From Sedimenticola sp. (GTDB taxonomy: Bacteria > Pseudomonadota > Gammaproteobacteria > Chromatiales > Chromatiaceae), in the NCBI GenBank assembly GCA_027083925.1, contig JALWMK010000031.1:1-64000 (forward strand): a DNA stretch of 64,000 bases, in the 5' to 3' direction. Shown here piece after piece: positions 1 through 64,000 of this stretch (position 1 is its first letter; every line of letters begins with the position of its first letter). The notes under the pieces were generated by a model, which saw only the letters and a program-made list of their open reading frames with translations, was not told where the DNA came from and did not search any database. A program made the translations under genes and the position numbers.

Positions 1-888
1 AGGATTCTCCTGCAGATGACGGCGTACCGCGCCAGTGGAGGCCATACGCAGATCGGTGTCGATATTGACCTTGCGCACGCCGTTCTTGATGCCTTCGACG
101 ATTTCTTCCACGGGCACGCCATAGGTCTCGCCCATGTCGCCGCCGAATTCATTGATGATCTTCAGCCATTCCTGGGGCACGGAAGAAGAGCCGTGCATGA
201 CCAGATGGGTGTTGGGCAGGCGCTCGTGAATTTCACGGATACGGTCGATGCGCAGCACTTCACCAGTGGGGGGCTTGGTGAACTTGTAGGCACCGTGGGA
301 GGTGCCAATGGCGATGGCCAGGGCGTCCACGCCGGTCTTCTTGACGAAATCGGCGGCTTCATTTGGATCGGTGAGCAGCTGATCCACGTCCAGCTTGTCA
401 TCAGAACCATGGCCGTCTTCCTCGCCCATCATGCCGGTTTCCAGGGAACCCAGGCAGCCCAGCTCCCCTTCCACGGACACGCCACCGGCGTGCGCCATGT
501 CCACCACGGTTTTGGTGGTGTTAACGTTGTATTCGAAACTGGAAGGGGTTTTCATGTCCGCCATCAGGGAGCCGTCCATCATTACCGAGCTGAAACCAGA
601 CTGGATGGAGCGCAGGCATACCGCAGGTTCGGAACCGTGATCCTGATGCATGACGATGGGAATGTGCGGGTACATTTCGATCGCCGCCGTAATCAGGTGG
701 CGCAGGAAAGGTTCACCCGCATAGGAACGGGCGCCGGCGCTGCCCTGCATGATAACGGGGCTGTCCAGCTCATCGGCAGCCTGCATGATGGCATGCACCT
801 GCTCCATGTTGTTGACGTTGAATGCGGGCATGCCGAAGTCATTTTCAGCAGCATAGTCCAGTAGTTGACGCATGGAAATAAGAGCCAT
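1..888 (-). CDS. fba: Class II fructose-bisphosphate aldolase, C-terminus beyond the window
   Basis: Cleaves fructose-1,6-bisphosphate to dihydroxyacetone phosphate and glyceraldehyde-3-phosphate, or runs in reverse, in glycolysis, gluconeogenesis and the Calvin cycle; class II enzymes are metal dependent. The frame is open from the ATG at 888 to the window edge, 296 codons, so the C-terminal part is missing. The metal-site motif HQDHG is at residues 81-85 and the phosphate-binding stretch GTSHGAYKF follows later. The start is fixed by AAGGAGAG six bases upstream. It is the last gene of a leftward run tkt-gap-pgk-pyk-fba and begins 36 bp after pyk, so cotranscription is likely. Family assignment is secure; a Calvin-cycle role is inferred from context. 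Confidence 0.95.
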
Positions 889-924
889 GATTCTCTCCTT
901 TTCGGGTTATTTTAAACTTAGGAT

Positions 925-2373
925 TCAGTCGCTTTCGGGAATATACAGATCCCCGACGCGCACAATTTTCATTACATTGGTGCCGCCTTCCTTACCGGAA
1001 AGATCGCCTTTGGTGATGATCACCAAATCACCATCGCGCACCGCGCCACGGCGGCGCAATTCCTCGATCACTTCCACATTGGCCATTTGGGAATTGTAGC
1101 CGGTGACATCGAAGCTTACCGGATATACACCCCGATAAAGCGTCACTTTACGGCGCGTGGCCACATGGGGGGTCAAGGCGTAGATGGGAATGCCGGAAGA
1201 AATCCGCGACATCCATTTCGCCGTGGAACCGGATTCCGTAAGGGAGGCAATCGCCTTCACCCCCAGGTGGTTGGCTGTGTACATGGATGCCATGGCAATG
1301 GATTCATCGATACGCCCGAACACACTATGCAAACGGTGATCGGACATGCGGGTGGCCGCCTGTTTTTCGGCCTCGGCACACACCCGCACCATGGCTTCCA
1401 CCGCCTTTGAGGGATACTTGCCAGCTGCCGTCTCGGCAGACAGCATGACCGCATCAGTGCCATCGATAACCGCGTTGGCCACATCGAAAACCTCGGCCCG
1501 GGTGGGAATGGGGCTTTCGATCATGGACTGCATCATCTGCGTCGCAGTAATCACCACGCAGTTCAGGGAACGCGCCTTGCTAATGAGCATCTTCTGCACG
1601 GCGGGCAGTTCGGCATCACCGATTTCCACGCCCAAATCGCCCCGCGCCACCATGATTGAATCGGAAGCATCGATGATATCCTCGATGGCATCCAGGGCTT
1701 CCGCCCGCTCGATCTTGGAAATGATGCCACCCTTGCCGCCGGCTTCCGTCAGGAGCCTGCGCGCCACATGGACATCATCCGCCGTGCGCACGAAAGACAC
1801 GGCGATATAATCCGCCTCGATACTGGCGGCGAACTTGATGTCCTCCTTGTCTTTCTTGGTCAGCGCAGGTGCGGACAGGCCGCCCCCCTGCTTGTTGATG
1901 CCTTTCTTGTCGGAAAGCGGGCCACCCACGGTAACCTTGCAACGCACCTCGGTACCAATAACCTCATCCACCCAGAGCACGATCTGGCCATCGTCCAGCA
2001 ACAGGGTATCTCCCCGGGAAACCTCTTCCGGCAATGCCTTGTAGGTAACGCTGACCCGCTCCAGGCTACCGCTTTTCTTGCCCAGCGCCGTGTCCAGAAT
2101 AAAGCGCCCGCCCTCTTCAAGGCGTACCGGGCCGTCCTTGAAAGAACCGATACGAATCTTCGGTCCCTGCAAGTCCACCAGCACACCCACCTGCCTGCCA
2201 GAAGCCCGGCAACGGTTACGGATGCGTTCTGCTCTTTCCGCATGTTCCGCGTGGGTGCCATGCGACAGATTCAGACGCACCACGTCCACACCAGCGGCAA
2301 TTACCTCGTCCAGCATCTTGGGATCATCCGTAGCGGGTCCCAGCGTGGCTACAATTTTTGTACGTCTTGGCAT
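925..2373 (-). CDS. pyk: Pyruvate kinase
   Basis: Converts phosphoenolpyruvate and ADP to pyruvate and ATP. The 482-residue protein has the usual bacterial length. It opens with the barrel strand RRTKIVATLGPA, carries the magnesium/substrate motif MVARGDLGVEIG and the signature ITATQMMQSMI, and ends with the alpha/beta C-terminal domain. It lies 57 bp downstream of pgk and 36 bp upstream of fba, all leftward. A glycolytic kinase inside a carbon-fixation style cluster fits the tkt-gap-pgk-pyk-fba arrangement seen in autotrophic gammaproteobacteria. Which isozyme type it is (AMP- or sugar-phosphate-activated) cannot be told here. Confidence 0.95.
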   Translation of the reverse strand: MPRRTKIVATLGPATDDPKMLDEVIAAGVDVVRLNLSHGTHAEHAERAERIRNRCRASGRQVGVLVDLQGPKIRIGSFKDGPVRLEEGGRFILDTALGKKSGSLERVSVTYKALPEEVSRGDTLLLDDGQIVLWVDEVIGTEVRCKVTVGGPLSDKKGINKQGGGLSAPALTKKDKEDIKFAASIEADYIAVSFVRTADDVHVARRLLTEAGGKGGIISKIERAEALDAIEDIIDASDSIMVARGDLGVEIGDAELPAVQKMLISKARSLNCVVITATQMMQSMIESPIPTRAEVFDVANAVIDGTDAVMLSAETAAGKYPSKAVEAMVRVCAEAEKQAATRMSDHRLHSVFGRIDESIAMASMYTANHLGVKAIASLTESGSTAKWMSRISSGIPIYALTPHVATRRKVTLYRGVYPVSFDVTGYNSQMANVEVIEELRRRGAVRDGDLVIITKGDLSGKEGGTNVMKIVRVGDLYIPESD

Positions 2374-2430
2374 AAATACTCTCGGTCAATACAGCATCGG
2401 CCACAGCGCTGTGCAGCCAACAAGGATAAA

Positions 2431-3612
2431 TCAGGATTTGGCGCGCTCTTCCAGCATGGCAACCGCAGGCAGCTTCTTTCCTTCCAGAAACTCGAGAAAC
2501 GCACCACCACCTGTAGAGATATAGGATACACGATCTGCGATGCCATATTTATCTACCGCGGCCAGCGTGTCTCCACCACCGGCAATAGAAAATGCGCTGG
2601 ATTCGGCAATCGCCAAGCCCAGGGCTCTGGTTCCTTCACCGAACTGGTCAAATTCGAACACGCCAACCGGGCCATTCCAGACAATGGTGCCGGCAGTTTT
2701 CATTATTTCGCCGAACCTGGCGGCAGTTTCCGGGCCAATATCGAAAATCATGTCGTCATCTTCGACTTCATCCACTTTCTTCACTATCGCCTCCGCACCT
2801 TCAGAGAACTCCTTGCCGACCACCACATCTGTGGGAACAGGGATTTCGCCACCCTTTGCTCTGGCAGCCTCCATCAAGCGTTTCGCTTCTTCGACCAGGT
2901 CAGCTTCATACAATGATTTTCCTACGTTGTAGCCAGCTGCTGCAATAAAGGTGTTGGCAATGCCGCCACCGGGAATCAGCTGATCCACCACCTTGGAGAG
3001 ACTTTCCAGCACGGTAAGCTTGGTGGATACCTTGGAGCCGCCAACGATGGCCGCCATGGGACGCCTGGGGTTGTCCAGCGCTTTGCCCAGTGCTTCCAGC
3101 TCTCCCGCCAGCAATGGCCCGGCACAAGCCACCGGCGCATAGACACCGACACCATGGGTGGAGGCCTGAGCGCGGTGAGCAGTGCCAAAGGCATCCATCA
3201 CATACACATCGCACAAGGACGCATATTTTTTTGCCAGCGCTTCATCATTGGCTTTTTCGCCGTTGTTAAAACGCACGTTCTCCAGCAAGACTACCTGGCT
3301 GTTGTCCAGCAGCGGCGCATGTTCCAGATAATCCATTACCAGTCGCACTTCCTGCCCCAGGGCGTCACCCAGGTAGTCCGCCACCGGCTTGAGGGAAAAC
3401 TCCGCCTCAGGCTTGCCTTCGGTGGGGCGGCCAAGATGGGACATGAGCATGACTTTTGCACCCTGCTCGATACAGCGCTGGATGGTGGGAATGGAGGCAC
3501 GGATACGCTTGTCGGAAGCGACCTTGCCGTCTTTAATCGGGACATTGAGATCCTGACGAATAAGCACACGCTTACCGGCCAGATCGAGATCGGTCATCTT
3601 GATCACAGACAT
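2431..3612 (-). CDS. pgk: Phosphoglycerate kinase
   Basis: Transfers phosphate between 1,3-bisphosphoglycerate and ADP; in the Calvin cycle it runs toward bisphosphoglycerate. I chose the start [10 protein letters not shown] at 3612 (393 residues) because AGGAGA stands a suitable distance upstream; the open frame continues about 50 codons further but without family similarity. Visible motifs are DLNVPIKDG near the N-terminus, SHLGRPTEG, and the nucleotide-binding [13 protein letters not shown] near the C-terminus. A terminator-like hairpin and a long palindrome lie between gap and this gene, so pgk may have its own promoter or receive only part of the gap transcripts. Confidence 0.95.
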
Positions 3613-3650
3613 GCTGACATCTCCTGCTGGAATGTTGAATTTCAGAATAT

Positions 3651-3676
3651 TTTGCAAAACCCCGGGGTTTTGCAAA
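3651..3676. promoter_or_regulatory. 26-bp perfect palindrome upstream of pgk
   Basis: The half-site TTTGCAAAACCCC is followed immediately by its exact reverse complement with no spacer. It sits 39 bp upstream of the pgk start and downstream of the gap terminator. A loopless palindrome of this length could be a regulator operator or a hairpin in the RNA; no poly-T follows it on either strand, so a terminator is less likely. Function is inferred only from symmetry and position. Confidence 0.4.
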
Positions 3677-3741
3677 GCAGACTGACATGCGCCGCCACAG
3701 CCATCCCCGGCCTCTCGCGGCATAACCCCATACATGGGCAT

Positions 3742-3772
3742 AAAAACACAGGGTGGAAGCCATTCCACCCTG
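3742..3772 (-). terminator. Rho-independent terminator after gap
   Basis: On the minus strand a 10-bp perfect stem (CAGGGTGGAA pairing with TTCCACCCTG, 3749-3758 with 3763-3772) with a four-base loop is followed by TGTTTTTA. It lies about 10 bp past the gap stop codon. It suggests that part of the tkt-gap transcription ends before pgk. Confidence 0.8.
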
Positions 3773-3782
3773 CGGATACTGC

Positions 3783-4787
<1,005 letters not shown>

Positions 4788-4850
4788 TTATCTCCAATTC
4801 TCCAGAAAAATACCAACGGGCGCCCTCCATCGAGGCAAGGCGCCGGAACA

Positions 4851-6836
4851 TTACATTACGCCTTTTACCGCGCTCACAACGTGATCAACGGTGAAGCCGA
4901 AGTGTGGGAACAGCTCATTTGCAGGTGCAGATTCACCGAAACGATCAATACCGATCACCCGGCCGGTGCCGACATACTTGTACCAGAAATCGGTAACGCC
5001 AGCCTCAACCGCTACCCGGGCGGTAACGCCGGAAGGCAGTACGGACTCTTTATATTCCTCATCCTGCTCGTCGAAAACCTCGGTGCAAGGCATGGAAACC
5101 ACGCGGATCTTCTTGTCGCTCAATACCTTGGCAGCACCCATGGCCAGCGCCACTTCAGAGCCGGTAGCGATAATGATGGCATCGGGCGTGCCATCACAGT
5201 CCTGCAGGATATAGCCGCCATGAGCAATCAGGGAAAGCTGATCATCGGAGCGCGCCTGATGAGGCAGACCCTGGCGAGAAAAGATCAGGCAGGAAGGACC
5301 GCTTTTCTTCTCGATTGCGCACTTCCAGGCCACTGCTGTCTCCACCGCATCACAAGGACGCCAGGTGCTCATGTTCGGAATCAGGCGCAGGGTGGAAATC
5401 TGCTCGATGGGCTGATGAGTCGGGCCGTCTTCCCCCAGGCCAATGGAATCATGGGTATAAACAAACAGGCTGCGGATACCCATCAATGCCGCCATGCGCA
5501 GGGCATTGCGTGCATATTCGGAAAACATCAGGAAGGTGCCACCGAAAGGAATGAAGCCGCCATGCAGGGTCACGCCGTTCATGATGGCGGACATGCCGAA
5601 TTCCCGTACGCCATAGGAAATATAGTTTCCGTCGGCCACGGTATCGGTAATGGTTTTTGCATCCGGCCAGGAGGTCAGATTGGACGGTGTCAGGTCGGCG
5701 GAACCACCGAGGAATTCGGGCAGGGCTGCTGCATAGGCGGTAATCGACTTCTGGGAAGCCTGGCGGGTAGCAGGGCTGGCGGCCGCCTCGTCCGTTGCCT
5801 TGATGTAGTCATCCGCCACCTGCTGCCAGTTATCCGGCAAGTCGCCATTCATGCGACGCTCGAACTCGGCAGCCAACTCGGGGTGGGCAGCCTTGTAGGC
5901 AGCAAATTTCTCGTTCCAGCTGTCTTCGGCAGCCTTACCCTTTTCTTTCGCATCCCAGCCGGCATAGATTTCATCGGGAACCTCAAATGGCGCATAGGGC
6001 CAGCCCAGGTTTTCGCGGGCTGCCTGGATCTCTTCGTCACCCAAGGGGGCGCCGTGGCAATCATGGGAGCCACAAAGGTTGGGAGAGCCATAACCGATGA
6101 CGGTCTTGCAGCAAATCAGGGTGGGCTTGTTGTTCACGGACTTGGCTTCATGAATGGCCTTGTCGATGGCTTCAGCATCATGGCCATCCACATCGCGGAT
6201 CACATGCCAGCCATAGGCCTCAAAGCGCTTGGGCGTATCATCACGGAACCAGCCTTCGGTATGGCCATCAATGGAAATGCCATTGTCATCCCAGAACGCG
6301 ATCAACTTGCCCAGACCCCAGACACCGGCCAGAGAGCAGCTTTCGTGGGAGATGCCTTCCATCATGCAGCCGTCACCAAGGAAGGTGTAGGTGTAATGGT
6401 CAACGATAGGGTGGCCTTCACGATTGAACTGGGCCGCCAGGGTGCGCTCGGCGAGCGCCATGCCGATGGCATTGGTAATGCCCTGCCCCAAGGGGCCGGT
6501 GGTGGTCTCCACCCCGGGGGTGTAGCCATACTCTGGATGACCGGGTGTTTTGGAATGCAGTTTGCGGAAGTCTTTCAGGTCATCGATGCTCAAATCATAA
6601 CCGGTCAGGTGCAACAGGGAATAGATCAACATGGAACCATGGCCATTGGACAGTACGAAACGATCACGATCCGCCCATGCGGGGTCGGAAGGGTTGTGTT
6701 TCATGTGGCCGTTCCACAATACTTCGGCGATATCCGCCATACCCATGGGTGCACCGGGGTGGCCGGAGTTTGCTTTTTGAACCGCATCCATACTCAGAGC
6801 ACGGATAGCATTGGCAAGATCTTTACGCGAGGACAT
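4851..6836 (-). CDS. tkt: Transketolase
   Basis: A thiamine-diphosphate enzyme moving two-carbon units between sugar phosphates in the pentose phosphate pathway and the Calvin regeneration phase. The start [12 protein letters not shown] at 6836 (661 residues) is preceded by GGGAGGGG; an open extension of 28 codons upstream is not family-like. His26 in NSGHPGAP and the cofactor motif GDGCMMEG are present, and the length matches bacterial transketolases. First gene of the leftward carbon cluster, with a plausible sigma-70 promoter about 180 bp upstream. Confidence 0.95.
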
Positions 6837-7017
6837 AAGCCCCTCCCTAAATGATTTCAAACTGATAGAAAACCCTTCCCCTCCAAACCACAAAGCTGGA
6901 AGGATGGATTCAGGACACACGGGGACTTGCCTAGCCGCCCCCTAATAGTAAAACAAATACCGGATACCCAGAAAAAACGCCGTGCCCGCCACTGGCCGGT
7001 GGGCGATGGCGCTTCTA

Positions 7018-7046
7018 AATATACCCATAATCCATAATTTGACCAA
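7018..7046 (-). promoter_or_regulatory. Candidate sigma-70 promoter for tkt
   Basis: On the minus strand TTGGTC (7046-7041) is separated by exactly 17 bases from TATATT (7023-7018). The spacing is ideal and the -10 matches five of six consensus bases. Transcription would start near 7010 and leave a leader of about 175 bases before tkt. The rest of the 6837-7162 gap shows no gene that I can support. Confidence 0.45.
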
Positions 7047-7162
7047 TAACGTCCCTGACCACGAGGCCAAAAATAGCATAATTCAGAATGCCAGGAGGCA
7101 TTCTTCAGTGACCGGAGCAAGCAAACTCCATGGCGCACAAAAAAGACTGTAATCGCAGACAG

Positions 7163-7720
7163 TTATTCATCAATCCATTTTATGGAACAACCCATACCGG
7201 GAATCTGGTCTTCCGGCCCTTTTCCGGTCTCGGCCACCTGGCGCATGGCTTCAAACAAATCCCGGCGGGCATCCTCAGGCGCGGCTTCCTTGCGGCTGGC
7301 ATCCAGACGCCCGCGGTATTGCAGCTGAAGATTGGCGTTATAACCAAAGAAATCCGGTGTGCATACTGCACCATAAGCTTTCGCCACCTGCTGGCTCTCA
7401 TCCAGCAAATAGGGAAAAGGGAAGTCGTACTCCCGGGCTATTTTCTGCATGTTCTCGAAGGAATCCTCTTCGTACTGGTGAGGGTCGTTGGACATGATGG
7501 CGACTGCATTCACACCCAGTGCCCGCAACTCCCGGCTATCCCGCACCAGGCGCTGCAAAATCGCCTTCACATAAGGGCAGTGATTGCAAATGAACATCAC
7601 CAGCAGACCCCTTTCCCCCTTGCAATCTTCCAGGATCCAGACTTTACCATCAACGCCAGGGAGGGCAAAATCAATCGCGGCGCGTCCAAATTCACATACT
7701 GGTGTTTGCAGAGAAACCAT
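7163..7720 (-). CDS. Thioredoxin-fold peroxiredoxin-like protein with CNHC motif
   Basis: 185 residues of the AhpC/TSA-redoxin type. The likely redox centre is CNHC at residues 45-48, in FICNHCPYVKAI. Further family features are an Asn-Asp-Pro after the next strand (AIMSNDPHQ) and a cis-proline-like stretch (VCTPDFFGYN). No signal peptide is visible, so it is probably cytoplasmic. Proteins of this group are widespread and their substrate is not established; thiol-disulfide exchange or peroxide reduction is the family expectation. It stands alone, leftward, between the carbon cluster and metK. Confidence 0.8.
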   Translation of the reverse strand: MVSLQTPVCEFGRAAIDFALPGVDGKVWILEDCKGERGLLVMFICNHCPYVKAILQRLVRDSRELRALGVNAVAIMSNDPHQYEEDSFENMQKIAREYDFPFPYLLDESQQVAKAYGAVCTPDFFGYNANLQLQYRGRLDASRKEAAPEDARRDLFEAMRQVAETGKGPEDQIPGMGCSIKWIDE

Positions 7721-7791
7721 AGCTGATCCTGATACTCCGGTTGATCGTGTTGTAGCCGGTTAGTTTACCAACAGCGCGACAAAATAAAAAG

Positions 7792-7819
7792 TTGACAATT
7801 CAGCACAGATAACGATAAT
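7792..7819 (+). promoter_or_regulatory. Sigma-70 promoter for the metK leader
   Basis: A perfect -35 TTGACA (7792-7797), a 16-base spacer and a -10 GATAAT (7814-7819), with an A-rich stretch just upstream. Transcription would start near 7826, about 230 bases ahead of metK, and run through a structured leader and a terminator. Confidence 0.75.
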
Positions 7820-7825
7820 CAAGAG

Positions 7826-7900
7826 CCTTGCGCCAATTTGAACTCAGATTGCGGGCGCACTATAAATGCAGCTAAAGCGAGCTTCCGGCAAAAATGCCGA
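7826..7900 (+). promoter_or_regulatory. Structured metK leader RNA, candidate cis-regulator
   Basis: Between promoter and terminator the transcript can form TGCGCC/GGCGCA (7829-7834 with 7854-7859), an AGCT/AGCT hairpin around GCTAAAGC, and CGGCA-AAAA-TGCCG (7886-7899), directly followed by a terminator. This layout is typical of attenuators or riboswitches, and metK makes S-adenosylmethionine, a common riboswitch ligand. I do not recognise it as one of the SAM riboswitch classes I know. It could instead be a small separate RNA ending at the terminator. Confidence 0.5.
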
Positions 7901-7902
7901 GA

Positions 7903-7936
7903 AACCCGTCTTTGCTGCGCAGGACGGGTTTTTTTA
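7903..7936 (+). terminator. Rho-independent terminator in the metK leader
   Basis: AACCCGTC (7903-7910) pairs with GACGGGTT (7923-7930) across a 12-base loop, followed by a run of T. It lies about 120 bp upstream of metK, so readthrough must be allowed for metK to be expressed from the promoter at 7792, or another promoter must exist downstream. Confidence 0.85.
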
Positions 7937-8056
7937 TGTACTAGTGATGTACGGTATGGCGCGAGTGCAGGGCACTGGAATGGTTCCAGACAGTTCCAGT
8001 ATTTCCTCCATCCATGGATGGTCAAGCGCAGAACCGGCACACAGGAGCAATGTTAA

Positions 8057-9235
8057 ATGAGCAACTTTACCTTTACTTCCGAATCTGTATCCGAGGGCCA
8101 CCCCGACAAGGTGGCCGACCAAATCTCCGATGCCGTTCTCGACGCCATCCTCGAACAGGATGACAACCCGCAGCATGCCCGTGTGGCCTGTGAGACCATG
8201 GTCAAGACCGGCGCGGTCATCGTCGCCGGAGAAATCACCACAGACGCCTGGGTGGATCTGGATGAGCTGGTACGCAAGGTCATCTGCGAAATCGGCTACA
8301 CCAGCTCGGATGTGGGCTTCGACGGCAGCACCTGCGCGGTAATGTCCCTCATTGGCAAGCAATCGAGCAACATCGCCCAGGGCGTGGACAGGGAGAAACC
8401 GGAAGACCAGGGTGCGGGCGACCAGGGCATGATGTTCGGCTACGCCACCAACGAAACCGATGTCTTGATGCCCGCGCCCCTCACCTATGCCCACCGCCTG
8501 GTGCAGCGCCAGGCCGAAATGCGCAAGAGCAAGGTGCTGCCCTGGCTGCGTCCCGACGCCAAGAGCCAGGTGAGCATGCATTACCAGGACGGCAAAATCG
8601 TTGGCGTGGATGCCGTTGTGCTCTCCACCCAGCATGACCCTGAAATCGAACTGCATGACCTTCAGGAAGCGGTAATGGAAAACATCATCAAGCCCGTATT
8701 GCCGGAAGAATGGATCACCGAAAACACCCGCATTCACATCAACCCCACCGGCACATTCGTCATCGGCGGCCCGGTGGGAGACTGCGGACTCACCGGCAGA
8801 AAGATCATCGTGGACACCTATGGCGGCGCGGCCCGCCATGGTGGAGGCGCATTTTCCGGCAAAGACCCCTCCAAGGTGGATCGCTCCGCAGCCTACGCCG
8901 GGCGTTATGTGGCCAAGAATATCGTCGCCGCAGGCCTGGCGGACCGCTGTGAAATTCAGGTATCCTATGCTATCGGCGTAGCCAAGCCCACATCGGTTTC
9001 CATCAACACCTTCGGCACCGCCAAGGTAGCGGACAAACTGATCGAGGAGCTGATAAACAAGCATTTCGATCTGACGCCCTGGGGCATCAGCCAGATGCTG
9101 GATCTGGTTCGCCCCATCTACCGCCAGACGGCAGCCTACGGGCATTTTGGCCGGGACTACGATGAAGCAACCGGCGCTTTCAGCTGGGAACGCACCGACA
9201 AGGCGGCCGCGTTGAAGGCAGACGCCGGAATTTAA
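8057..9235 (+). CDS. metK: S-adenosylmethionine synthetase
   Basis: Makes S-adenosylmethionine from methionine and ATP. The 392-residue protein contains [11 protein letters not shown] (catalytic His15), [10 protein letters not shown] (ATP site) and [15 protein letters not shown], all diagnostic. An AGGAG lies about 11 bases before the ATG. It is the first gene of a methyl-cycle run metK-ahcY-metF: the synthetase makes the methyl donor, AhcY removes the product SAH, and MetF supplies methyl groups. Expression is probably controlled in the leader upstream (attenuator-like terminator at 7903). Between metK and ahcY lies a separate riboswitch, so the two genes can be tuned by different metabolites. 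Confidence 0.97.
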
Positions 9236-9250
9236 ACGATACTCGCCCGT

Positions 9251-9318
9251 GCCGAGGAGCGCTGCGACAGGATCTCCTGCCAGGCTCGACACAGGTTTCA
9301 ACAGAACAAACGGCGCTC
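9251..9318 (+). promoter_or_regulatory. SAH riboswitch upstream of ahcY
   Basis: The sequence has the hallmark core of the S-adenosylhomocysteine riboswitch: CCGAGGAGCGCTGC (from 9252), then TGCCAGGCTCG, and finally AACGGCGCTC (9309-9318). CCGAG pairs with CTCG (9285-9288) as P1, and AGCGC pairs with GCGCT near the 3' end as the pseudoknot. The 3' part ends 28 bp before the ahcY start. This class normally turns genes on when SAH accumulates, which fits ahcY directly downstream. Recognised from memory of the consensus, not by a model search. Confidence 0.9.
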
Positions 9319-9346
9319 ATCATTTGACATAGAACGAGGTTGAATC

Positions 9347-10744
9347 ATGAGCAACGAAGACTATAAGGTAGCAGACATGTCCCTGGCGGGCTGGGGACGC
9401 AAGGAAATCGCTATCGCCGAAACCGAAATGCCCGGGCTGATGGCTCTGCGCGCCAAGCATGGAGGCAGCAAACCCCTGAGTGGCGCCCGCATCGCAGGCT
9501 CCCTCCACATGACCATTCAGACGGCGGTTCTCATCGAGACCCTGACCGCCCTGGGCGCCGAGGTACGCTGGGCATCCTGCAACATCTACTCGACCCAGGA
9601 TCATGCCGCCGCAGCCATTGCCGCAGAAGGCGTCCCCGTGTTTGCCTTCAAGGGTGAAACCCTGACTGAATACTGGGACTACACGCACCGCATCATGGAA
9701 TGGAGCGATGGCGGCACTCCCAACATGATTCTGGATGACGGCGGCGATGCCACCCTGCTCATCAATCTGGGCGCCAAGGCGGAAAAGGATCTTTCGGTGC
9801 TGGACAACCCCACCAGTGAGGAGGAAGAGGTGCTGTATGCGGCAATCAAGAAGCGCGTTGCAGAGCAGCCCGGCTGGTATTCCAATATTCTCAAGAACAT
9901 CAGGGGAGTGACCGAAGAAACCACTACCGGCGTACACCGCCTTTACCAGATGGCGGAAAACAACGACCTGCCCTTCCCGGCATTCAACGTCAACGATTCG
10001 GTCACCAAGTCCAAATTCGACAATCTCTACGGTTGCCGCGAATCCCTGGTGGATGGCATCAAGCGCGCTACCGACGTGATGATCGCCGGCAAGATTGCCG
10101 TGGTGCTTGGCTATGGTGACGTAGGCAAGGGCTGTGCCCAGTCTCTGCGCGGCCTCGGCGCTACCGTTTGGATCACGGAAATCGATCCCATATGCGCACT
10201 GCAGGCAGCGATGGAAGGGTATCGGGTAGTCACCCTGGACGATGCTGCTTCCCAGGGCGATATCTTCGTTACCGCCACCGGCAACTTCCACGTCATCGAC
10301 CATGACCACATGGCAGCCATGAAAGACCAGTCCATCGTCTGCAACATCGGGCATTTCGACAATGAAATCAATGTCGCCAGCCTGGAGCAGTACCAGTGGG
10401 AAGAAATCAAGCCCCAGGTGGATCACATCATCTTCCCCGACGGCAAGCGCATCATCCTCCTGGCCCAGGGGCGGCTGGTGAATCTGGGCTGCGCTACCGG
10501 CCACCCCAGCTTCGTCATGTCCAATTCCTTTACCAACCAGGTACTGGCGCAGATGGAACTGTTCAACCAGACGGGAGAGTACAAGAACGAAGTCTATATC
10601 CTGCCGAAAAAACTGGATGAAGAAGTCGCCCGCCTGCATATCGACAAGATTGGCGTCAATCTCACACAGCTTTCCAAGGTTCAGGCCGACTACATCGGCG
10701 TCCCCGTGGAAGGGCCATACAAACCCGATCATTACCGCTACTGA
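9347..10744 (+). CDS. ahcY: Adenosylhomocysteinase (SAH hydrolase)
   Basis: Hydrolyses S-adenosylhomocysteine to adenosine and homocysteine, relieving product inhibition of methyltransferases. The 465-residue protein carries the NAD-binding glycine motif [11 protein letters not shown] and the conserved C-terminal [10 protein letters not shown]; its length is that of the long proteobacterial form. The start has AACGAGGTTG upstream. It is controlled by the SAH riboswitch at 9251 and followed 50 bp later by metF, so homocysteine production and methyl supply appear linked. Confidence 0.97.
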
Positions 10745-10794
10745 GGGCAGGTCGCCGGAGTTCGCACTCATGAAATCCGGCGGCTGTTTCAACC

Positions 10795-11667
10795 ATGGAT
10801 ACAGCAAACCAAGAAACACCCGCCATCAGCTTCGAACTGTTTCCGCCCAAGACCGAAAAGGGCATGGAGAAACTCAAGGCGGTGGTGATCCAGCTCAACG
10901 CACTCAAGCCGGAATATTTCAGCGTCACCTATGGCGCCGGCGGCTCTACCCAGGAGCGCACCTTCGCCACCGTGGACTGGCTGCGCGGGCAAGGCATAGA
11001 TACGGCGCCCCATCTGTCCTGCATCGGCGCGGACAAGGATGAAATCCTGGAAATTCTCAAGCGCTACCAGACGCAAGGCATACGACGCATCGTCGCCCTG
11101 CGCGGGGATCTGCCCTCGGGATCGGGCCTTGGCGGGCTGGGCGAGCTCAACTTCGCCAATGAACTGGTGGCTCTGATCCGGCAATCTTTTGGCAATGACT
11201 TTCATATCGAGGTCGCCGCTTATCCCGAATTCCATCCCCAGGCGGAAAACGCCAATCAGGACCTGGACAACTTCAAGCACAAGGTGGAAAGCGGCGCCCA
11301 TGGCGCAATCACCCAGTATTTCTACAATGCCGACGCCTACTGGCGTTTTCTCGACGACTGCAAACAGCGAGGCATAGAAATTCCCATCATCCCCGGCATC
11401 ATGCCCATCACCAACTACAGTTCTCTGGCGCGATTCTCCGACGCCTGTGGCGCGGAGATCCCACGCTGGATCCGCAAGCGACTGGAATCCTATGGCGATG
11501 ACCCGGACAGCACCCAGCAATTTGGCGTGGAAGTCGTCACCACGCTATGCCGGCAATTGCTCGATGGCGGTGCGCCAGGGCTGCATTTCTACACCATGAA
11601 CCAATCCGCCAACGTAATGCAAATCTGCGCGGCGCTGGGATTGCCAGACGGTGCGACTGCCTCGTAA
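10795..11667 (+). CDS. metF: Methylenetetrahydrofolate reductase
   Basis: A flavoprotein reducing 5,10-methylene-THF to 5-methyl-THF, the methyl donor for methionine regeneration. The 290-residue length matches the bacterial enzyme. Visible signatures are the N-terminal ISFELFPPKT with the proton-relay glutamate (Glu14), VTYGAGGSTQ, and the C-terminal LHFYTMN. It lies in the ahcY transcript and overlaps the next gene, rsmE, by 17 bp, so all three are probably cotranscribed and indirectly under SAH control. Confidence 0.95.
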   Translation: MDTANQETPAISFELFPPKTEKGMEKLKAVVIQLNALKPEYFSVTYGAGGSTQERTFATVDWLRGQGIDTAPHLSCIGADKDEILEILKRYQTQGIRRIVALRGDLPSGSGLGGLGELNFANELVALIRQSFGNDFHIEVAAYPEFHPQAENANQDLDNFKHKVESGAHGAITQYFYNADAYWRFLDDCKQRGIEIPIIPGIMPITNYSSLARFSDACGAEIPRWIRKRLESYGDDPDSTQQFGVEVVTTLCRQLLDGGAPGLHFYTMNQSANVMQICAALGLPDGATAS

Positions 11668-12382
11668 CTGGGTTCCCCAGCCTCTGGCGGAAGGAGATGA
11701 ACTGCAGCTCCCTGCCGGGGTCACTCGCCATGTCCAGCAAGTGCTGCGCATGAAGCCGGGGCAGGAAATCATCTTGTTCAACGGCGCAGACGGGCGAGAC
11801 TATCGGGCAACGCTGATTCAGGCGGGAAAAAAAGCCGTAGCCGCCAGGATTACCGCTACCAGCGAAGTAGAACCTCCGCCACGACTATCCATCGGGCTTG
11901 CCTTGGGCATCTCCCGCAGTGAGCGCATGGATCTGGCCCTGCAAAAAAGCGTGGAGCTGGGGGTGGCGCAAATTTTCCCCTTGTTTACAGAACGCACCCA
12001 GGTGAAGCTTTCCCTTCAGCGTCAGCAAAAGCGCCTGCAGCACTGGCGGAGAATCGTCGCCAGCGCCTGTGAGCAGTGTGGACGGCGCTGGCTCCCGGTA
12101 TTGCATCCTGCGCAAAGCTACTGCCAGTGGCTGGAGCACAGGGGAAAGAATGCATTGTTCCTGGATCCTGGGGCAAAACTCAGCCTGCCCGATATCGACA
12201 CTCCGGAAGGCCATCTTTGTTTTCTCAGTGGTCCGGAGGGGGGGTTCAGCGAGGAAGAAAGAAAAGCCGCGATTGCAGCCGGCTGCACCCTGGTGCGTTT
12301 GGGCCCGAGGGTGCTGCGCACCGAGACTGCACCTCTGGCGGCAATTGCAGCCGCCCAGACGCTATGGGGTGACTTTCTGTAG
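11651..12382 (+). CDS. rsmE: 16S rRNA m3U1498 methyltransferase
   Basis: SPOUT-class methyltransferase acting on uridine 1498 of 16S rRNA with S-adenosylmethionine. The 243-residue protein has an N-terminal PUA-like part (MRLPRNWVPQ to about residue 75) and the C-terminal trefoil-knot motifs LSGPEGGFSEEE and RVLRTETAPLAAI. The start overlaps metF by 17 bp. Its 3' end overlaps the convergent chpC by 21 bp, leaving no room for a separate terminator; antisense 3' ends are expected. Confidence 0.93.
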   Translation: MRLPRNWVPQPLAEGDELQLPAGVTRHVQQVLRMKPGQEIILFNGADGRDYRATLIQAGKKAVAARITATSEVEPPPRLSIGLALGISRSERMDLALQKSVELGVAQIFPLFTERTQVKLSLQRQQKRLQHWRRIVASACEQCGRRWLPVLHPAQSYCQWLEHRGKNALFLDPGAKLSLPDIDTPEGHLCFLSGPEGGFSEEERKAAIAAGCTLVRLGPRVLRTETAPLAAIAAAQTLWGDFL

Positions 12383-12838
12383 CAGCGCCCCCAGGCGCTC
12401 CAGATCGGGAATAAGCGCTTCTGCATCCAGCACCCGCACCCGGTCGCTGATGGGCCAGTCATCCGGCCAGGGATCGCCTTCCACCACCGTAAGGTTGTCC
12501 TCATTCAGGGTTACCAGGCGGGGCATGCCCGTGGCTTCGATGCCAATGAAAGGAATTTTCAGCTTGTCGGAAAAGACATGCACGATGATGATGCGCTTTC
12601 GTCCCCGCTTGCCTTCCCGTTCCACCCCGAGCACACGCTCCATGGAAACCAGGGGCAGCACCAGATTTCTCCAGGAAAAGCTGCCCAGCAACCAGCTTGC
12701 CTCGGTGGTGTTTTCATTGATTTCCCGATAACCCAGTATCTCGATTACGGCAGCCACCGGAAGCAGCAAAGGCATCTGCCGTTGCGGAATCAGTAACCCC
12801 TGCAGCTCATGTACCGTACCAGATTCAACGCTATGCAT
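12362..12838 (-). CDS. chpC: CheW-like chemosensory adaptor ChpC
   Basis: A 158-residue CheW-domain protein at the end of the leftward pil-chp run, the place chpC holds in Pseudomonas. CheW-type proteins couple receptors to the histidine kinase. The domain fills residues about 10-140, with the strand LLGSFSWRNLVLPLVSME typical of the fold. It overlaps chpA by 8 bp, so translational coupling is likely. ChpC in the pilus-control system is thought to be a second adaptor beside PilI; its partner receptor is unknown. Confidence 0.8.
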   Translation of the reverse strand: MHSVESGTVHELQGLLIPQRQMPLLLPVAAVIEILGYREINENTTEASWLLGSFSWRNLVLPLVSMERVLGVEREGKRGRKRIIIVHVFSDKLKIPFIGIEATGMPRLVTLNEDNLTVVEGDPWPDDWPISDRVRVLDAEALIPDLERLGALLQKVTP

Positions 12839-15800
12839 CGCTATTCTCCGCCAGCAGCGTGTAGATATTCTCCAGCAAATCGGTTTCCTGGTAGGGTTTG
12901 CCCAAATAACGGTTTACGCCCAGCTCCATGGCGCGCTCACGGTGCTTTTCGCCGGTGCGGGAAGTAATCATGATGATAGGAATGTCTGCCAGATCCGGGG
13001 TATTGCGAATATGGCGCGCCAGCTCGTAACCATCCATACGCGGCATCTCGATATCCAGCAGCATGACATCCGGCCTGGCTTCCTGCAGCACCGTGATTGC
13101 GTCCACTCCATCACGTGCGGTAAGCACCTGCATGTTGTGACGCTCCAGCAAACGACTGGTAACCTTGCGCACAGTAATGGAGTCATCCACGACCATCACG
13201 GTTATACCCGCCGCTTCTTCTTCCTGCCTTACAATGGGCGCCTGGGTGACCACATCGGAACGAACCAGGGCGTTTACATCCAATAGCAGCGCAATCTTGC
13301 CATCGGCAAGAATGGTGCCGCCGGTAAACCAGCGCACACCACTGAGCTGCGCCCCGATGGATTTGACCACCACCTGGTAGTTACCCAGCAGATGATCGAG
13401 CTGGATCGCCATGCGTTGCTCGCCAGAGCGCACCAGCAGCAGCGGATACCACTTGATGTTTTCCTGGATCACCGGCTCGGAAATGCCCAGCATGGCGCCA
13501 AGGTAGCGAACCGGATAGTGATGCCCTCCATACTCGATCCCTTCTGTATACCCGTTGTAGCAAGCTGCCAGATCTTTCCGGGAAACCCGGATGATAACTT
13601 CCGCCGAACCATGGGGGATCGCCAGCACCTCATCTGCAACCTGCACCAGCAGGGCTTCGGAGATCGCCAGGGTAAAGGGCAGGCGAATAACAAAGCTGCT
13701 GCCCCGGCCCCACTGGGAAAGAATCTCCAGGGAACCACCCAGTTGCTTGATCTCGCTGACTACCGCATCCATGCCAACACCACGGCCTGCCACCTGGGTT
13801 ACCTCTGTCGCCGTGGTAAAACCGGGTTGCAGGATAAACTGATACAACGCATCGTCATTCACTTCCGCATCAGCTTCGAGCAAACCGTTGGCGACGGCCT
13901 TGTTGCGAATGGCTTCACTATCCAGCCCGGCACCGTCATCAGAGATACTCAACACCACCTCTGTGCCCTCTCTGGACAATACCAGGGAAACCTTGCCGTT
14001 CTGCGGCTTGCCATGAGCGGTGCGCTGCTCCGGTGGCTCGATGCCGTGTGCCACAGCATTGCGCAGCAAATGCTCCAGGGGACCCATGATTCGATTCAAT
14101 ATGGTGCGGTCGATCTCTCCTTCTGCCCCCCGCACATGAAGTTCTGCTTTTTTACCCAGATTCTGGGCTGTCTGGCGCACCACGCGTTGCAGCCGGGATG
14201 CCTGGCGGTTGAAGGGCACCATGCGGCTGCGCAGCAAACCGTCCTGCAGGTCGTTCGTCACCCGCGCCTGCTGCAGCATCAGGGTATCGGCATCCCGGGT
14301 TTGCTCGCTCAGGGTTTCGCCAATATTGGAAAGGTCATTGATGGTTTCCGACAATGCCCGGGACAGTTGTTGCAGGGTGGAATACTGATCCATTTCCAGT
14401 GGATCAAAATCCTGGTAACGTTTGCTTTCGCTCTCCCGTTCATGGCGTGAACGGATCTGTACTTCAGTTTCCAGCTCCAACGCACGCAGCTGCTTGCGCA
14501 GACGGGAAATAGTGTCATTGAGTTCCTGCAAATCACTCTGCACGGTTTTGTTGTGCTGCTCCAGGCGTGCGCGGTAGATGCTTACTTCACCGGCATTGTT
14601 TACCAGCTGATCGAGCAGTTCTGCCAGCACCCTGACGCGTTCTCCCTTCCCTGCAAGCTCTTCTTCCGCCTGTAGCGGCGGCGGCCGGCGTTTTGCCTTT
14701 GTGGGAATTTCGCCAGCCGGGAAAGGCAGCACCTTCCCTTCCACATCAAGCAGTTCACTGTCCCCCAAAAGCCCGGATTCGCCAAGCAATTGCGAGTCCA
14801 CCATCAAGGATGATTCCATCTGGGTATCAACGATGGTGCTGACTTCCGACATCTGGGATGTGCTTTGCGACAACAGAGATTCCGAAGCGCGCGCTTCCCC
14901 TGCTTCCGGCAACTGCCATTGCTCACCCGCAGCCGCCTGTTCCAGGGCATGGGTGACAGCGGAGAGTGCAGGCATGGCCCCGGATCGCTGCAGCTGATCG
15001 ATGGTGGTTTCAAGGGCATCCAGTCCCTGGCGCACCAGGGGAACCAGGTCGTCTGTGGCTGCAAGATCACCGGAAGCCAGATTCTCGAACAGGGATTCCA
15101 GCGCATGGCTCAGATCTCCCAGGGAAAACAGCCCGGCAAAGCGTGCGTTCCCCTTGAGGGTGTGCAGGTTGCGCATCCATCCGTCAATGGGTGCCTGGGC
15201 GGTAAGATCTTCCTGCCACTGTGTATAGAACTCTTCCAGCTGCTCACTCAGTTCTCCAGCTTCTTCGAGGAAGATCTCCAGCATTTCCGGATCAACATCC
15301 GGCCTGGCCGCAGCGGCAGCAGGCTGCGTCTCTTTTGCTGCAGTTTCCAAAGAAACCTCAGGAACAAGCTCGCCCTCTTCATGCCAGGATTCGGAAAGCA
15401 GGATGGATTCTGGCTCTTCTTCCAACTGCCCGGAAACCAGTTGCTGCAAGCCTTGGGCGAGATCGCCGGCAATCTCCGCCTGCGCCCCCAGATCCGGCAG
15501 CTTGCCGTTCAGGTGCAGCATGTCCAGCGCGCTCTCTACATCCTCAAGCACCTGACCGACGCTGTCCTTGGTATCTTCATCCACCTCTCCCCGGTTTTCC
15601 AGAAGCACCTCAAAAAAGGATTCCAGCCCCTGCAACACTTCACCCAGGGGAGCAAAACCTGCCAGTCGGGCGCCGCCCTTGAGGGAGTGCAAATCCCTGC
15701 AGATTTGCACTCCGACTTCAGACAAGGCGTTTTCCCGCCATACCGCCATGCGCTCCGCCAACTGCGGAAATATTTCTCCGGCTTCTTCGAGGAATACCTC

Positions 15801-18725
15801 TTGGGCTTCACGCTCAGGAGCCAGATCAGAAAGGATTTCACTGTCTGCTCCAACCTGCAACTCCGAAATCGCATCAGGCAGGGCATGATCCTGCTGTTGA
15901 ATATCGTCCACCAGCTTTTCCCAGCCAGCAATTTCGGTACCAGGCGTATTGATTGCCTCCAGCATGCGCCGCATGGTAGCACTGAACTTTGCAAACAGCT
16001 CCAGCGCCTGCTCGTCGCAAACATGGGACAGTTGATGCAGGTGCTTGCAGTACTGCTCCATTTCCCCTGCCAGTGCGGCCATGGGAAGCACTTCGGCAAG
16101 GTGCGAGCTTCCATGCAATGTATGCACAGCCAGAACTACATCAGCACCAACGGTACAGTCCTCACATTGCGCCATAAAATCATCAATAACGGCTAGATGG
16201 GTTGCAGATTCAGCCTTGAATATCTCAACCAGATCCTCCGCCAGCAAGATAGAGGAATTTTCCAGCTCGCCTTCCTGCGCGCCTGGTTCATCGCCACCCT
16301 GCCCGGGTAATTCTTCAGTGATCAGCTCTTCCTGTCCGGCAAATTCAGAGCCAGCCAGCGCCTCATCAACGGTTTTCGACTGATCCACCCTTTCCGCCAG
16401 AGCAAAACCACGCCGCCCCAGTTTTTCGACATCAATGTTTATGGACGCCCCCTCGGCCTGGGCGTTGACCAGTACAGGCACCACTGCAATAACATCATCA
16501 AGGTATGCGATTACCTCTTCATCGGGTTTTACACTGCCTTCCATGACGCCATTCAGCAGGCTCTCCACCGCCCAGGAAAATTCACCGATAATATGCGCCC
16601 CGACCATGCGCCCACTGCCTTTGAGGGTATGGAAAGAACGCCGAAAATTTTGCAGCGCATGCTCATCGCTATGGTCTGCTCTCCATAGTGGATACTGGGT
16701 CTGGATCACTTCCAGTTCTTCTACTGCTTCTTCCATGAAGATATCGAAAATATCCGGGTCGATCTCATCCATTTGCAGGGTAATCTCGGCATCTTCCATT
16801 TCCGGAGCTTTTATTTTTGCACCCTCTGTTGCGGCGACTTCTCTCGTATCAGGTGCAGCCTCCTGCTCTTCACCTACGAAGTCGTCACCAGGAATATCCC
16901 CCTCCGGCAACAACTCGGAAGCAAGCTGCTGGTCTTCCGGCAGGTCATCCGAAAGCATGGAATCCGTAAACAGCTCCTGGTCGGCTGCAGGCGCCTTTGT
17001 TTCCTGTTCTTCAAACTCCGGATGCGCCTGCGCTTCTTCCGCCGCTTCTTTTGAAGTCAACCTGAGCAACGCGTCTGCAGCATATTCTGTAAACTGTTCC
17101 AGTTTGCTGCGCTTTTCCAGGCGGGCTTCCAAATAGTATTCAATGCCCGCAAACAGATCCACCAGGGCGCTTTGCTGAACGCTGTTCAACTGCACCTCCT
17201 CATTGCTCAGCTCACGCAGTATGGGCTCAGCCTGGCGCATCAGGTCGGTCACAGCATCCAGATTGGCCAGCTCAAAGACGCCTACCAGCTTGTGCACACT
17301 TTCGGCAACTTCAACCAGGCCGCCACTGTCAGTCGCACCTCGAAGATACCGTTCCACACCTGACTTGATCTGTGAATATTCGGTAAACGCTTCCGAAATG
17401 ACCGCCACGATGCTGTCTTCAGTCTCCTGATCATGCGCCGCCTCCTGTTCCTGTAGCGAATCTGCACTGGGCAGTTTTCCCGAGCCAGGCGTGGTCAGCG
17501 CAGATTCAACCTCTACAATGACCGTCGCAATCTGCATAAGCTGCTCATCATCCAGCAGTTCTTTGGCGGCCTCCGATTCAGACAGGTTGCCCGCCACTGC
17601 AGAAAGCTTTTCCCGCAAAGAGCCGCGCCCCAGCATTCCGAGAGTATCTCCCGCTTTGAGCAATTGGCCGCTCAACCCCTGTAGGCGATGCGTTTCTTCC
17701 CTGTCGCCACGAATATAAAGATCCAGGGCTTCTTTCACTTGCAGCAGATCTTCCAGCAATGCACCGGCAACTGCTTGCAGCACGTTTTCATCTGCTCCCA
17801 TCGTGGCTTCCGCCGGGGATTTATGGATTTGGTCGGGAAAACTGTTGGCCAGGTCAGCAGTGCGCTTTACCGTCAGCACCACAGGGTTGACCGAATGCGA
17901 GCGTGAAACGAAATACAGCAGGTTCTTCAGCAGATCGGTGGGGAAGTCGGTTACTGCTGCCTCTTCACCCTCTTCAGCCAGCCGCTTCAATACGCGGTCG
18001 ATCCGGCTGAACAACTGTTTTACTTCCGTATCAGCGGTAAATTCGCCGTCAATAAGGGTGACTACCAGCGCTTCCCCTGCGTCCATGAGACGGCGCAGGC
18101 GCAAAGTGCCAGCCACCGCATTGATCTTTTGCAAAACGTCCAGAACTTCGTGCAGTCCCTCATCCAGTTTGTCGTCTCGATACCAAAGCAACAGACCCTT
18201 GTGGTAACGGTTACGCAGTCGCCGTATGATGCCGGGCAATTGTTCATTTCCCGAGCCAGGAACCACAGGCTCGCGCTCGACCAGGCGATCCAGATTCGGC
18301 GCATAGAGCACAATCTCCGATGCCGGCGCCACATTGCGCAGCGCACGCAAATCATTCAGCACAGGCAACAGCACCAGGGGGATATCCGGCTCGCCCTTTT
18401 CCAGTCGTTGCAAATAGGGTGGCAGTTGAACCAGGCCCAACATCAGGGATTCTGCAATACGCTCACTGCCCGAAAATGCGCCATCAGCCAGCAGCCGGGC
18501 AACACGCTCCATTTCTTCCACCAGCATGCCGGCCCCGTAGACCTGCACCATGCGCAAGGTTCCCAGGAGCTGATGGACATGCTTCAGATAAACCTGAATG
18601 CCATCGCCGCTGAAACCGGCACTCACATACTCTTCGAGCGCCTGGCGGGCGAGCAGTATGGTTTCATCCATACCTTCTTTCACCCAGCGCAAGGTGGCGT
18701 AATCAGGCTTTTCCATGTCAGTCAT
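12831..18725 (-). CDS. chpA: Multi-Hpt hybrid histidine kinase of type IV pilus chemosensory system
   Basis: A 1964-residue CheA-like kinase. The N-terminal two thirds carry repeated phosphotransfer (Hpt) modules: clear sites are FHTLKGSGRM, VHTLHGSSHL, LHSLKGGARL and LHTLKGNARF, and the N-terminus has weaker ones (VHQLLGTLRM, SVHKLVGVFE). Then follow the dimerisation region, the ATP-binding domain (NAVAHGIEPPE, SDDGAGLD, GRGVGMD), a CheW-like domain and a C-terminal receiver (LLDIEMPRMDG, conserved YLGKPY). It should phosphorylate PilG and PilH to steer pilus extension and retraction. Start MTDMEKPDY at 18725 is chosen because a GGGGAT lies upstream and the longer frame begins with unrelated residues. 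Same architecture class as Pseudomonas ChpA. Confidence 0.93.
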   Translation of the reverse strand: MTDMEKPDYATLRWVKEGMDETILLARQALEEYVSAGFSGDGIQVYLKHVHQLLGTLRMVQVYGAGMLVEEMERVARLLADGAFSGSERIAESLMLGLVQLPPYLQRLEKGEPDIPLVLLPVLNDLRALRNVAPASEIVLYAPNLDRLVEREPVVPGSGNEQLPGIIRRLRNRYHKGLLLWYRDDKLDEGLHEVLDVLQKINAVAGTLRLRRLMDAGEALVVTLIDGEFTADTEVKQLFSRIDRVLKRLAEEGEEAAVTDFPTDLLKNLLYFVSRSHSVNPVVLTVKRTADLANSFPDQIHKSPAEATMGADENVLQAVAGALLEDLLQVKEALDLYIRGDREETHRLQGLSGQLLKAGDTLGMLGRGSLREKLSAVAGNLSESEAAKELLDDEQLMQIATVIVEVESALTTPGSGKLPSADSLQEQEAAHDQETEDSIVAVISEAFTEYSQIKSGVERYLRGATDSGGLVEVAESVHKLVGVFELANLDAVTDLMRQAEPILRELSNEEVQLNSVQQSALVDLFAGIEYYLEARLEKRSKLEQFTEYAADALLRLTSKEAAEEAQAHPEFEEQETKAPAADQELFTDSMLSDDLPEDQQLASELLPEGDIPGDDFVGEEQEAAPDTREVAATEGAKIKAPEMEDAEITLQMDEIDPDIFDIFMEEAVEELEVIQTQYPLWRADHSDEHALQNFRRSFHTLKGSGRMVGAHIIGEFSWAVESLLNGVMEGSVKPDEEVIAYLDDVIAVVPVLVNAQAEGASINIDVEKLGRRGFALAERVDQSKTVDEALAGSEFAGQEELITEELPGQGGDEPGAQEGELENSSILLAEDLVEIFKAESATHLAVIDDFMAQCEDCTVGADVVLAVHTLHGSSHLAEVLPMAALAGEMEQYCKHLHQLSHVCDEQALELFAKFSATMRRMLEAINTPGTEIAGWEKLVDDIQQQDHALPDAISELQVGADSEILSDLAPEREAQEVFLEEAGEIFPQLAERMAVWRENALSEVGVQICRDLHSLKGGARLAGFAPLGEVLQGLESFFEVLLENRGEVDEDTKDSVGQVLEDVESALDMLHLNGKLPDLGAQAEIAGDLAQGLQQLVSGQLEEEPESILLSESWHEEGELVPEVSLETAAKETQPAAAAARPDVDPEMLEIFLEEAGELSEQLEEFYTQWQEDLTAQAPIDGWMRNLHTLKGNARFAGLFSLGDLSHALESLFENLASGDLAATDDLVPLVRQGLDALETTIDQLQRSGAMPALSAVTHALEQAAAGEQWQLPEAGEARASESLLSQSTSQMSEVSTIVDTQMESSLMVDSQLLGESGLLGDSELLDVEGKVLPFPAGEIPTKAKRRPPPLQAEEELAGKGERVRVLAELLDQLVNNAGEVSIYRARLEQHNKTVQSDLQELNDTISRLRKQLRALELETEVQIRSRHERESESKRYQDFDPLEMDQYSTLQQLSRALSETINDLSNIGETLSEQTRDADTLMLQQARVTNDLQDGLLRSRMVPFNRQASRLQRVVRQTAQNLGKKAELHVRGAEGEIDRTILNRIMGPLEHLLRNAVAHGIEPPEQRTAHGKPQNGKVSLVLSREGTEVVLSISDDGAGLDSEAIRNKAVANGLLEADAEVNDDALYQFILQPGFTTATEVTQVAGRGVGMDAVVSEIKQLGGSLEILSQWGRGSSFVIRLPFTLAISEALLVQVADEVLAIPHGSAEVIIRVSRKDLAACYNGYTEGIEYGGHHYPVRYLGAMLGISEPVIQENIKWYPLLLVRSGEQRMAIQLDHLLGNYQVVVKSIGAQLSGVRWFTGGTILADGKIALLLDVNALVRSDVVTQAPIVRQEEEAAGITVMVVDDSITVRKVTSRLLERHNMQVLTARDGVDAITVLQEARPDVMLLDIEMPRMDGYELARHIRNTPDLADIPIIMITSRTGEKHRERAMELGVNRYLGKPYQETDLLENIYTLLAENSDA

Positions 18726-18821
18726 CAAAGATCCCCAGGACGAGCTACAGCACGCGGGCAATACCGGTCAAGCAGGAAACAGCCAACCAGGATAAACCGG
18801 AAGCACATGCAAGCAGTACCG

Positions 18822-20939
18822 TTACATTTTTTCCGGAAGCACAAACCCGGCGACAGACTGGCGCAGACGATTGGTCTTTTCCGCCAGCTCGCCGATTTCG
18901 GCAGCTGCGTTGGCGGTGCCATCTGTTGTCTGCTGCGTGATTTCCTGGACAACACCCATGGTATCGTTCAGCTGCCGGGCTTCCGCAGACTCCTGCTGGG
19001 CGGAATCAGCCAGCTTGGTGATAATGCCAGCAATCTCATTGGAAACTTTCTCGATTTCCTGCAATGCAGTATCTGCATCCTCCGCCAGACCCGCACCGCT
19101 GACCACTTCTGTGGTACTCGCTTCCATTGAGCTAACCGCCTCGTTGGTGTCTGCCTGGATGGTCTGTACCAGCGCTTCAATCTGCTTGGTCGCATTGGCG
19201 GACCGCTCCGCAAGGCGCTGTACTTCGTCCGCAACCACCGCAAAACCACGGCCGGCCTCACCCGCCATCGCCGCCTGCATGGCAGCATTCAATGCCAGGA
19301 TGTTGGTCTGGTCGGCAATATCCTCAATAAGCTCAACAATATTACCGATTTCCTGGGAGCTCTCACCAAGGCGCTTGATCCGCTTGGAGGTTTCCTGAAT
19401 CTGCTCACGAATATTATCCATGCCGTTAATGGTGCGGCGCACCGCCTCTCCACCTTTGGACGCCAGTTCTACCGAGCTTCCTGCAACCTGCGCAGACTCT
19501 GTAGCACTATTTGACATATCTTCAAGAGCTGCCGTCATCTTGTCGATCGTGGAGCTGGCTCCCGTTATCTGTTCACGTTGATGCTCGGCGGCATCTGCCA
19601 GGTGCATGATCGTCGCCTGGGTATCCTGTGCAGAACCAGACACTTCTTCGGTGGTCTGGTTGATGGATTCAACCACCTCGCGCATGGCTTCAATCGCATA
19701 GTTGATGGAGTCAGCAATGGCGCCGGTAATATCTTCTGTTACCGTAGCCTGTACCGACAGATCACCATCGGCCAGGTCACCCATTTCGTCCAGCAGACGG
19801 CGAATCGCTTCCTGGTTTCTCTGGTATTGCTCGGCAGTATACTGTTCCCGCTTGCGCGCCTGGCCAATCAAAACCATACCAAGCAAGATCAGCAGCGCGG
19901 GAATCAATGCGCCCAGCGCAGTCACCAAAGCAGTATTGATGGGAATGCCGGCAATTTTCATGCTTCCCGCTTCGGTGCCATACAGCCTGATGGTCTCACG
20001 CGCTTCTTCCGCTACCTTGTCTGAGGACAACGCAAGTTGGTTTGGCACATCCATATCCGGCAATACTTCCCCTTCAGCCAGCGCTTCCTGGGCCATTTCC
20101 GCCATGCCCACTTCGCCGATAGCTTCCAGTGCAGGCAACACGTTTGAGATCATGCCCAAAATCACGCCCAGAGATTCATCGATATCCCCGAGAACAGCTT
20201 TGGCTTCCAGCAACTGTCCTTTCAGGCGCTCATCGTCTACCGCCTCGATTCCCAAGGCGGCGCTGCCGCCAACCAGGGCATTGACCACGGTTTTCAACTC
20301 ATCCACGTCCTGCGTCAACTGATCTACAGCAAGGGCTGTGGCCGCCCCCCCGGACAGGACTGCATTCAACGAGGAATTGATACGCTCCGCCAGAAACAGC
20401 TGCCGGGAAGCATAGAATATCTGTGTTGGCGTAGCGTTCGTCTCCACCAGCGCATTGGTAACCTCGGAGGATATCTCCAGCAAATCCGGCAAGGTATCCC
20501 GGATGGCGCTGATGATTTCATTTACCGAAAGAATCGATTCCTTATTGTTAAGAATGGCATCCGCATGGGAGCGTAGCTCCAGCCAGGCGTTTTCCAGCTT
20601 GCGCAGTTGCGGCTGCATGGCGGCAGGTGAAGGCGGCAGATCCAGCTCGGGCTGACCGTTCTTCAAGGCATCCAGCAGCTCTGAAAACCGGCTCCTGGCC
20701 TCTTGCGCGAGGGTAAACGAGGCTTCTTTACCACTTGCCGCCTCCCTGGCATATTTGGCAATCTGGTGCGCAAGCACTTGCTGCTCAGAAGCGTACAGAA
20801 CATACTTTTCCAGATGTGCTGTGTGCTTTGCCCAAGTGACAAAGGCCAAGACTCCCGCCGCTAAGGCCACAATCAGCAACACGGAAAGCAGTGGAACCAA
20901 TGCCGACCGGCTGAATCCTTTATTTGCTCTAGCTACCAT
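18822..20939 (-). CDS. pilJ: Methyl-accepting chemotaxis protein of the pilus system
   Basis: Membrane chemoreceptor of the Pil-Chp pathway. With the ATG at 20939 (705 residues; a GTG 11 codons upstream is the alternative) it has one transmembrane helix at about residues 12-36, a long periplasmic region to about 335, a second helix, a HAMP-like linker, and the cytoplasmic signalling hairpin with the conserved tip [20 protein letters not shown]. It feeds PilI/ChpC and ChpA. No methyltransferase or methylesterase gene is found in this locus, so how receptor adaptation works is open. Confidence 0.92.
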
Positions 20940-21036
20940 TTCAATACCCCATTTTTCGTGAGCCTGACTCACCCAACCAAGTTATTATTCGCCTTGTGGC
21001 ATCACTGCCCGAATCAAACGAGCTTCCTTAAACCTT

Positions 21037-21591
21037 TTATAAAGCGGCCGCCATGAAATGTTCATCATTGGCCAATGCCGCCATGCTGAAAACCGGCCAA
21101 ACACCATCATCCAGCCCAAATACATCATAAACATAGCGCCCGAGAGCGCCTTCAAAATGCGCATCTACAATTTGCTTACTGGCCGGAAGGTGGCGCATGC
21201 CGATAACAGATGACACCAGCAATCCTGTGGAGGCGCCCCGATTACGAATCACCAGTACACGAGACTGCTCGTTTACCGCCACGACTCCACCGCCAATGAA
21301 CTGCTGCAGATCAACTATGGGAAGCAGTTCTCCACGAATATTTGCCAGCCCCAGCATCCAGCTCCTGGTTCCGGGAACCCGGGTAACAGATTCCGGATAG
21401 GGCAGCAGCTCACGAACCTCATTCATTGCAGAGATCACTTTCACCCCGTCCAGGACGAAGGCCAGCCCCTGCCAGTCTTCTTCCTTGACCATGGTTGCAG
21501 GAACCAGTGATTCCTGCGCCCTGCTGCGCCGGTCTGCTTCAGCCAGCCGCACCAGCACAGCCCGTGAATCCTGAGCGTTATCCCCGGGCAT
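21037..21591 (-). CDS. pilI: CheW-like adaptor PilI
   Basis: A 184-residue CheW-domain adaptor linking PilJ to the ChpA kinase. The start MPGDNAQDSR at 21591 shares its ATG with the pilH stop (TGATG), a coupling overlap; the longer open frame upstream merely overlaps pilH. The region TRSWMLGLANIRGELLPIVD is the classic CheW core. Its position between pilH and pilJ matches the Pseudomonas order. Confidence 0.9.
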   Translation of the reverse strand: MPGDNAQDSRAVLVRLAEADRRSRAQESLVPATMVKEEDWQGLAFVLDGVKVISAMNEVRELLPYPESVTRVPGTRSWMLGLANIRGELLPIVDLQQFIGGGVVAVNEQSRVLVIRNRGASTGLLVSSVIGMRHLPASKQIVDAHFEGALGRYVYDVFGLDDGVWPVFSMAALANDEHFMAAAL

Positions 21592-21959
21592 CAGCCAATC
21601 AACTCGCCTACCTTGGCCACGAGCCGGGCCGAATCCACTGGTTTCACCAGATAATCCTTTGCCCCTTGGCGCATACCCCATTCCCGATCCGTTTCCTGAT
21701 CCTTGGTAGTGACGATAACAATGGGAATATGCTTTGTGGACGCATTTCGATGGATCTTGCGCGTGGCCTGAAAGCCGTTCAGGCCGGGCATGACCACATC
21801 CATCAATATCAGATCCGGCATTTCTTCAATCGCTTTTTGCACACCCTCTTCACCATCAGTGGCAACCACCACCTGATAGCCCTCGGCACCCAGTGCAGTG
21901 CTGAATATATGCACCTCTGTGGGGGAATCATCAACAATCAATACTTTTGCCATATTCAA
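21591..21959 (-). CDS. pilH: Response regulator PilH
   Basis: Single-domain CheY-like receiver, 122 residues. The acidic pocket is in VLIVDDSPTE, the phosphoacceptor aspartate lies in LILMDVVMPGLNG, and the conserved lysine is in YLVKPVD. In the pilus system PilH is thought to oppose or drain phosphate from PilG and favour retraction. It follows pilG by 22 bp and is coupled to pilI by a TGATG overlap. Confidence 0.92.
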   Translation of the reverse strand: MNMAKVLIVDDSPTEVHIFSTALGAEGYQVVVATDGEEGVQKAIEEMPDLILMDVVMPGLNGFQATRKIHRNASTKHIPIVIVTTKDQETDREWGMRQGAKDYLVKPVDSARLVAKVGELIG

Positions 21960-21981
21960 ATTTCCACTTGTTTAATTATTG

Positions 21982-22380
21982 TCATGCTGCCTTTGGAATG
22001 TGCCGCCGTATAGCATCCAGCAATTCATCCCGGCTAAAAGGTTTGGTGAGATATTGATCAGAGCCGGCCAGGCGCCCCTTTGCACGGTCAAACAAACCGT
22101 CCTTGCTGGACAGCATCACTACCGGTGTGTCGCTGTAGGCCTTGTTGTTCTTGATCAAGGCGCAGGTCTGGTAACCATCGAGCCTCGGCATCATAATATC
22201 GACAAAGATGAGATCCGGATGATGATCTGCAACCAGAGACAGGGCTTCGAACCCATCCGTAGCGGTTACAACATCACACCCTGCTTTCTTCAGAAGATTC
22301 TCCGCAGTACGCCGGATGGTCTTGCTGTCATCAATAACCATAATCTTTAAACCGGTAAACCCGGTGCCTGAATCACTCAT
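21982..22380 (-). CDS. pilG: Response regulator PilG
   Basis: Single-domain receiver, 132 residues, with VIDDSKTIRRTAE, the aspartate in FVDIMMPRLDG and the lysine in YLTKPF. As in Pseudomonas, pilG is first in the pilGHIJ-chp run and lies next to gshB, which is transcribed the other way. PilG is regarded as the output that promotes pilus extension. No strong ribosome site precedes the ATG, so the start is fairly but not fully certain. Confidence 0.92.
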   Translation of the reverse strand: MSDSGTGFTGLKIMVIDDSKTIRRTAENLLKKAGCDVVTATDGFEALSLVADHHPDLIFVDIMMPRLDGYQTCALIKNNKAYSDTPVVMLSSKDGLFDRAKGRLAGSDQYLTKPFSRDELLDAIRRHIPKAA

Positions 22381-23007
22381 CGCTGCTACTCATGACCTAT
22401 AAATTCATTTCCATGCAAACAAATACTTCATCCTGCCTATTAGACCTTACCAACATCCAAACACTTTTGCCGGGCAAACGGCGTGAATCAAATCACGTCC
22501 CAAAGCGGATGCTGGCTATTCTTTCGCGCTGGTGATACCCGAATGGCACTTACCTTAAAACCTGAAAGATCTCGTTATTCGCCATTCCGGCCCGGCCGGA
22601 ATCTGGAATCTCGGGAATGCAAGTGGCTGCCCTGAATCCCGGTCTGCGCCGGGATGACCATGATTTTCGGTACGGCAAGTGCCATTCCAGGTAATATCCC
22701 AGAATTCCCACATACGCATACCGCTGCGATAGTATCTGATTTTGTCAAACAGACAGCCCGCCGCCAGCAATCCGTGAATCACCCCATTTGCATAGTTAAA
22801 GACATCGGGCGGTTGTTTTCCAACTTTAATCCTGGATATACCGTCCCCATAACCAACTAACTATTTTTGGCAAACTTTTTGCATTTATGCTCGCAACATA
22901 GCAAGCTATGTTTTTAAGCGCAAGGCTGTTACTTAAAATCTTTGTGCCAATCCACACCAGAAATAGAAACGCAAGCCACCATACACTTTCGGGCCGGTAA
23001 ATATAGC
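22381..23007. other. Divergent intergenic region between pilG and gshB
   Basis: 627 bp without a supportable gene. It contains a GC-rich palindromic repeat (22634-22659) and a related imperfect palindrome around 22580-22600 (CCATTCCGGCCCGGCCGGAATC). An inverted repeat AACATAGC-AA-GCTATGTT lies at 22895-22912, followed by T residues. Promoters for both flanking operons must lie here; I could not identify one convincingly. Confidence 0.5.
22634..22659. repeat. GC-rich palindromic repeat, copy 1
   Basis: GAATCCCGGTCTGCGCCGGG followed by ATGAC: a dyad with a CTGCG centre. The same unit occurs at 36934, 55659 and, more diverged, at 42193, with half copies at 31789 and 36994. It is an intergenic interspersed element of the kind common in sulfur-oxidising gammaproteobacteria and other genera. 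Confidence 0.7.
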
Positions 23008-23958
23008 ATGTCAGTCAATCTCGGGATTGTGATGGATCCCATAAATACCATCAAAACCAGCAAGGACAGCAGCTTTGCCATGCTGCTGGAAGCACAGCGC
23101 CGCGCCTGGAATCTGTGGTACATGGAAATGAACGATCTGTTTCTGCTGGAAAACCAGCCTATGGCAAGAATGAAGCAACTTCGCGTAGCGGATGACCCCC
23201 TGCGCTGGTTTGAGTTTTGCAGCGAAAAAACAGCTCCCTTGAGCGGCCTGGATGTGATTCTCATGCGCAAAGACCCGCCGTTTAACATGGAATATATCTA
23301 TGCCACCTACCTGCTGGAGCAGGCGGAAACCCGTGGCAGCCTGATTGTAAATCGCCCCAGCGCTTTGCGCGATGCGAATGAAAAACTGTATACAAGCTGG
23401 TTTCCCGGGTGCGCGCCCCCCACGTTGGTGTCACGCAACTATCGGGATTTCAAAAGTTTTCTTGAAAAATACGAGGACATCATCCTCAAGCCCCTGGGGG
23501 GGATGGGAGGGGAATCCATTTTTCGCCTGCATCAGGGCGACCCCAACACCAATGTCATCCTGGAAACCCTGACCACAAAACAAACCCGCTACGCCATGGC
23601 GCAAAAATTCATCCCGGAAATCAGCGCCGGAGACAAACGCATTCTTGTCATCGATGGGGAAGCCATCCCCTGGGCGCTGGCGCGAGTGCCCCGGGCCGGG
23701 GAGAACCGCGGCAATCTGGCAGCAGGTGGAAACGCTCATGGCATCGAACTGGGCGAACACGATCACTGGATTGTGAATCAGGTGGCACCCCGGCTGAAGG
23801 AGGCGGGGATTCTATTTGCAGGATTGGATGTAATCGGCGACTATCTCACCGAAGTCAATGTCACCAGCCCGACCTGCATCCGGGAACTGGATGCCATCTA
23901 CAACCTCAATATCAGCGCCGTACTGATGGATCGTATAGAAAACAAACTCAACCCATGA
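23008..23958 (+). CDS. gshB: Glutathione synthetase
   Basis: Joins gamma-glutamylcysteine and glycine using ATP. The start MSVNLGIVMDPI at 23008 gives 316 residues, the same as the Escherichia coli enzyme; the open frame upstream (22 codons) is not family-like. ATP-grasp features include ILKPLGGMGGESIFR and EVNVTSPTCIREL at the C-terminus. It is first in a rightward run in which almost every junction is an overlap (gshB-apbE ATGA), so it probably heads an operon. Adjacent to pilG as in Pseudomonas. Confidence 0.95.
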   Translation: MSVNLGIVMDPINTIKTSKDSSFAMLLEAQRRAWNLWYMEMNDLFLLENQPMARMKQLRVADDPLRWFEFCSEKTAPLSGLDVILMRKDPPFNMEYIYATYLLEQAETRGSLIVNRPSALRDANEKLYTSWFPGCAPPTLVSRNYRDFKSFLEKYEDIILKPLGGMGGESIFRLHQGDPNTNVILETLTTKQTRYAMAQKFIPEISAGDKRILVIDGEAIPWALARVPRAGENRGNLAAGGNAHGIELGEHDHWIVNQVAPRLKEAGILFAGLDVIGDYLTEVNVTSPTCIRELDAIYNLNISAVLMDRIENKLNP

Positions 23959-25022
23959 GCACCGCTGTTCGCCTTTCCATCCTCTTGCTTGCCGGCATGC
24001 TGTTGCTCAGCGCTTGCGAAAGAACCCAACCGGTTCACAACGGCCAGTTCATGGCATTCGGCACCCTTACCGACATCAGCATTGCCGGCGTTACCCCGGA
24101 GCGGGCCGAATCTGCTATCGAGGCGCTGGAAGAAGATTTTGCCATCATGCATAAAGCCTGGCATGCCTGGGCGCCGGGGCCGCTGACCCGCACCAATAAC
24201 CTCCTTGCGGAAGGGGTGCGCTTTGCAGCGCCGCCCTCCGTGCTGACACTGATGGAAAAATCCAGGCAACTTGCACAACAAAGCGACAACCTGTTCAATC
24301 CCGCCATCGGACGGCTGGTCAAGCTGTGGGGGTTTCAGCAGGATGAGATAAAAAACCGGCGCCCACCGGACGATGCAGCCATTGCGAAGCTGCTGCATGC
24401 CGACCCGACGATGGAAGACATCAGCATTGACGGCATCCATGCCCGGTGCGGCAATCCTGCCGTACAGCTGGATTTCGGCGCCATCGGCAAAGGCTATGGC
24501 ATTGATCTGGCAATCGAACACCTCAGGGAGATGGGCATAGAAAACGCCATTGTCAACAGTGGTGGCGATCTGCGCGCCATCGGTTCCCGCAACGGCAATC
24601 CCTGGCGCATTGCCATTCGCAGCCCTTCCGGGTCGGGCGTCCTGGGATTCCTGCACATATCCAGCGACGAAAGCATTTTCACTTCCGGTGATTACGAACG
24701 CAATTATCTATGGAAAGGAAAACACTACCACCATATTATCGACCCCCGAACAGGCTACCCGGCAGAGGGAACCCGCTCGGTTACCGTTATTCATGACAAT
24801 GCAACCGTGGCCGATGCCGCCGCTACGGCGCTGTTTGTAGCCGGCCCCAAGGACTGGCACAAAATCGCCAGACAGATGGGCATCCGGTATGTATTGCTCA
24901 TCGACAGCAACAACGTGGCGCAGATGAATCCTGCCATGGAAAAACGCTTTGCGCTGATGAATAAAAACCAGGTGGTAGAAGTATCCGAACCGCTGATTGC
25001 CCCTCAAACAGAAAAGAAATGA
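23955..25022 (+). CDS. apbE: FAD:protein FMN transferase, lipoprotein
   Basis: ApbE-family enzyme that attaches FMN to threonine residues of flavoproteins such as NQR or RNF subunits. The 355-residue protein has a lipoprotein signal peptide ending in LLSAC (Cys21), so it should be anchored on the periplasmic side. Motifs are GAIGKGYGIDLA, NSGGDLRAIG and HIIDPRTGYP. It overlaps gshB and tonB by four bases each (ATGA). Its flavoprotein client is not in this window. Confidence 0.93.
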   Translation: MSTAVRLSILLLAGMLLLSACERTQPVHNGQFMAFGTLTDISIAGVTPERAESAIEALEEDFAIMHKAWHAWAPGPLTRTNNLLAEGVRFAAPPSVLTLMEKSRQLAQQSDNLFNPAIGRLVKLWGFQQDEIKNRRPPDDAAIAKLLHADPTMEDISIDGIHARCGNPAVQLDFGAIGKGYGIDLAIEHLREMGIENAIVNSGGDLRAIGSRNGNPWRIAIRSPSGSGVLGFLHISSDESIFTSGDYERNYLWKGKHYHHIIDPRTGYPAEGTRSVTVIHDNATVADAAATALFVAGPKDWHKIARQMGIRYVLLIDSNNVAQMNPAMEKRFALMNKNQVVEVSEPLIAPQTEKK

Positions 25023-25900
25023 CCACCACTCACCGACAAAACCACAACGAAGCCATAATCACCATGGCGGTAATCGCGGTGATTCTGCATGCCCTGGTAT
25101 TCCTTGGCATCAGCTTTGAAATGCCCTCCCCTCTACCCCAGGCCACCCAGCCCAGCCTGGACGTAATCCTGCTGCCCACGGCAGAGAATTCATCACCACC
25201 GGAAGAAGCCGATTTCATGGCGCAGCACAGCCAGCAGGGGGGCACGGAAAAAGCCGGCCACGCCAGACCCAGGGCCGTGCCCAGCCAGCCTGCCCTGAAG
25301 AAAAGCCAGAAAGCGTCAGAAGAACGGATACGCAGTGGCGCCAAAGCGCCGGAAAGACAACAAAAACCAGATGTAGTGGCCAGCACAAGCGAGGCCGCAC
25401 GCAAAGTGCCGGCAGCACACAAGGCGCCGGTAAAAGCGCAACAGAAGCCGGATATCACCCAACTGCTGTCCAGCACCCGCCAGGAAATCGCCCGCCTCAC
25501 TGCAGAGCTGGACAGAAATAGCGAATACGCCTCGCAACGCCCCCGGCACAAGGCCATCAACGCCAGTACCAAGGAATACCGCTACGCCGCCTATCTGGAA
25601 GCCTGGCGCAAAAAAGTGGAGCGCGTGGGCAACCTCAACTACCCCGATGAAGCCAAGCGCAAGAAGCTGTACGGTGACCTGCTACTGCATGTCGCCCTGC
25701 GCGCCGATGGATCTGTGCAGCAAATCCGTGTGGTGCGCTCCTCGGGGCACAAGATGCTGGACGACGCCGCCGTGCGCATCGTACGCCTGGCCTCCCCCTT
25801 TGCCCCATTCCCGGCGGAAATCCGCAAGGAAATCGATATTCTGGACATCACTCGCACCTGGCAGTTCCTCAGCAACAACCGATTGTTTTCCGGCAAGTAG
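25019..25900 (+). CDS. tonB: TonB-family energy transducer
   Basis: 293 residues: an N-terminal membrane anchor at about 15-35, a long charged linker rich in Lys, Pro and Ala, and a C-terminal TonB domain (YPDEAKRKKLYGDLLLHVAL, VVRSSGHKMLDDAAVRIV). There is no exbB or exbD beside it. The same position in Pseudomonas aeruginosa is held by the TonB3 gene, reported to affect twitching motility, so a link to the pilus genes around it is plausible but inferred. It overlaps apbE by four bases. Confidence 0.9.
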   Translation: MTTTHRQNHNEAIITMAVIAVILHALVFLGISFEMPSPLPQATQPSLDVILLPTAENSSPPEEADFMAQHSQQGGTEKAGHARPRAVPSQPALKKSQKASEERIRSGAKAPERQQKPDVVASTSEAARKVPAAHKAPVKAQQKPDITQLLSSTRQEIARLTAELDRNSEYASQRPRHKAINASTKEYRYAAYLEAWRKKVERVGNLNYPDEAKRKKLYGDLLLHVALRADGSVQQIRVVRSSGHKMLDDAAVRIVRLASPFAPFPAEIRKEIDILDITRTWQFLSNNRLFSGK

Positions 25901-25926
25901 GAAGATGGGCTGATATAATCCACTCC

Positions 25927-26490
25927 ATGAGTGAAGCTTCATCCCTCACGAATCATTTTCTCATTGCCCTGCCCACACTGCAGGACCCAAACTTCTCCCG
26001 TACCGTCACCTATATCTGCGAGCACACCCGCGAAGGCACCATGGGCATCATCATCAACCGCCCCAGCACCCTGCAGCTCGCCGATATTCTGCATCATATG
26101 GACATCGGGGAGAATGAACGTACGCCCTCTGAAATGCCCGTCTACATCGGCGGCCCGGTGCAGGAAGACCGTGGCTTTCTCCTGCATTCACCAGCCAAAC
26201 GCTGGGATTCCACGCTTTTCATCGGCGACGACCTGGCGGTAACCACCTCCCAGGATCTGGTCAAGTCCCTGGCGAAAGGAGAGGGCCCGGAAGATGTTTT
26301 TTTTGCCCTGGGTTATGCGGGCTGGGGGCCAGGACAGCTGGAGCAGGAGCTGCAACAGGACGCATGGATTTTCGGCCCGGCTGCAAAAGAGGTTCTTTTC
26401 CAGACCCCGGCAGAAAACCGCTGGGAATCCGCCGCAAGACTGGCCGGGGTTGATGTCAATCTGATCAGCAACATTGGCGGCCATGCCTGA
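25927..26490 (+). CDS. yqgE: UPF0301/YqgE (AlgH-like) protein
   Basis: 187 residues with the conserved start LTNHFLIALPTLQDPNFSRT and TYICEHTREGTMGIIINRP of the YqgE/AlgH family. The biochemical role is not settled. It lies between tonB and ruvX, and its stop overlaps the ruvX start by 8 bp; yqgE-ruvX adjacency is widely conserved in gammaproteobacteria. Confidence 0.92.
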   Translation: MSEASSLTNHFLIALPTLQDPNFSRTVTYICEHTREGTMGIIINRPSTLQLADILHHMDIGENERTPSEMPVYIGGPVQEDRGFLLHSPAKRWDSTLFIGDDLAVTTSQDLVKSLAKGEGPEDVFFALGYAGWGPGQLEQELQQDAWIFGPAAKEVLFQTPAENRWESAARLAGVDVNLISNIGGHA

Positions 26491-26902
26491 AGCGCAGACC
26501 GCCACCCTGCTCGGCTTCGACTATGGCACCCGGAAAATCGGCGTGGCCGTAGGCCAGCAACTCACCGGCACCGCCACACCACTGACGACCTTGCACCTGG
26601 TCAATAACAAACCCGACTGGCAGGGCATCGGGTGCCTGATCGAAGAATGGCAGCCCGATGCCCTGGTGGTGGGGCTGCCCATTGGGCCGGAAGAAAACGA
26701 AACACGCATGACCACCACCGCCCGCAAATTCTCCAGGCAGCTGGAGGGACGCTTTCGTCTGCCTGTACACCTGGCCGATGAACGGCTAACATCCCGGGAA
26801 GCCTGGAGCCGCATCGGCGGCATCGCCATCCGCGATGTCACCCGCATCGACGCCATGGCAGCAAAACTCATCCTGGAAACCTGGTTCAGCGCCAATGAGT
26901 AA
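26483..26902 (+). CDS. ruvX: RuvX/YqgF RNase H-fold nuclease
   Basis: Putative pre-16S rRNA 5'-end nuclease of the YqgF/RuvX family. Start MPEAQTATLL at 26483 (139 residues) is preferred over a TTG three codons earlier. The RNase H-fold signature GFDYGTRKIGVAVG supplies the first catalytic aspartate, and LADERLTSREA the second acidic cluster. It overlaps yqgE upstream and pyrR downstream by 8 bp each. Confidence 0.92.
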   Translation: MPEAQTATLLGFDYGTRKIGVAVGQQLTGTATPLTTLHLVNNKPDWQGIGCLIEEWQPDALVVGLPIGPEENETRMTTTARKFSRQLEGRFRLPVHLADERLTSREAWSRIGGIAIRDVTRIDAMAAKLILETWFSANE

Positions 26903-27434
26903 TCGCAGCTTCATGCAACACCAGGCCATACTGGATCTGATCCAGGGTATGGCGCGCATCACCCGACGCCACTTGCGGGACAAATGCATCAACCGGCCCG
27001 CGATGATCGGCATTCATACCGGTGGCGTATGGGTTGCAGAGCGCCTGCATCAACTCCTGCAGATTGAACCACCCCTGGGGAAACTTGACATCAGTTTCTA
27101 CCGGGACGATTTTACCCGCATCGGCATGAATCCCCAGGTCAAGCCCTCACAGATTCCCTTTGCGGTTGAAGACCAGCATATTGTCCTGGTCGATGACGTC
27201 ATCCAGTCAGGACGCACCATACGTGCTGCCATGAATGAAATCTTCGACTTCGGGCGCCCCGCTTCCATCACCTTGGTCACCCTCATCGAGCGTAGCGGCA
27301 GGGAATTGCCCATACAGCCTGACATCATCGGCCTGGAGCCACCCTTGGCCGACGATGAGCACATCCGCCTGCTGGGGCCAGATCCGCTGATACTGCAAAT
27401 CAGCGGTGATCCGGGCAACAGGGGGGACGCATGA
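26895..27434 (+). CDS. pyrR: PyrR-type phosphoribosyltransferase/pyrimidine regulator
   Basis: 179 residues starting [10 protein letters not shown] at 26895, overlapping the ruvX stop. The PRPP-binding motif is [15 protein letters not shown]. PyrR has uracil phosphoribosyltransferase activity and in Gram-positive bacteria binds pyr mRNA; in Pseudomonas the gene sits exactly here, before pyrB. I see no PyrR RNA target in the sequence, since pyrR and pyrB overlap by four bases. Its regulatory role here is unproven. Confidence 0.92.
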
Positions 27435-28405
27435 GCATCGAGCAACTACAAACGGATGAACATGGTCGGCTGCGGCACTTCTTGAGCATTGAGGGCTTCC
27501 GCCGGGAACAGTTGCTGCAAATACTCGATACCGCAGAATCCTTCGCCATGCTGCCCGGGCGGCAAGTGAAGAAAGTGCCCCTGTTGCGCGGCAAGATCAT
27601 CACCAATTTGTTCTTCGAAAACAGTACCCGAACCCGCACCACTTTTGAGCTGGCGGCCAAGCTGCTGTCTGCCGATGTCATCAATTTCAACATAGACGTT
27701 TCCGCCACCTCCAAGGGTGAAACACTACTCGACACCCTGCGCAATATCGAAGCCATGCACTCCGATATGTTCGTGGTGCGCCACAGCGCATCCGGAGCCG
27801 CTCATTTCATTGCCCGGCATGCAGCGCCCGGGGTCAGCATCATCAATGCCGGCGATGGCTGCCATGCCCACCCCACCCAGGCGATGCTGGATATGTTTAC
27901 CATCCGCCGGTACAAGGGCGATTTCACCCCCTTGCGTATCGCCATCGTTGGCGATGTGCAGCATTCCAGGGTGGCCCGTTCCCAGATCATGGCTCTGAAC
28001 ATCCTGGGCGTTTCTGAAGTGCGGGTGATTGCACCACGCACCCTGCTGCCCGCAGACGTGCGCACCCTGGGAGTGCATGTCTTCCATGATCTGGAACAAG
28101 GGCTGAAGGACGTGGACGTGGTGATCATGCTGCGGCTGCAGCACGAGCGCATGGACAATGCCCTGCTGCCCTCCGCCCATGAATACTTCCAGCTCTACGG
28201 CCTCACGGCAGAACGCCTGGAATACGCAAAACCGGATGCCATCGTCATGCACCCCGGCCCCATCAACCGGGGCGTGGAAATCACTTCAGAGGTGGCGGAT
28301 GGTCCGCAGTCCGTCATCCTGCAGCAGGTCAGCTACGGCATTGCAATACGCATGGCGGTAATGTCCATGGCGCTGGGCAACAGCAGTGGGGAGCAAGGCT
28401 CATGA
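27431..28405 (+). CDS. pyrB: Aspartate carbamoyltransferase catalytic chain
   Basis: Second step of pyrimidine synthesis: carbamoyl phosphate plus aspartate to carbamoyl aspartate. The 324-residue protein carries the carbamoyl-phosphate motif [13 protein letters not shown] and the aspartate-loop motif MHPGPINRG. An N-terminal extension (about residues 1-20) precedes the core, as in the Pseudomonas enzyme, which forms a dodecamer with the dihydroorotase-like PyrC'. The overlap with pyrC' (ATGA) fits such a complex. No pyrI regulatory chain gene is present. Confidence 0.95.
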
Positions 28406-29691
28406 TCGCGGTAAACCTGCATATCCGGGGTGGACGTCTCATCGACCCGGCCAATGGCATTGATGCCCACCTCGACCTGTACCTAAAACACGGCCGGGTG
28501 TTTGCGGTGGGTGAAAAACCCGACGGATTCCGCATCGACAAGACCATCAGCGCCCGGGGGAAGATCGTTTGTCCCGGGCTCATCGACCTGGGCGTGCATC
28601 TGCGCGAACCCGGCGAAGAACACAAGGGCACTATCTGCAGCGAGGCGGAAGCCGCCGCCCGGGGAGGAATCACCACCCTGATCTGCATGCCAAATACCGA
28701 TCCAGTCATCGATACACCCGCCGTCTGGGAACTCATCCGCCGCCGCGCAAAAGCCTGCGGCAATGCCCGAGTGCTGGCGATTGGCGCACTGACCAAGGAT
28801 CTGACGGGGAAACAGCTGGCGGAAATGGGCGCGTTGAAGCAGGCAGGCTGTGTTGCCGTCAGCAATGCCCGCAAACGCATGGCCAATACCCTTGTGACCC
28901 GCCATGCCCTGGAATATGCCCGCACCTTCGATCTCCCGGTTATCCTGTGCAGCGAAGACCCGCACCTCAAGGACGGCGGCTGTGTACATGAGGGCAGCAT
29001 CGCCACCCGCCTGGGGCTGCCCGGCATTCCATCTGCAGCAGAAACCGTTGCCGTGGCCAGGGATCTGGCTCTGACGGAGCACACCGACAGCCGCAGCCAT
29101 TTCCACGCCCTGTCCACCGGCCGCGCCATCGAGATGATCCGTCAGGCAAGGCGCGGGGGCGCAAGACTGTCGGCGGATGTCGCCATCCACCAACTATTTC
29201 TCCTCGATACCGATGTAGACGGATTCAGCGCCAACTGCCATGTAGATCCACCGTTTCGCACCCAGACCGACCGCGACATCCTGCGCCAGGCGGTTGCCGA
29301 TGGCGATATCGAGGTCATTTGCTCCGATCATCAACCTCATGAAGAAGATGCCAAAACCGCACCTTTCCCGCTCACCGCCCCCGGCATCTCCGGGCTGGAA
29401 ACCCTGCTGCCCCTGTGCCTGAAGCTGGTGGAGGACGGGATTCTCGACCTGCCCACAGCCATCGCCCGCCTCACCCATGGCCCGGCACAGGCCCTGGGCC
29501 TGCCTTTGGGGCGCCTGGATGCCGGCCACAGCGCAGACATTTGCATCTTTGATCCCGACCATATCTGGACGCTGCACCCGGCCGGGCTGCACAGCAGCGG
29601 CAAGAACACGCCTTTTTGCAACTGGGAGTTCCGCGGCAAGGTAACGCACACACTGTTCGAGGGGCGCATCACCTGGAATTCAGAATCATGA
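28402..29691 (+). CDS. Dihydroorotase-like PyrC', probably catalytically inactive
   Basis: 429 residues of the class I dihydroorotase fold. Key metal ligands are lost: the usual HxH is DLGVH (Gly64, His66), the SDDG aspartate is replaced (AVSNARKR), and the next histidine is a cysteine ([10 protein letters not shown]). The later histidine (SHFHALST) and aspartate (ICSDHQPH) remain. This is the pattern described for the inactive PyrC' of Pseudomonas, which serves as a structural partner of PyrB. It lies between pyrB and a PyrK-like gene with ATGA overlaps on both sides. An active dihydroorotase would have to be encoded elsewhere. Confidence 0.85.
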
Positions 29692-30575
29692 AGCATCCGC
29701 CACAACGCAACAGCATCTGCCTGGAAGATGCAGAAATCCTTTCACACCATGCCTATCCCGGCGATCAGCACATCATGCGCCTGCAGGCGCCGCAGTGCGC
29801 AGCCCGGGCAAAACCCGGGCAATTTGTACACCTTGGCGTCGATCCCCAGCGACCCATGCGCCGCCCCATTTCCATCATGCGCGCCTGCACGGATGAAGGC
29901 TGGATCGACCTTTTGTACAAGCGCGTGGGCGCAGGCACGGCGCTGCTGGCCGCACGCACCACCGGGGAATGCCTGAGCACCCTTGGACCCATCGGAGAAC
30001 CGTTCCGGGTCAAGGAAAAACGCCCCCTGCTCATCGGTGGCGGCGTGGGAATGCCGCCCATGGTGTTTGTCGCTGAAAGCCTCAAGGACAGCGAACACCA
30101 ACCCGTGGTCATACTGGGTTCGGAAGCACCTTTTCCCTTCACAGCCCGGCCTTCCAGCATTCTGCTGCCCGGCATGCCCGATGCCGTCATCGCCACCATG
30201 CCCTTGCTGGACGACTGGGGCATTCCCTGCCGCCTGGCAAGCCAGCAGCAGATGCCCGGCGTACATCAAGGTTACGTCACCGATCTGGCGAGGCATTGGC
30301 TAAACGCCCAGGAAGCCCGGGCGCGGAAGGAAGTCGGACTCTATGCCTGCGGCCCTCACCCCATGCTGGAGGCAGTGGTCGAGCTGGCCAGAGAGTTTGC
30401 ATTGCCGGTTCAGGTATCCCTGGAAGAGTTCATGGCTTGCGGCGTCGGCGGCTGCGCCGGCTGCAGTGTAGAGGTGCTGACAGAAAACGGGCCAGCCATG
30501 CAGCGGGTGTGCGTGGATGGCCCGGTGTTTGACGGCTATCAGGTGTTTAACCCGGAAATTGCACCAGGCCGCTGA
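29688..30575 (+). CDS. PyrK-like dihydroorotate dehydrogenase electron-transfer subunit
   Basis: 295 residues from [10 protein letters not shown] at 29688, overlapping the previous stop (ATGA). A ferredoxin-reductase-type FAD domain (RRPISIMRA, then LIGGGVGMPPMVF for NAD) is followed by a C-terminal [2Fe-2S] site: EEFMACGVGGCAGCSVEVL plus a later cysteine in QRVCVDGPVF, the arrangement of PyrK. PyrK normally pairs with a class 1B PyrD that uses NAD, whereas most gammaproteobacteria use quinone-linked PyrD. No pyrD is in the window, so its partner is unknown. Confidence 0.8.
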   Translation: MKHPPQRNSICLEDAEILSHHAYPGDQHIMRLQAPQCAARAKPGQFVHLGVDPQRPMRRPISIMRACTDEGWIDLLYKRVGAGTALLAARTTGECLSTLGPIGEPFRVKEKRPLLIGGGVGMPPMVFVAESLKDSEHQPVVILGSEAPFPFTARPSSILLPGMPDAVIATMPLLDDWGIPCRLASQQQMPGVHQGYVTDLARHWLNAQEARARKEVGLYACGPHPMLEAVVELAREFALPVQVSLEEFMACGVGGCAGCSVEVLTENGPAMQRVCVDGPVFDGYQVFNPEIAPGR

Positions 30576-30617
30576 TTTTCTTCAATCACTCAATTTGAAA
30601 TCAAATGACAGCCCCCG

Positions 30618-31736
30618 TCAGTATTCGTCGATGAGCATGGCTGCATCCAGATCCCTGGCACGGGTTCCCGGCGTATTGTCGCCCAGCTTGATCATGAGGC
30701 GCACCTCATTGGAAGAGTCGGCATGCTTGAGAGCATCTGCCTCTGTGATCTCGCCTTCAAGGTAGAGCTCATACAGCGCCTGATCGAAGGTGATCATGCC
30801 ATGTTCCCGGGAACGCTTCATCAACTCCTTGAGTTCATGGATTTTTCCCTTGAGAATCAAATCCGATGCCAGGGGCGTGTTCAACAACACCTCAATAGCA
30901 GCCCGACGGCCAACACCATCCGCTCTCGGAATCAACTGCTGGGCAAGAATTCCCTTGAGGTTCAGGGACAAATCCATCAATGCCTGGGTCATGCGCTCTT
31001 CCGAGAAGAAATGCAGAATCCGCTCCAGTGCCTGGTTGGCATTATTGGCATGGAGGGTAGACAGTACCAGATGCCCGGTTTCAGCAAAGGTCAGGGCATG
31101 TTCCATGACCTCGCGGGTGCGAATCTCCCCGATCAGGATTACATCCGGCGCCTGCCGCAAGGTGTTTTTCAGGGCGACTTCATAGGATTCGGTATCAATA
31201 CCCACTTCCCGCTGGGCAACAATACAGCCCTGGTGATGGTGCAGGAATTCGATGGGATCTTCGATGCAAATAATGTGGCCATCGCTGTGTTTGTTGCGAT
31301 AACCCAGCATGGCGGCAAGGGAGGTGGACTTACCCGTTCCCGTGGCACCGACGAAAATGATCAGCCCGCGCTTGACCATGGCCAGTTGCTTGATGATCGG
31401 CGGCAGTTTGAGTTCTTCGAAGCTCGGGATGCTGGTTTCGATACGGCGCAGCACCATGGCCACCGCATCCCGTTGAATAAAGGCGCTGACGCGAAAGCGG
31501 CCGATATTTGCCGCACTGACGCCAAAATTGCATTCCTTGGTATGCCGGAACTCTTCCCTCTGCTCGGGGCTCATCAGGCCATAGGCCAGCTCCCGCGTCT
31601 GGTCGGCTGTCAGAGCAGTTTTTGCTATGGGTTTGATATGCCCATCCACCTTGATGCAGGGAGGGCGTCCCACAGTGACAAACAAATCGGACGCTTTCTT
31701 GTCCGACATCAAACGGAGTATATCGTTAAATTCCAT
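30618..31736 (-). CDS. pilU: Type IV pilus retraction ATPase PilU
   Basis: 372 residues; ATG at 31736 with GAGGT upstream (two TTG codons precede it in frame). Walker A is GATGTGKST and the Walker B region is DVILIGEIRTREVME. It is PilU rather than PilT because of the long C-terminal tail after residue 330 (ending DLDAAMLIDEY). PilU assists PilT in pilus retraction. It lies 221 bp downstream of pilT, both leftward, with a half palindromic repeat in the gap. Confidence 0.92.
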   Translation of the reverse strand: MEFNDILRLMSDKKASDLFVTVGRPPCIKVDGHIKPIAKTALTADQTRELAYGLMSPEQREEFRHTKECNFGVSAANIGRFRVSAFIQRDAVAMVLRRIETSIPSFEELKLPPIIKQLAMVKRGLIIFVGATGTGKSTSLAAMLGYRNKHSDGHIICIEDPIEFLHHHQGCIVAQREVGIDTESYEVALKNTLRQAPDVILIGEIRTREVMEHALTFAETGHLVLSTLHANNANQALERILHFFSEERMTQALMDLSLNLKGILAQQLIPRADGVGRRAAIEVLLNTPLASDLILKGKIHELKELMKRSREHGMITFDQALYELYLEGEITEADALKHADSSNEVRLMIKLGDNTPGTRARDLDAAMLIDEY

Positions 31737-31957
31737 CAACAAACCTCAAACAAATTTCAGACAGGGCGGACATGAAAACAAAAGGGCTACCCGTCATTCC
31801 GGCGCACAAACCCGTGGATGGGTGAAGGTAGAGCAATGCAGGGCAGATACAGGGATGCATCGTAGCAAAACAACGCAGGAGTAGTTGTCGGGCAATTGCC
31901 GAGGCCAGAATTCATGGAGGGAACACTCCTGGAGATGGTTTACGCCTTGCACCAGCA
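31737..31957. repeat. pilT-pilU gap with half copy of the palindromic repeat
   Basis: At 31789-31825 the sequence reads CCCGTCATTCCGGCGCA and then CCGTGGATGGGTG, matching one arm of the GC-rich palindromic repeat family with a disrupted second arm. No gene is visible in the rest of the gap. Confidence 0.5.
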
Positions 31958-32995
31958 TCAAACAAAAGCTTCCTTGCTCTGCGCCCTGGCGCGAGCATCC
32001 TGGCGGGTAATCAAACCTTTTTGCAGCAACTCCTTGAGATGTTGATCCAGGGTCTGCATGCCCACCGCCTGGCCGGTCTGGATGGCAGAGTACATTTGCG
32101 CAACCTTATCCTCGCGAATCAGGTTACGAATGGCGGGCGTGCCAATCATGATTTCCCAGGCCGCAGTTCGCCCTCCACCCACTTTCTTCAGCAGGGTCTG
32201 GGCAATAACCGCCCGCAAAGACTCGGAAAGCATGGAGCGCACCATGGATTTCTCGCCAGCGGGAAAAACATCCACAATCCGGTCGATGGTCTTGGCGGCA
32301 GAACTGGTATGCAGGGTGCCAAATACCAGATGGCCTGTTTCCGCCGCAGTCAACGCAAGGCGAATGGTTTCCAGATCCCGCAGCTCGCCCACCAGAATAA
32401 TATCCGGATCTTCCCGCAAGGCGGAGCGCAAGGCTTCGGAAAACCCGTGGGTATCCCGATGCACTTCCCGCTGGTTGATCAGGCATTTCTTGCTCTGGTG
32501 CACGAATTCAATCGGGTCTTCAATCGTCAACACATGACCATATTCATTGTCATTGATGTAATCAATCATGGCCGCCAGGGTGGTGGATTTTCCCGAGCCC
32601 GTAGGCCCGGTGACCAATACGATGCCCCGGGGATTTTCACAAATGGTCTTGAAGGTGGAAGGACAATTCAGATCGTCCAGGGTCAATACCTTGGATGGAA
32701 TGGTGCGGAACACGGCTGCAGCGCCCCGGTCCTGATTAAAGGCATTGACCCGGAACCGCGCCAGTCCGGGAATTTCAAACGAGAAATCTACTTCCAGAAA
32801 CTCTTCATAGTCCCGGCGCTGCCTGTCATTCATGATGTCGTACACCAGGCCGTGTACGGCTTTATGATCCAGCGCAGGTACATTCACGCGCCGGATGTCG
32901 CCGTCAACACGAATCATGGGCGGCAACCCTGCAGATAAATGCAAATCCGATGCGTTGTGCTTAACGCTGAAAGCAAGAAGTTCTGTAATATCCAT
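31958..32995 (-). CDS. pilT: Type IV pilus retraction ATPase PilT
   Basis: 345-residue hexameric ATPase that depolymerises pili and drives twitching. Walker A GPTGSGKST, the Walker B region DIILVGELRDLETI, the His box GHLVFGTLHTSS and the PilT-specific C-terminal AIRNLIRE are all present. Together with pilGHIJ-chpAC and pilU it shows that the organism controls and retracts type IV pili, though no pilin gene is in this window. Confidence 0.95.
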   Translation of the reverse strand: MDITELLAFSVKHNASDLHLSAGLPPMIRVDGDIRRVNVPALDHKAVHGLVYDIMNDRQRRDYEEFLEVDFSFEIPGLARFRVNAFNQDRGAAAVFRTIPSKVLTLDDLNCPSTFKTICENPRGIVLVTGPTGSGKSTTLAAMIDYINDNEYGHVLTIEDPIEFVHQSKKCLINQREVHRDTHGFSEALRSALREDPDIILVGELRDLETIRLALTAAETGHLVFGTLHTSSAAKTIDRIVDVFPAGEKSMVRSMLSESLRAVIAQTLLKKVGGGRTAAWEIMIGTPAIRNLIREDKVAQMYSAIQTGQAVGMQTLDQHLKELLQKGLITRQDARARAQSKEAFV

Positions 32996-33349
32996 GAAAT
33001 CCCTCTATATTTCCGGGAAAACCCCGCCACACCACCCCGGCTTGTCCGCCTTTGCAGCCCAGCATCGCCCCCTTGTTGTTCTACCTGAATCCGTGGGTTC
33101 AGGGCGGATGCAGAGCGTATGCTATTGATTTCCCGGTGGAATCAAAAAATTCCAGCTTCACCCTCAGGTTAAGCGGGCATTTATTGAACCGCTGGGGGAT
33201 CAACAGCTTGCGCTATGCGCCGTCATCAACCCATGGATTCAGGTTCTATACAATCCGAATACCTTTATAATGATACAGACGAAAAACAAACTTATTAAGG
33301 TATTTTTTATGTTGGCGCCAGCACTTACACCAACATAAGACCATCAGCC
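32996..33349. other. Divergent intergenic region between pilT and yggS
   Basis: 354 bp. A consensus -10 TATAAT lies at 33266-33271 on the plus strand, about 80 bp upstream of yggS, but no good -35 stands 16-18 bases before it. No gene or repeat is recognised in the remainder. Confidence 0.35.
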
Positions 33350-34033
33350 ATGGGCAAGCTGCAACAAAGATTATCACAGGTGCAAGCGCAGATACGGGGC
33401 TTTGCCTTATCTTGTGACAGAGATCCAACCGAAATCAGGCTTATCGCCGTCAGCAAAACCCGCCCGGTCAGCGATATCCGCGAAGCCTGGAAAGCCGGGC
33501 AAGAGGCATTCGCTGAAAACTACCTGCAAGATGCTCTGCAAAAGATTCCAGTATTGCAAGATTGCGATATTGAATGGCATTTTATCGGGCGCATTCAATC
33601 CAACAAAACCCGCACCATCGCAGAAAATTTCTCCTGGGTGCATACCCTGGCCAGCTTCAAACATGCCCGGCGTCTGAGTGCGCAGCGCGCGGAATCACTG
33701 CCTCCCCTGAATGTCTGCATACAGATGAACCTGACCGGCGAGCAAAGCAAGGGGGGTATTGCAGAAAAAGAGCTGCGCCCTTTGCTTGAAAAATTGGCCG
33801 ATCTGCCCCATTTACACCTGCGTGGATTGATGACCATGCCTCCTGCCGCCGCATCCATCTCGCAGCAGCACCAGCTATTCGCGCAGTTGAGGCGGCTGCG
33901 GGATGATATGAACCAGCAAGGCCATGCCCTGGACACCCTTTCCATGGGCATGTCGGGAGATATGCAGGCAGCCATCTGTGAAGGCGCTACAATGGTACGC
34001 ATTGGTACAGCAATTTTTGGATCCAGAACATGA
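33350..34033 (+). CDS. yggS: PLP homeostasis protein YggS/PROSC
   Basis: 227-residue TIM-barrel protein that binds pyridoxal phosphate and balances vitamin B6 pools. The PLP lysine is in RLIAVSKTRP, the ENYLQ motif follows, and the C-terminal phosphate site is LSMGMSGDMQAAI. It overlaps proC by four bases (ATGA). yggS-proC-yggT after pilT is a conserved gammaproteobacterial order. Confidence 0.94.
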   Translation: MGKLQQRLSQVQAQIRGFALSCDRDPTEIRLIAVSKTRPVSDIREAWKAGQEAFAENYLQDALQKIPVLQDCDIEWHFIGRIQSNKTRTIAENFSWVHTLASFKHARRLSAQRAESLPPLNVCIQMNLTGEQSKGGIAEKELRPLLEKLADLPHLHLRGLMTMPPAAASISQQHQLFAQLRRLRDDMNQQGHALDTLSMGMSGDMQAAICEGATMVRIGTAIFGSRT

Positions 34034-34857
34034 ACACAAAAACCCTGGCTTTTATCGGCGGCGGCAATATGGCCAGCGCCCTGATCAACGGCCTGATTGA
34101 AGACGGCATCCCCCCACAGAACATCCTGGTTGCCGAGCCTGATGAAAAGCGCAGGGAACAACTGGCAACACGCTTTGGCATCCGCACCGTAGATGATAAC
34201 AACGAAGCCGCCGCCCAGGCGGATATCCTGATACTGGCGGTCAAGCCCCAGGTATTGAAAGATGTCGCCACCACCCTGGCCCCCGCGCTGATTCAGAAAA
34301 CCCCCCTGTGCTTGTCTATCGCTGCAGGCATCCGTCATACCAGCCTGCAACGCTGGCTTGGGGAAGATATTCCCGTGGTGCGCGTGATGCCCAACACGCC
34401 TGCCATGCTCAAAGCCGGTGCCAGCGGGCTGTATGCCCCCAATAGCGTCAACGAGACGCAGCGCAGCGAGGCCGAACATATCGTTCGCGCTACCGGCATC
34501 GCCGTCTGGCTGGACAATGAGAACCAGATGGATGCACTGACCGCTGTCTCCGGCAGTGGGCCGGCCTACTTTTTTCTGTTCATGGAAGCCATGGAAAACA
34601 GCGCCCGCAAACTTGGTCTGCCGGAAAAAACCGCACACCTGCTGGTGCTGCAAACCGCCCTGGGAGCCGCCCGCATGGCAATGGAAAGCACCAGCGACCT
34701 GGAAGAACTGCGTAACAGCGTCACCTCTCCCGGGGGGACTACGGAAAAGGCGCTTGCCACCTTTCAGGAACACGAGCTGGAGCAACTGGTTGAAAAAGCC
34801 ATGACCGCCGCCCGGGATCGTTCCATTGCGCTGTCAGAATCACTGGGGACAGACTGA
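34030..34857 (+). CDS. proC: Pyrroline-5-carboxylate reductase
   Basis: Last step of proline synthesis, using NAD(P)H. 275 residues; the Rossmann motif FIGGGNMASALI is at the N-terminus, and VRVMPNTPAM and the signature TSPGGTTEKALATF are present. It overlaps yggS by four bases, and its TGA overlaps the yggT ATG by one base, so the three genes form one transcription unit. Confidence 0.96.
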   Translation: MNTKTLAFIGGGNMASALINGLIEDGIPPQNILVAEPDEKRREQLATRFGIRTVDDNNEAAAQADILILAVKPQVLKDVATTLAPALIQKTPLCLSIAAGIRHTSLQRWLGEDIPVVRVMPNTPAMLKAGASGLYAPNSVNETQRSEAEHIVRATGIAVWLDNENQMDALTAVSGSGPAYFFLFMEAMENSARKLGLPEKTAHLLVLQTALGAARMAMESTSDLEELRNSVTSPGGTTEKALATFQEHELEQLVEKAMTAARDRSIALSESLGTD

Positions 34858-35435
34858 TGGGGGCAGACTACGCCACCAATCCACTGGTTTTTATCCTGCA
34901 GTTTCTGTTTGGAGCCTACATCCTGATCATACTGCTGCGCTTCTTCCTGCAGCTGACCCGAGCCGATTTCTATAACCCGCTTTCCCAGTTTATCGTCAAA
35001 ATCACCTCACCCGCACTCGTCCCCTTAAGACGCTTCATCCCCAGTATGGGGGGCATGGATATCGCCGCTCTGGTGCTGGCCTGGGCATTGAAAACATTGG
35101 AACTACTCTTGGTTGTGTTAATTTCAACCGGCGTATTCGCCCCTGGGTTCGCCATCATTGGCGCGATCCCCGGCCTGATCGAGTTGTGCATCAATATCTT
35201 CCTGTACGGCATCATCATCCAGGCCATACTCAGCTGGGTCAGCCCCGGCACCTACAACCCGGCGACAGCGCTGCTCCATACCCTGACCGCCCCGGTGTTA
35301 CGACCCGTGCAGCGCTTCATCCCCCCCATCAGCGGCATCGACCTCTCCCCCATGGCTGCCATCCTAGGGCTGATCGTGCTCAAGATGCTGCTTATTCCTC
35401 CGCTCAACCAGCTGGTTGCCGGCCTGGTGTCATGA
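34857..35435 (+). CDS. yggT: YggT-family membrane protein
   Basis: 192 residues made of two YGGT repeats, each with a pair of transmembrane segments (about 10-35, 60-85, 105-125, 155-185). Conserved pieces such as RFFLQLTRADFYNPLSQF and WVSPGTYNPATALL mark the repeats. The function is not firmly known; roles in osmotic response or cell envelope processes have been proposed. Third gene of yggS-proC-yggT. Confidence 0.9.
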   Translation: MGADYATNPLVFILQFLFGAYILIILLRFFLQLTRADFYNPLSQFIVKITSPALVPLRRFIPSMGGMDIAALVLAWALKTLELLLVVLISTGVFAPGFAIIGAIPGLIELCINIFLYGIIIQAILSWVSPGTYNPATALLHTLTAPVLRPVQRFIPPISGIDLSPMAAILGLIVLKMLLIPPLNQLVAGLVS

Positions 35436-35534
35436 ACCGCTGCTGACGGAAGAAAGAAGGCCCGCTGCCCGGCGGCCGTCAATAACATGTAAAATACTCG
35501 CCTGGACATTCTCACAACACCGAATTAAGCAACC

Positions 35535-36914
35535 ATGAAAGAAAACCAGCCAGTTCCTGTGTACCCTGTGCAGTACATCCCCAATACAGATGATGAAATC
35601 AGTTTGGTGGATATCTGGCTAACCTTCAGAAAGCACCGCAAGCTGTTTTTCAAGGTGGCTGCCAGCGTCACACTCCTGGGGCTGGCAATAGCCTTGCTTA
35701 TGACCAAATCCTACGACCTGCGCACATCCATAGAAATCGGCACCGCCATCCGCGGTGACAACCCGACACCTATCGAAGCCCCGGAAACCGTCAAGGCAAA
35801 GCTGGAAAACTCACTGATACCGATGGTGATACACCAGCTGCATAAAAAGGAAGAAGAAGCAGAAGATTACAGAATCAGCACCAACATCCCCAAAAAAAGT
35901 TCGCTCATCGTGTTGACCAGCAAGACGCCGCTCGATACGGCAGAGCAGTACGAAAACCTGCATAACCGGGTGGTCGCCGCTCTGACCCGGGATCACGCCA
36001 GAATCATCAACGTGCTGAAAAAGAACCTGCAAACCGAGCTGGCGCTGGCGCGCATCGTGCTGGACGACCTGATAGACCCGGCCACTCTGGCAGCGTTGAT
36101 CAAAGAGCAGGAAAAAACGCTGGCAGAAGCAAAGGCAGACCTGGATGCACTAAGCAACCCGGAAATATTCGGCGTACAAATCATCACCGCAGAAAACAAG
36201 ATTCAAGGCGAAAAAAACAAGCTTGCCTCCTTGAAAAATCAAGCAACCATCCTGAATGAAAAACTCGAGAAAATTGATACCAACCAAAATCTGATCAAAG
36301 GACAAATCCAGGAGCTTGAAACGCAAATCAAGGCATCCATGGACTTGCAAAAGAGCGCAACCCAAGACGTAAAAACCGCAACCCAGGCCATGACGCAACT
36401 CATGATCGACAGTGAAATTCAGCAGAACCGAAAATGGCTGGCGCAACTGAAAGAGCGTCTGTTCATCACCCTGGAAAACAACAGGGCCGACATCCAGAAG
36501 TCACTGGAAGACAACAAACGCGCCCAGGAGCTGCAAAAAGAGCATATTGCACAAGCCGAAGCCGGCCTTAAGGAACTCACCGGCAGCAATGTGCTGGCAC
36601 AAAGCAAGCTCAAGGCCGTCATCGCCAAAAGTGAGGCAAACATCGCGAAACTGGCCAACGATCAGAAACGCAGCATCGCCACCCAGCAGGAAAGCATTGG
36701 CGAACTGCAAGGGAAGCTGGACAACTTTGTGGAAACCCGTGCGGTAGTGGAGCCGCTGCTTTCCACCAAACCAACATCCACCTCCAAGCGCGTCATCCTG
36801 CTGATCGCAATATTCCTGGGCATCATCCTGGGCATCATGGCAGTATTCTTCGCCGAACTGCGTGAAAAAGTGCGCGAGAACTTGCTTGAGGACAGCAGGT
36901 CAGACCTGGCCTAG
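35535..36914 (+). CDS. Wzz-like polysaccharide chain-length / copolymerase protein
   Basis: 459 residues with the topology of polysaccharide copolymerases: an N-terminal cytoplasmic segment (ISLVDIWLTFRKHRK), a transmembrane helix at about 36-56, a long periplasmic part dominated by coiled-coil heptads (about residues 150-410), and a second helix near the C-terminus (RVILLIAIFLGIILGIMAVF). No tyrosine-kinase domain is fused. Such proteins set the length of O-antigen or exopolysaccharide chains. It opens the surface-polysaccharide region. Confidence 0.8.
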   Translation: MKENQPVPVYPVQYIPNTDDEISLVDIWLTFRKHRKLFFKVAASVTLLGLAIALLMTKSYDLRTSIEIGTAIRGDNPTPIEAPETVKAKLENSLIPMVIHQLHKKEEEAEDYRISTNIPKKSSLIVLTSKTPLDTAEQYENLHNRVVAALTRDHARIINVLKKNLQTELALARIVLDDLIDPATLAALIKEQEKTLAEAKADLDALSNPEIFGVQIITAENKIQGEKNKLASLKNQATILNEKLEKIDTNQNLIKGQIQELETQIKASMDLQKSATQDVKTATQAMTQLMIDSEIQQNRKWLAQLKERLFITLENNRADIQKSLEDNKRAQELQKEHIAQAEAGLKELTGSNVLAQSKLKAVIAKSEANIAKLANDQKRSIATQQESIGELQGKLDNFVETRAVVEPLLSTKPTSTSKRVILLIAIFLGIILGIMAVFFAELREKVRENLLEDSRSDLA

Positions 36915-37090
36915 TTTGCATGGTTATCGCCCCTGGATTCCGGCCTGCGCCGGAATGACAAGAGAAGTGCCACCCATCACACCCCGAAAAAGCGCCGTCA
37001 TCCCGGCGCACGACTCCAATGGATGGAGGAGGCCGAATGAAGCAGGAGGCCAGAATCGAGGCCGGGATCCAGGGAATATCACTCCACCTC
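36915..37090. repeat. Cluster of GC-rich palindromic repeats
   Basis: A full copy ATTCCGGCCTGCGCCGGAAT occupies 36937-36956 within the unit 36934-36960. Half copies in the other orientation follow at 36994-37018 (CGTCATCCCGGCGCACGACT) and around 37055-37080 (GGCCGGGATCCAGG). The cluster fills the space between two convergent polysaccharide genes, where hairpins on both strands could act as a bidirectional transcription stop. Confidence 0.7.
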
Positions 37091-38503
37091 CTAGTATGCC
37101 TTCCTGTCCACAAATCCCCTGAGTACGGTCAGTACAATAATTTTCAAATCCAACCACAACGACCAGTTTTCAATATAGTACAGGTCGTATTCCACCCGTT
37201 TTTCCATCTTGTCCAGGGTATCGGTCTCTCCCCGCCAGCCATTGATTTGCGCCCACCCCGTAATTCCCGGTTTGACCCGGTGGCGTTGCATATAGGCTTC
37301 CACCTGATCCTTGTATAACTCATTGTGCGCCATCGCATGAGGGCGAGGACCAACAATGGACATGCGCCCCTGAAGCACATTGAAAAACTGGGGCAGTTCA
37401 TCCAGGCTGGTTCGCCGCAGAAAGGCACCGAAGCGCGTTACCCTGGGATCACCCATCGTTGCCTGAGTAACTTGCCCACCCTTTTCCCGGTGCACCTTCA
37501 TGGTGCGAAATTTGTAGACCTTGATGGGCTTTCCGTCCCAGCCATGACGTTTTTGCTTGAACAAGATCGGGCCGGGTGAACTAACTTTGACCCCCAGCGC
37601 AATCAAGACCATCAACGGGCTGATCAACAGCAGGATCCAGGCCGCCAAAACCCGATCCTCCACAGCCTTCAGTACGCGGTTTACTCCCTGCATGGGCGAG
37701 GAACGAAGATCCAGCACCGGTACGCCCGCAATCTCTGCAACCGAGTGATTCAGCAAATGAAATCCAAAAATATCCGGCACCAGACGAACATTTACCGTGC
37801 TGTGGCGAAGCATTTGCAAAATCTCGCGCATGCGCCCTTCCGCCCGCAAAGGCAATGCCAGCCATATTTCGTCAATATGTTTTTTTCCACCTTCCAGCTG
37901 TTTACAGCCTTCTTCACAGGAGATCACCGGCACAGATTCAACCTGCTTGCCTTGTAATTCCGGATTGTCATCCCAGAAAGCAACCAGGTCGTACCCGACC
38001 CAGGGGGCATCATTGAGCTGCCGGGCAACAGCCCTCCCAAGTTCACCTGCCCCCATGATGTAGATATGGCGATGATTCCAGCCGCGCTTGCGCATGAAAT
38101 TGAACAGCAAGCGCACAGCGACCCGCACCAGCACCAGCCCCGTCCACGCCAAAAGCACCCAGATAATCGCCCAGTAGCGCGAATACAGGGCGCCACTTTT
38201 GAATCCGAAAGCCAGCAGCATCAATATGAGGACCACTGCAGCCCAGGCGAGCGTGGTTCTCCAAATATGCCGCCAGAGCTCTTTGCCGCGCCAGGAGTGA
38301 TAGAGCTTGAACAAAGGCAGAATAATGGCCGAAAGCAAGGCGCCGACAACCAGCGCCAGTTCGTAGTAATCGTATATCCGGAGATGTCCGAAACGGACGT
38401 AATAGGCCAGAAGCCCGGTACCGATAACAATGCACAGATCCAGTATGCGCGCCCCAAACGATATAACAGGCGAGTACTCCCTGATCAGCCCTTTTTTAAA
38501 CAC
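37091..38503 (-). CDS. Polyprenyl-phosphate sugar-1-phosphate transferase (WcaJ-like)
   Basis: 470 residues. Four or five N-terminal transmembrane segments lie within about residues 15-125, followed by a Rossmann-like domain (IMGAGELGRAVARQL). The C-terminal catalytic bacterial sugar-transferase domain has YKFRTMKVH, RRTSLDELPQFFNVLQG and SIVGPRPHA. It would load the first sugar phosphate, most often glucose or galactose, onto undecaprenyl phosphate to begin a polysaccharide repeat. It runs opposite to the Wzz-like gene and to the main cluster. Confidence 0.9.
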   Translation of the reverse strand: MFKKGLIREYSPVISFGARILDLCIVIGTGLLAYYVRFGHLRIYDYYELALVVGALLSAIILPLFKLYHSWRGKELWRHIWRTTLAWAAVVLILMLLAFGFKSGALYSRYWAIIWVLLAWTGLVLVRVAVRLLFNFMRKRGWNHRHIYIMGAGELGRAVARQLNDAPWVGYDLVAFWDDNPELQGKQVESVPVISCEEGCKQLEGGKKHIDEIWLALPLRAEGRMREILQMLRHSTVNVRLVPDIFGFHLLNHSVAEIAGVPVLDLRSSPMQGVNRVLKAVEDRVLAAWILLLISPLMVLIALGVKVSSPGPILFKQKRHGWDGKPIKVYKFRTMKVHREKGGQVTQATMGDPRVTRFGAFLRRTSLDELPQFFNVLQGRMSIVGPRPHAMAHNELYKDQVEAYMQRHRVKPGITGWAQINGWRGETDTLDKMEKRVEYDLYYIENWSLWLDLKIIVLTVLRGFVDRKAY

Positions 38504-38781
38504 AATGTTTTCCTATTTAAAACAAATAGCTAATGCGCGACCAGATATCAACCCGGCTTACACCTTTTCTTTTCCCAACTACCAATAAAATCTGCCAATT
38601 CAAATCATGCGCCCAGAATACCTTCTTCCGTACCCGGCGTATTTTACCAACATCAGCACATTGCTGTCCGATGCCGGGGGGATTTCTTTCTGCCCGCTGC
38701 ATATCCACCCAATATATTTGATTATTGCGCCACCATAGGGGTATATTTATGGGTCAGCAGTAGACGGAGGGGAAACAGCAC
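38504..38781. other. Divergent intergenic region before the dynamin-like gene
   Basis: 278 bp separating two divergently transcribed genes. A GGAGGGG ribosome site precedes the plus-strand gene. The AT-rich stretch is compatible with promoters on both strands, but I see no clear consensus pair or repeat. Confidence 0.35.
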
Positions 38782-40752
38782 ATGGGGACAGGTAAACTAC
38801 GGAGCCAGCTTCAGGGCTTTAGCCGCTGGAAAATGCGCCAGCTACACACCATGGAGCAACTGGAAGCCTGGCTCAAACAACAGGGGCTGTTTACCTCTCA
38901 GGCGCAAAAGGCATTGCAGCATGCAGACATCACCCTGCGGCAGGATCACGTTACCGTCGCTGTAGTCGGCGAATTTTCCCGCGGCAAGACAGAACTGATC
39001 AATTCCCTGTTTTTCGGCGATCACAACTTCCGCCTGTTGCCAACCGATGCCGGTCGCACCACTATGTGCCCCACGGAGATCTTCCAGGACGATTGTGAAG
39101 ACCCCTACCTCCGCCTTCTTCCCATCGAAACCCGTTTGGATGAAACCAGCCTGACCGACCTGCAAACCCAACCCGAACGCTGGGAACACATTCCCCTGGA
39201 TGTTGGGAACAGCGAAGACCTTTACAACAAGCTGCTGAAAATTAAAGAGAATAAAATGGTGGCCCGCGATGCTGCCGAGCAAATGGGGCTTGCCGACGTC
39301 AATCAAGCTTCTAGTGACCTTGATCGCCTGGTGTCCATCCCCGCATGGCGCCTGGCCCACCTCAACTACCGCCATCCGCTTCTTGCCCAGGGACTGCGCA
39401 TCCTGGATACGCCGGGGCTGAATGCCGTCAGCAGCGAACCGGAACTGACCTACGAGATATTACCCAACGCCCAGGCGCGCCTGTTCGTGCTGGGAGCCGA
39501 CACCGGCGTTACCCAATCTGACCTGGACATATGGACACAGCTGGTGCAGCAGCCCGGCGCCAAGCGGAAACTGGGGGTGATTGTGGTGCTGAACAAAACC
39601 GATACCCTTTGGGACGAATTGCGCACCGAGCATGAAATACAGAGCAGCATTGAAAGACAATGCATGGAGGTATCCCAGATTCTGGAAGTAAAACACAGGC
39701 AGGTATTTGCTGTCTCTGCCCAAAAAGGTTTGGTAAGCCGGGTGAAGAACGACCCCGAGCTGGAGAAGAAATCCGGGATCCCCCAGTTGGAAAAGCACCT
39801 GGCCGATACCCTGATCCGCAATCGGCAGGCACTGATTGTGGAGCAATCCACAGAGCTGGTCTGCAGCTCCCTGGACAACATCAAGACACTGGTTTCCTCC
39901 CGCCTCAAGCGCATGGAAAAACAATCCACTGAACTCAAAGATCTGAGCACAAAAAGCGAAGCTGCTATCGATGGTCTGCTCAAGCAAGCCCAAGCGGACA
40001 AAGCCCGCTACCAGGCCAGCATTAACGCCTACAAGCAGTCCCGCGCCGACTTCACCGCGCATGGAAAGATGCTGCTGGATGCGCTCTCGCCTTCCGTGCT
40101 GGAACACATTATCACCAAGGCCAAAAAACACATGGCTGGCGCTTGGACAACCATTGGCCTGAAAGAATCGATGGGGGAGCTGTTTGACGATATCAACCAG
40201 CAAATGGAAGCAGCAGGCAATCAGTCCCAGGAAATGAGGCGCCTCATTCGCACCATCTACCGTCGCTTTCATACCCGCCACAAAATGCGCCTGGACGACC
40301 CCAAAATGCTCTCCCTCATCAGCCACCAGGTGGAACTGAACCTGATCTACCAGGAAGCCGAGATTTATCGAAAAAGCCCCCGCACAGCACTCACCGAAAA
40401 GCATTTTGCCATCAAACGCTATTTTCATACCGTCGTTCGGCGGGTGGAACAAACCTTCCGCAACGCCCACAATGACGCCAAAGACTGGCTGGAAACGGCC
40501 CTCGACCCGCTCACAGCCCAGGTACACGAACACCGCAGCGTACTCTCCCAACAACTCTCTGACCTGAAGCTCGCAGGACGCTCCCGCACCACCATAAGGC
40601 AACGTCTGGCAACCCTGAAAAAAGACACCGCACAACAGCAGATGCAGCTCAATACCCTGCAAAAGGTCATTGCAAGTCTCCGTAACACCATGCCCGCCAG
40701 CGAACCTGAACCCCGAAAAGCTGCTGCGGTGGCAATCAAGAAAACCGCCTGA
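38782..40752 (+). CDS. Dynamin-family large GTPase
   Basis: 656 residues. The P-loop is GEFSRGKT (63-70), the G3 motif DTPGL lies at about residue 210, and the G4 motif NKTD at about 270, followed by a long helical region with coiled-coil character to the C-terminus, the layout of bacterial dynamin-like proteins. No transmembrane segment is obvious. Relatives remodel or guard membranes, some in stress or phage defence. The start has ACGGAGGGG upstream. It stands alone between polysaccharide genes and an MNT/HEPN pair. The family is clear, the role unknown. Confidence 0.85.
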   Translation: MGTGKLRSQLQGFSRWKMRQLHTMEQLEAWLKQQGLFTSQAQKALQHADITLRQDHVTVAVVGEFSRGKTELINSLFFGDHNFRLLPTDAGRTTMCPTEIFQDDCEDPYLRLLPIETRLDETSLTDLQTQPERWEHIPLDVGNSEDLYNKLLKIKENKMVARDAAEQMGLADVNQASSDLDRLVSIPAWRLAHLNYRHPLLAQGLRILDTPGLNAVSSEPELTYEILPNAQARLFVLGADTGVTQSDLDIWTQLVQQPGAKRKLGVIVVLNKTDTLWDELRTEHEIQSSIERQCMEVSQILEVKHRQVFAVSAQKGLVSRVKNDPELEKKSGIPQLEKHLADTLIRNRQALIVEQSTELVCSSLDNIKTLVSSRLKRMEKQSTELKDLSTKSEAAIDGLLKQAQADKARYQASINAYKQSRADFTAHGKMLLDALSPSVLEHIITKAKKHMAGAWTTIGLKESMGELFDDINQQMEAAGNQSQEMRRLIRTIYRRFHTRHKMRLDDPKMLSLISHQVELNLIYQEAEIYRKSPRTALTEKHFAIKRYFHTVVRRVEQTFRNAHNDAKDWLETALDPLTAQVHEHRSVLSQQLSDLKLAGRSRTTIRQRLATLKKDTAQQQMQLNTLQKVIASLRNTMPASEPEPRKAAAVAIKKTA

Positions 40753-40991
40753 TGCTTTGCAGCCGGTAGCTTCGGTTGAGGGTAATCCGGGCATACGCAG
40801 AAATGCACAAACGAGTGATGCACCCAATCTTGCTGTAATAGCCTATCCTGTACACATCCGGCACTCCGGTTGCCAACACAAAATACCGGGCTGATACGGA
40901 AAACACCCCCCCTCTCCCTCTGGGAGAGGGCCGGGGAGAGGGAATACCCCCAAAACCACCACCCCCCAGCCTGTGCTAACATGCTCGCACC
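40753..40991. repeat. CCCTCTCCC hairpin repeat in intergenic gap
   Basis: At about 40911-40942 the sequence CCCTCTCCCTCTGGGAGAGG continues as GCCGGGGAGAGGG, a hairpin-forming unit seen as an intergenic repeat in many proteobacteria. A weaker relative (CCTCTCCCCGGGAAAGAGGG) lies at about 58137-58156. No gene is visible in this gap. Confidence 0.5.
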
Positions 40992-41288
40992 ATGCGCCTA
41001 TCACCACGCAACCAGACCATCATCAAACAAACCGCCAGGGAAATCTTTGGCAATGCACGCATACATCTGTTCGGCTCACGCGTCCATGACAACCTCAAAG
41101 GCGGCGACCTGGATCTCCTGGTGGAATCTGATCGCATTATCAAAGACAAGGAAAAAAAACTGCTTCAACTGGCGGCCAGGCTACAAATGCGGCTGGGCGA
41201 TCAACCCATCGACATCCTGGTACTGGATCCCGAAACACCGCGCCAACCCATCCACGAAGAGGCATTGCGCCAGGGCGTGTTGCTATGA
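40992..41288 (+). CDS. MNT-type nucleotidyltransferase antitoxin
   Basis: 98-residue minimal nucleotidyltransferase. GS at residues 28-29 is followed nine residues later by DLD (39-41) and then LLVE, the catalytic motif of the fold. In MNT/HEPN modules such proteins neutralise the HEPN RNase, in studied cases by modifying it with AMP. It overlaps the downstream HEPN gene by four bases (ATGA), so the two are translationally coupled. It sits in an accessory region between a dynamin-like gene and decayed DNA. Confidence 0.85.
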   Translation: MRLSPRNQTIIKQTAREIFGNARIHLFGSRVHDNLKGGDLDLLVESDRIIKDKEKKLLQLAARLQMRLGDQPIDILVLDPETPRQPIHEEALRQGVLL

Positions 41289-41800
41289 ACGAACTGCTCC
41301 CGGTCACCCGTTTCATTCATACACTGGAGACAGTGGAAAAAGAAATCCGGCACCTACAGTACAGTTGGCACCGGGTATTCTCTGAAGAAATCAACGCAAA
41401 CTGGGTGAAAAACCTGGAAAACACGCCGGAAACCGCTGAACGCATGGAAGCATTCATTTCCCGCTTTGGCAGAACCCAAGACACCATCAGCGACAAACTG
41501 TTGCCGCGATGGCTCATGGCACTGGCGGAAAAAACCGGCAGCCAAATCGAAATATTGAATCGCGCAGAACGACTCGGCATTCTCCAAAATACCGAAAACT
41601 GGTTGCAAGCCCGCTACCTGCGCAATCGCCTGGTACATGAATACATGACAGATCCCGCTGCATTCGCCAAAGACCTGCTCCTCGCAAAAACATACAGCCC
41701 AATGTTTTCATATACCTACAATCAGGCTCGTCAGTTTGCCATCGACAGGATGCAAATTGATCCTGGCAATCTTCCTGAAAAAGCAAAGGGTTTCTTCTGA
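41285..41800 (+). CDS. HEPN-domain putative RNase toxin
   Basis: 171 residues, mostly helical. The HEPN RNase motif R-X4-H is present as RNRLVH (Arg113 to His118), followed by EYM. Coupled to the MNT gene by an ATGA overlap, the standard arrangement of the MNT/HEPN toxin-antitoxin family. Expected to cleave RNA when freed from its antitoxin. Activity is inferred from the motif and pairing. Confidence 0.8.
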   Translation: MNELLPVTRFIHTLETVEKEIRHLQYSWHRVFSEEINANWVKNLENTPETAERMEAFISRFGRTQDTISDKLLPRWLMALAEKTGSQIEILNRAERLGILQNTENWLQARYLRNRLVHEYMTDPAAFAKDLLLAKTYSPMFSYTYNQARQFAIDRMQIDPGNLPEKAKGFF

Positions 41801-41946
41801 TGCCATATACACTGTTACGGCGATATCGCCCGAAATTACGCATAGAAAAACCCAAGAGCGCCCGTATATCTGCGAAATGAACCCAAAGTAGCGTATAATT
41901 CGCGTCTAACTTAGCCATAGCACAACACCTGATCCCCCTGCAACCA

Positions 41947-42165
41947 ATGATAAAAATCCTCGTCATTTTCGGCACCCGCCCCGAAGCCATCAAAATGGCG
42001 CCTGTAGTCAAAACACTGCAGAATCTACTAGCTGATGAAAAGGTTGCTGTTATCGGCAATACGGTTGTTTCTGATTTCCGGCCATCGAGTGAAAAACTCT
42101 GGTGGAGGCCTCAAACAAATCTGCCCAGCACCAAGGAACCTGTGATTAGATCATTGTCCCAGCGT
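41947..42165 (+). pseudogene. Decayed UDP-GlcNAc 2-epimerase gene (wecB remnant)
   Basis: The N-terminus MIKILVIFGTRPEAIKMAPV is a textbook WecB start, but after VVKTLQ the sequence jumps to NLLADEKVAVIGNTVVS, which resembles a stretch normally about 150 residues further on, and then to NLPSTKEPVIRSL, resembling VREPVNRIL still later. Most of the enzyme core is deleted, so no active protein is expected. It lies just before the nonulosonic-acid genes, where an epimerase would be useful. Confidence 0.7.
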
Positions 42166-42192
42166 CGACCGGGATGCTGGTTATTGATATCC

Positions 42193-42220
42193 CTGGGTTC
42201 CAGTCTACGCCTGGATGACG
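42193..42220. repeat. Diverged GC-rich palindromic repeat
   Basis: CTGGGTTCCAGTCTACGCCT followed by GGATGACG is an eroded copy of the palindromic unit at 36934 and 55659, in the pseudogene tract. Confidence 0.5.
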
Positions 42221-42307
42221 CAAAAGGGATTGACCAGGACTCCCTAAGCAATTCAATCACAACCTGCATCGACCAGGCTTGATCGGAGGCACCCAGAAAT
42301 CAGAAAA

Positions 42308-42582
42308 GTGCATGCATTGATAGAACAACATAGGCAAACCACCCAGCAGTTAGCTCATCAAAGAGGCATACACCATGTTCATCTGTTGGGTTCCATGAGC
42401 CAGAAAGATGCCACAGACAACGGTGATACTGAATTGGAAGGCGGGCAGTCCAGCTTAGCTTGGTACCAGGCGGTTTTTGCTGAATGTCTCAGAGTTATTA
42501 GGCCGCCCAGTTGACATGGTAACCCAAAGCTCATTGCATCCGCATACTTGAGAGAAAGCACTCTAAGGGGCGATGCCCTTAT
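42308..42582 (+). pseudogene. Frameshifted MNT nucleotidyltransferase remnant
   Basis: Frame one reads LIEQHRQTTQQLAHQRGIHH then VHLLGSMSQKDATDNGDTEL, a nucleotidyltransferase start in which the DxD has become DTE. A second frame continues with SLVPGGF, and a third with LLNVSELLGRPVDMVTQSSL, the family C-terminus. At least two frameshifts and a premature stop break it. It is the antitoxin half of a second, dead MNT/HEPN module, distinct from the intact one at 40992. Confidence 0.75.
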
Positions 42583-42745
42583 GAGCCAAAGGGATAGCGA
42601 TATTTTTTCTGGTTCGACTCAAGGTTGATACGGGATGCGGTAGCGAGGAACCTGCAGACACTGGCAGAATCCAGTCAGCGCTTGCCAACCCAGCGGAAGG
42701 CGCCTTTCCCGTTGATACCCTGGAGAGAGATATCCGGATTTTCTC
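42581..42745 (+). pseudogene. Truncated HEPN (DUF86/HepT-like) toxin remnant
   Basis: It begins MSQRDSDIF. After a frame change it reads DSRLIRDAVARNLQTLAESS and PLIPWREISGFS, which matches the middle of DUF86 HEPN proteins. The RNase motif that should follow (RNxxVH) is missing, replaced by unrelated sequence. It lies directly downstream of the MNT remnant. Confidence 0.75.
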
Positions 42746-42890
42746 ATAATAGATCAGGCAGAATTACCAAAGACAAATATTCTTGACGGATGCCAAGAAA
42801 ACTGGAGCAGCAACAGTCTCCGTCAGAATTCTCAATATGCAATAAGCTGCCTTGCTTGCCTCGGGATTTTTTAAATCGGATGTACAATAA

Positions 42891-44549
42891 ATGAAAATTT
42901 CTCAAGAATACTTAGGTCGGGTCATAGCTATCATCCCAGCAAGAGGTGGCTCAAAAGGAATACCCAAGAAAAACTTAAGACCTGTAGCCGGAAAACCCCT
43001 GTTGTACTACTCCATTCAAGCGGCATTGGCTGCCTCTACAGTTACCAAAGTTTATGTTTCTACAGACGACGACGAGATAGCATTGTTTGCAGAGCGTTTT
43101 GGCGCAAACATAATCATCCGCCCCGCCAAACTGGCTGACGACATCACCACGCTTGATCCGGTAATATCAAGCGCTGTTCAGGCTATAGAAAAAGATGAAG
43201 AGGACATCGACCTTGTGGTTACCATTCAACCAACGTCCCCATTGCTGACCGACAAAGATATAGACGGCGTAGTCACAAGTTTGATTGTAAATACGGCTGA
43301 TACAGCCATAACAGTTGTTGATGATAGGCATCTGTGCTGGACGATTGGCAGCAATGGCGCAACACCAGCTTATAAAAAGAGAGTAAACCGCCAGCAATTG
43401 CCGAAAAACTTTCGTGAAACAGGCGCGGTAGTAGCCTGCACAAGAGATCAACTGAAATCTGGCAGCCGCTTTGGCACCAAGGTAACTTTATATGAAGTTC
43501 CATACAATAGAAGCTTCGATATAGATACCTACGCCGATCTATACCTTTGTGAAGCAATGTTGATGCGGTTCCGTATCGTGTTCACCGTAGTTGGATATCC
43601 AGAAGTTGGCCTCGGGCATGCTTACCGAACCATCATGCTGGCACACGAGTTAGTTAAATATGAACTGATATTCGTATGCGAAGAAAAAAATAAGCTTGCT
43701 GCAGACTACATAAGCCAGCATGGCTACCACGTGACTGTTTGCAAAGAAAACACATTGGCGGAAACCGTATGTGCTTTATCTCCCGACCTGGTTATAAATG
43801 ATATTCTTGATACTGAACCTGAATACATAACAACTCTCAAACAATGTGGCTGCAAAATAGTGAATTTCGAAGATTTGGGGCCTGGCAGCATGGAAGCAGA
43901 TTTGGTTGTTAATGCCCTGTATCCATACAGCCTCCCATCGGATCACATTCTGGTAGGCCCCAAGTATTTTTGCTTAAGAGACGAGTTCCTGTACATCAAC
44001 AAAGAAGATACCCACAATCTATCTGGTCGGATTTTGTTGACATTTGGAGGGGTGGATGAGGGGAACCTTACTACCCGTGTATTGGACATTATTGCCCCAA
44101 TATGCATTGACAAAGGGTATATCGTGGAGATAGTTCTTGGGCCAGGATTCAAGCATATGAGAGAACTTGGAGTGTTGCTTTCTTCCATGAGGAAAATGAG
44201 GGTAAAGGTGATTCAGGATACAAAAAGGATCTCTAGCCATATGCTCAAAGCTGACCTCGCAATTACGTCTGGCGGCCGCACCGTGCTGGAATTGGCCGCG
44301 TTGAGCATTCCAACAATGGTCATCTGTCAAAATATTCGGGAAACAACACATACATACGCATCAAGTGAGCACGGCATATTAAACCTTGGCTTTCGGGATC
44401 ACGTGACAAATCATCAGATCAAAGAAACATTTTTAAAAGTGGCGACGGATGATACTCTAAGGAAAATAATGAAAAGCAAAGCCAGCTCCCTGGATCTTTC
44501 CAAGGGGAAAGAACGGGTAATAAAAAAAATACTCTCCCTTTTACACTAA
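42891..44549 (+). CDS. Fusion of CMP-nonulosonate synthetase and PseG-like hydrolase
   Basis: 552 residues in two parts. Residues about 1-225 are a NeuA/PseF-type cytidylyltransferase (IPARGGSKGIPKKNL at 15-29, then IQPTSPLL) that would activate a nonulosonic acid with CMP. Residues about 227-552 are PseG-like: VGLGHAYRT with His243 and the C-terminal ITSGGRTVLELAALSIPTM, the fold that removes UDP from a UDP-sugar in pseudaminic acid synthesis. The reactions flank the NeuB-type condensation encoded next. First gene of the AT-rich cluster, 22 bp before neuB-like. Confidence 0.85.
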   Translation: MKISQEYLGRVIAIIPARGGSKGIPKKNLRPVAGKPLLYYSIQAALAASTVTKVYVSTDDDEIALFAERFGANIIIRPAKLADDITTLDPVISSAVQAIEKDEEDIDLVVTIQPTSPLLTDKDIDGVVTSLIVNTADTAITVVDDRHLCWTIGSNGATPAYKKRVNRQQLPKNFRETGAVVACTRDQLKSGSRFGTKVTLYEVPYNRSFDIDTYADLYLCEAMLMRFRIVFTVVGYPEVGLGHAYRTIMLAHELVKYELIFVCEEKNKLAADYISQHGYHVTVCKENTLAETVCALSPDLVINDILDTEPEYITTLKQCGCKIVNFEDLGPGSMEADLVVNALYPYSLPSDHILVGPKYFCLRDEFLYINKEDTHNLSGRILLTFGGVDEGNLTTRVLDIIAPICIDKGYIVEIVLGPGFKHMRELGVLLSSMRKMRVKVIQDTKRISSHMLKADLAITSGGRTVLELAALSIPTMVICQNIRETTHTYASSEHGILNLGFRDHVTNHQIKETFLKVATDDTLRKIMKSKASSLDLSKGKERVIKKILSLLH

Positions 44550-44570
44550 ACCCATGGAAATAGATTTTAC

Positions 44571-45641
44571 ATGCAACATAATTCAATAATTATTGGCCGC
44601 CATACTGTAGGAAACAGCTTTTCACCATATATTATTGCGGAAATAGGCGTCAATCATGAAGGAAGCATGCATTTGGCCAAGCGCCTTATTGCAGAAGCTG
44701 CAGAAGGAGGGGCGCATGCCGCCAAATTCCAATCCTACAAAGCCGGAAAACTCGCTTCCAAGCACAGTCCTGCGTATTGGGACACAAACAAAGAACCCAC
44801 AACAAGCCAGTACAAGCTGTTTAAGAAATATGACAATTTCGGTCAAGAGGATTACGAAGAACTAGCCATCTATTGCAAGGATTGTGGAATTGACTTTATG
44901 TCCACCCCTTTCGATCTTGAGGCCGTGGATTTTCTCAACCCCCTGGTTCCCGCGTTTAAAATTGCTTCGGCAGACATAACCAATGTGCCCTTAATACGAA
45001 AGTGCGCACAAACCGGAAAACCATTGCTAATGTCCACAGGCGCCTCAACCCTACCTGAAATAGAGTTCGCCATCCAGACCGCCCGCCAAGCCGGCGCCTC
45101 CCATATTGCTATTCTCCATTGTGTCCTAAACTACCCAACGCCTATTGAGCATGCTCAACTTGGAATGATTCTGGTACTTAAAAGAACATTCCCGGATTTA
45201 CTGATTGGCTATTCAGACCATGTAGTGCCAGATGAAACGATTAGCTCACTAGAAGTGTCCCTACTACTAGGCGCAAGCATCCTGGAAAAACACTTTACAC
45301 ACGACAAAAACCTACCTGGAAATGACCACTACCACGCCATGAACAAACTGGATCTACAACGCTTTTGTGCAAAAGCCAGCAGATATGCCAAACTTATTGG
45401 TCATAAACGCCCGTCGATAGACAATGAAAAATCTGCGCGGGCCAACGCCAGACGAAGCATCGTGGCCGCGAGAAGTATAGGCAAAGGAGAAATATTTTCA
45501 GAGGAAAACCTGACCGCCAAGCGCCCGGGGCTTGGTATAAGCCCGATACACTGGGATGAGGTTATTGGCCGCCAAGCAGCCGAAAATATCGATGAAGATT
45601 CATTGTTATCCTGGAGTGCCATTCTGGATGAAAATGACTGA
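44571..45641 (+). CDS. NeuB-family nonulosonic acid synthase
   Basis: 356 residues. The TIM-barrel synthase domain (IIAEIGVNHEGSMHLAKRL, MSTPFDLEAVDF, GYSDHVVPDE, EKHFTHDKNLPG) is followed by a C-terminal antifreeze-like SAF domain (RRSIVAARSIGKGEIF to the end). It condenses phosphoenolpyruvate with a six-carbon N-acetyl sugar to give sialic, legionaminic or pseudaminic acid; which one cannot be decided from sequence. It follows the CMP-synthetase/PseG fusion. Confidence 0.88.
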   Translation: MQHNSIIIGRHTVGNSFSPYIIAEIGVNHEGSMHLAKRLIAEAAEGGAHAAKFQSYKAGKLASKHSPAYWDTNKEPTTSQYKLFKKYDNFGQEDYEELAIYCKDCGIDFMSTPFDLEAVDFLNPLVPAFKIASADITNVPLIRKCAQTGKPLLMSTGASTLPEIEFAIQTARQAGASHIAILHCVLNYPTPIEHAQLGMILVLKRTFPDLLIGYSDHVVPDETISSLEVSLLLGASILEKHFTHDKNLPGNDHYHAMNKLDLQRFCAKASRYAKLIGHKRPSIDNEKSARANARRSIVAARSIGKGEIFSEENLTAKRPGLGISPIHWDEVIGRQAAENIDEDSLLSWSAILDEND

Positions 45642-45728
45642 AGCCATGCTGCGCATTGAAAGCATTTAGTCTACTTTCAATCATTACTCCTTTCAGCCCC
45701 CTTAAAAACAGCAACCGACCAATAAGAA

Positions 45729-46874
45729 ATGAGCAAAGATTACTACGTTATCCTGACCGGCTCAAAAAATAACGCCGGTGATTTTCTGATCAAGTATCGC
45801 GCCAAACAGTTATTTTCTCAGCTTAGACCTGATCGGGAAATAATTGACTTCGATGGCTGGGTTCCTTTTGATCAGAGTAAACTAGAAATCGTAAACAACG
45901 CAAAAGCACTGGTACTTACGGGAGGACCCGCACTACAAAAAAAAATGCGTCCGCGTGTTTATGGCCTGACCAGCAACCTCTCGGATATCAATACTCCCTT
46001 AGCAACAATGGGGATCGGCTGGTATTCTCCGCACGGCAAATGGCATAACACCCACCGCTATGCACTGAATTCTGATTCCAAAGCACTACTTGCAAGAATC
46101 GCAGAAGATGGTCTTATATCAAGCGTAAGAGATTACCATACCTTAAATGTGCTAAATAGCATGGGGTTTACAAACTACCTAATGACTGGTTGCCCCGCAC
46201 TTTACAGCAAAGAGCATATGAACTTGCCACTGCAACTTTCACCAAAGCCAAAAAAAATAGGATTCTCATTGGGCGTTGCATTTCAGGGATCCAGAAGAAT
46301 GCTGAAACAAATGCAGGACACCATACTCATGACCAGAGAACTATTCCCAGATTCCACACTGCAAATTGTGTTTCATCATGGAATTTCTGACGAATACCTG
46401 AAAACAGATGGTATGGCTAAATCATTGTTCAAAGCCCAAACTAGCTTTCTTGCATGGCTAGCAAAACAAAATATTTCTCATATTGATATTTCTGGCTCTG
46501 CAGAAAAGCTGGTTGAATATTATAGCAATTGTGATTTTCACATTGGCTATCGGCTTCATGCACATATATTTATGAGTAGTATTTCAAAACCTTCCGTCCT
46601 GCTGAATGAAGATGGGCGAGGCATAGGGATTTACAAGGTGTTGGGAGGGATCAATCTTGATGCCTACAGCAGAGTCACAAAAAATAAACTTGTTTCAGCA
46701 CTCCATAAATTCGGCATACCATTTGACCACATGAAACCAGCAAATAATCTATTACAAGACTACAAAAATACAATGGCATATGAAATGAAGAGTGGCGTAA
46801 GGTTATACCAACCTCGTGAAAACATTAGCCTCCACTACCGGGTGATGAAAGCATTTCTACGAGGACTCCCATGA
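45729..46874 (+). CDS. Polysaccharide pyruvyl transferase family protein
   Basis: 381 residues with the pattern of the pyruvyl-transferase family (CsaB-like): an N-terminal SKNNAGDFLIKYRA, LVLTGGPALQKK, and a C-terminal GYRLHAHIFMSSISKPSVLL. Such enzymes add ketal pyruvate to sugars using PEP, although some members may be glycosyltransferases. It overlaps the next gene by four bases. Confidence 0.75.
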   Translation: MSKDYYVILTGSKNNAGDFLIKYRAKQLFSQLRPDREIIDFDGWVPFDQSKLEIVNNAKALVLTGGPALQKKMRPRVYGLTSNLSDINTPLATMGIGWYSPHGKWHNTHRYALNSDSKALLARIAEDGLISSVRDYHTLNVLNSMGFTNYLMTGCPALYSKEHMNLPLQLSPKPKKIGFSLGVAFQGSRRMLKQMQDTILMTRELFPDSTLQIVFHHGISDEYLKTDGMAKSLFKAQTSFLAWLAKQNISHIDISGSAEKLVEYYSNCDFHIGYRLHAHIFMSSISKPSVLLNEDGRGIGIYKVLGGINLDAYSRVTKNKLVSALHKFGIPFDHMKPANNLLQDYKNTMAYEMKSGVRLYQPRENISLHYRVMKAFLRGLP

Positions 46875-47521
46875 AGAAAAATATAAAAACAATACTGAAT
46901 AAAATACGTTTATGCAGGCACCTTAACACCATTAAAGATCCACATCTGTTATCACTAAACTGCCAGATCAAGAATTCTTCTCTTTCTCACGGCGTTATGG
47001 TTTCCCACGGAGCAAGCATACTGAATTCCTCCATAGCGCGCTACACTTCGATCGGCCGCAGCACCAAGATCGCCCACGCTACCATAGGCTCTTTTTGTGC
47101 TATTTCCTGGGATTGCACTATTAATGCCATCACCCACCCTATCAATCATTTAACGATCAGCGCTTTTCCTTATGCGCCCCATGTTGGCGCCTTTGTAGCA
47201 GAACGAAAACAAAAGCATCAAATCGTTACTATTGGGTCAGATGTTTGGGTTGGAACCAATGCTATAATTATGCCAGGAATTGAGATCGGCCATGGAGCCA
47301 TAATTGGGGCGGGAGCAATCGTTACACATAGCGTTCCACCATACCAAATAGTTGTTGGTAACCCAGCCAAAATACTACGTTCAAGGTTTGACCACCAAAC
47401 CGTTGAATCCCTCCTGGAACTGGAATGGTGGGCATGGGAAGAAGAAAAAATAAAGTCCAATATCTCTTTTTTTCAGCACCCAATATCACGATCAGATATA
47501 AGCAGTCTAAAAAGACTGTAA
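46871..47521 (+). CDS. Hexapeptide-repeat (CatB-like) acyltransferase
   Basis: 216 residues. Left-handed beta-helix hexapeptide repeats run from about residue 35 to 165, with the conserved IGSDVWVGTNAIIMPGIEIG and GAIIGAGAIVTHSVPPY. Such enzymes transfer acetyl or other acyl groups from CoA to sugars or amino sugars; acetylation of the glycan or its precursor is a reasonable inference. Four-base overlap with the gene before and 7 bp before the flippase. Confidence 0.85.
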   Translation: MKKNIKTILNKIRLCRHLNTIKDPHLLSLNCQIKNSSLSHGVMVSHGASILNSSIARYTSIGRSTKIAHATIGSFCAISWDCTINAITHPINHLTISAFPYAPHVGAFVAERKQKHQIVTIGSDVWVGTNAIIMPGIEIGHGAIIGAGAIVTHSVPPYQIVVGNPAKILRSRFDHQTVESLLELEWWAWEEEKIKSNISFFQHPISRSDISSLKRL

Positions 47522-47528
47522 ACGCTTT

Positions 47529-48776
47529 ATGCTCCTTTCTTCTTCCATATACCTAGGATCGAGCCTGCTCAACAAAGCAGTTCCGTTTCTGCTTCTACCA
47601 CTCTTAACCAGCTATTTAACTCCTGCTGAATATGGAACAATCGCATTATTCCAAATGGGCGTTTCGCTATTTATAGCCCTATATGGCGGCCTCCACCTCA
47701 ACATATCCAGAACATACTTCAAGCTGGATATCAATAAATTTTCCCGCCTTCTGACTTCCATATACCTCATGCTTGTTAGCATTTGGATTTTCACAACCAT
47801 ACTCACCACGCTGTACTATTTCGCCGGAGGCACCACCTTTGGCCTGCCCCGGAACTGGCTTCTCGCCATGCCTGTTATAGCCGCAATGGGCATGGCCAAC
47901 CTGCTTAACTTGACATTACTTCGCAGCCAAGAACGCCCACTACAATACGCAAGGTGGGAGGTTTCACATTCGATCATCAACATGGGCATCAGCTACCTAT
48001 TGGTTGCGCACGTTTTGCTGGGTGCAGATGGCCGAATGCTTGGGATTTCCATTGCCATTCTTGTTTTTGGTGCACTCGGTATACTGCGCATCATTAAAAC
48101 CACCCCTTCTACAGGACACTTTTCTGCTGAAGACACAAAACAGGTAATTGCAATTTCTCTGCCGTTAATTCCCCATGTCCTCTCATCTGCGGCGATAACC
48201 AGCATTGACCTTGTTTTTATCCGCAACTACCTTGGTGAAAATGCTGTAGGGATATACTCCATTGGCTATCAGTTTGGCATGGTGGTCATGCTGTTCTCTG
48301 ACGCCTTCCTGAAAGCCTGGCAACCTTGGTTCTTCAAAACGATGAACAAAGAAACCCTACATAGCAAGATAGCAATCGTCAAAGGCATATGGAAGTTCTC
48401 TCTTATATTGGCTGTTAGCGCATTTGCCTGGGGTATTCTAGCCACATTGATGCTGCCATACGTTGCTAACATAAGATATGTTGATGCGATGTACTTGATT
48501 TTACCCATTTCCTTAAGCTACATTTTTTTTGGATGGTACCAGATAGTGTTTCCATTCTTGGTTTATGCCGGAAGAACATCTAGCATGGCATACATCACTC
48601 CTCTAGCTGCTTGTATCAATATTGGGCTAAACTACCTCCTTATCCCCAAGTATGGGTATTCTGGTGCAATAATAGCAACCGCTCTCGCCTACTTTTTTAT
48701 GTTTTCCGTGACATTCTATGCTGCAAATAAATACGTTAAAATGCCTTGGATCGCAAAAAATCAACATATAGCATAA
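47529..48776 (+). CDS. Wzx-like oligosaccharide flippase
   Basis: 415 residues with about 12 hydrophobic segments and the typical N-terminus LGSSLLNKAVPFLLLPLLTS then YLTPAEYGTI of the polysaccharide-biosynthesis MATE-like family. It would flip lipid-linked repeat units across the inner membrane for polymerisation by the Wzy-like protein at 50902. Confidence 0.88.
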   Translation: MLLSSSIYLGSSLLNKAVPFLLLPLLTSYLTPAEYGTIALFQMGVSLFIALYGGLHLNISRTYFKLDINKFSRLLTSIYLMLVSIWIFTTILTTLYYFAGGTTFGLPRNWLLAMPVIAAMGMANLLNLTLLRSQERPLQYARWEVSHSIINMGISYLLVAHVLLGADGRMLGISIAILVFGALGILRIIKTTPSTGHFSAEDTKQVIAISLPLIPHVLSSAAITSIDLVFIRNYLGENAVGIYSIGYQFGMVVMLFSDAFLKAWQPWFFKTMNKETLHSKIAIVKGIWKFSLILAVSAFAWGILATLMLPYVANIRYVDAMYLILPISLSYIFFGWYQIVFPFLVYAGRTSSMAYITPLAACINIGLNYLLIPKYGYSGAIIATALAYFFMFSVTFYAANKYVKMPWIAKNQHIA

Positions 48777-48787
48777 AGGCCGGCATT

Positions 48788-49756
48788 ATGCATAACTCAC
48801 TATTTATTTGCTATACTCCACTACATGCTATAATCGCAAGGAGAATCATTGAGGAAGAGAATATTACAAACTATTCTGTACTTTTCTTCTGTGCCACGGA
48901 TAATAAAAAACACCGACACTATTATGATGTCATATCGAGCGGCTCAATCTACTCAAAATTTGAAGTCATAAAAAGATCCCCCATAAAGGACTTTCTTTTT
49001 CTACGAAAGTTCGTCAAATACGTCCAAGGAATTGGCTACAATTGTGCTACTACTATTTATACAGGAAATATAAAAATTATTTACTCTCGGTTAATTTTAT
49101 ACTTAATGAAAGCGACCAAATACATTACTTTTGACGACGGATCAGGAAACATCAGCGGTGGCGGGTACTTCTATACCAACGACACTATACTGAAATCACT
49201 GACATTTAAGCTGGCAGCCCCTCGCCTTCAATACAGCACACTGAGAAACAGCATGCTGAAGCATTATTCTATATTCAAACTTCCCAACGTATATAGCAAT
49301 GCACACTATATAGCGATGCTTAAGCCCAAACTGGAATCTCGGGACAAGGATGCTCTGAGGGTTCTTCTTACCAGCCCTTTTAGCGAGGATGGAGAAATGA
49401 GCAAATATTACGAAAATAACCTGTATCGTAATATACTTGAAAAGTACAGGATTGATCAAATCTTACCACATCCCAGAGAAAAACAGAAAAAAATCACTAG
49501 CATTAATACAAAATACATAGATACTAATCTTGTTGCCGAAGACTACCTTAATAACTTGTCTAAGCAATATGCCATAACAGCTTTTGGACTGTATAGTACA
49601 GCCTTACTAACTTTAAATGAATGCAATGACATTAAAGTAGTCAATATTGACGCCCAGCTAAGAAAGCCAACAGACTGGCTAAAGCGCACCTTTTTTCAAC
49701 TGGGGATCCCTACGGAATCTGCACCCTTAAGCCCCCCCCATGAAACCAACAATTAA
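48788..49756 (+). CDS. GT52-like glycosyltransferase, possible sialyltransferase
   Basis: Start MHNSLFICYTPLHAII at 48788 (322 residues); an upstream in-frame ATG overlaps the flippase gene and is less family-like. The N-terminus, the acidic motif FDDGSGN and the LPHPRE motif resemble glycosyltransferase family 52, which includes bacterial CMP-sialic acid transferases. With a CMP-nonulosonate synthetase in the cluster, this is the best candidate to add that sugar. The match is distant and judged by eye. Confidence 0.6.
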   Translation: MHNSLFICYTPLHAIIARRIIEEENITNYSVLFFCATDNKKHRHYYDVISSGSIYSKFEVIKRSPIKDFLFLRKFVKYVQGIGYNCATTIYTGNIKIIYSRLILYLMKATKYITFDDGSGNISGGGYFYTNDTILKSLTFKLAAPRLQYSTLRNSMLKHYSIFKLPNVYSNAHYIAMLKPKLESRDKDALRVLLTSPFSEDGEMSKYYENNLYRNILEKYRIDQILPHPREKQKKITSINTKYIDTNLVAEDYLNNLSKQYAITAFGLYSTALLTLNECNDIKVVNIDAQLRKPTDWLKRTFFQLGIPTESAPLSPPHETNN

Positions 49757-49956
49757 GGCAGGCGGATCTCAATTCTTCACACTCCAAACCCTTACTACAC
49801 CTAAAGCCCATGTACGCCACTGCAATCGCCAACTTGAGTAGAGCTTTCCAAACAAATCTTGGGATTATCATTGCCTCCCACTTCAACTATACTTGCCCTG
49901 AAGGCCCTTGAAACAACATTTGATCTCAGGACACACCTTAAGAAAAATACTTAATT
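49757..49956. other. AT-rich gap without recognised content
   Basis: 200 bp between the GT52-like gene and the methyltransferase; no gene, repeat or clear promoter seen. Confidence 0.3.
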
Positions 49957-50676
49957 ATGAATAATGATCAACACATATACCAATCTGGAGAATACCTGGA
50001 AAACAACCCGGATTGGCATCAAAGCGATAGCCAGTGGAAAGCGAAACACATCGGTTCCATATTAAAAAACAATGGGTTATCTCCAAAAACCATCGCCGAG
50101 CTTGGCTGTGGCTCAGGAGCGATACTTCGTGCATTACAAAAACGTTTTCCCAGTGACGTGGGTTTCCTCGGTTACGACATATCTCCCCAAGCCATAGAAC
50201 TGGCGAAAGTCCACGAAAATGACCGGATGTATTTTCATTGCCAGGACATCACTCACAACTTGCCAACGCAGCAGGACGTTTTGTTGCTTATTGATGTATT
50301 CGAGCATGTAGAGGACTACTTTGGCCTACTAAGGAAAATACGTAAAGCAGCAAAATACTGTGTATTTCATATTCCGATTGACATGTATGCATTAGCAGTG
50401 CTATTGAACTATCAAATGGTTGCAAGAGAAGCCTATGGACATTTGCATTATTTTTCGAAATCCACCGCATTGAAAAGCCTGGAAGAATGTGGATACAAGA
50501 TCCTAGACTGGCGTTACACCAAGCCAGGATGGGAGTTACCACCAGAGGGAAAAGTCAATGCAACAAAAGCCCGCTTATTAAAATATCCCCGAATGCTGCT
50601 TTTCCGGATTTCTCCAGAATTGGCAGCCCGAACGTTAGGTGGCTGCTCCATACTGGTTTTGGCAAAACCTGAATAA
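49957..50676 (+). CDS. Class I SAM-dependent methyltransferase
   Basis: 239 residues with the SAM-binding motif IAELGCGSGAILRAL, the acidic residue after the second strand (FLGYDISPQA) and post-motif LLIDVFEHVEDY, as in UbiG/Coq3-like small-molecule methyltransferases. The substrate is unknown; a sugar or lipid carrier is plausible given the neighbours. Its TAA stop lies inside the presumed 4-bp target duplication of the MITE that follows. Confidence 0.8.
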   Translation: MNNDQHIYQSGEYLENNPDWHQSDSQWKAKHIGSILKNNGLSPKTIAELGCGSGAILRALQKRFPSDVGFLGYDISPQAIELAKVHENDRMYFHCQDITHNLPTQQDVLLLIDVFEHVEDYFGLLRKIRKAAKYCVFHIPIDMYALAVLLNYQMVAREAYGHLHYFSKSTALKSLEECGYKILDWRYTKPGWELPPEGKVNATKARLLKYPRMLLFRISPELAARTLGGCSILVLAKPE

Positions 50677-50677
50677 A

Positions 50678-50895
50678 AGGCAGCCTTAGTAATTTACGCC
50701 TGGCATCTACGCACATTAGGGTAGCGATAACTTCGTTGACAAACACAGCGGAAGAAAGTCTGGGATAAAATCAACTCGGAGCATAGGCGCTGATTTGGGG
50801 GCGCTTACCAATAGACGGACATGGCTGCATGATTAAATCGGACAACTTTGTTGACAAACACCGAACCTGCTCAAACAGAATTAATAGAGGTGCCC
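50678..50895. mobile_element. MITE copy with altered interior, TAAA duplication
   Basis: The right end is GAATTAATAGAGGTGCCC and the left end a degenerate AGGCAGCCTTAGTAATTTAC; TAAA flanks both sides (50674-50677 and 50896-50899). Outer parts (GGCATCTACGCACAT, CCTGCTCAAACAGAATTAAT) match the copies at 54879 and 56870, but the centre is different and is bounded by a 12-bp direct repeat GTTGACAAACAC (50735-50746 and 50850-50861). Confidence 0.7.
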
Positions 50896-50901
50896 TAAAT
50901 T

Positions 50902-52323
50902 ATGTTATCCATCAGCAATAGATTTAGAGCAGCGTCTTCATTCTACTTTTTTTTAGTATATTTATTTATCTATATATTATCACTGCTGTTTTTTTATGAA
51001 AATATATGGTGGAAACTAGAAGGCATAGCATACCTTGCCTGGCTATTTCACCCATTGGCACTCCTGCTTTTAGCATCCCTTCGCTGGGGCATAGGGAAGT
51101 TTACAGTATTTATTGTCCCCTTTCTTCTGATGTCGATCGCCTTCTACTGGTCCTCTATTTTTCTCCTAAATTCCTTTAGCACTTACGAAATAGCAGCATC
51201 TACTTATTATATTGGCCTGGCTGGCATAACTACGCCTGTGTTGATTTACTACCTACTGGACTATTTTTTCCCATCACCTCTTGCTAGAAACTTTGGGCCT
51301 CTCAGGAGGCGGCTATACGAGTTTGTCAGCGCTCATCAGCAGATAGTTTACCTTCTTACTCTCCTTTCTATTTTAATTTCAATCCTCTTTACACTTTTAT
51401 TTTTCATTAAGGCTGGTGGAATACCACTTCTTGCCGACAATCCTGAGCAAGCCAGAGTTGAAGCAATGAAGGGCGCAGGGTTAATTCACCGGCTGTCCTA
51501 TTTGCCATTGCAAATGGCAGCCATCCTCCTTGGCATAATTTTGGCTTTCCGAAACAATATAGCATCGGCAAATAAACGGATTATCTTTCTCGCCAGCCTC
51601 ATGCTCTTCACCGTATTTCTCAATATGCTGACAGGCCCAAGAGCATCCCCATTGTGGGCTCTTATATACATGTACATTTCTTATGAACTATTCAAGCATC
51701 AGAACGTCCGAATTCGCCATGGAATTTCTATTGTAGTAGCCATACTGACTTTGGTAGCCATCATGGGGGGGGTTCGATATTCCGGGCTTGAAGAGGTAAA
51801 TCTCGCTGATACCGTAGAGCGTTTTGTCAATCGAATATACATGAACCCTGTTAACACCGACAGAATTGTGCGAACCTTCGAGAACCAAACACTGGGCGGA
51901 AACAGTTTTTGGATAGATCTGGCGGTACTAAAGCCCGGATTTCAACCCGACCTAGGCACCATACTAAAAGAAAAAGTGGGTGCTGAATTTGATGGGGGAG
52001 GCATTACGGTACCATTGCCCGCCGAGGGATACCTTAACTATGGCATAACTGGTGTATGGATATACGCAGTTGTTTTTGCCTTTATGTTGAAACTTGCTGA
52101 GTATCTTGTATATTTTGTACCAAATATTTTACTCAAATCCATACTGTTAGTGATAACACCACTACAGCTAATGGGCGTAGTTACTATGGGAATTAGCGGT
52201 ATTATTGTAAAAACAGTTATACCGAGCTTGGTAGTCGCTTCTGCACTATATATTTTATTACTTACGATGCTGACAATTAAGGCGTTGATACAAAAACGGG
52301 ATTCATATGGAAAGCCAGCCTAA
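50902..52323 (+). CDS. Wzy-like O-antigen/oligosaccharide polymerase
   Basis: 473 residues with about 10-12 transmembrane segments and a large external loop near residues 280-370 (GVRYSGLEEVNLADTVERFV region), the topology of O-antigen polymerases. Sequence in this family is poorly conserved, so the call rests on topology and position between flippase and glycosyltransferases. It overlaps the GT26 gene by 17 bp. Confidence 0.7.
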   Translation: MLSISNRFRAASSFYFFLVYLFIYILSLLFFYENIWWKLEGIAYLAWLFHPLALLLLASLRWGIGKFTVFIVPFLLMSIAFYWSSIFLLNSFSTYEIAASTYYIGLAGITTPVLIYYLLDYFFPSPLARNFGPLRRRLYEFVSAHQQIVYLLTLLSILISILFTLLFFIKAGGIPLLADNPEQARVEAMKGAGLIHRLSYLPLQMAAILLGIILAFRNNIASANKRIIFLASLMLFTVFLNMLTGPRASPLWALIYMYISYELFKHQNVRIRHGISIVVAILTLVAIMGGVRYSGLEEVNLADTVERFVNRIYMNPVNTDRIVRTFENQTLGGNSFWIDLAVLKPGFQPDLGTILKEKVGAEFDGGGITVPLPAEGYLNYGITGVWIYAVVFAFMLKLAEYLVYFVPNILLKSILLVITPLQLMGVVTMGISGIIVKTVIPSLVVASALYILLLTMLTIKALIQKRDSYGKPA

Positions 52324-53038
52324 GGCACCCTTTCTAGCACAAATCGATAAAAAATTACTTCCAGGGTTCAAAGAGATCAGGAGGGGAACGGTTACTTTCC
52401 TCAACCCTTATTCTTATCTGGTTGCGAGAAAAAACCCCCAGTATCTTGACAGCATAGATTACATAGCGATTGATGGAAGTCTTCTCGCAAAATTTCTTAC
52501 TCTTACGTTAAGGAAAGTCGATCGACTTAGCTTCGACTTTACCTCTATGGCAAACCAAATTTTCTCCTCCTTGGAAAATTCTGGTGGTAGTGTCTATTTT
52601 GTGGGATCTACCAACAGTAACATAAAAAAATTCATACAAAAGGTCGCCCATATGTACCCTGATTTAAGTATTGTTGGTTATCGCGATGGTTATTTTAGCA
52701 ATCAAAATGAGATGGCATTGTGCATTGATGACATTATTCATAATAAAGCTGATGTTGTTATAGCAGGAATGGGAACAGGGCTACAAGAGCAATTTTTATC
52801 TCTCCTGAAAACGGAAGGATGGCCAGGCGCAGGATATACATGTGGCGGCTTCATTCATCAAATTGCCAATACTTCCAATGCGCAATATTACCCTGACTGG
52901 ATAAATAACTATGGACTAAGGTGGGCTTATCGTATATATGATGAACCAAAGCTTATCAAGCGCTACTTGGTTGATTACGGAACATTCTTACCAGTATTTA
53001 TATGGGATGCAATATATTACAAATTCAAATCTAGATAA
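52307..53038 (+). CDS. WecG/TagA/CpsF-type (GT26) glycosyltransferase
   Basis: 243 residues of glycosyltransferase family 26: YIAIDGSLLAKF near the start, GMGTGLQEQFL (the GxPxQE-type motif), CGGFIHQIA and the C-terminal GLRWAYRIYDEPKLIKRYL. The enzymes add N-acetylmannosaminuronate or related residues to lipid-linked glycans. Starts inside the 3' end of the polymerase gene. A single MITE terminal sequence begins 10 bp after its stop. Confidence 0.85.
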   Translation: MESQPKAPFLAQIDKKLLPGFKEIRRGTVTFLNPYSYLVARKNPQYLDSIDYIAIDGSLLAKFLTLTLRKVDRLSFDFTSMANQIFSSLENSGGSVYFVGSTNSNIKKFIQKVAHMYPDLSIVGYRDGYFSNQNEMALCIDDIIHNKADVVIAGMGTGLQEQFLSLLKTEGWPGAGYTCGGFIHQIANTSNAQYYPDWINNYGLRWAYRIYDEPKLIKRYLVDYGTFLPVFIWDAIYYKFKSR

Positions 53039-53047
53039 AACACTTGT

Positions 53048-53064
53048 GGGCACCTCTATTAATT
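53048..53064. repeat. Solo MITE terminal sequence
   Basis: GGGCACCTCTATTAATT, identical to the end of the MITEs at 56870 and nearly so at 54879, stands here without the rest of the element. It overlaps the 3' end of the minus-strand gene 53059-54483: the TAA stop and the asparagine codon before it come from this sequence. Confidence 0.75.
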
Positions 53065-54483
53065 GGATTCTATTTTTTCCTCCCGGAGAACGTATAAATA
53101 GAGAATTGAGAATACGCTCATAGGAACCATATGAAACATCGCCCTATTAATTGTCGTTGAATCTACTGCCTCTATGTATCTATGGGTAAAGAAAAAAACG
53201 ATGAATATAAATGCACCTCCTGATACTATCACAGATAGTGGCAACAGCATATCAGAACTCCACCCCCTACTCAGATATAACAATATAAATAGAAAAACGA
53301 TTCCATAAAAATACAAATTCCAACTCAGGTATTGAAACGCATTCTTTATAATATATGGCCAAACCGCATGGTACTCTAGGGAAAATTTCATAAAACCGGG
53401 TATTTCAACTACATCCATATTGAGCCTTAGCATTCCAAATGATGGAATATCCACTGCCACCCCTCCCAATAGAAGTACCGCACCAACTAGTCCTAAAGCC
53501 GCTACAATTGAACGGATCCTATAACGAGCAGGAATAAGAATAAGCACTAATACTAAAAGCATCGTACCAACCCAAATAATTCCGGGAGATTTTGTTTGGA
53601 TACAAGCAATAGATGAAACAACGAATAAAACGAATTGCATTGTAGACCTAGTACTTGCCCAATTGAGTAAAGCCATACCTGCCAAACAGTAATATGCAGC
53701 CATCCATAAATCAGCGTACCCTGCAAGAGCCGTATGAACATTCATAAATGGCATACTAAGCAGAAGGTAAACAAACAATAGAGACACATGTGGCTTCACC
53801 TGTAGCATCCTGGCCTGCCCGTAAAATGCAAAACCAATCGCAGCACTGGCGAAAAACCATGGGGCGTTTATATAGTTGTCCCGCCAAAAACCTAAACCCA
53901 AGGCAGACCAAAGCTGAATTATCGGCACCGTTGGCGGGTAGTCCCATGCCACCCAATTACCTAACGTATAAACAGTATTGAGTGAAGACTCCACACGCCA
54001 AGCCACAGGATCCACAAATGGGACTAATTCATTCAGTTCAAACCAGACTCTGGCTTTCGGCGCCCAATTCATCCAACCATCCCAGGGAAACAGGGGGCGC
54101 CAAATTACTTCTAAAAAAAGAGTACCGAAACGCACAAGCAGGACTGCGAGCAGAAACAGTACTACCAAACGCTGCCACCCTTCGCTGCTCCCACCAGTCT
54201 TACAGCAGTCCGCTAAATGGAAGTTGGCGCTTTGATCTTTTCGGAGGACAATAGCCCAAGCCAATGCAAGCGCAATAATAAGAAGCAAGACAAAAATGAC
54301 GCTATAAAATGACAGCTCAAAGCCAAGCCATGCCAATAATCGAATTATTACTGTTACTAAAAACAGACCAATAAAGTACCCATAGCCCACTATTGCGGAC
54401 CAGTGCGCCCCTTTCCAGATATGGTGCAGCCAGGCGGCGCCAACCAAAAGGGGTAAAAATATGGAAATGCCCAATCCAATCAT
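53059..54483 (-). CDS. Multi-pass membrane protein, possible GT-C type glycosyltransferase
   Basis: 474 residues with about 11-12 hydrophobic segments. A loop after the fourth helix contains RPLFPWDGWMNWAPKARVWF, with acidic and tryptophan residues recalling the first external loop of GT-C enzymes (ArnT/PMT-like), but I see no decisive motif. Its stop codon falls within a solo MITE end, so the natural C-terminus may have been replaced. Transcribed against the polysaccharide cluster and in the same direction as the membrane protein at 55130. Confidence 0.55.
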   Translation of the reverse strand: MIGLGISIFLPLLVGAAWLHHIWKGAHWSAIVGYGYFIGLFLVTVIIRLLAWLGFELSFYSVIFVLLLIIALALAWAIVLRKDQSANFHLADCCKTGGSSEGWQRLVVLFLLAVLLVRFGTLFLEVIWRPLFPWDGWMNWAPKARVWFELNELVPFVDPVAWRVESSLNTVYTLGNWVAWDYPPTVPIIQLWSALGLGFWRDNYINAPWFFASAAIGFAFYGQARMLQVKPHVSLLFVYLLLSMPFMNVHTALAGYADLWMAAYYCLAGMALLNWASTRSTMQFVLFVVSSIACIQTKSPGIIWVGTMLLVLVLILIPARYRIRSIVAALGLVGAVLLLGGVAVDIPSFGMLRLNMDVVEIPGFMKFSLEYHAVWPYIIKNAFQYLSWNLYFYGIVFLFILLYLSRGWSSDMLLPLSVIVSGGAFIFIVFFFTHRYIEAVDSTTINRAMFHMVPMSVFSILYLYVLREEKIESN

Positions 54484-54878
54484 AAACTTCGATCTTACAA
54501 AAAAGCCTTTCTTCCTGCCTGCCTGCCCCGTAGTCCTGCTTTCTCACTCTCGATTATCTTCAGAAGGCCCATATGTTATGGCTATCGGCCTGCACTTTCC
54601 AGAACAATCGTTCATCGCCTTGAGAACAGAAAATTTCTCAGCCCGCTAACAAGCCCCGCCGCCAACGATACCTTATTTCAGACTTGAAATGGTCTAATCG
54701 TCGTGTCCCGCGTGATCCTATTCCAAAAGAACATTATATGATCTATCGGGATTTGACATAACGAAACATGGGCGCAAAGCTTTCGCTAGCGGCTCGTCGA
54801 TTTTGTGTGCATTATCATACCAGAAGCCAATTTATTTATCTTATATTTCAGTAGCTTGTAATTGTTTAGCAGACTCTG
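54484..54878. other. AT-rich gap upstream of the membrane-protein gene
   Basis: 395 bp without a supportable gene. It should contain the promoter of the leftward gene 53059-54483; no convincing promoter pair was found. It ends at the MITE copy at 54879. Confidence 0.35.
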
Positions 54879-55128
54879 GGGCACCTCTACTAATTCTGTT
54901 TAAGCAGATTCGTGCATGAGGACAGCGAGAACAAGGCGAAGATCGCAGCAAATACCACAGGGCACCTTATCTTACGCAAGCGCAATTCACCTTGTAGCAG
55001 GCAATTTGCAACATGTTCAAAGCTTCCGCTCCCAGCTTACGCCCCTCACCTGCATCCCTGTAGGCGACGAAGTTATCGCTGCCCTCATGTGCGTAGATGC
55101 CAATCATCATGAATGAATAGAGGTGCCC
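54879..55128. mobile_element. MITE, 250 bp
   Basis: Bounded by GGGCACCTCTACTAATT on the left and AATGAATAGAGGTGCCC on the right, imperfect inverted repeats. The interior is about 90% identical by eye to the reverse complement of the element at 56870. Flanks TCTG and TCTA could be a mutated 4-bp duplication. Small open frames inside it are not gene-like. No transposase is encoded, so it would move with the help of an IS elsewhere. Confidence 0.85.
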
Positions 55129-55129
55129 T

Positions 55130-56503
55130 CTAATGAATACCATCTATAATGAAGGTGTCGCCAAACCTATCATGATCCAGATGACGCACCGAGAACTCTC
55201 CTTTTGCTCCCCATTTTAAAATTCCGGAATCTTGGTCAAAATGGGGAAGAGCGGTCGGTTGAAGCATTATTACGTAGTCACCCGGCTTGAAATATTTCGA
55301 CAACCAAGACGATGAAGTATACTTTCCATAGTTGTAAACATTGTGAGGCAACAAGTAATACATTAATTTTACGCGCCAATAACTTCTGTGTGCCTCACTG
55401 AATATAAAGATACGCGCCGGTTCTTTTGGTAGCACCTTTTCACGAAGCTTTTTTGCATAAACGTAGATATCCACGTCTGATGCCGCCAAATGCTGTTCAT
55501 GGTGGCTCTTTCCCGCAAACAAATACTTGGTATCTTCCAACTGCCGCCACAAATCCACCTGCCATTTTCCATCCAGCACCAACCAGGCGATCATGAACAT
55601 GATGACAATGGCTTTGAAGTCCCAGATTTGGCGGGTTATTGCGAAGGCAATGGTTAGTGGATTCCGGCCTGCGCCGGAATGACGGGTATCAGCGGAATGC
55701 TGAGCCGCTGATGCCTGTCGGACAGAGCGGCTTGCTTCTTCGACTTCCAGTTCAAACTTCACTTCAGACGCACGATAGAAAAACAGCCACAGGGTATAGA
55801 GCAGGATGGCCAGTCCGCACCAGGCAGCAGCTGCGACGACGGGTGACACCAACGCATTCTTGGGCATGCCTCTTATGGCATTGATGGATTTCTGGGTCCA
55901 GCCTTCGAAGGCATTCCATTCTGTCCATACGGTCAGCAGCAAGGATTTGACGGTCCACGGGCTAAAGGTGATCTGTTCGATGGTGACAGGTTGATTGCGC
56001 AGATCGCCAGACACACTGATACCCATCTCGGTAACGGGGCCTTTCCACTCCTCCTCGTTACTCATGTTGTAGGCAGACAGGTAATCACCGTTCCAGTGCA
56101 GTTTGGCAAACAGGGTTTCTTTGTTATGGGTCACGGTGCGCCAGTACAGGACCACCGTAGCGCCTGGCGTTCGTCCTGTTATCTTGTACTCGACAATGGG
56201 GTATTTCGTGGCATTGAACAGTGCTTTCCTGGACGAGATAACGGCAGATTTCGCTTCATCCAGCGCTTTCAGCTTCAGTGCACTGCCTTCATGACCTCCT
56301 TTGCCGATGGCAATATAGAAGTCTTTTCCTGTCAGGACGATGGGCTTTGTCTTGGCGCCTGCCACCAATTGAGGGTAATGCCAGGCCAGAAACCCTGCAA
56401 CCAGGATGAACCCGCTGATGAGCATGAACACAATGGCCGCAAGCAGCGCACGCAGAAAGCCCCGGTTGCTGTTACTTGGTCTGAATTTTTCGATCGCGGA
56501 CAT
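55130..56503 (-). CDS. Membrane protein of unknown function with repeat-derived insertion
   Basis: Start MSAIEKFRPS at 56503 (457 residues); the longer frame upstream is unconvincing. Transmembrane helices lie at about 17-40, 221-243 and 297-311; residues 41-220 are probably periplasmic and rather beta-like, and 312-457 form a second external domain. Residues 274-282 (RHSGAGRNP) are encoded by a GC-rich palindromic repeat (55659-55686) inserted in frame in the cytoplasmic linker. The TAG stop lies in the flank of the MITE at 54879. I do not recognise a family; an envelope-glycan role is only a guess from neighbours. Confidence 0.6.
   Translation of the reverse strand: MSAIEKFRPSNSNRGFLRALLAAIVFMLISGFILVAGFLAWHYPQLVAGAKTKPIVLTGKDFYIAIGKGGHEGSALKLKALDEAKSAVISSRKALFNATKYPIVEYKITGRTPGATVVLYWRTVTHNKETLFAKLHWNGDYLSAYNMSNEEEWKGPVTEMGISVSGDLRNQPVTIEQITFSPWTVKSLLLTVWTEWNAFEGWTQKSINAIRGMPKNALVSPVVAAAAWCGLAILLYTLWLFFYRASEVKFELEVEEASRSVRQASAAQHSADTRHSGAGRNPLTIAFAITRQIWDFKAIVIMFMIAWLVLDGKWQVDLWRQLEDTKYLFAGKSHHEQHLAASDVDIYVYAKKLREKVLPKEPARIFIFSEAHRSYWRVKLMYYLLPHNVYNYGKYTSSSWLSKYFKPGDYVIMLQPTALPHFDQDSGILKWGAKGEFSVRHLDHDRFGDTFIIDGIH
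55659..55686. repeat. GC-rich palindromic repeat inside a coding region
   Basis: The unit ATTCCGGCCTGCGCCGGAAT with GACGGG after it is the same as at 36937, but here it lies within the gene 55130-56503 and is translated as RHSGAGRNP without disturbing the frame. Confidence 0.8.
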
Positions 56504-56869
56504 GCTGCTGGAAAAAAGGCACTTCCCTGTTTGGGTTGAGGCTATTATAGCCGATCGGGAATCATGGCCGGGCGATGTTTCCCCCATTGCTGTATCTATT
56601 GCGATAAAAGCAGAGGGAGGGGTCAGCCGGAGGGGATCAGAATATTCCTACAAGCTGATCGGAAGAATACGCTACCCTGAACATGGGCTGGTGCGTAGCA
56701 TATACCCATCGCCACAGACCGTTGCTCATTATGAGCTGGCAAGCAAGGAAGTTTGCAGGATATGGATTTCTCTGGTCTGCTCGCGAGTGAAAAGCCCTGG
56801 CCAGAAGGAAGCTGGCCGGGGCTATTCTTTGCGCTGTGCCTTGCATGCAACATTGATGTGCCAGATTAA
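56504..56869. other. Gap between membrane-protein gene and MITE
   Basis: 366 bp; no gene supported. It should carry the promoter of the leftward gene 55130-56503. The right end is the TTAA target site of the next MITE. Confidence 0.35.
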
Positions 56870-57116
56870 GGGCACCTCTATTAATTCATGATTGGCATCT
56901 ACGCACATGAGGGCAGCGATAACTTCGTCGCCTACAGGGATGTAGGTGAGGGGCGTAAGCTGGGAGCGGAAGCTTTGAAAATCTTGCAAATAGCCTGCTA
57001 CAAGGTGAATTGCGCTTGCGCAAGAGAAGGTGCCCTGGGGCATTTGCTGCGATCTTCGCCTTGTTCTCACTGCCCTCATGCACGAATCTGCTCAAACAGA
57101 ATGAATAGAGGCGCCC
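56870..57116. mobile_element. MITE, 247 bp, with TTAA target duplication
   Basis: Starts GGGCACCTCTATTAATTCAT and ends GAATGAATAGAGGCGCCC; the ends are imperfect inverted repeats. TTAA stands directly on both sides (56866-56869 and 57117-57120), a clean 4-bp duplication. The TTAA target and GGGCACC-type ends are compatible with IS5-family transposases, but the source element is not in the window. Opposite orientation to the copy at 54879. Confidence 0.9.
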
Positions 57117-57145
57117 TTAAGTCGAAACTAATACATCCGCTGCCA

Positions 57146-57365
57146 TTATTGATGCGCTACCGGACGGAGTTCGTAAATTCGTCCGTATTTTGCCGCCGAC
57201 TCCAAATTTCCTTGACGAATAGCGCCCCTTAATATCATCCAGTTTATAGGCATCCTCAACACTGAGATAAGGCGACCAACCAGTATCGTCTTCTAGTAAT
57301 TCAACTTCCACTTCAGCCACATACCGGCCTTCATGTACATACTTGATTTTCTTTCGCTGTTTCAC
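57146..57365 (-). pseudogene. Frameshifted small antitoxin-like gene
   Basis: Starts with GTG at 57365 and reads MKQRKKIKYVHEGRYVAEVE and then SPYLSVEDAYKLDDIK. At a run of four G the frame slips. In the next frame the expected family ending GAIRQGNLESAAKYGRIYEL and RPVAHQ is intact and stops at 57146. As given, the unslipped frame instead runs to the TTAA beside the MITE. Either a real mutation or a one-base sequencing error. It follows the DUF4258 fragment at 57375, the usual toxin-antitoxin order. Confidence 0.75.
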
Positions 57366-57374
57366 CGCTACCGC

Positions 57375-57472
57375 CTACTCGTGAAAGACTTATCCCATCG
57401 CTCCGGATCAGGCCGATAGGCGGTAATTAGAACCGCTGGCTTATCATGTCCTTTTGGGATACCCCGCACCGC
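57375..57472 (-). pseudogene. C-terminal fragment of a DUF4258-type toxin
   Basis: An open stretch ending GHDKPAVLITAYRPDPERWD and a TAG at 57375 resembles the C-terminus of the intact protein at 57771 (VFITVYRPDPDRWID). The N-terminal three quarters are absent and a stop lies just upstream in frame. It is the remnant of a second module of the same kind. Confidence 0.7.
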
Positions 57473-57495
57473 TCAAGCCCAGCGAAGCTGGCAGT

Positions 57496-57774
57496 TTAAG
57501 CGGTCGGCTGGATGGCCTTTATAGGCCAATTTTCTTCAACCGTAAACGACTGCCCAAGAGTCTTAAAGTGGCTAAATTCCTGCTTTCGTAGCTTACCTCG
57601 AATTTCTTCAAATGATCTGATAACCTCTTCTGCATATAGCCTCTCTCCACAATGGAGGCATACCTCGGCGGTGACTTTCATAGAGACCGTATTACCACCG
57701 CCTCTTAGCAGTTTCTCTACTTGCTTATCCTCTAACTCACCACTACAAACAGGACATTTATTAAATGGTTTCAT
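57496..57774 (-). CDS. YgiT-type zinc-finger antitoxin-like protein
   Basis: Start MKPFNKCPVC at 57774 (92 residues) shares ATGA with the stop of the upstream gene; a longer frame by seven codons overlaps that gene. Cys7/Cys10 and Cys39/Cys42 (CPVC, CLHC) form a probable zinc site, and the C-terminal half (EEVIRSFEEIRGKLRKQEF) looks like a dimerising or DNA-binding helix region. Such proteins are paired with DUF4258 proteins as putative antitoxins. Confidence 0.8.
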   Translation of the reverse strand: MKPFNKCPVCSGELEDKQVEKLLRGGGNTVSMKVTAEVCLHCGERLYAEEVIRSFEEIRGKLRKQEFSHFKTLGQSFTVEENWPIKAIQPTA

Positions 57775-58085
57775 TTTTTCACCCTTATTTTCCAATCAAT
57801 CCAACGATCTGGGTCTGGCCGATAAACAGTGATGAAAACTGCCCATAAGCTTTCTGGATTATAGGCCCAAACACTATGAATGGGTTCACCCGAGAAATTT
57901 CTACCCAGAATCAAACAACTTGGATATGGTTTATCATTTAGATAATCCTCAATGATTTCACCTTGAATTACTGACGAGTATATTTCCTCATATGTCAGGC
58001 TATCGTCAAATGCCTCTTCATCAGCATGGTCAGTAATTCTTACCCGACTATTCCGAATTGAATTGATAATTTGTTCTATGTCCAT
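57771..58085 (-). CDS. DUF4258-domain putative toxin
   Basis: 104 residues with RITDHADEEAFDD (conserved His), GEIIEDYLNDKPYPSCLILG and the C-terminal VFITVYRPDPDRWID typical of DUF4258 proteins, which have a RelE/BrnT-like flavour. It overlaps the YgiT-type zinc-finger gene by four bases. The pairing suggests a type II toxin-antitoxin system; toxicity is not shown by the sequence. Confidence 0.78.
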   Translation of the reverse strand: MDIEQIINSIRNSRVRITDHADEEAFDDSLTYEEIYSSVIQGEIIEDYLNDKPYPSCLILGRNFSGEPIHSVWAYNPESLWAVFITVYRPDPDRWIDWKIRVKK

Positions 58086-58172
58086 ACCTATGCTTCTTCT
58101 AGCCTAACACAGTGGCGAGGCTGTATGATATGACTTCCCTCTCCCCGGGAAAGAGGGAAACCGGATGGAAGA

Positions 58173-59066
58173 TCAGGTTTCCTTGCGCATCTGTTCTTCG
58201 ACTTTCTTGTTGCGGGCCTCGATCTCGGCCTGGGTGCGGGCTTCCCAGATTTCCCGCCGCTCTTCCACCCGTTTTTCCCAGACACCGGGTTTTTCAGGAA
58301 TGATTTTCTCGCCAAACAGCGCCTGGCGCATGAGTTTGTAGCCAAACTGCAGCAGGGCAACATCGTCCTTTTCGATCTGCTCGTAGGTCTCTTCGGAAAT
58401 ATCGTAGCTGGCGCGGAACTTGTCGCTGAGCACGAAGCGGCGGAACATGTCGGTGTTGTAGGAGGCCATGAAGAACAGTTGCAGGCTCATTTCATTGGGC
58501 TTGCCCACGCCAGGGCCTGCTGATTTTTTCTTCAGGATCAGTTCGTACCATTCCTTGTTGTAGAAATCGAATTCATCGCAGCCCTGCTCTTTGCGGTACT
58601 CCTCTACCGTCAGCTCGCGGTCTTCCTCGTGGCCCTTGCAGTGCGCCTCGACCACCAGGGAATACTGGATTTGCGGCTCACTGGAATCTTTTTCGCGGAT
58701 GTTCAGCACCGCCAGGGGATAGTAGCGGCATACTGTAGGACGGTCTTCATAGACGGTGCAGCCCGTTTCTTCATCCAGAAATGGACAGACGCCATCGTCA
58801 TGGACTTTCATCTTCAGGCCAGGCACCTGATCCTGATCCATGGGATAGGGCACGGTGTATTTGCCGAGGAATTCTTCGGATGTCATGCCGAAGTGCTGCT
58901 TGAGGCGCAGGACATCGTAAGGCACAAGCGTGATATCCGAGCGCTTGCAACAGGCGTTGAAGCAGGAAATACCCTTGTAGCAACTGAACTGCAGCCTGCT
59001 GTCTTCCGACAACACTTTTGGCAAGGCGGGACTCTTGAAGGGAATATCGAATTTTTCGTCACTCAT
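58173..59066 (-). CDS. YkgJ-family cysteine-cluster protein
   Basis: 297 residues. An N-terminal cluster CYKGISCFNACC followed by DGVCPFLDEETGCTVYEDRP and VCRYYPL is the zinc/iron-chelating pattern of the YkgJ (UPF0153) family; the C-terminal third is charged and helical. The function is unknown. It lies downstream of aprBA, separated by a terminator and a MITE fragment, so it is probably a separate unit. The family also occurs close to sulfur-oxidation genes in some genomes, but I cannot confirm a link. Confidence 0.8.
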   Translation of the reverse strand: MSDEKFDIPFKSPALPKVLSEDSRLQFSCYKGISCFNACCKRSDITLVPYDVLRLKQHFGMTSEEFLGKYTVPYPMDQDQVPGLKMKVHDDGVCPFLDEETGCTVYEDRPTVCRYYPLAVLNIREKDSSEPQIQYSLVVEAHCKGHEEDRELTVEEYRKEQGCDEFDFYNKEWYELILKKKSAGPGVGKPNEMSLQLFFMASYNTDMFRRFVLSDKFRASYDISEETYEQIEKDDVALLQFGYKLMRQALFGEKIIPEKPGVWEKRVEERREIWEARTQAEIEARNKKVEEQMRKET

Positions 59067-59107
59067 ATTGAAAACCTCAGTGCAGCCGAAGGCTGCAAAC
59101 CATCAAA

Positions 59108-59177
59108 TCAATCATTCTGTTTGAGCAGATTCGTGCATGAGGGCGGCGATGCCAATCATGAATTAATAGAGGTGCCC
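59108..59177. mobile_element. Internally deleted MITE remnant
   Basis: About 70 bp: TCATTCTGTTTGAGCAGATT CGTGCATGAGGGC joins directly to GATGCCAATCATGAATTAAT and AGAGGTGCCC, that is, both outer parts of the MITE with the middle lost and the left tip eroded. It sits between aprA and the YkgJ gene. Confidence 0.75.
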
Positions 59178-59259
59178 AATAGCCACAGGGTATTTCAACC
59201 CTGCTCTTCCTGGCGTCAAATTACCAGAGGGCATTCATTTGATCGTCAAAGTATCTCAG

Positions 59260-59294
59260 AAAATAAAATCCGGGCGCCTCGCGACGCCCGGATT
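59260..59294 (-). terminator. Rho-independent terminator after aprBA
   Basis: On the minus strand a 10-bp stem (AATCCGGGCG with CGCCCGGATT, 59267-59276 and 59285-59294) is followed by TTTTATTTT. It stands 27 bp past the aprA stop, as expected for a strongly expressed operon. Confidence 0.9.
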
Positions 59295-59320
59295 CCCGTC
59301 TTCAGACTGCCAAGTAAGGC

Positions 59321-61318
59321 TTACTTGAACAACTTGGACTTGTCCACCAGATCTTTGTGGGCGCGCTTGAAGCAGGTCCACTTCTTGGTTTCCTTGTCGT
59401 AAACGGAATTTACGAAGCACTTCCAGTTTTCTTCATCAACGAAGTTCTTGTCCATGCGATAGTAGAAACCCGGGTAACGGCTCTCTTCACGGAACTGGAT
59501 GTGTTTCATATGCGCTTCCGCTGTGAGGATGCGATGGTAGTTTTCCCATGCACGCAGGAGCTCATGGAGATCCTTGGCACGCATCTTCAGGGAGTCTTCC
59601 TTCAGCATTTCCAGCTTCTGCTCCGCCAGGTCGAGCATGTGCTCGTTGGTGGTGTAGTAGGTGGCGACACCGGCTACATACTCATCCATGATCTTCTGCA
59701 GACGGAACTGCAGCATGCGGGGAGTGATGTAGTTGGGGTTGACATCGATGGCGGTGGTGTAGTCCTTGTGCTCAAGGAAGTTGCGCACGGGACGATAGAT
59801 CTCTTCCACCAGCTCGTCAACAGAGGTGTCCAGCTCGGGAACCCAGTCCTTGTTGTCCATGACGAACTTGACCATGGACTTGGCACACATACGACCTTCG
59901 GCATGAGAGCCGGAAGAGAATTTGTGGCCGGAAGCACCAACACCGTCACCAGCAGTAAACAGGCCTTGTACCGTGGTCATGCTACGGTAGCCCCAGTTCC
60001 AGCCGGAAGGCAGATGCTCGGGAATGCCCTCGCCCAGCGCTTCTTCAGTTGGCGCGCCAACATCTTCAGGACCGGATACCCAGATGCCGCAGCAGCCGGA
60101 GTGTGAACCCAGCAGGTACGGCTCGGTAGGCATCAGCTCGGAGTTCTTCTTCTCTGGCTCGATGTTCTCACCCGCCCAGATACCGCATTGACCGATACAC
60201 ATGTCGAGGAAGTCTTCCCAGGCTTCTGCTTCCAGATGCTTGACTTCGCGGGGAGAGAGGGTCTCGCGCAGGTTTGCCAGTGCAGTAACGGTATCCATCC
60301 AGATCGGGCCGCGACCTTCCTTCATCTCCTTGAGCATCAGGTGGTTACGCAGGCAGGATGCAGGTACGGCGGCATGGCCATAGGGAGGATAGTCATCCAG
60401 CATTTCCTTGTTGCGTACCATATACACTTCGCCAATACCATTGGTGGCCTGTGACTTGAACAACAGGAACCAGGCACCCACAGGGCCGTAACCGTCTTTG
60501 AAACGGGTAGGCACGAAGCGGTTTTCCATCAGCGTCAGCTCGGCACCAGCCTCGGCAGCCATGGAGTAGGTGGAACCGGCATTCCATACAGGATACCAGG
60601 CGCGTCCCTGGCCTTCACCAACAGAGCGGGGACGGAAGATATTTACGCAACCACCCGCTACCAGCAGGCAGGCCTTGAACTTGTAAACAACAACCTTGTC
60701 GTCGCGGGTGGAGAAACCGACAGCACCGGCGATGCGATTTTTGTCTTTCTTGTCGTTGACCAGCTTGACGATGAAGATACGCTCCTGGATGTTATTCACG
60801 CCCAGTGCTTTCTTCGCAGCTTCCGCCACGATCCACTTGTAGGATTCACCGTTGATCATGATCTGCCACTTGCCGGAACGCACGGGAGTGCCGCCGTCTT
60901 TCAGGGAAGTCATGCCTTTGGCGCCGTCGAAACGCTCACCGTTCTCATCTTTCTTCCAAATGGGCAGGCCCCACTCTTCAAACAGATGAACGGATTCGTC
61001 AACGGAGCGACCCAGGTCATAGGTCAGGTCGTCACGGGTGATGCCCATGAGATCATTGGAGACCATGCGGGCATAGTCTGCGGGATCCTGCTCGGGGCCA
61101 ATGTAGGTGTTGATTGCAGACAGACCCTGGGCAACGGCACCGGAACGATCCATGGCGGCCTTGTCTACCAGTTTCACGGAGATATCGACGCCTTCCTTCT
61201 TGGCAGCCTCGATCCAGGGGCCAATTTCATAAGCGGTACCGCAAGCAGCCATACCACCGCCGATGATGAGGATATCCACCTCTTCTTCGACTACATCGGG
61301 ATTACCGAATTCAGCCAT
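59321..61318 (-). CDS. aprA: Adenylylsulfate (APS) reductase alpha subunit
   Basis: Catalytic flavoprotein of dissimilatory APS reductase; in sulfur oxidisers it runs in reverse, joining sulfite and AMP to APS in the cytoplasm. 665 residues. The N-terminal FAD motif LIIGGGMAACGTAYE and KAAMDRSGAVAQGLSAINTY are characteristic. GAGGT precedes the start. It follows aprB by 56 bp, and a strong terminator follows. Together with the carbon-fixation genes it is the main evidence for a sulfur-oxidising lithoautotroph. No sat, aprM or qmo gene is in the window. Confidence 0.96.
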   Translation of the reverse strand: MAEFGNPDVVEEEVDILIIGGGMAACGTAYEIGPWIEAAKKEGVDISVKLVDKAAMDRSGAVAQGLSAINTYIGPEQDPADYARMVSNDLMGITRDDLTYDLGRSVDESVHLFEEWGLPIWKKDENGERFDGAKGMTSLKDGGTPVRSGKWQIMINGESYKWIVAEAAKKALGVNNIQERIFIVKLVNDKKDKNRIAGAVGFSTRDDKVVVYKFKACLLVAGGCVNIFRPRSVGEGQGRAWYPVWNAGSTYSMAAEAGAELTLMENRFVPTRFKDGYGPVGAWFLLFKSQATNGIGEVYMVRNKEMLDDYPPYGHAAVPASCLRNHLMLKEMKEGRGPIWMDTVTALANLRETLSPREVKHLEAEAWEDFLDMCIGQCGIWAGENIEPEKKNSELMPTEPYLLGSHSGCCGIWVSGPEDVGAPTEEALGEGIPEHLPSGWNWGYRSMTTVQGLFTAGDGVGASGHKFSSGSHAEGRMCAKSMVKFVMDNKDWVPELDTSVDELVEEIYRPVRNFLEHKDYTTAIDVNPNYITPRMLQFRLQKIMDEYVAGVATYYTTNEHMLDLAEQKLEMLKEDSLKMRAKDLHELLRAWENYHRILTAEAHMKHIQFREESRYPGFYYRMDKNFVDEENWKCFVNSVYDKETKKWTCFKRAHKDLVDKSKLFK

Positions 61319-61374
61319 TTTATTTACCTCTATCTTTTATCTAAAGATTAAATTCTAATGATCAGAACTATGGA

Positions 61375-61848
61375 TTACTTGCAGATCAGCTCGCTGGGAT
61401 CACCAGCACGGTAGCCGTTTTGCTCGTTGTGGTTGAAGAAGGTGGAATCGCCAATCTTGGCAATATCAGCTTCTGGCTTGTTGCCATACGGATCAATAGA
61501 ACCTTCCGGAGTGGTACGGATGGGAAACTTGAAGCGCTTCAGGGTGCCATTGCGGAACTTGATGGTCCACATAATGGAATCCGTACCGCGCAGAGGCTGC
61601 ACAGAAGCACCCAGAGGCACGATATCGGCGTAGGGACGCGCTTCGATAGCGTTCTGCGGGCAGATCTTGATGCAGGAATAACATTCCCAGCACTGATCAG
61701 GCTCCTGGTTGAAGGCCTTCATCGCATGTCCGGTTTCAGAACCGTCCATATCGAGTTTCATGAGGTCATGCGGGCAGATGTACATGCAAGCGGTCTTGTC
61801 CTGACCCTTGCAGCCATCGCACTTATCGGTACGCACAAATGTAGGCAT
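61375..61848 (-). CDS. aprB: APS reductase beta subunit (two [4Fe-4S] clusters)
   Basis: 157-residue iron-sulfur subunit that relays electrons to the AprA flavin. Cluster-binding cysteines include C10, C13, C21 and C25 (KCDGC, CMYICPHDLM) and a second set in CWECYSCIKICPQNAIEARP. The C-terminal tail wraps around AprA in known structures. First gene of aprBA; AAGGAGAA lies upstream of the ATG. Confidence 0.96.
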   Translation of the reverse strand: MPTFVRTDKCDGCKGQDKTACMYICPHDLMKLDMDGSETGHAMKAFNQEPDQCWECYSCIKICPQNAIEARPYADIVPLGASVQPLRGTDSIMWTIKFRNGTLKRFKFPIRTTPEGSIDPYGNKPEADIAKIGDSTFFNHNEQNGYRAGDPSELICK

Positions 61849-62203
61849 CGATAGTTCTCCTTAAAGTTTACACTGCAGTGAATATTCACCGCCGAAGCGG
61901 TCTTCTTTTCAATCGGATCAAGCAAAACCCCAAGCCTTGCCCGCTCCAAAAAATCTCTCGTTACCCTCTTGCGGAAGCACTCGATAGCAGTAAATATACC
62001 ACAGCACAAATTCATCCAGGGCAATACAGGGACGGTAAAAATAGTTTCTTGGCGGCAAAAACGCCAAACAATTTTACCGCTAGCAGGCATAAACAGGCTT
62101 TATCTGTAATATTGATAGACTTTGTAAATCAAGCCATTAGATTCAATAACAGGCATACTTGTCCCATCATGCATCCAACCGGAACTGACCCACATCAACT
62201 CCC
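61849..62203. promoter_or_regulatory. Divergent region between aprB and thioredoxin/HEAT gene
   Basis: 355 bp. On the minus strand TTTACA (62128-62123), an 18-base spacer and GATAAA (62104-62099) form a possible promoter for aprBA about 250 bp upstream. No gene or repeat recognised. Confidence 0.3.
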
Positions 62204-62845
62204 ATGAACAAGCCAGCAGACGCATTATTACTCATCGCCCCCGGCTGCCCCCACTGCCAGTCGGTTCTCCACAGTCTTTCAGCGCTGGTGAAAAACGGGA
62301 ACATCGGCCGTTTGGAAACAGTCAACATCGCCGTCCATCCTGAAGCCGCCCAAGAGGCCAACACCCGTACCGTGCCATGGATGCGCATCGGAAACTATGA
62401 ACTAAGTGGCAATTATTCCCCTGGCGAACTGAAGGACTGGGCAGAAAAGGCAGCCTCCGGCGTTGCTTCTGCCGACTATATCCGCGAGCTGCTGGAACAG
62501 CAGAAGCTTAATCTGGCCATACGCCATTTGCATGATCACCCGGAACAACTATCGCAGGTACTGAAACTCATGCTCGAAGAAAACGCCTCACTCAGCGTAA
62601 AATTCGGCATTGGCGCGATCTTTGAAGAACTTGCAGGCTCCGAACGGCTGCAAGACCTCGCACCGCAACTGGGCGCGCTGACCCTTGACAAAAAAGCCAG
62701 CATTCGCGCAGATGCCGCCTATTACCTGGGATTGAGCCACTCCCCCCTGGCCAGGGAGTGGCTCACTCCCCTGCTGCAGGACCCGCAGCAAGATGTCCGC
62801 GAAATTGCGGCTGAATCACTGGATATGCTGGAGACCCAAACATGA
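62204..62845 (+). CDS. Thioredoxin-fold domain fused to HEAT-like repeats
   Basis: 213 residues. The N-terminal 80 residues form a thioredoxin-like domain with CPHC (Cys15-Cys18) and a TVPWMRIG segment corresponding to the cis-proline loop. The rest reads as HEAT-like helical repeats ([41 protein letters not shown]). It is divergent from aprBA and overlaps the next gene by four bases. A protein-interaction or redox-carrier role in sulfur metabolism is possible but only suggested by position. Confidence 0.7.
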
Positions 62846-63228
62846 ACAGCGCCCGAAACTACCTGCTCATCGGCGCCCTGGCGGGCTTTCTTGCCGTTGC
62901 CCTGGGGGCCTTCGGCGCCCATGGCCTGAAAAACATGATCTCGCCGACCATGCTGGATGTATTCAACAAGGGCGTGCATTACCAAAGCATCCACGCGCTG
63001 GCTTTGCTGGCTACCGGGCTACTGCTGCGGGAACAACCCCTCCCCAGCCTGCGTTGGGCGGGACGCTTTTTCACCCTTGGCATCCTCCTGTTTTGCGGCA
63101 GCCTGTATCTGCTGGCGACTACAACCAACCGATCCCTGGGCATGATCACCCCCCTGGGCGGCCTGTCTTTTCTCGCAGGATGGCTGCTCCTCGCCATCGG
63201 CAGCTGGAGTGCAGGAAAACCCCCATGA
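62842..63228 (+). CDS. DUF423 (YgdD-like) membrane protein
   Basis: 128 residues with four transmembrane helices and the signature [18 protein letters not shown] and [10 protein letters not shown] of DUF423. Function unknown. It overlaps the genes on both sides by four bases (ATGA), so the three genes from 62204 on form one unit. Confidence 0.88.
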
Positions 63229-64000
63229 CACACCGGTTGTTGATCGTGGAAGACGACAGCTCCCTGAGCCAGATGCTTACCCTGCATTTTGAAGACCAGG
63301 GCATGGAAGTGCAGGTTGCACACAGCTGCAACAGCGCCCTGGCGCAGGCAGAAAATTTCCAGCCAGGCCTGATCCTGCTGGATCAACAATTGCCCGACGG
63401 CCTGGGGAACGAGCTTATCACCGGACTGCTGGCGCTCAGCCCGTTATCGCGCATCATCATGATGACCGGTGTGCACGACCTGGAACTTGCTATCCAGACC
63501 ATCCAGAATGGCGCCGCCGACTTCATCCACAAGCCGGTGAAAACCCGCGTTTTACAGGCTGCCGTAGACAAGGCGCTTGCCTACTCTCCAGCAGTTGCAA
63601 CAGAACAGGGGCAGGCCACACCCCAGATTCGGGAACTGATCGGGCGTAGTGATGCAATGCTGGAAGTGAGCAAGCAAATCGCTCTGTCGGCGCAAAGCAA
63701 TGCCACGGTGCTCATCACCGGCGAATCCGGCACGGGCAAGGAAATTGTGGCGCGCCTTATTCACCAATACAGCAAGCGCAGCGGCGAGTTTGTCGCCATC
63801 AACTGCGCCGCCATCGTCGATACCCTGCTGGAAAGCGAACTGTTCGGCCATGAAAAAGGTGCTTTCACCGGCGCTACCAACAGCAAGCCCGGACGGTTTC
63901 AGCAAGCCGAGGATGGCACCCTGTTTCTGGACGAAATCGGCGAACTGGCGCAGCAGCTGCAAGCCAAACTGCTGCGTGCGCTGCAGGAGCAAATGGTGGC
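63225..64000 (+). CDS. Sigma-54-dependent response regulator, C-terminus beyond the window
   Basis: The frame is open from the ATG at 63225 (overlapping the DUF423 stop) to the window edge, 258 full codons. Residues 1-120 form a receiver domain with phosphoacceptor Asp53 (LLDQQLPDG) and Lys103. From about 137 a sigma-54 AAA+ domain begins: Walker A GESGTGKE (166-173), the sigma-54 contact GAFTGA (212-217) and Walker [10 protein letters not shown]. The DNA-binding end is missing. Its target genes and partner kinase are not visible. Confidence 0.92.

Follow-up and report, generated by a model that had tools for sequence, protein, structure and literature searches.

We have analyzed a 64,000-nucleotide stretch of a Sedimenticola sp. 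genome (the window; contig JALWMK010000031.1) in which a palindromic repeat lies within a gene for a predicted inner-membrane protein. The features of this locus are collected in Table 1. The protein has hydrophobic segments at about residues 12-44, 215-245 and 292-312, and in its reading frame the repeat encodes RHSGAGRNP, which falls between predicted helices 2 and 3. The first-pass annotation had described this arrangement, and the frame is indeed open through the repeat. The linker between helices 2 and 3 is probably cytoplasmic; AlphaFold predicts no secondary structure at residues 245-295, at low confidence (two-row alignment, mean pLDDT 37). No Pfam or NCBIfam family was found for the protein; within its taxonomic family, 46 of 210 genomes encode a relative. 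A MITE-like repeat of ~250 bp flanks the gene on both sides, at 54872-55128 and 56866-57120, as inverted copies with 93% identity, one of which abuts the stop codon; at least 40 copies or fragments of this element are found in the genome.

Table 1. Features of the repeat-bearing locus and of the intergenic repeat copy (positions in the window).
Feature	Position	Strand	Remarks
Predicted inner-membrane protein gene	55130..56503	-	457 aa, three hydrophobic segments; open frame, homologues
Expanded linker, helices 2-3	55613..55771 (about residues 245-297)	-	alignment
CGTC-1-type REP CGTCATTCCGGCGCAGGCCGGAATCCA	55658..55684	-	27 bp; RHSGAGRNP, residues 274-282; exact match to other copies; folds
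Intergenic copy of the same REP	36934..36960	+	tag TGTC
Small hairpin beside the REP, within the linker, ATCAGCGG...CCGCTGAT	55688..55712	-	8-bp arms; coding sequence

Two exact occurrences of the 25-bp core of the repeat, GGATTCCGGCCTGCGCCGGAATGAC, are present in the window (36935-36959 and 55659-55683). The earlier statement that the palindrome inside the gene is the same as one between genes near 36937 thus holds to the base over 25 bp; the length of 20 bp given for it was too short, since the unit common to the in-gene copy and the other copies compared is 26-29 bp. The exact core was matched in none of 100 shuffled sequences, which rules out a chance palindrome. The full palindrome reads CGTC-ATTCCGGC-GCAG-GCCGGAAT-CCA, the in-gene copy folds into an 8-bp stem with a 4-nt loop, and the repeat is free of stop codons in five of its six reading frames. 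When up to three mismatches are allowed, the window's own genome (2.58 Mb in 176 contigs) contains 47 near copies, versus none for the reversed pattern used as a control. The genome of a sister Sedimenticola sp. contains 54, for a total of 101. Many copies form pairs of opposite orientation about 52 bp apart with a shared spacer; the in-gene copy is single. Just downstream of the intergenic copy, a stretch at 36996-37071 has REP-like ends (GTCATCCCGGCGC...GGCCGGGATCC) and a 91% match to a site in the sister genome about 1 kb upstream of the membrane-protein orthologue.

These properties correspond to those of the CGTC-1 REP family, as set out by Di Nocera, De Gregorio and Rocco (2013, PMC3733652); the assignment is by description rather than by a base-by-base comparison with the consensus. 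The tag is CGTC in the in-gene copy and the tolerated variant TGTC in the intergenic one, the 8-bp stem starts with AT, the loop has 4 nt and the tail is CCA. As in that family, the copies are numerous, dispersed and mostly intergenic (47 and 54 in the two genomes), and the ~52-bp pairs resemble its inverted dimers with a conserved spacer. Occasional intragenic copies and the lack of a linked transposase are common to both. The difference lies in the host, a Sedimenticola-like bacterium whose genus was not met in the available part of that paper. A search of Rfam was of no help.

Comparison with homologues indicates that the linker is expanded. The segment between the ends of helices 2 and 3 has 60 residues in the window protein versus 12-26 in 27 remote homologues, and RHSGAGRNP is absent from all 27, a check that the first-pass annotation had proposed; this alignment rejects the possibility that the peptide is a conserved protein motif unrelated to the repeat. 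The annotation had also named, as evidence against its proposal, homologues that carry the residues without the repeat DNA. None was found. The sole other homologue with RHSGAGRNP is the closest one, a syntenic orthologue in a Sedimenticola sp. MAG (L031, the same gene as L033 in G176), and it has the exact DNA repeat, encoding the same peptide on the same strand and in the same frame. Its linker is longer still (95 residues), and the next homologues have only ~40% identity. Beside the first repeat, the sister linker holds a second, decayed one, which reads GAATTCCGGCCTTTGCTGGAGTGGA on the non-coding strand; in the gene frame it forms part of LHSSKGRNSD. The derivation of the whole linker from the repeat was rejected, as only 26-29 bp match other copies. 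The small hairpin beside the REP was found nowhere else in the genome, and the sister allele lacks it at this position. Searching the literature for the peptides gave nothing helpful.

Substitution rates were compared between the window and sister alleles on either side of the linker. Before it, dN is 0.12 and dS 1.54, with dN/dS about 0.08; after it, dN is 0.15 and dS 1.40, with dN/dS 0.105. By this measure purifying selection acts on both halves of the gene. The homologues encode both halves in a single frame, many of them of about 400-440 codons, and for these two reasons we regard the locus as neither a pseudogene nor two genes. Local conservation of the linker is low, which would fit a frame open by chance in a gene that is decayed, or really two genes, at the repeat; a dN/dS of about 0.1 on both sides and the single frame of the homologues make that reading scarcely credible, and contradict the split that had been named as grounds for refutation.

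We infer, with a probability of about 0.82, that a dispersed CGTC-1-type REP inserted in frame into this gene, so that a linker tolerant of length changes gained a peptide and the protein stayed functional. The element would have entered the linker, probably on the cytoplasmic side and most likely in a common ancestor of the window and sister-species alleles, leaving the frame intact and adding a presumably neutral RHSGAGRNP. Continued function of the protein is proposed because the linker tolerates changes in length. The sequence comparisons thus support the earlier suggestion that a repeat element has become protein sequence: remote homologues lack it and the orthologue carries the exact DNA in the same frame. 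The repeat alone does not account for the linker: of about 35-45 extra residues it supplies 9, roughly one fourth of the expansion, and other events are needed.

REPs within genes have already been reported in several species, including in-frame elements of Rickettsia, and such inserts may be neutral through their position in flexible linkers or loops (PMC3733652). The present case is a well-supported fresh instance of that phenomenon, and not a new phenomenon. The Rickettsia elements RPE-4 and RPE-6, which are counted as CGTC elements in the same source, are alike in that a palindromic repeat lies in frame within an apparently functional gene; here too the repeat appears inside a reading frame and is missing from related ones. 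By the counts in that paper, intragenic CGTC repeats are most numerous in R. conorii, whereas here one gene is affected among 101 copies in two genomes. The locus would be a clear instance in which a non-coding repeat has turned into protein sequence, shared with a syntenic orthologue and missing from many homologues. A Sedimenticola-like bacterium would join the hosts of translated REPs, and the locus supports the view, published in the same source, that such insertions survive in flexible linkers.

The age of the insertion is bound up with the divergence of the two alleles. Over the regions compared, identity between the two genomes is mostly about 94%, and it is 93-96% in DNA further out from the gene; for the gene and its neighbour at 53059-54483 it drops to about 75%. 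The alleles must therefore have diverged well before the species, or one of them has been exchanged. The neighbour is an adjacent membrane-protein gene, and the pair lies beside a glycan-synthesis cluster (NeuB, polysaccharide flippase and WecG-type genes); the low identity of the gene pair at 53059-56503 suggests allele exchange beside this cluster. The bases flanking the repeat are more alike in the window and sister alleles than in any of 95 pairs of non-orthologous copies, and shuffling the flanks gave equally good matches in only 0.5% of trials for each side. The insertion is thus probably common to both alleles. It is unlikely that the same dominant REP variant entered both alleles independently, in a linker prone to repeated insertion. 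The decayed second copy in the sister linker implies at least two insertions there, and the repeat is 26/26 bp identical in a gene with ~75% identity overall and 56% at third positions; against this stand the identical strand and frame, and flanks that are alike on both sides beyond all 95 control pairings.

The unchanged repeat at a dS of about 1.5 is not predicted by a simple ancestral neutral insertion. Its identity could reflect selection, conversion, re-insertion or luck, and it allows, without showing, selection at the DNA level or conversion. We consider it doubtful that selection on a hairpin in DNA or RNA, or gene conversion with other copies as donors, has kept the inserted repeat intact. 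The absence of changes in 26 bp between strongly diverged alleles, the predicted stability of the RNA hairpin and the presence of identical donor copies in both genomes would fit, but the gene contains one more 26-nt run of identity, which cautions against making much of the unchanged repeat, and at other sites, in regions with about 94% identity, orthologous repeat copies show differences at 0-6 of 25 positions, which argues against general homogenisation. It is more improbable again that selection on the DNA or RNA form keeps the in-gene REP unchanged, for example through slower translation between helices 2 and 3, with one sequence serving as hairpin and peptide. The homologues included no near-identical allele with an empty site, from which the precise point of insertion or a duplicated target could be read.

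In-gene insertion is rare in these genomes. Open frames of at least 130 codons are touched by 36 of the 101 copies in the two genomes, and only the window gene and its orthologue were found, among the frames tested, to be supported genes with a copy inside. Three other candidates were rejected: a Pfam-supported Mur ligase, where the 3-mismatch hit is weak and probably due to chance, and a Pfam-supported LptE frame and a weak cytochrome c7-like frame, in both of which the repeat is near the frame start and probably upstream of the true start codon. The remaining long frames tested across the copies had no Pfam support. Short palindromes, often in inverted pairs, are also typical of REPIN/RAYT systems, in which a Y1 transposase gene is flanked by the repeats. 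A transposase-linked REPIN was rejected, since the Y1 genes of the genus are not flanked by the canonical repeat (no REP lies near 25 of the 26 Y1_Tnp loci) and abundance, which ranges from 0 to 204 copies across the genus, does not track transposase presence: Y1_Tnp hits are lacking in two genomes that carry 35 and 44 copies, and three genomes with Y1 genes have no copies. The one other Y1_Tnp locus (L216) has divergent REP-like copies nearby, and its genome is the one that holds 204 copies.
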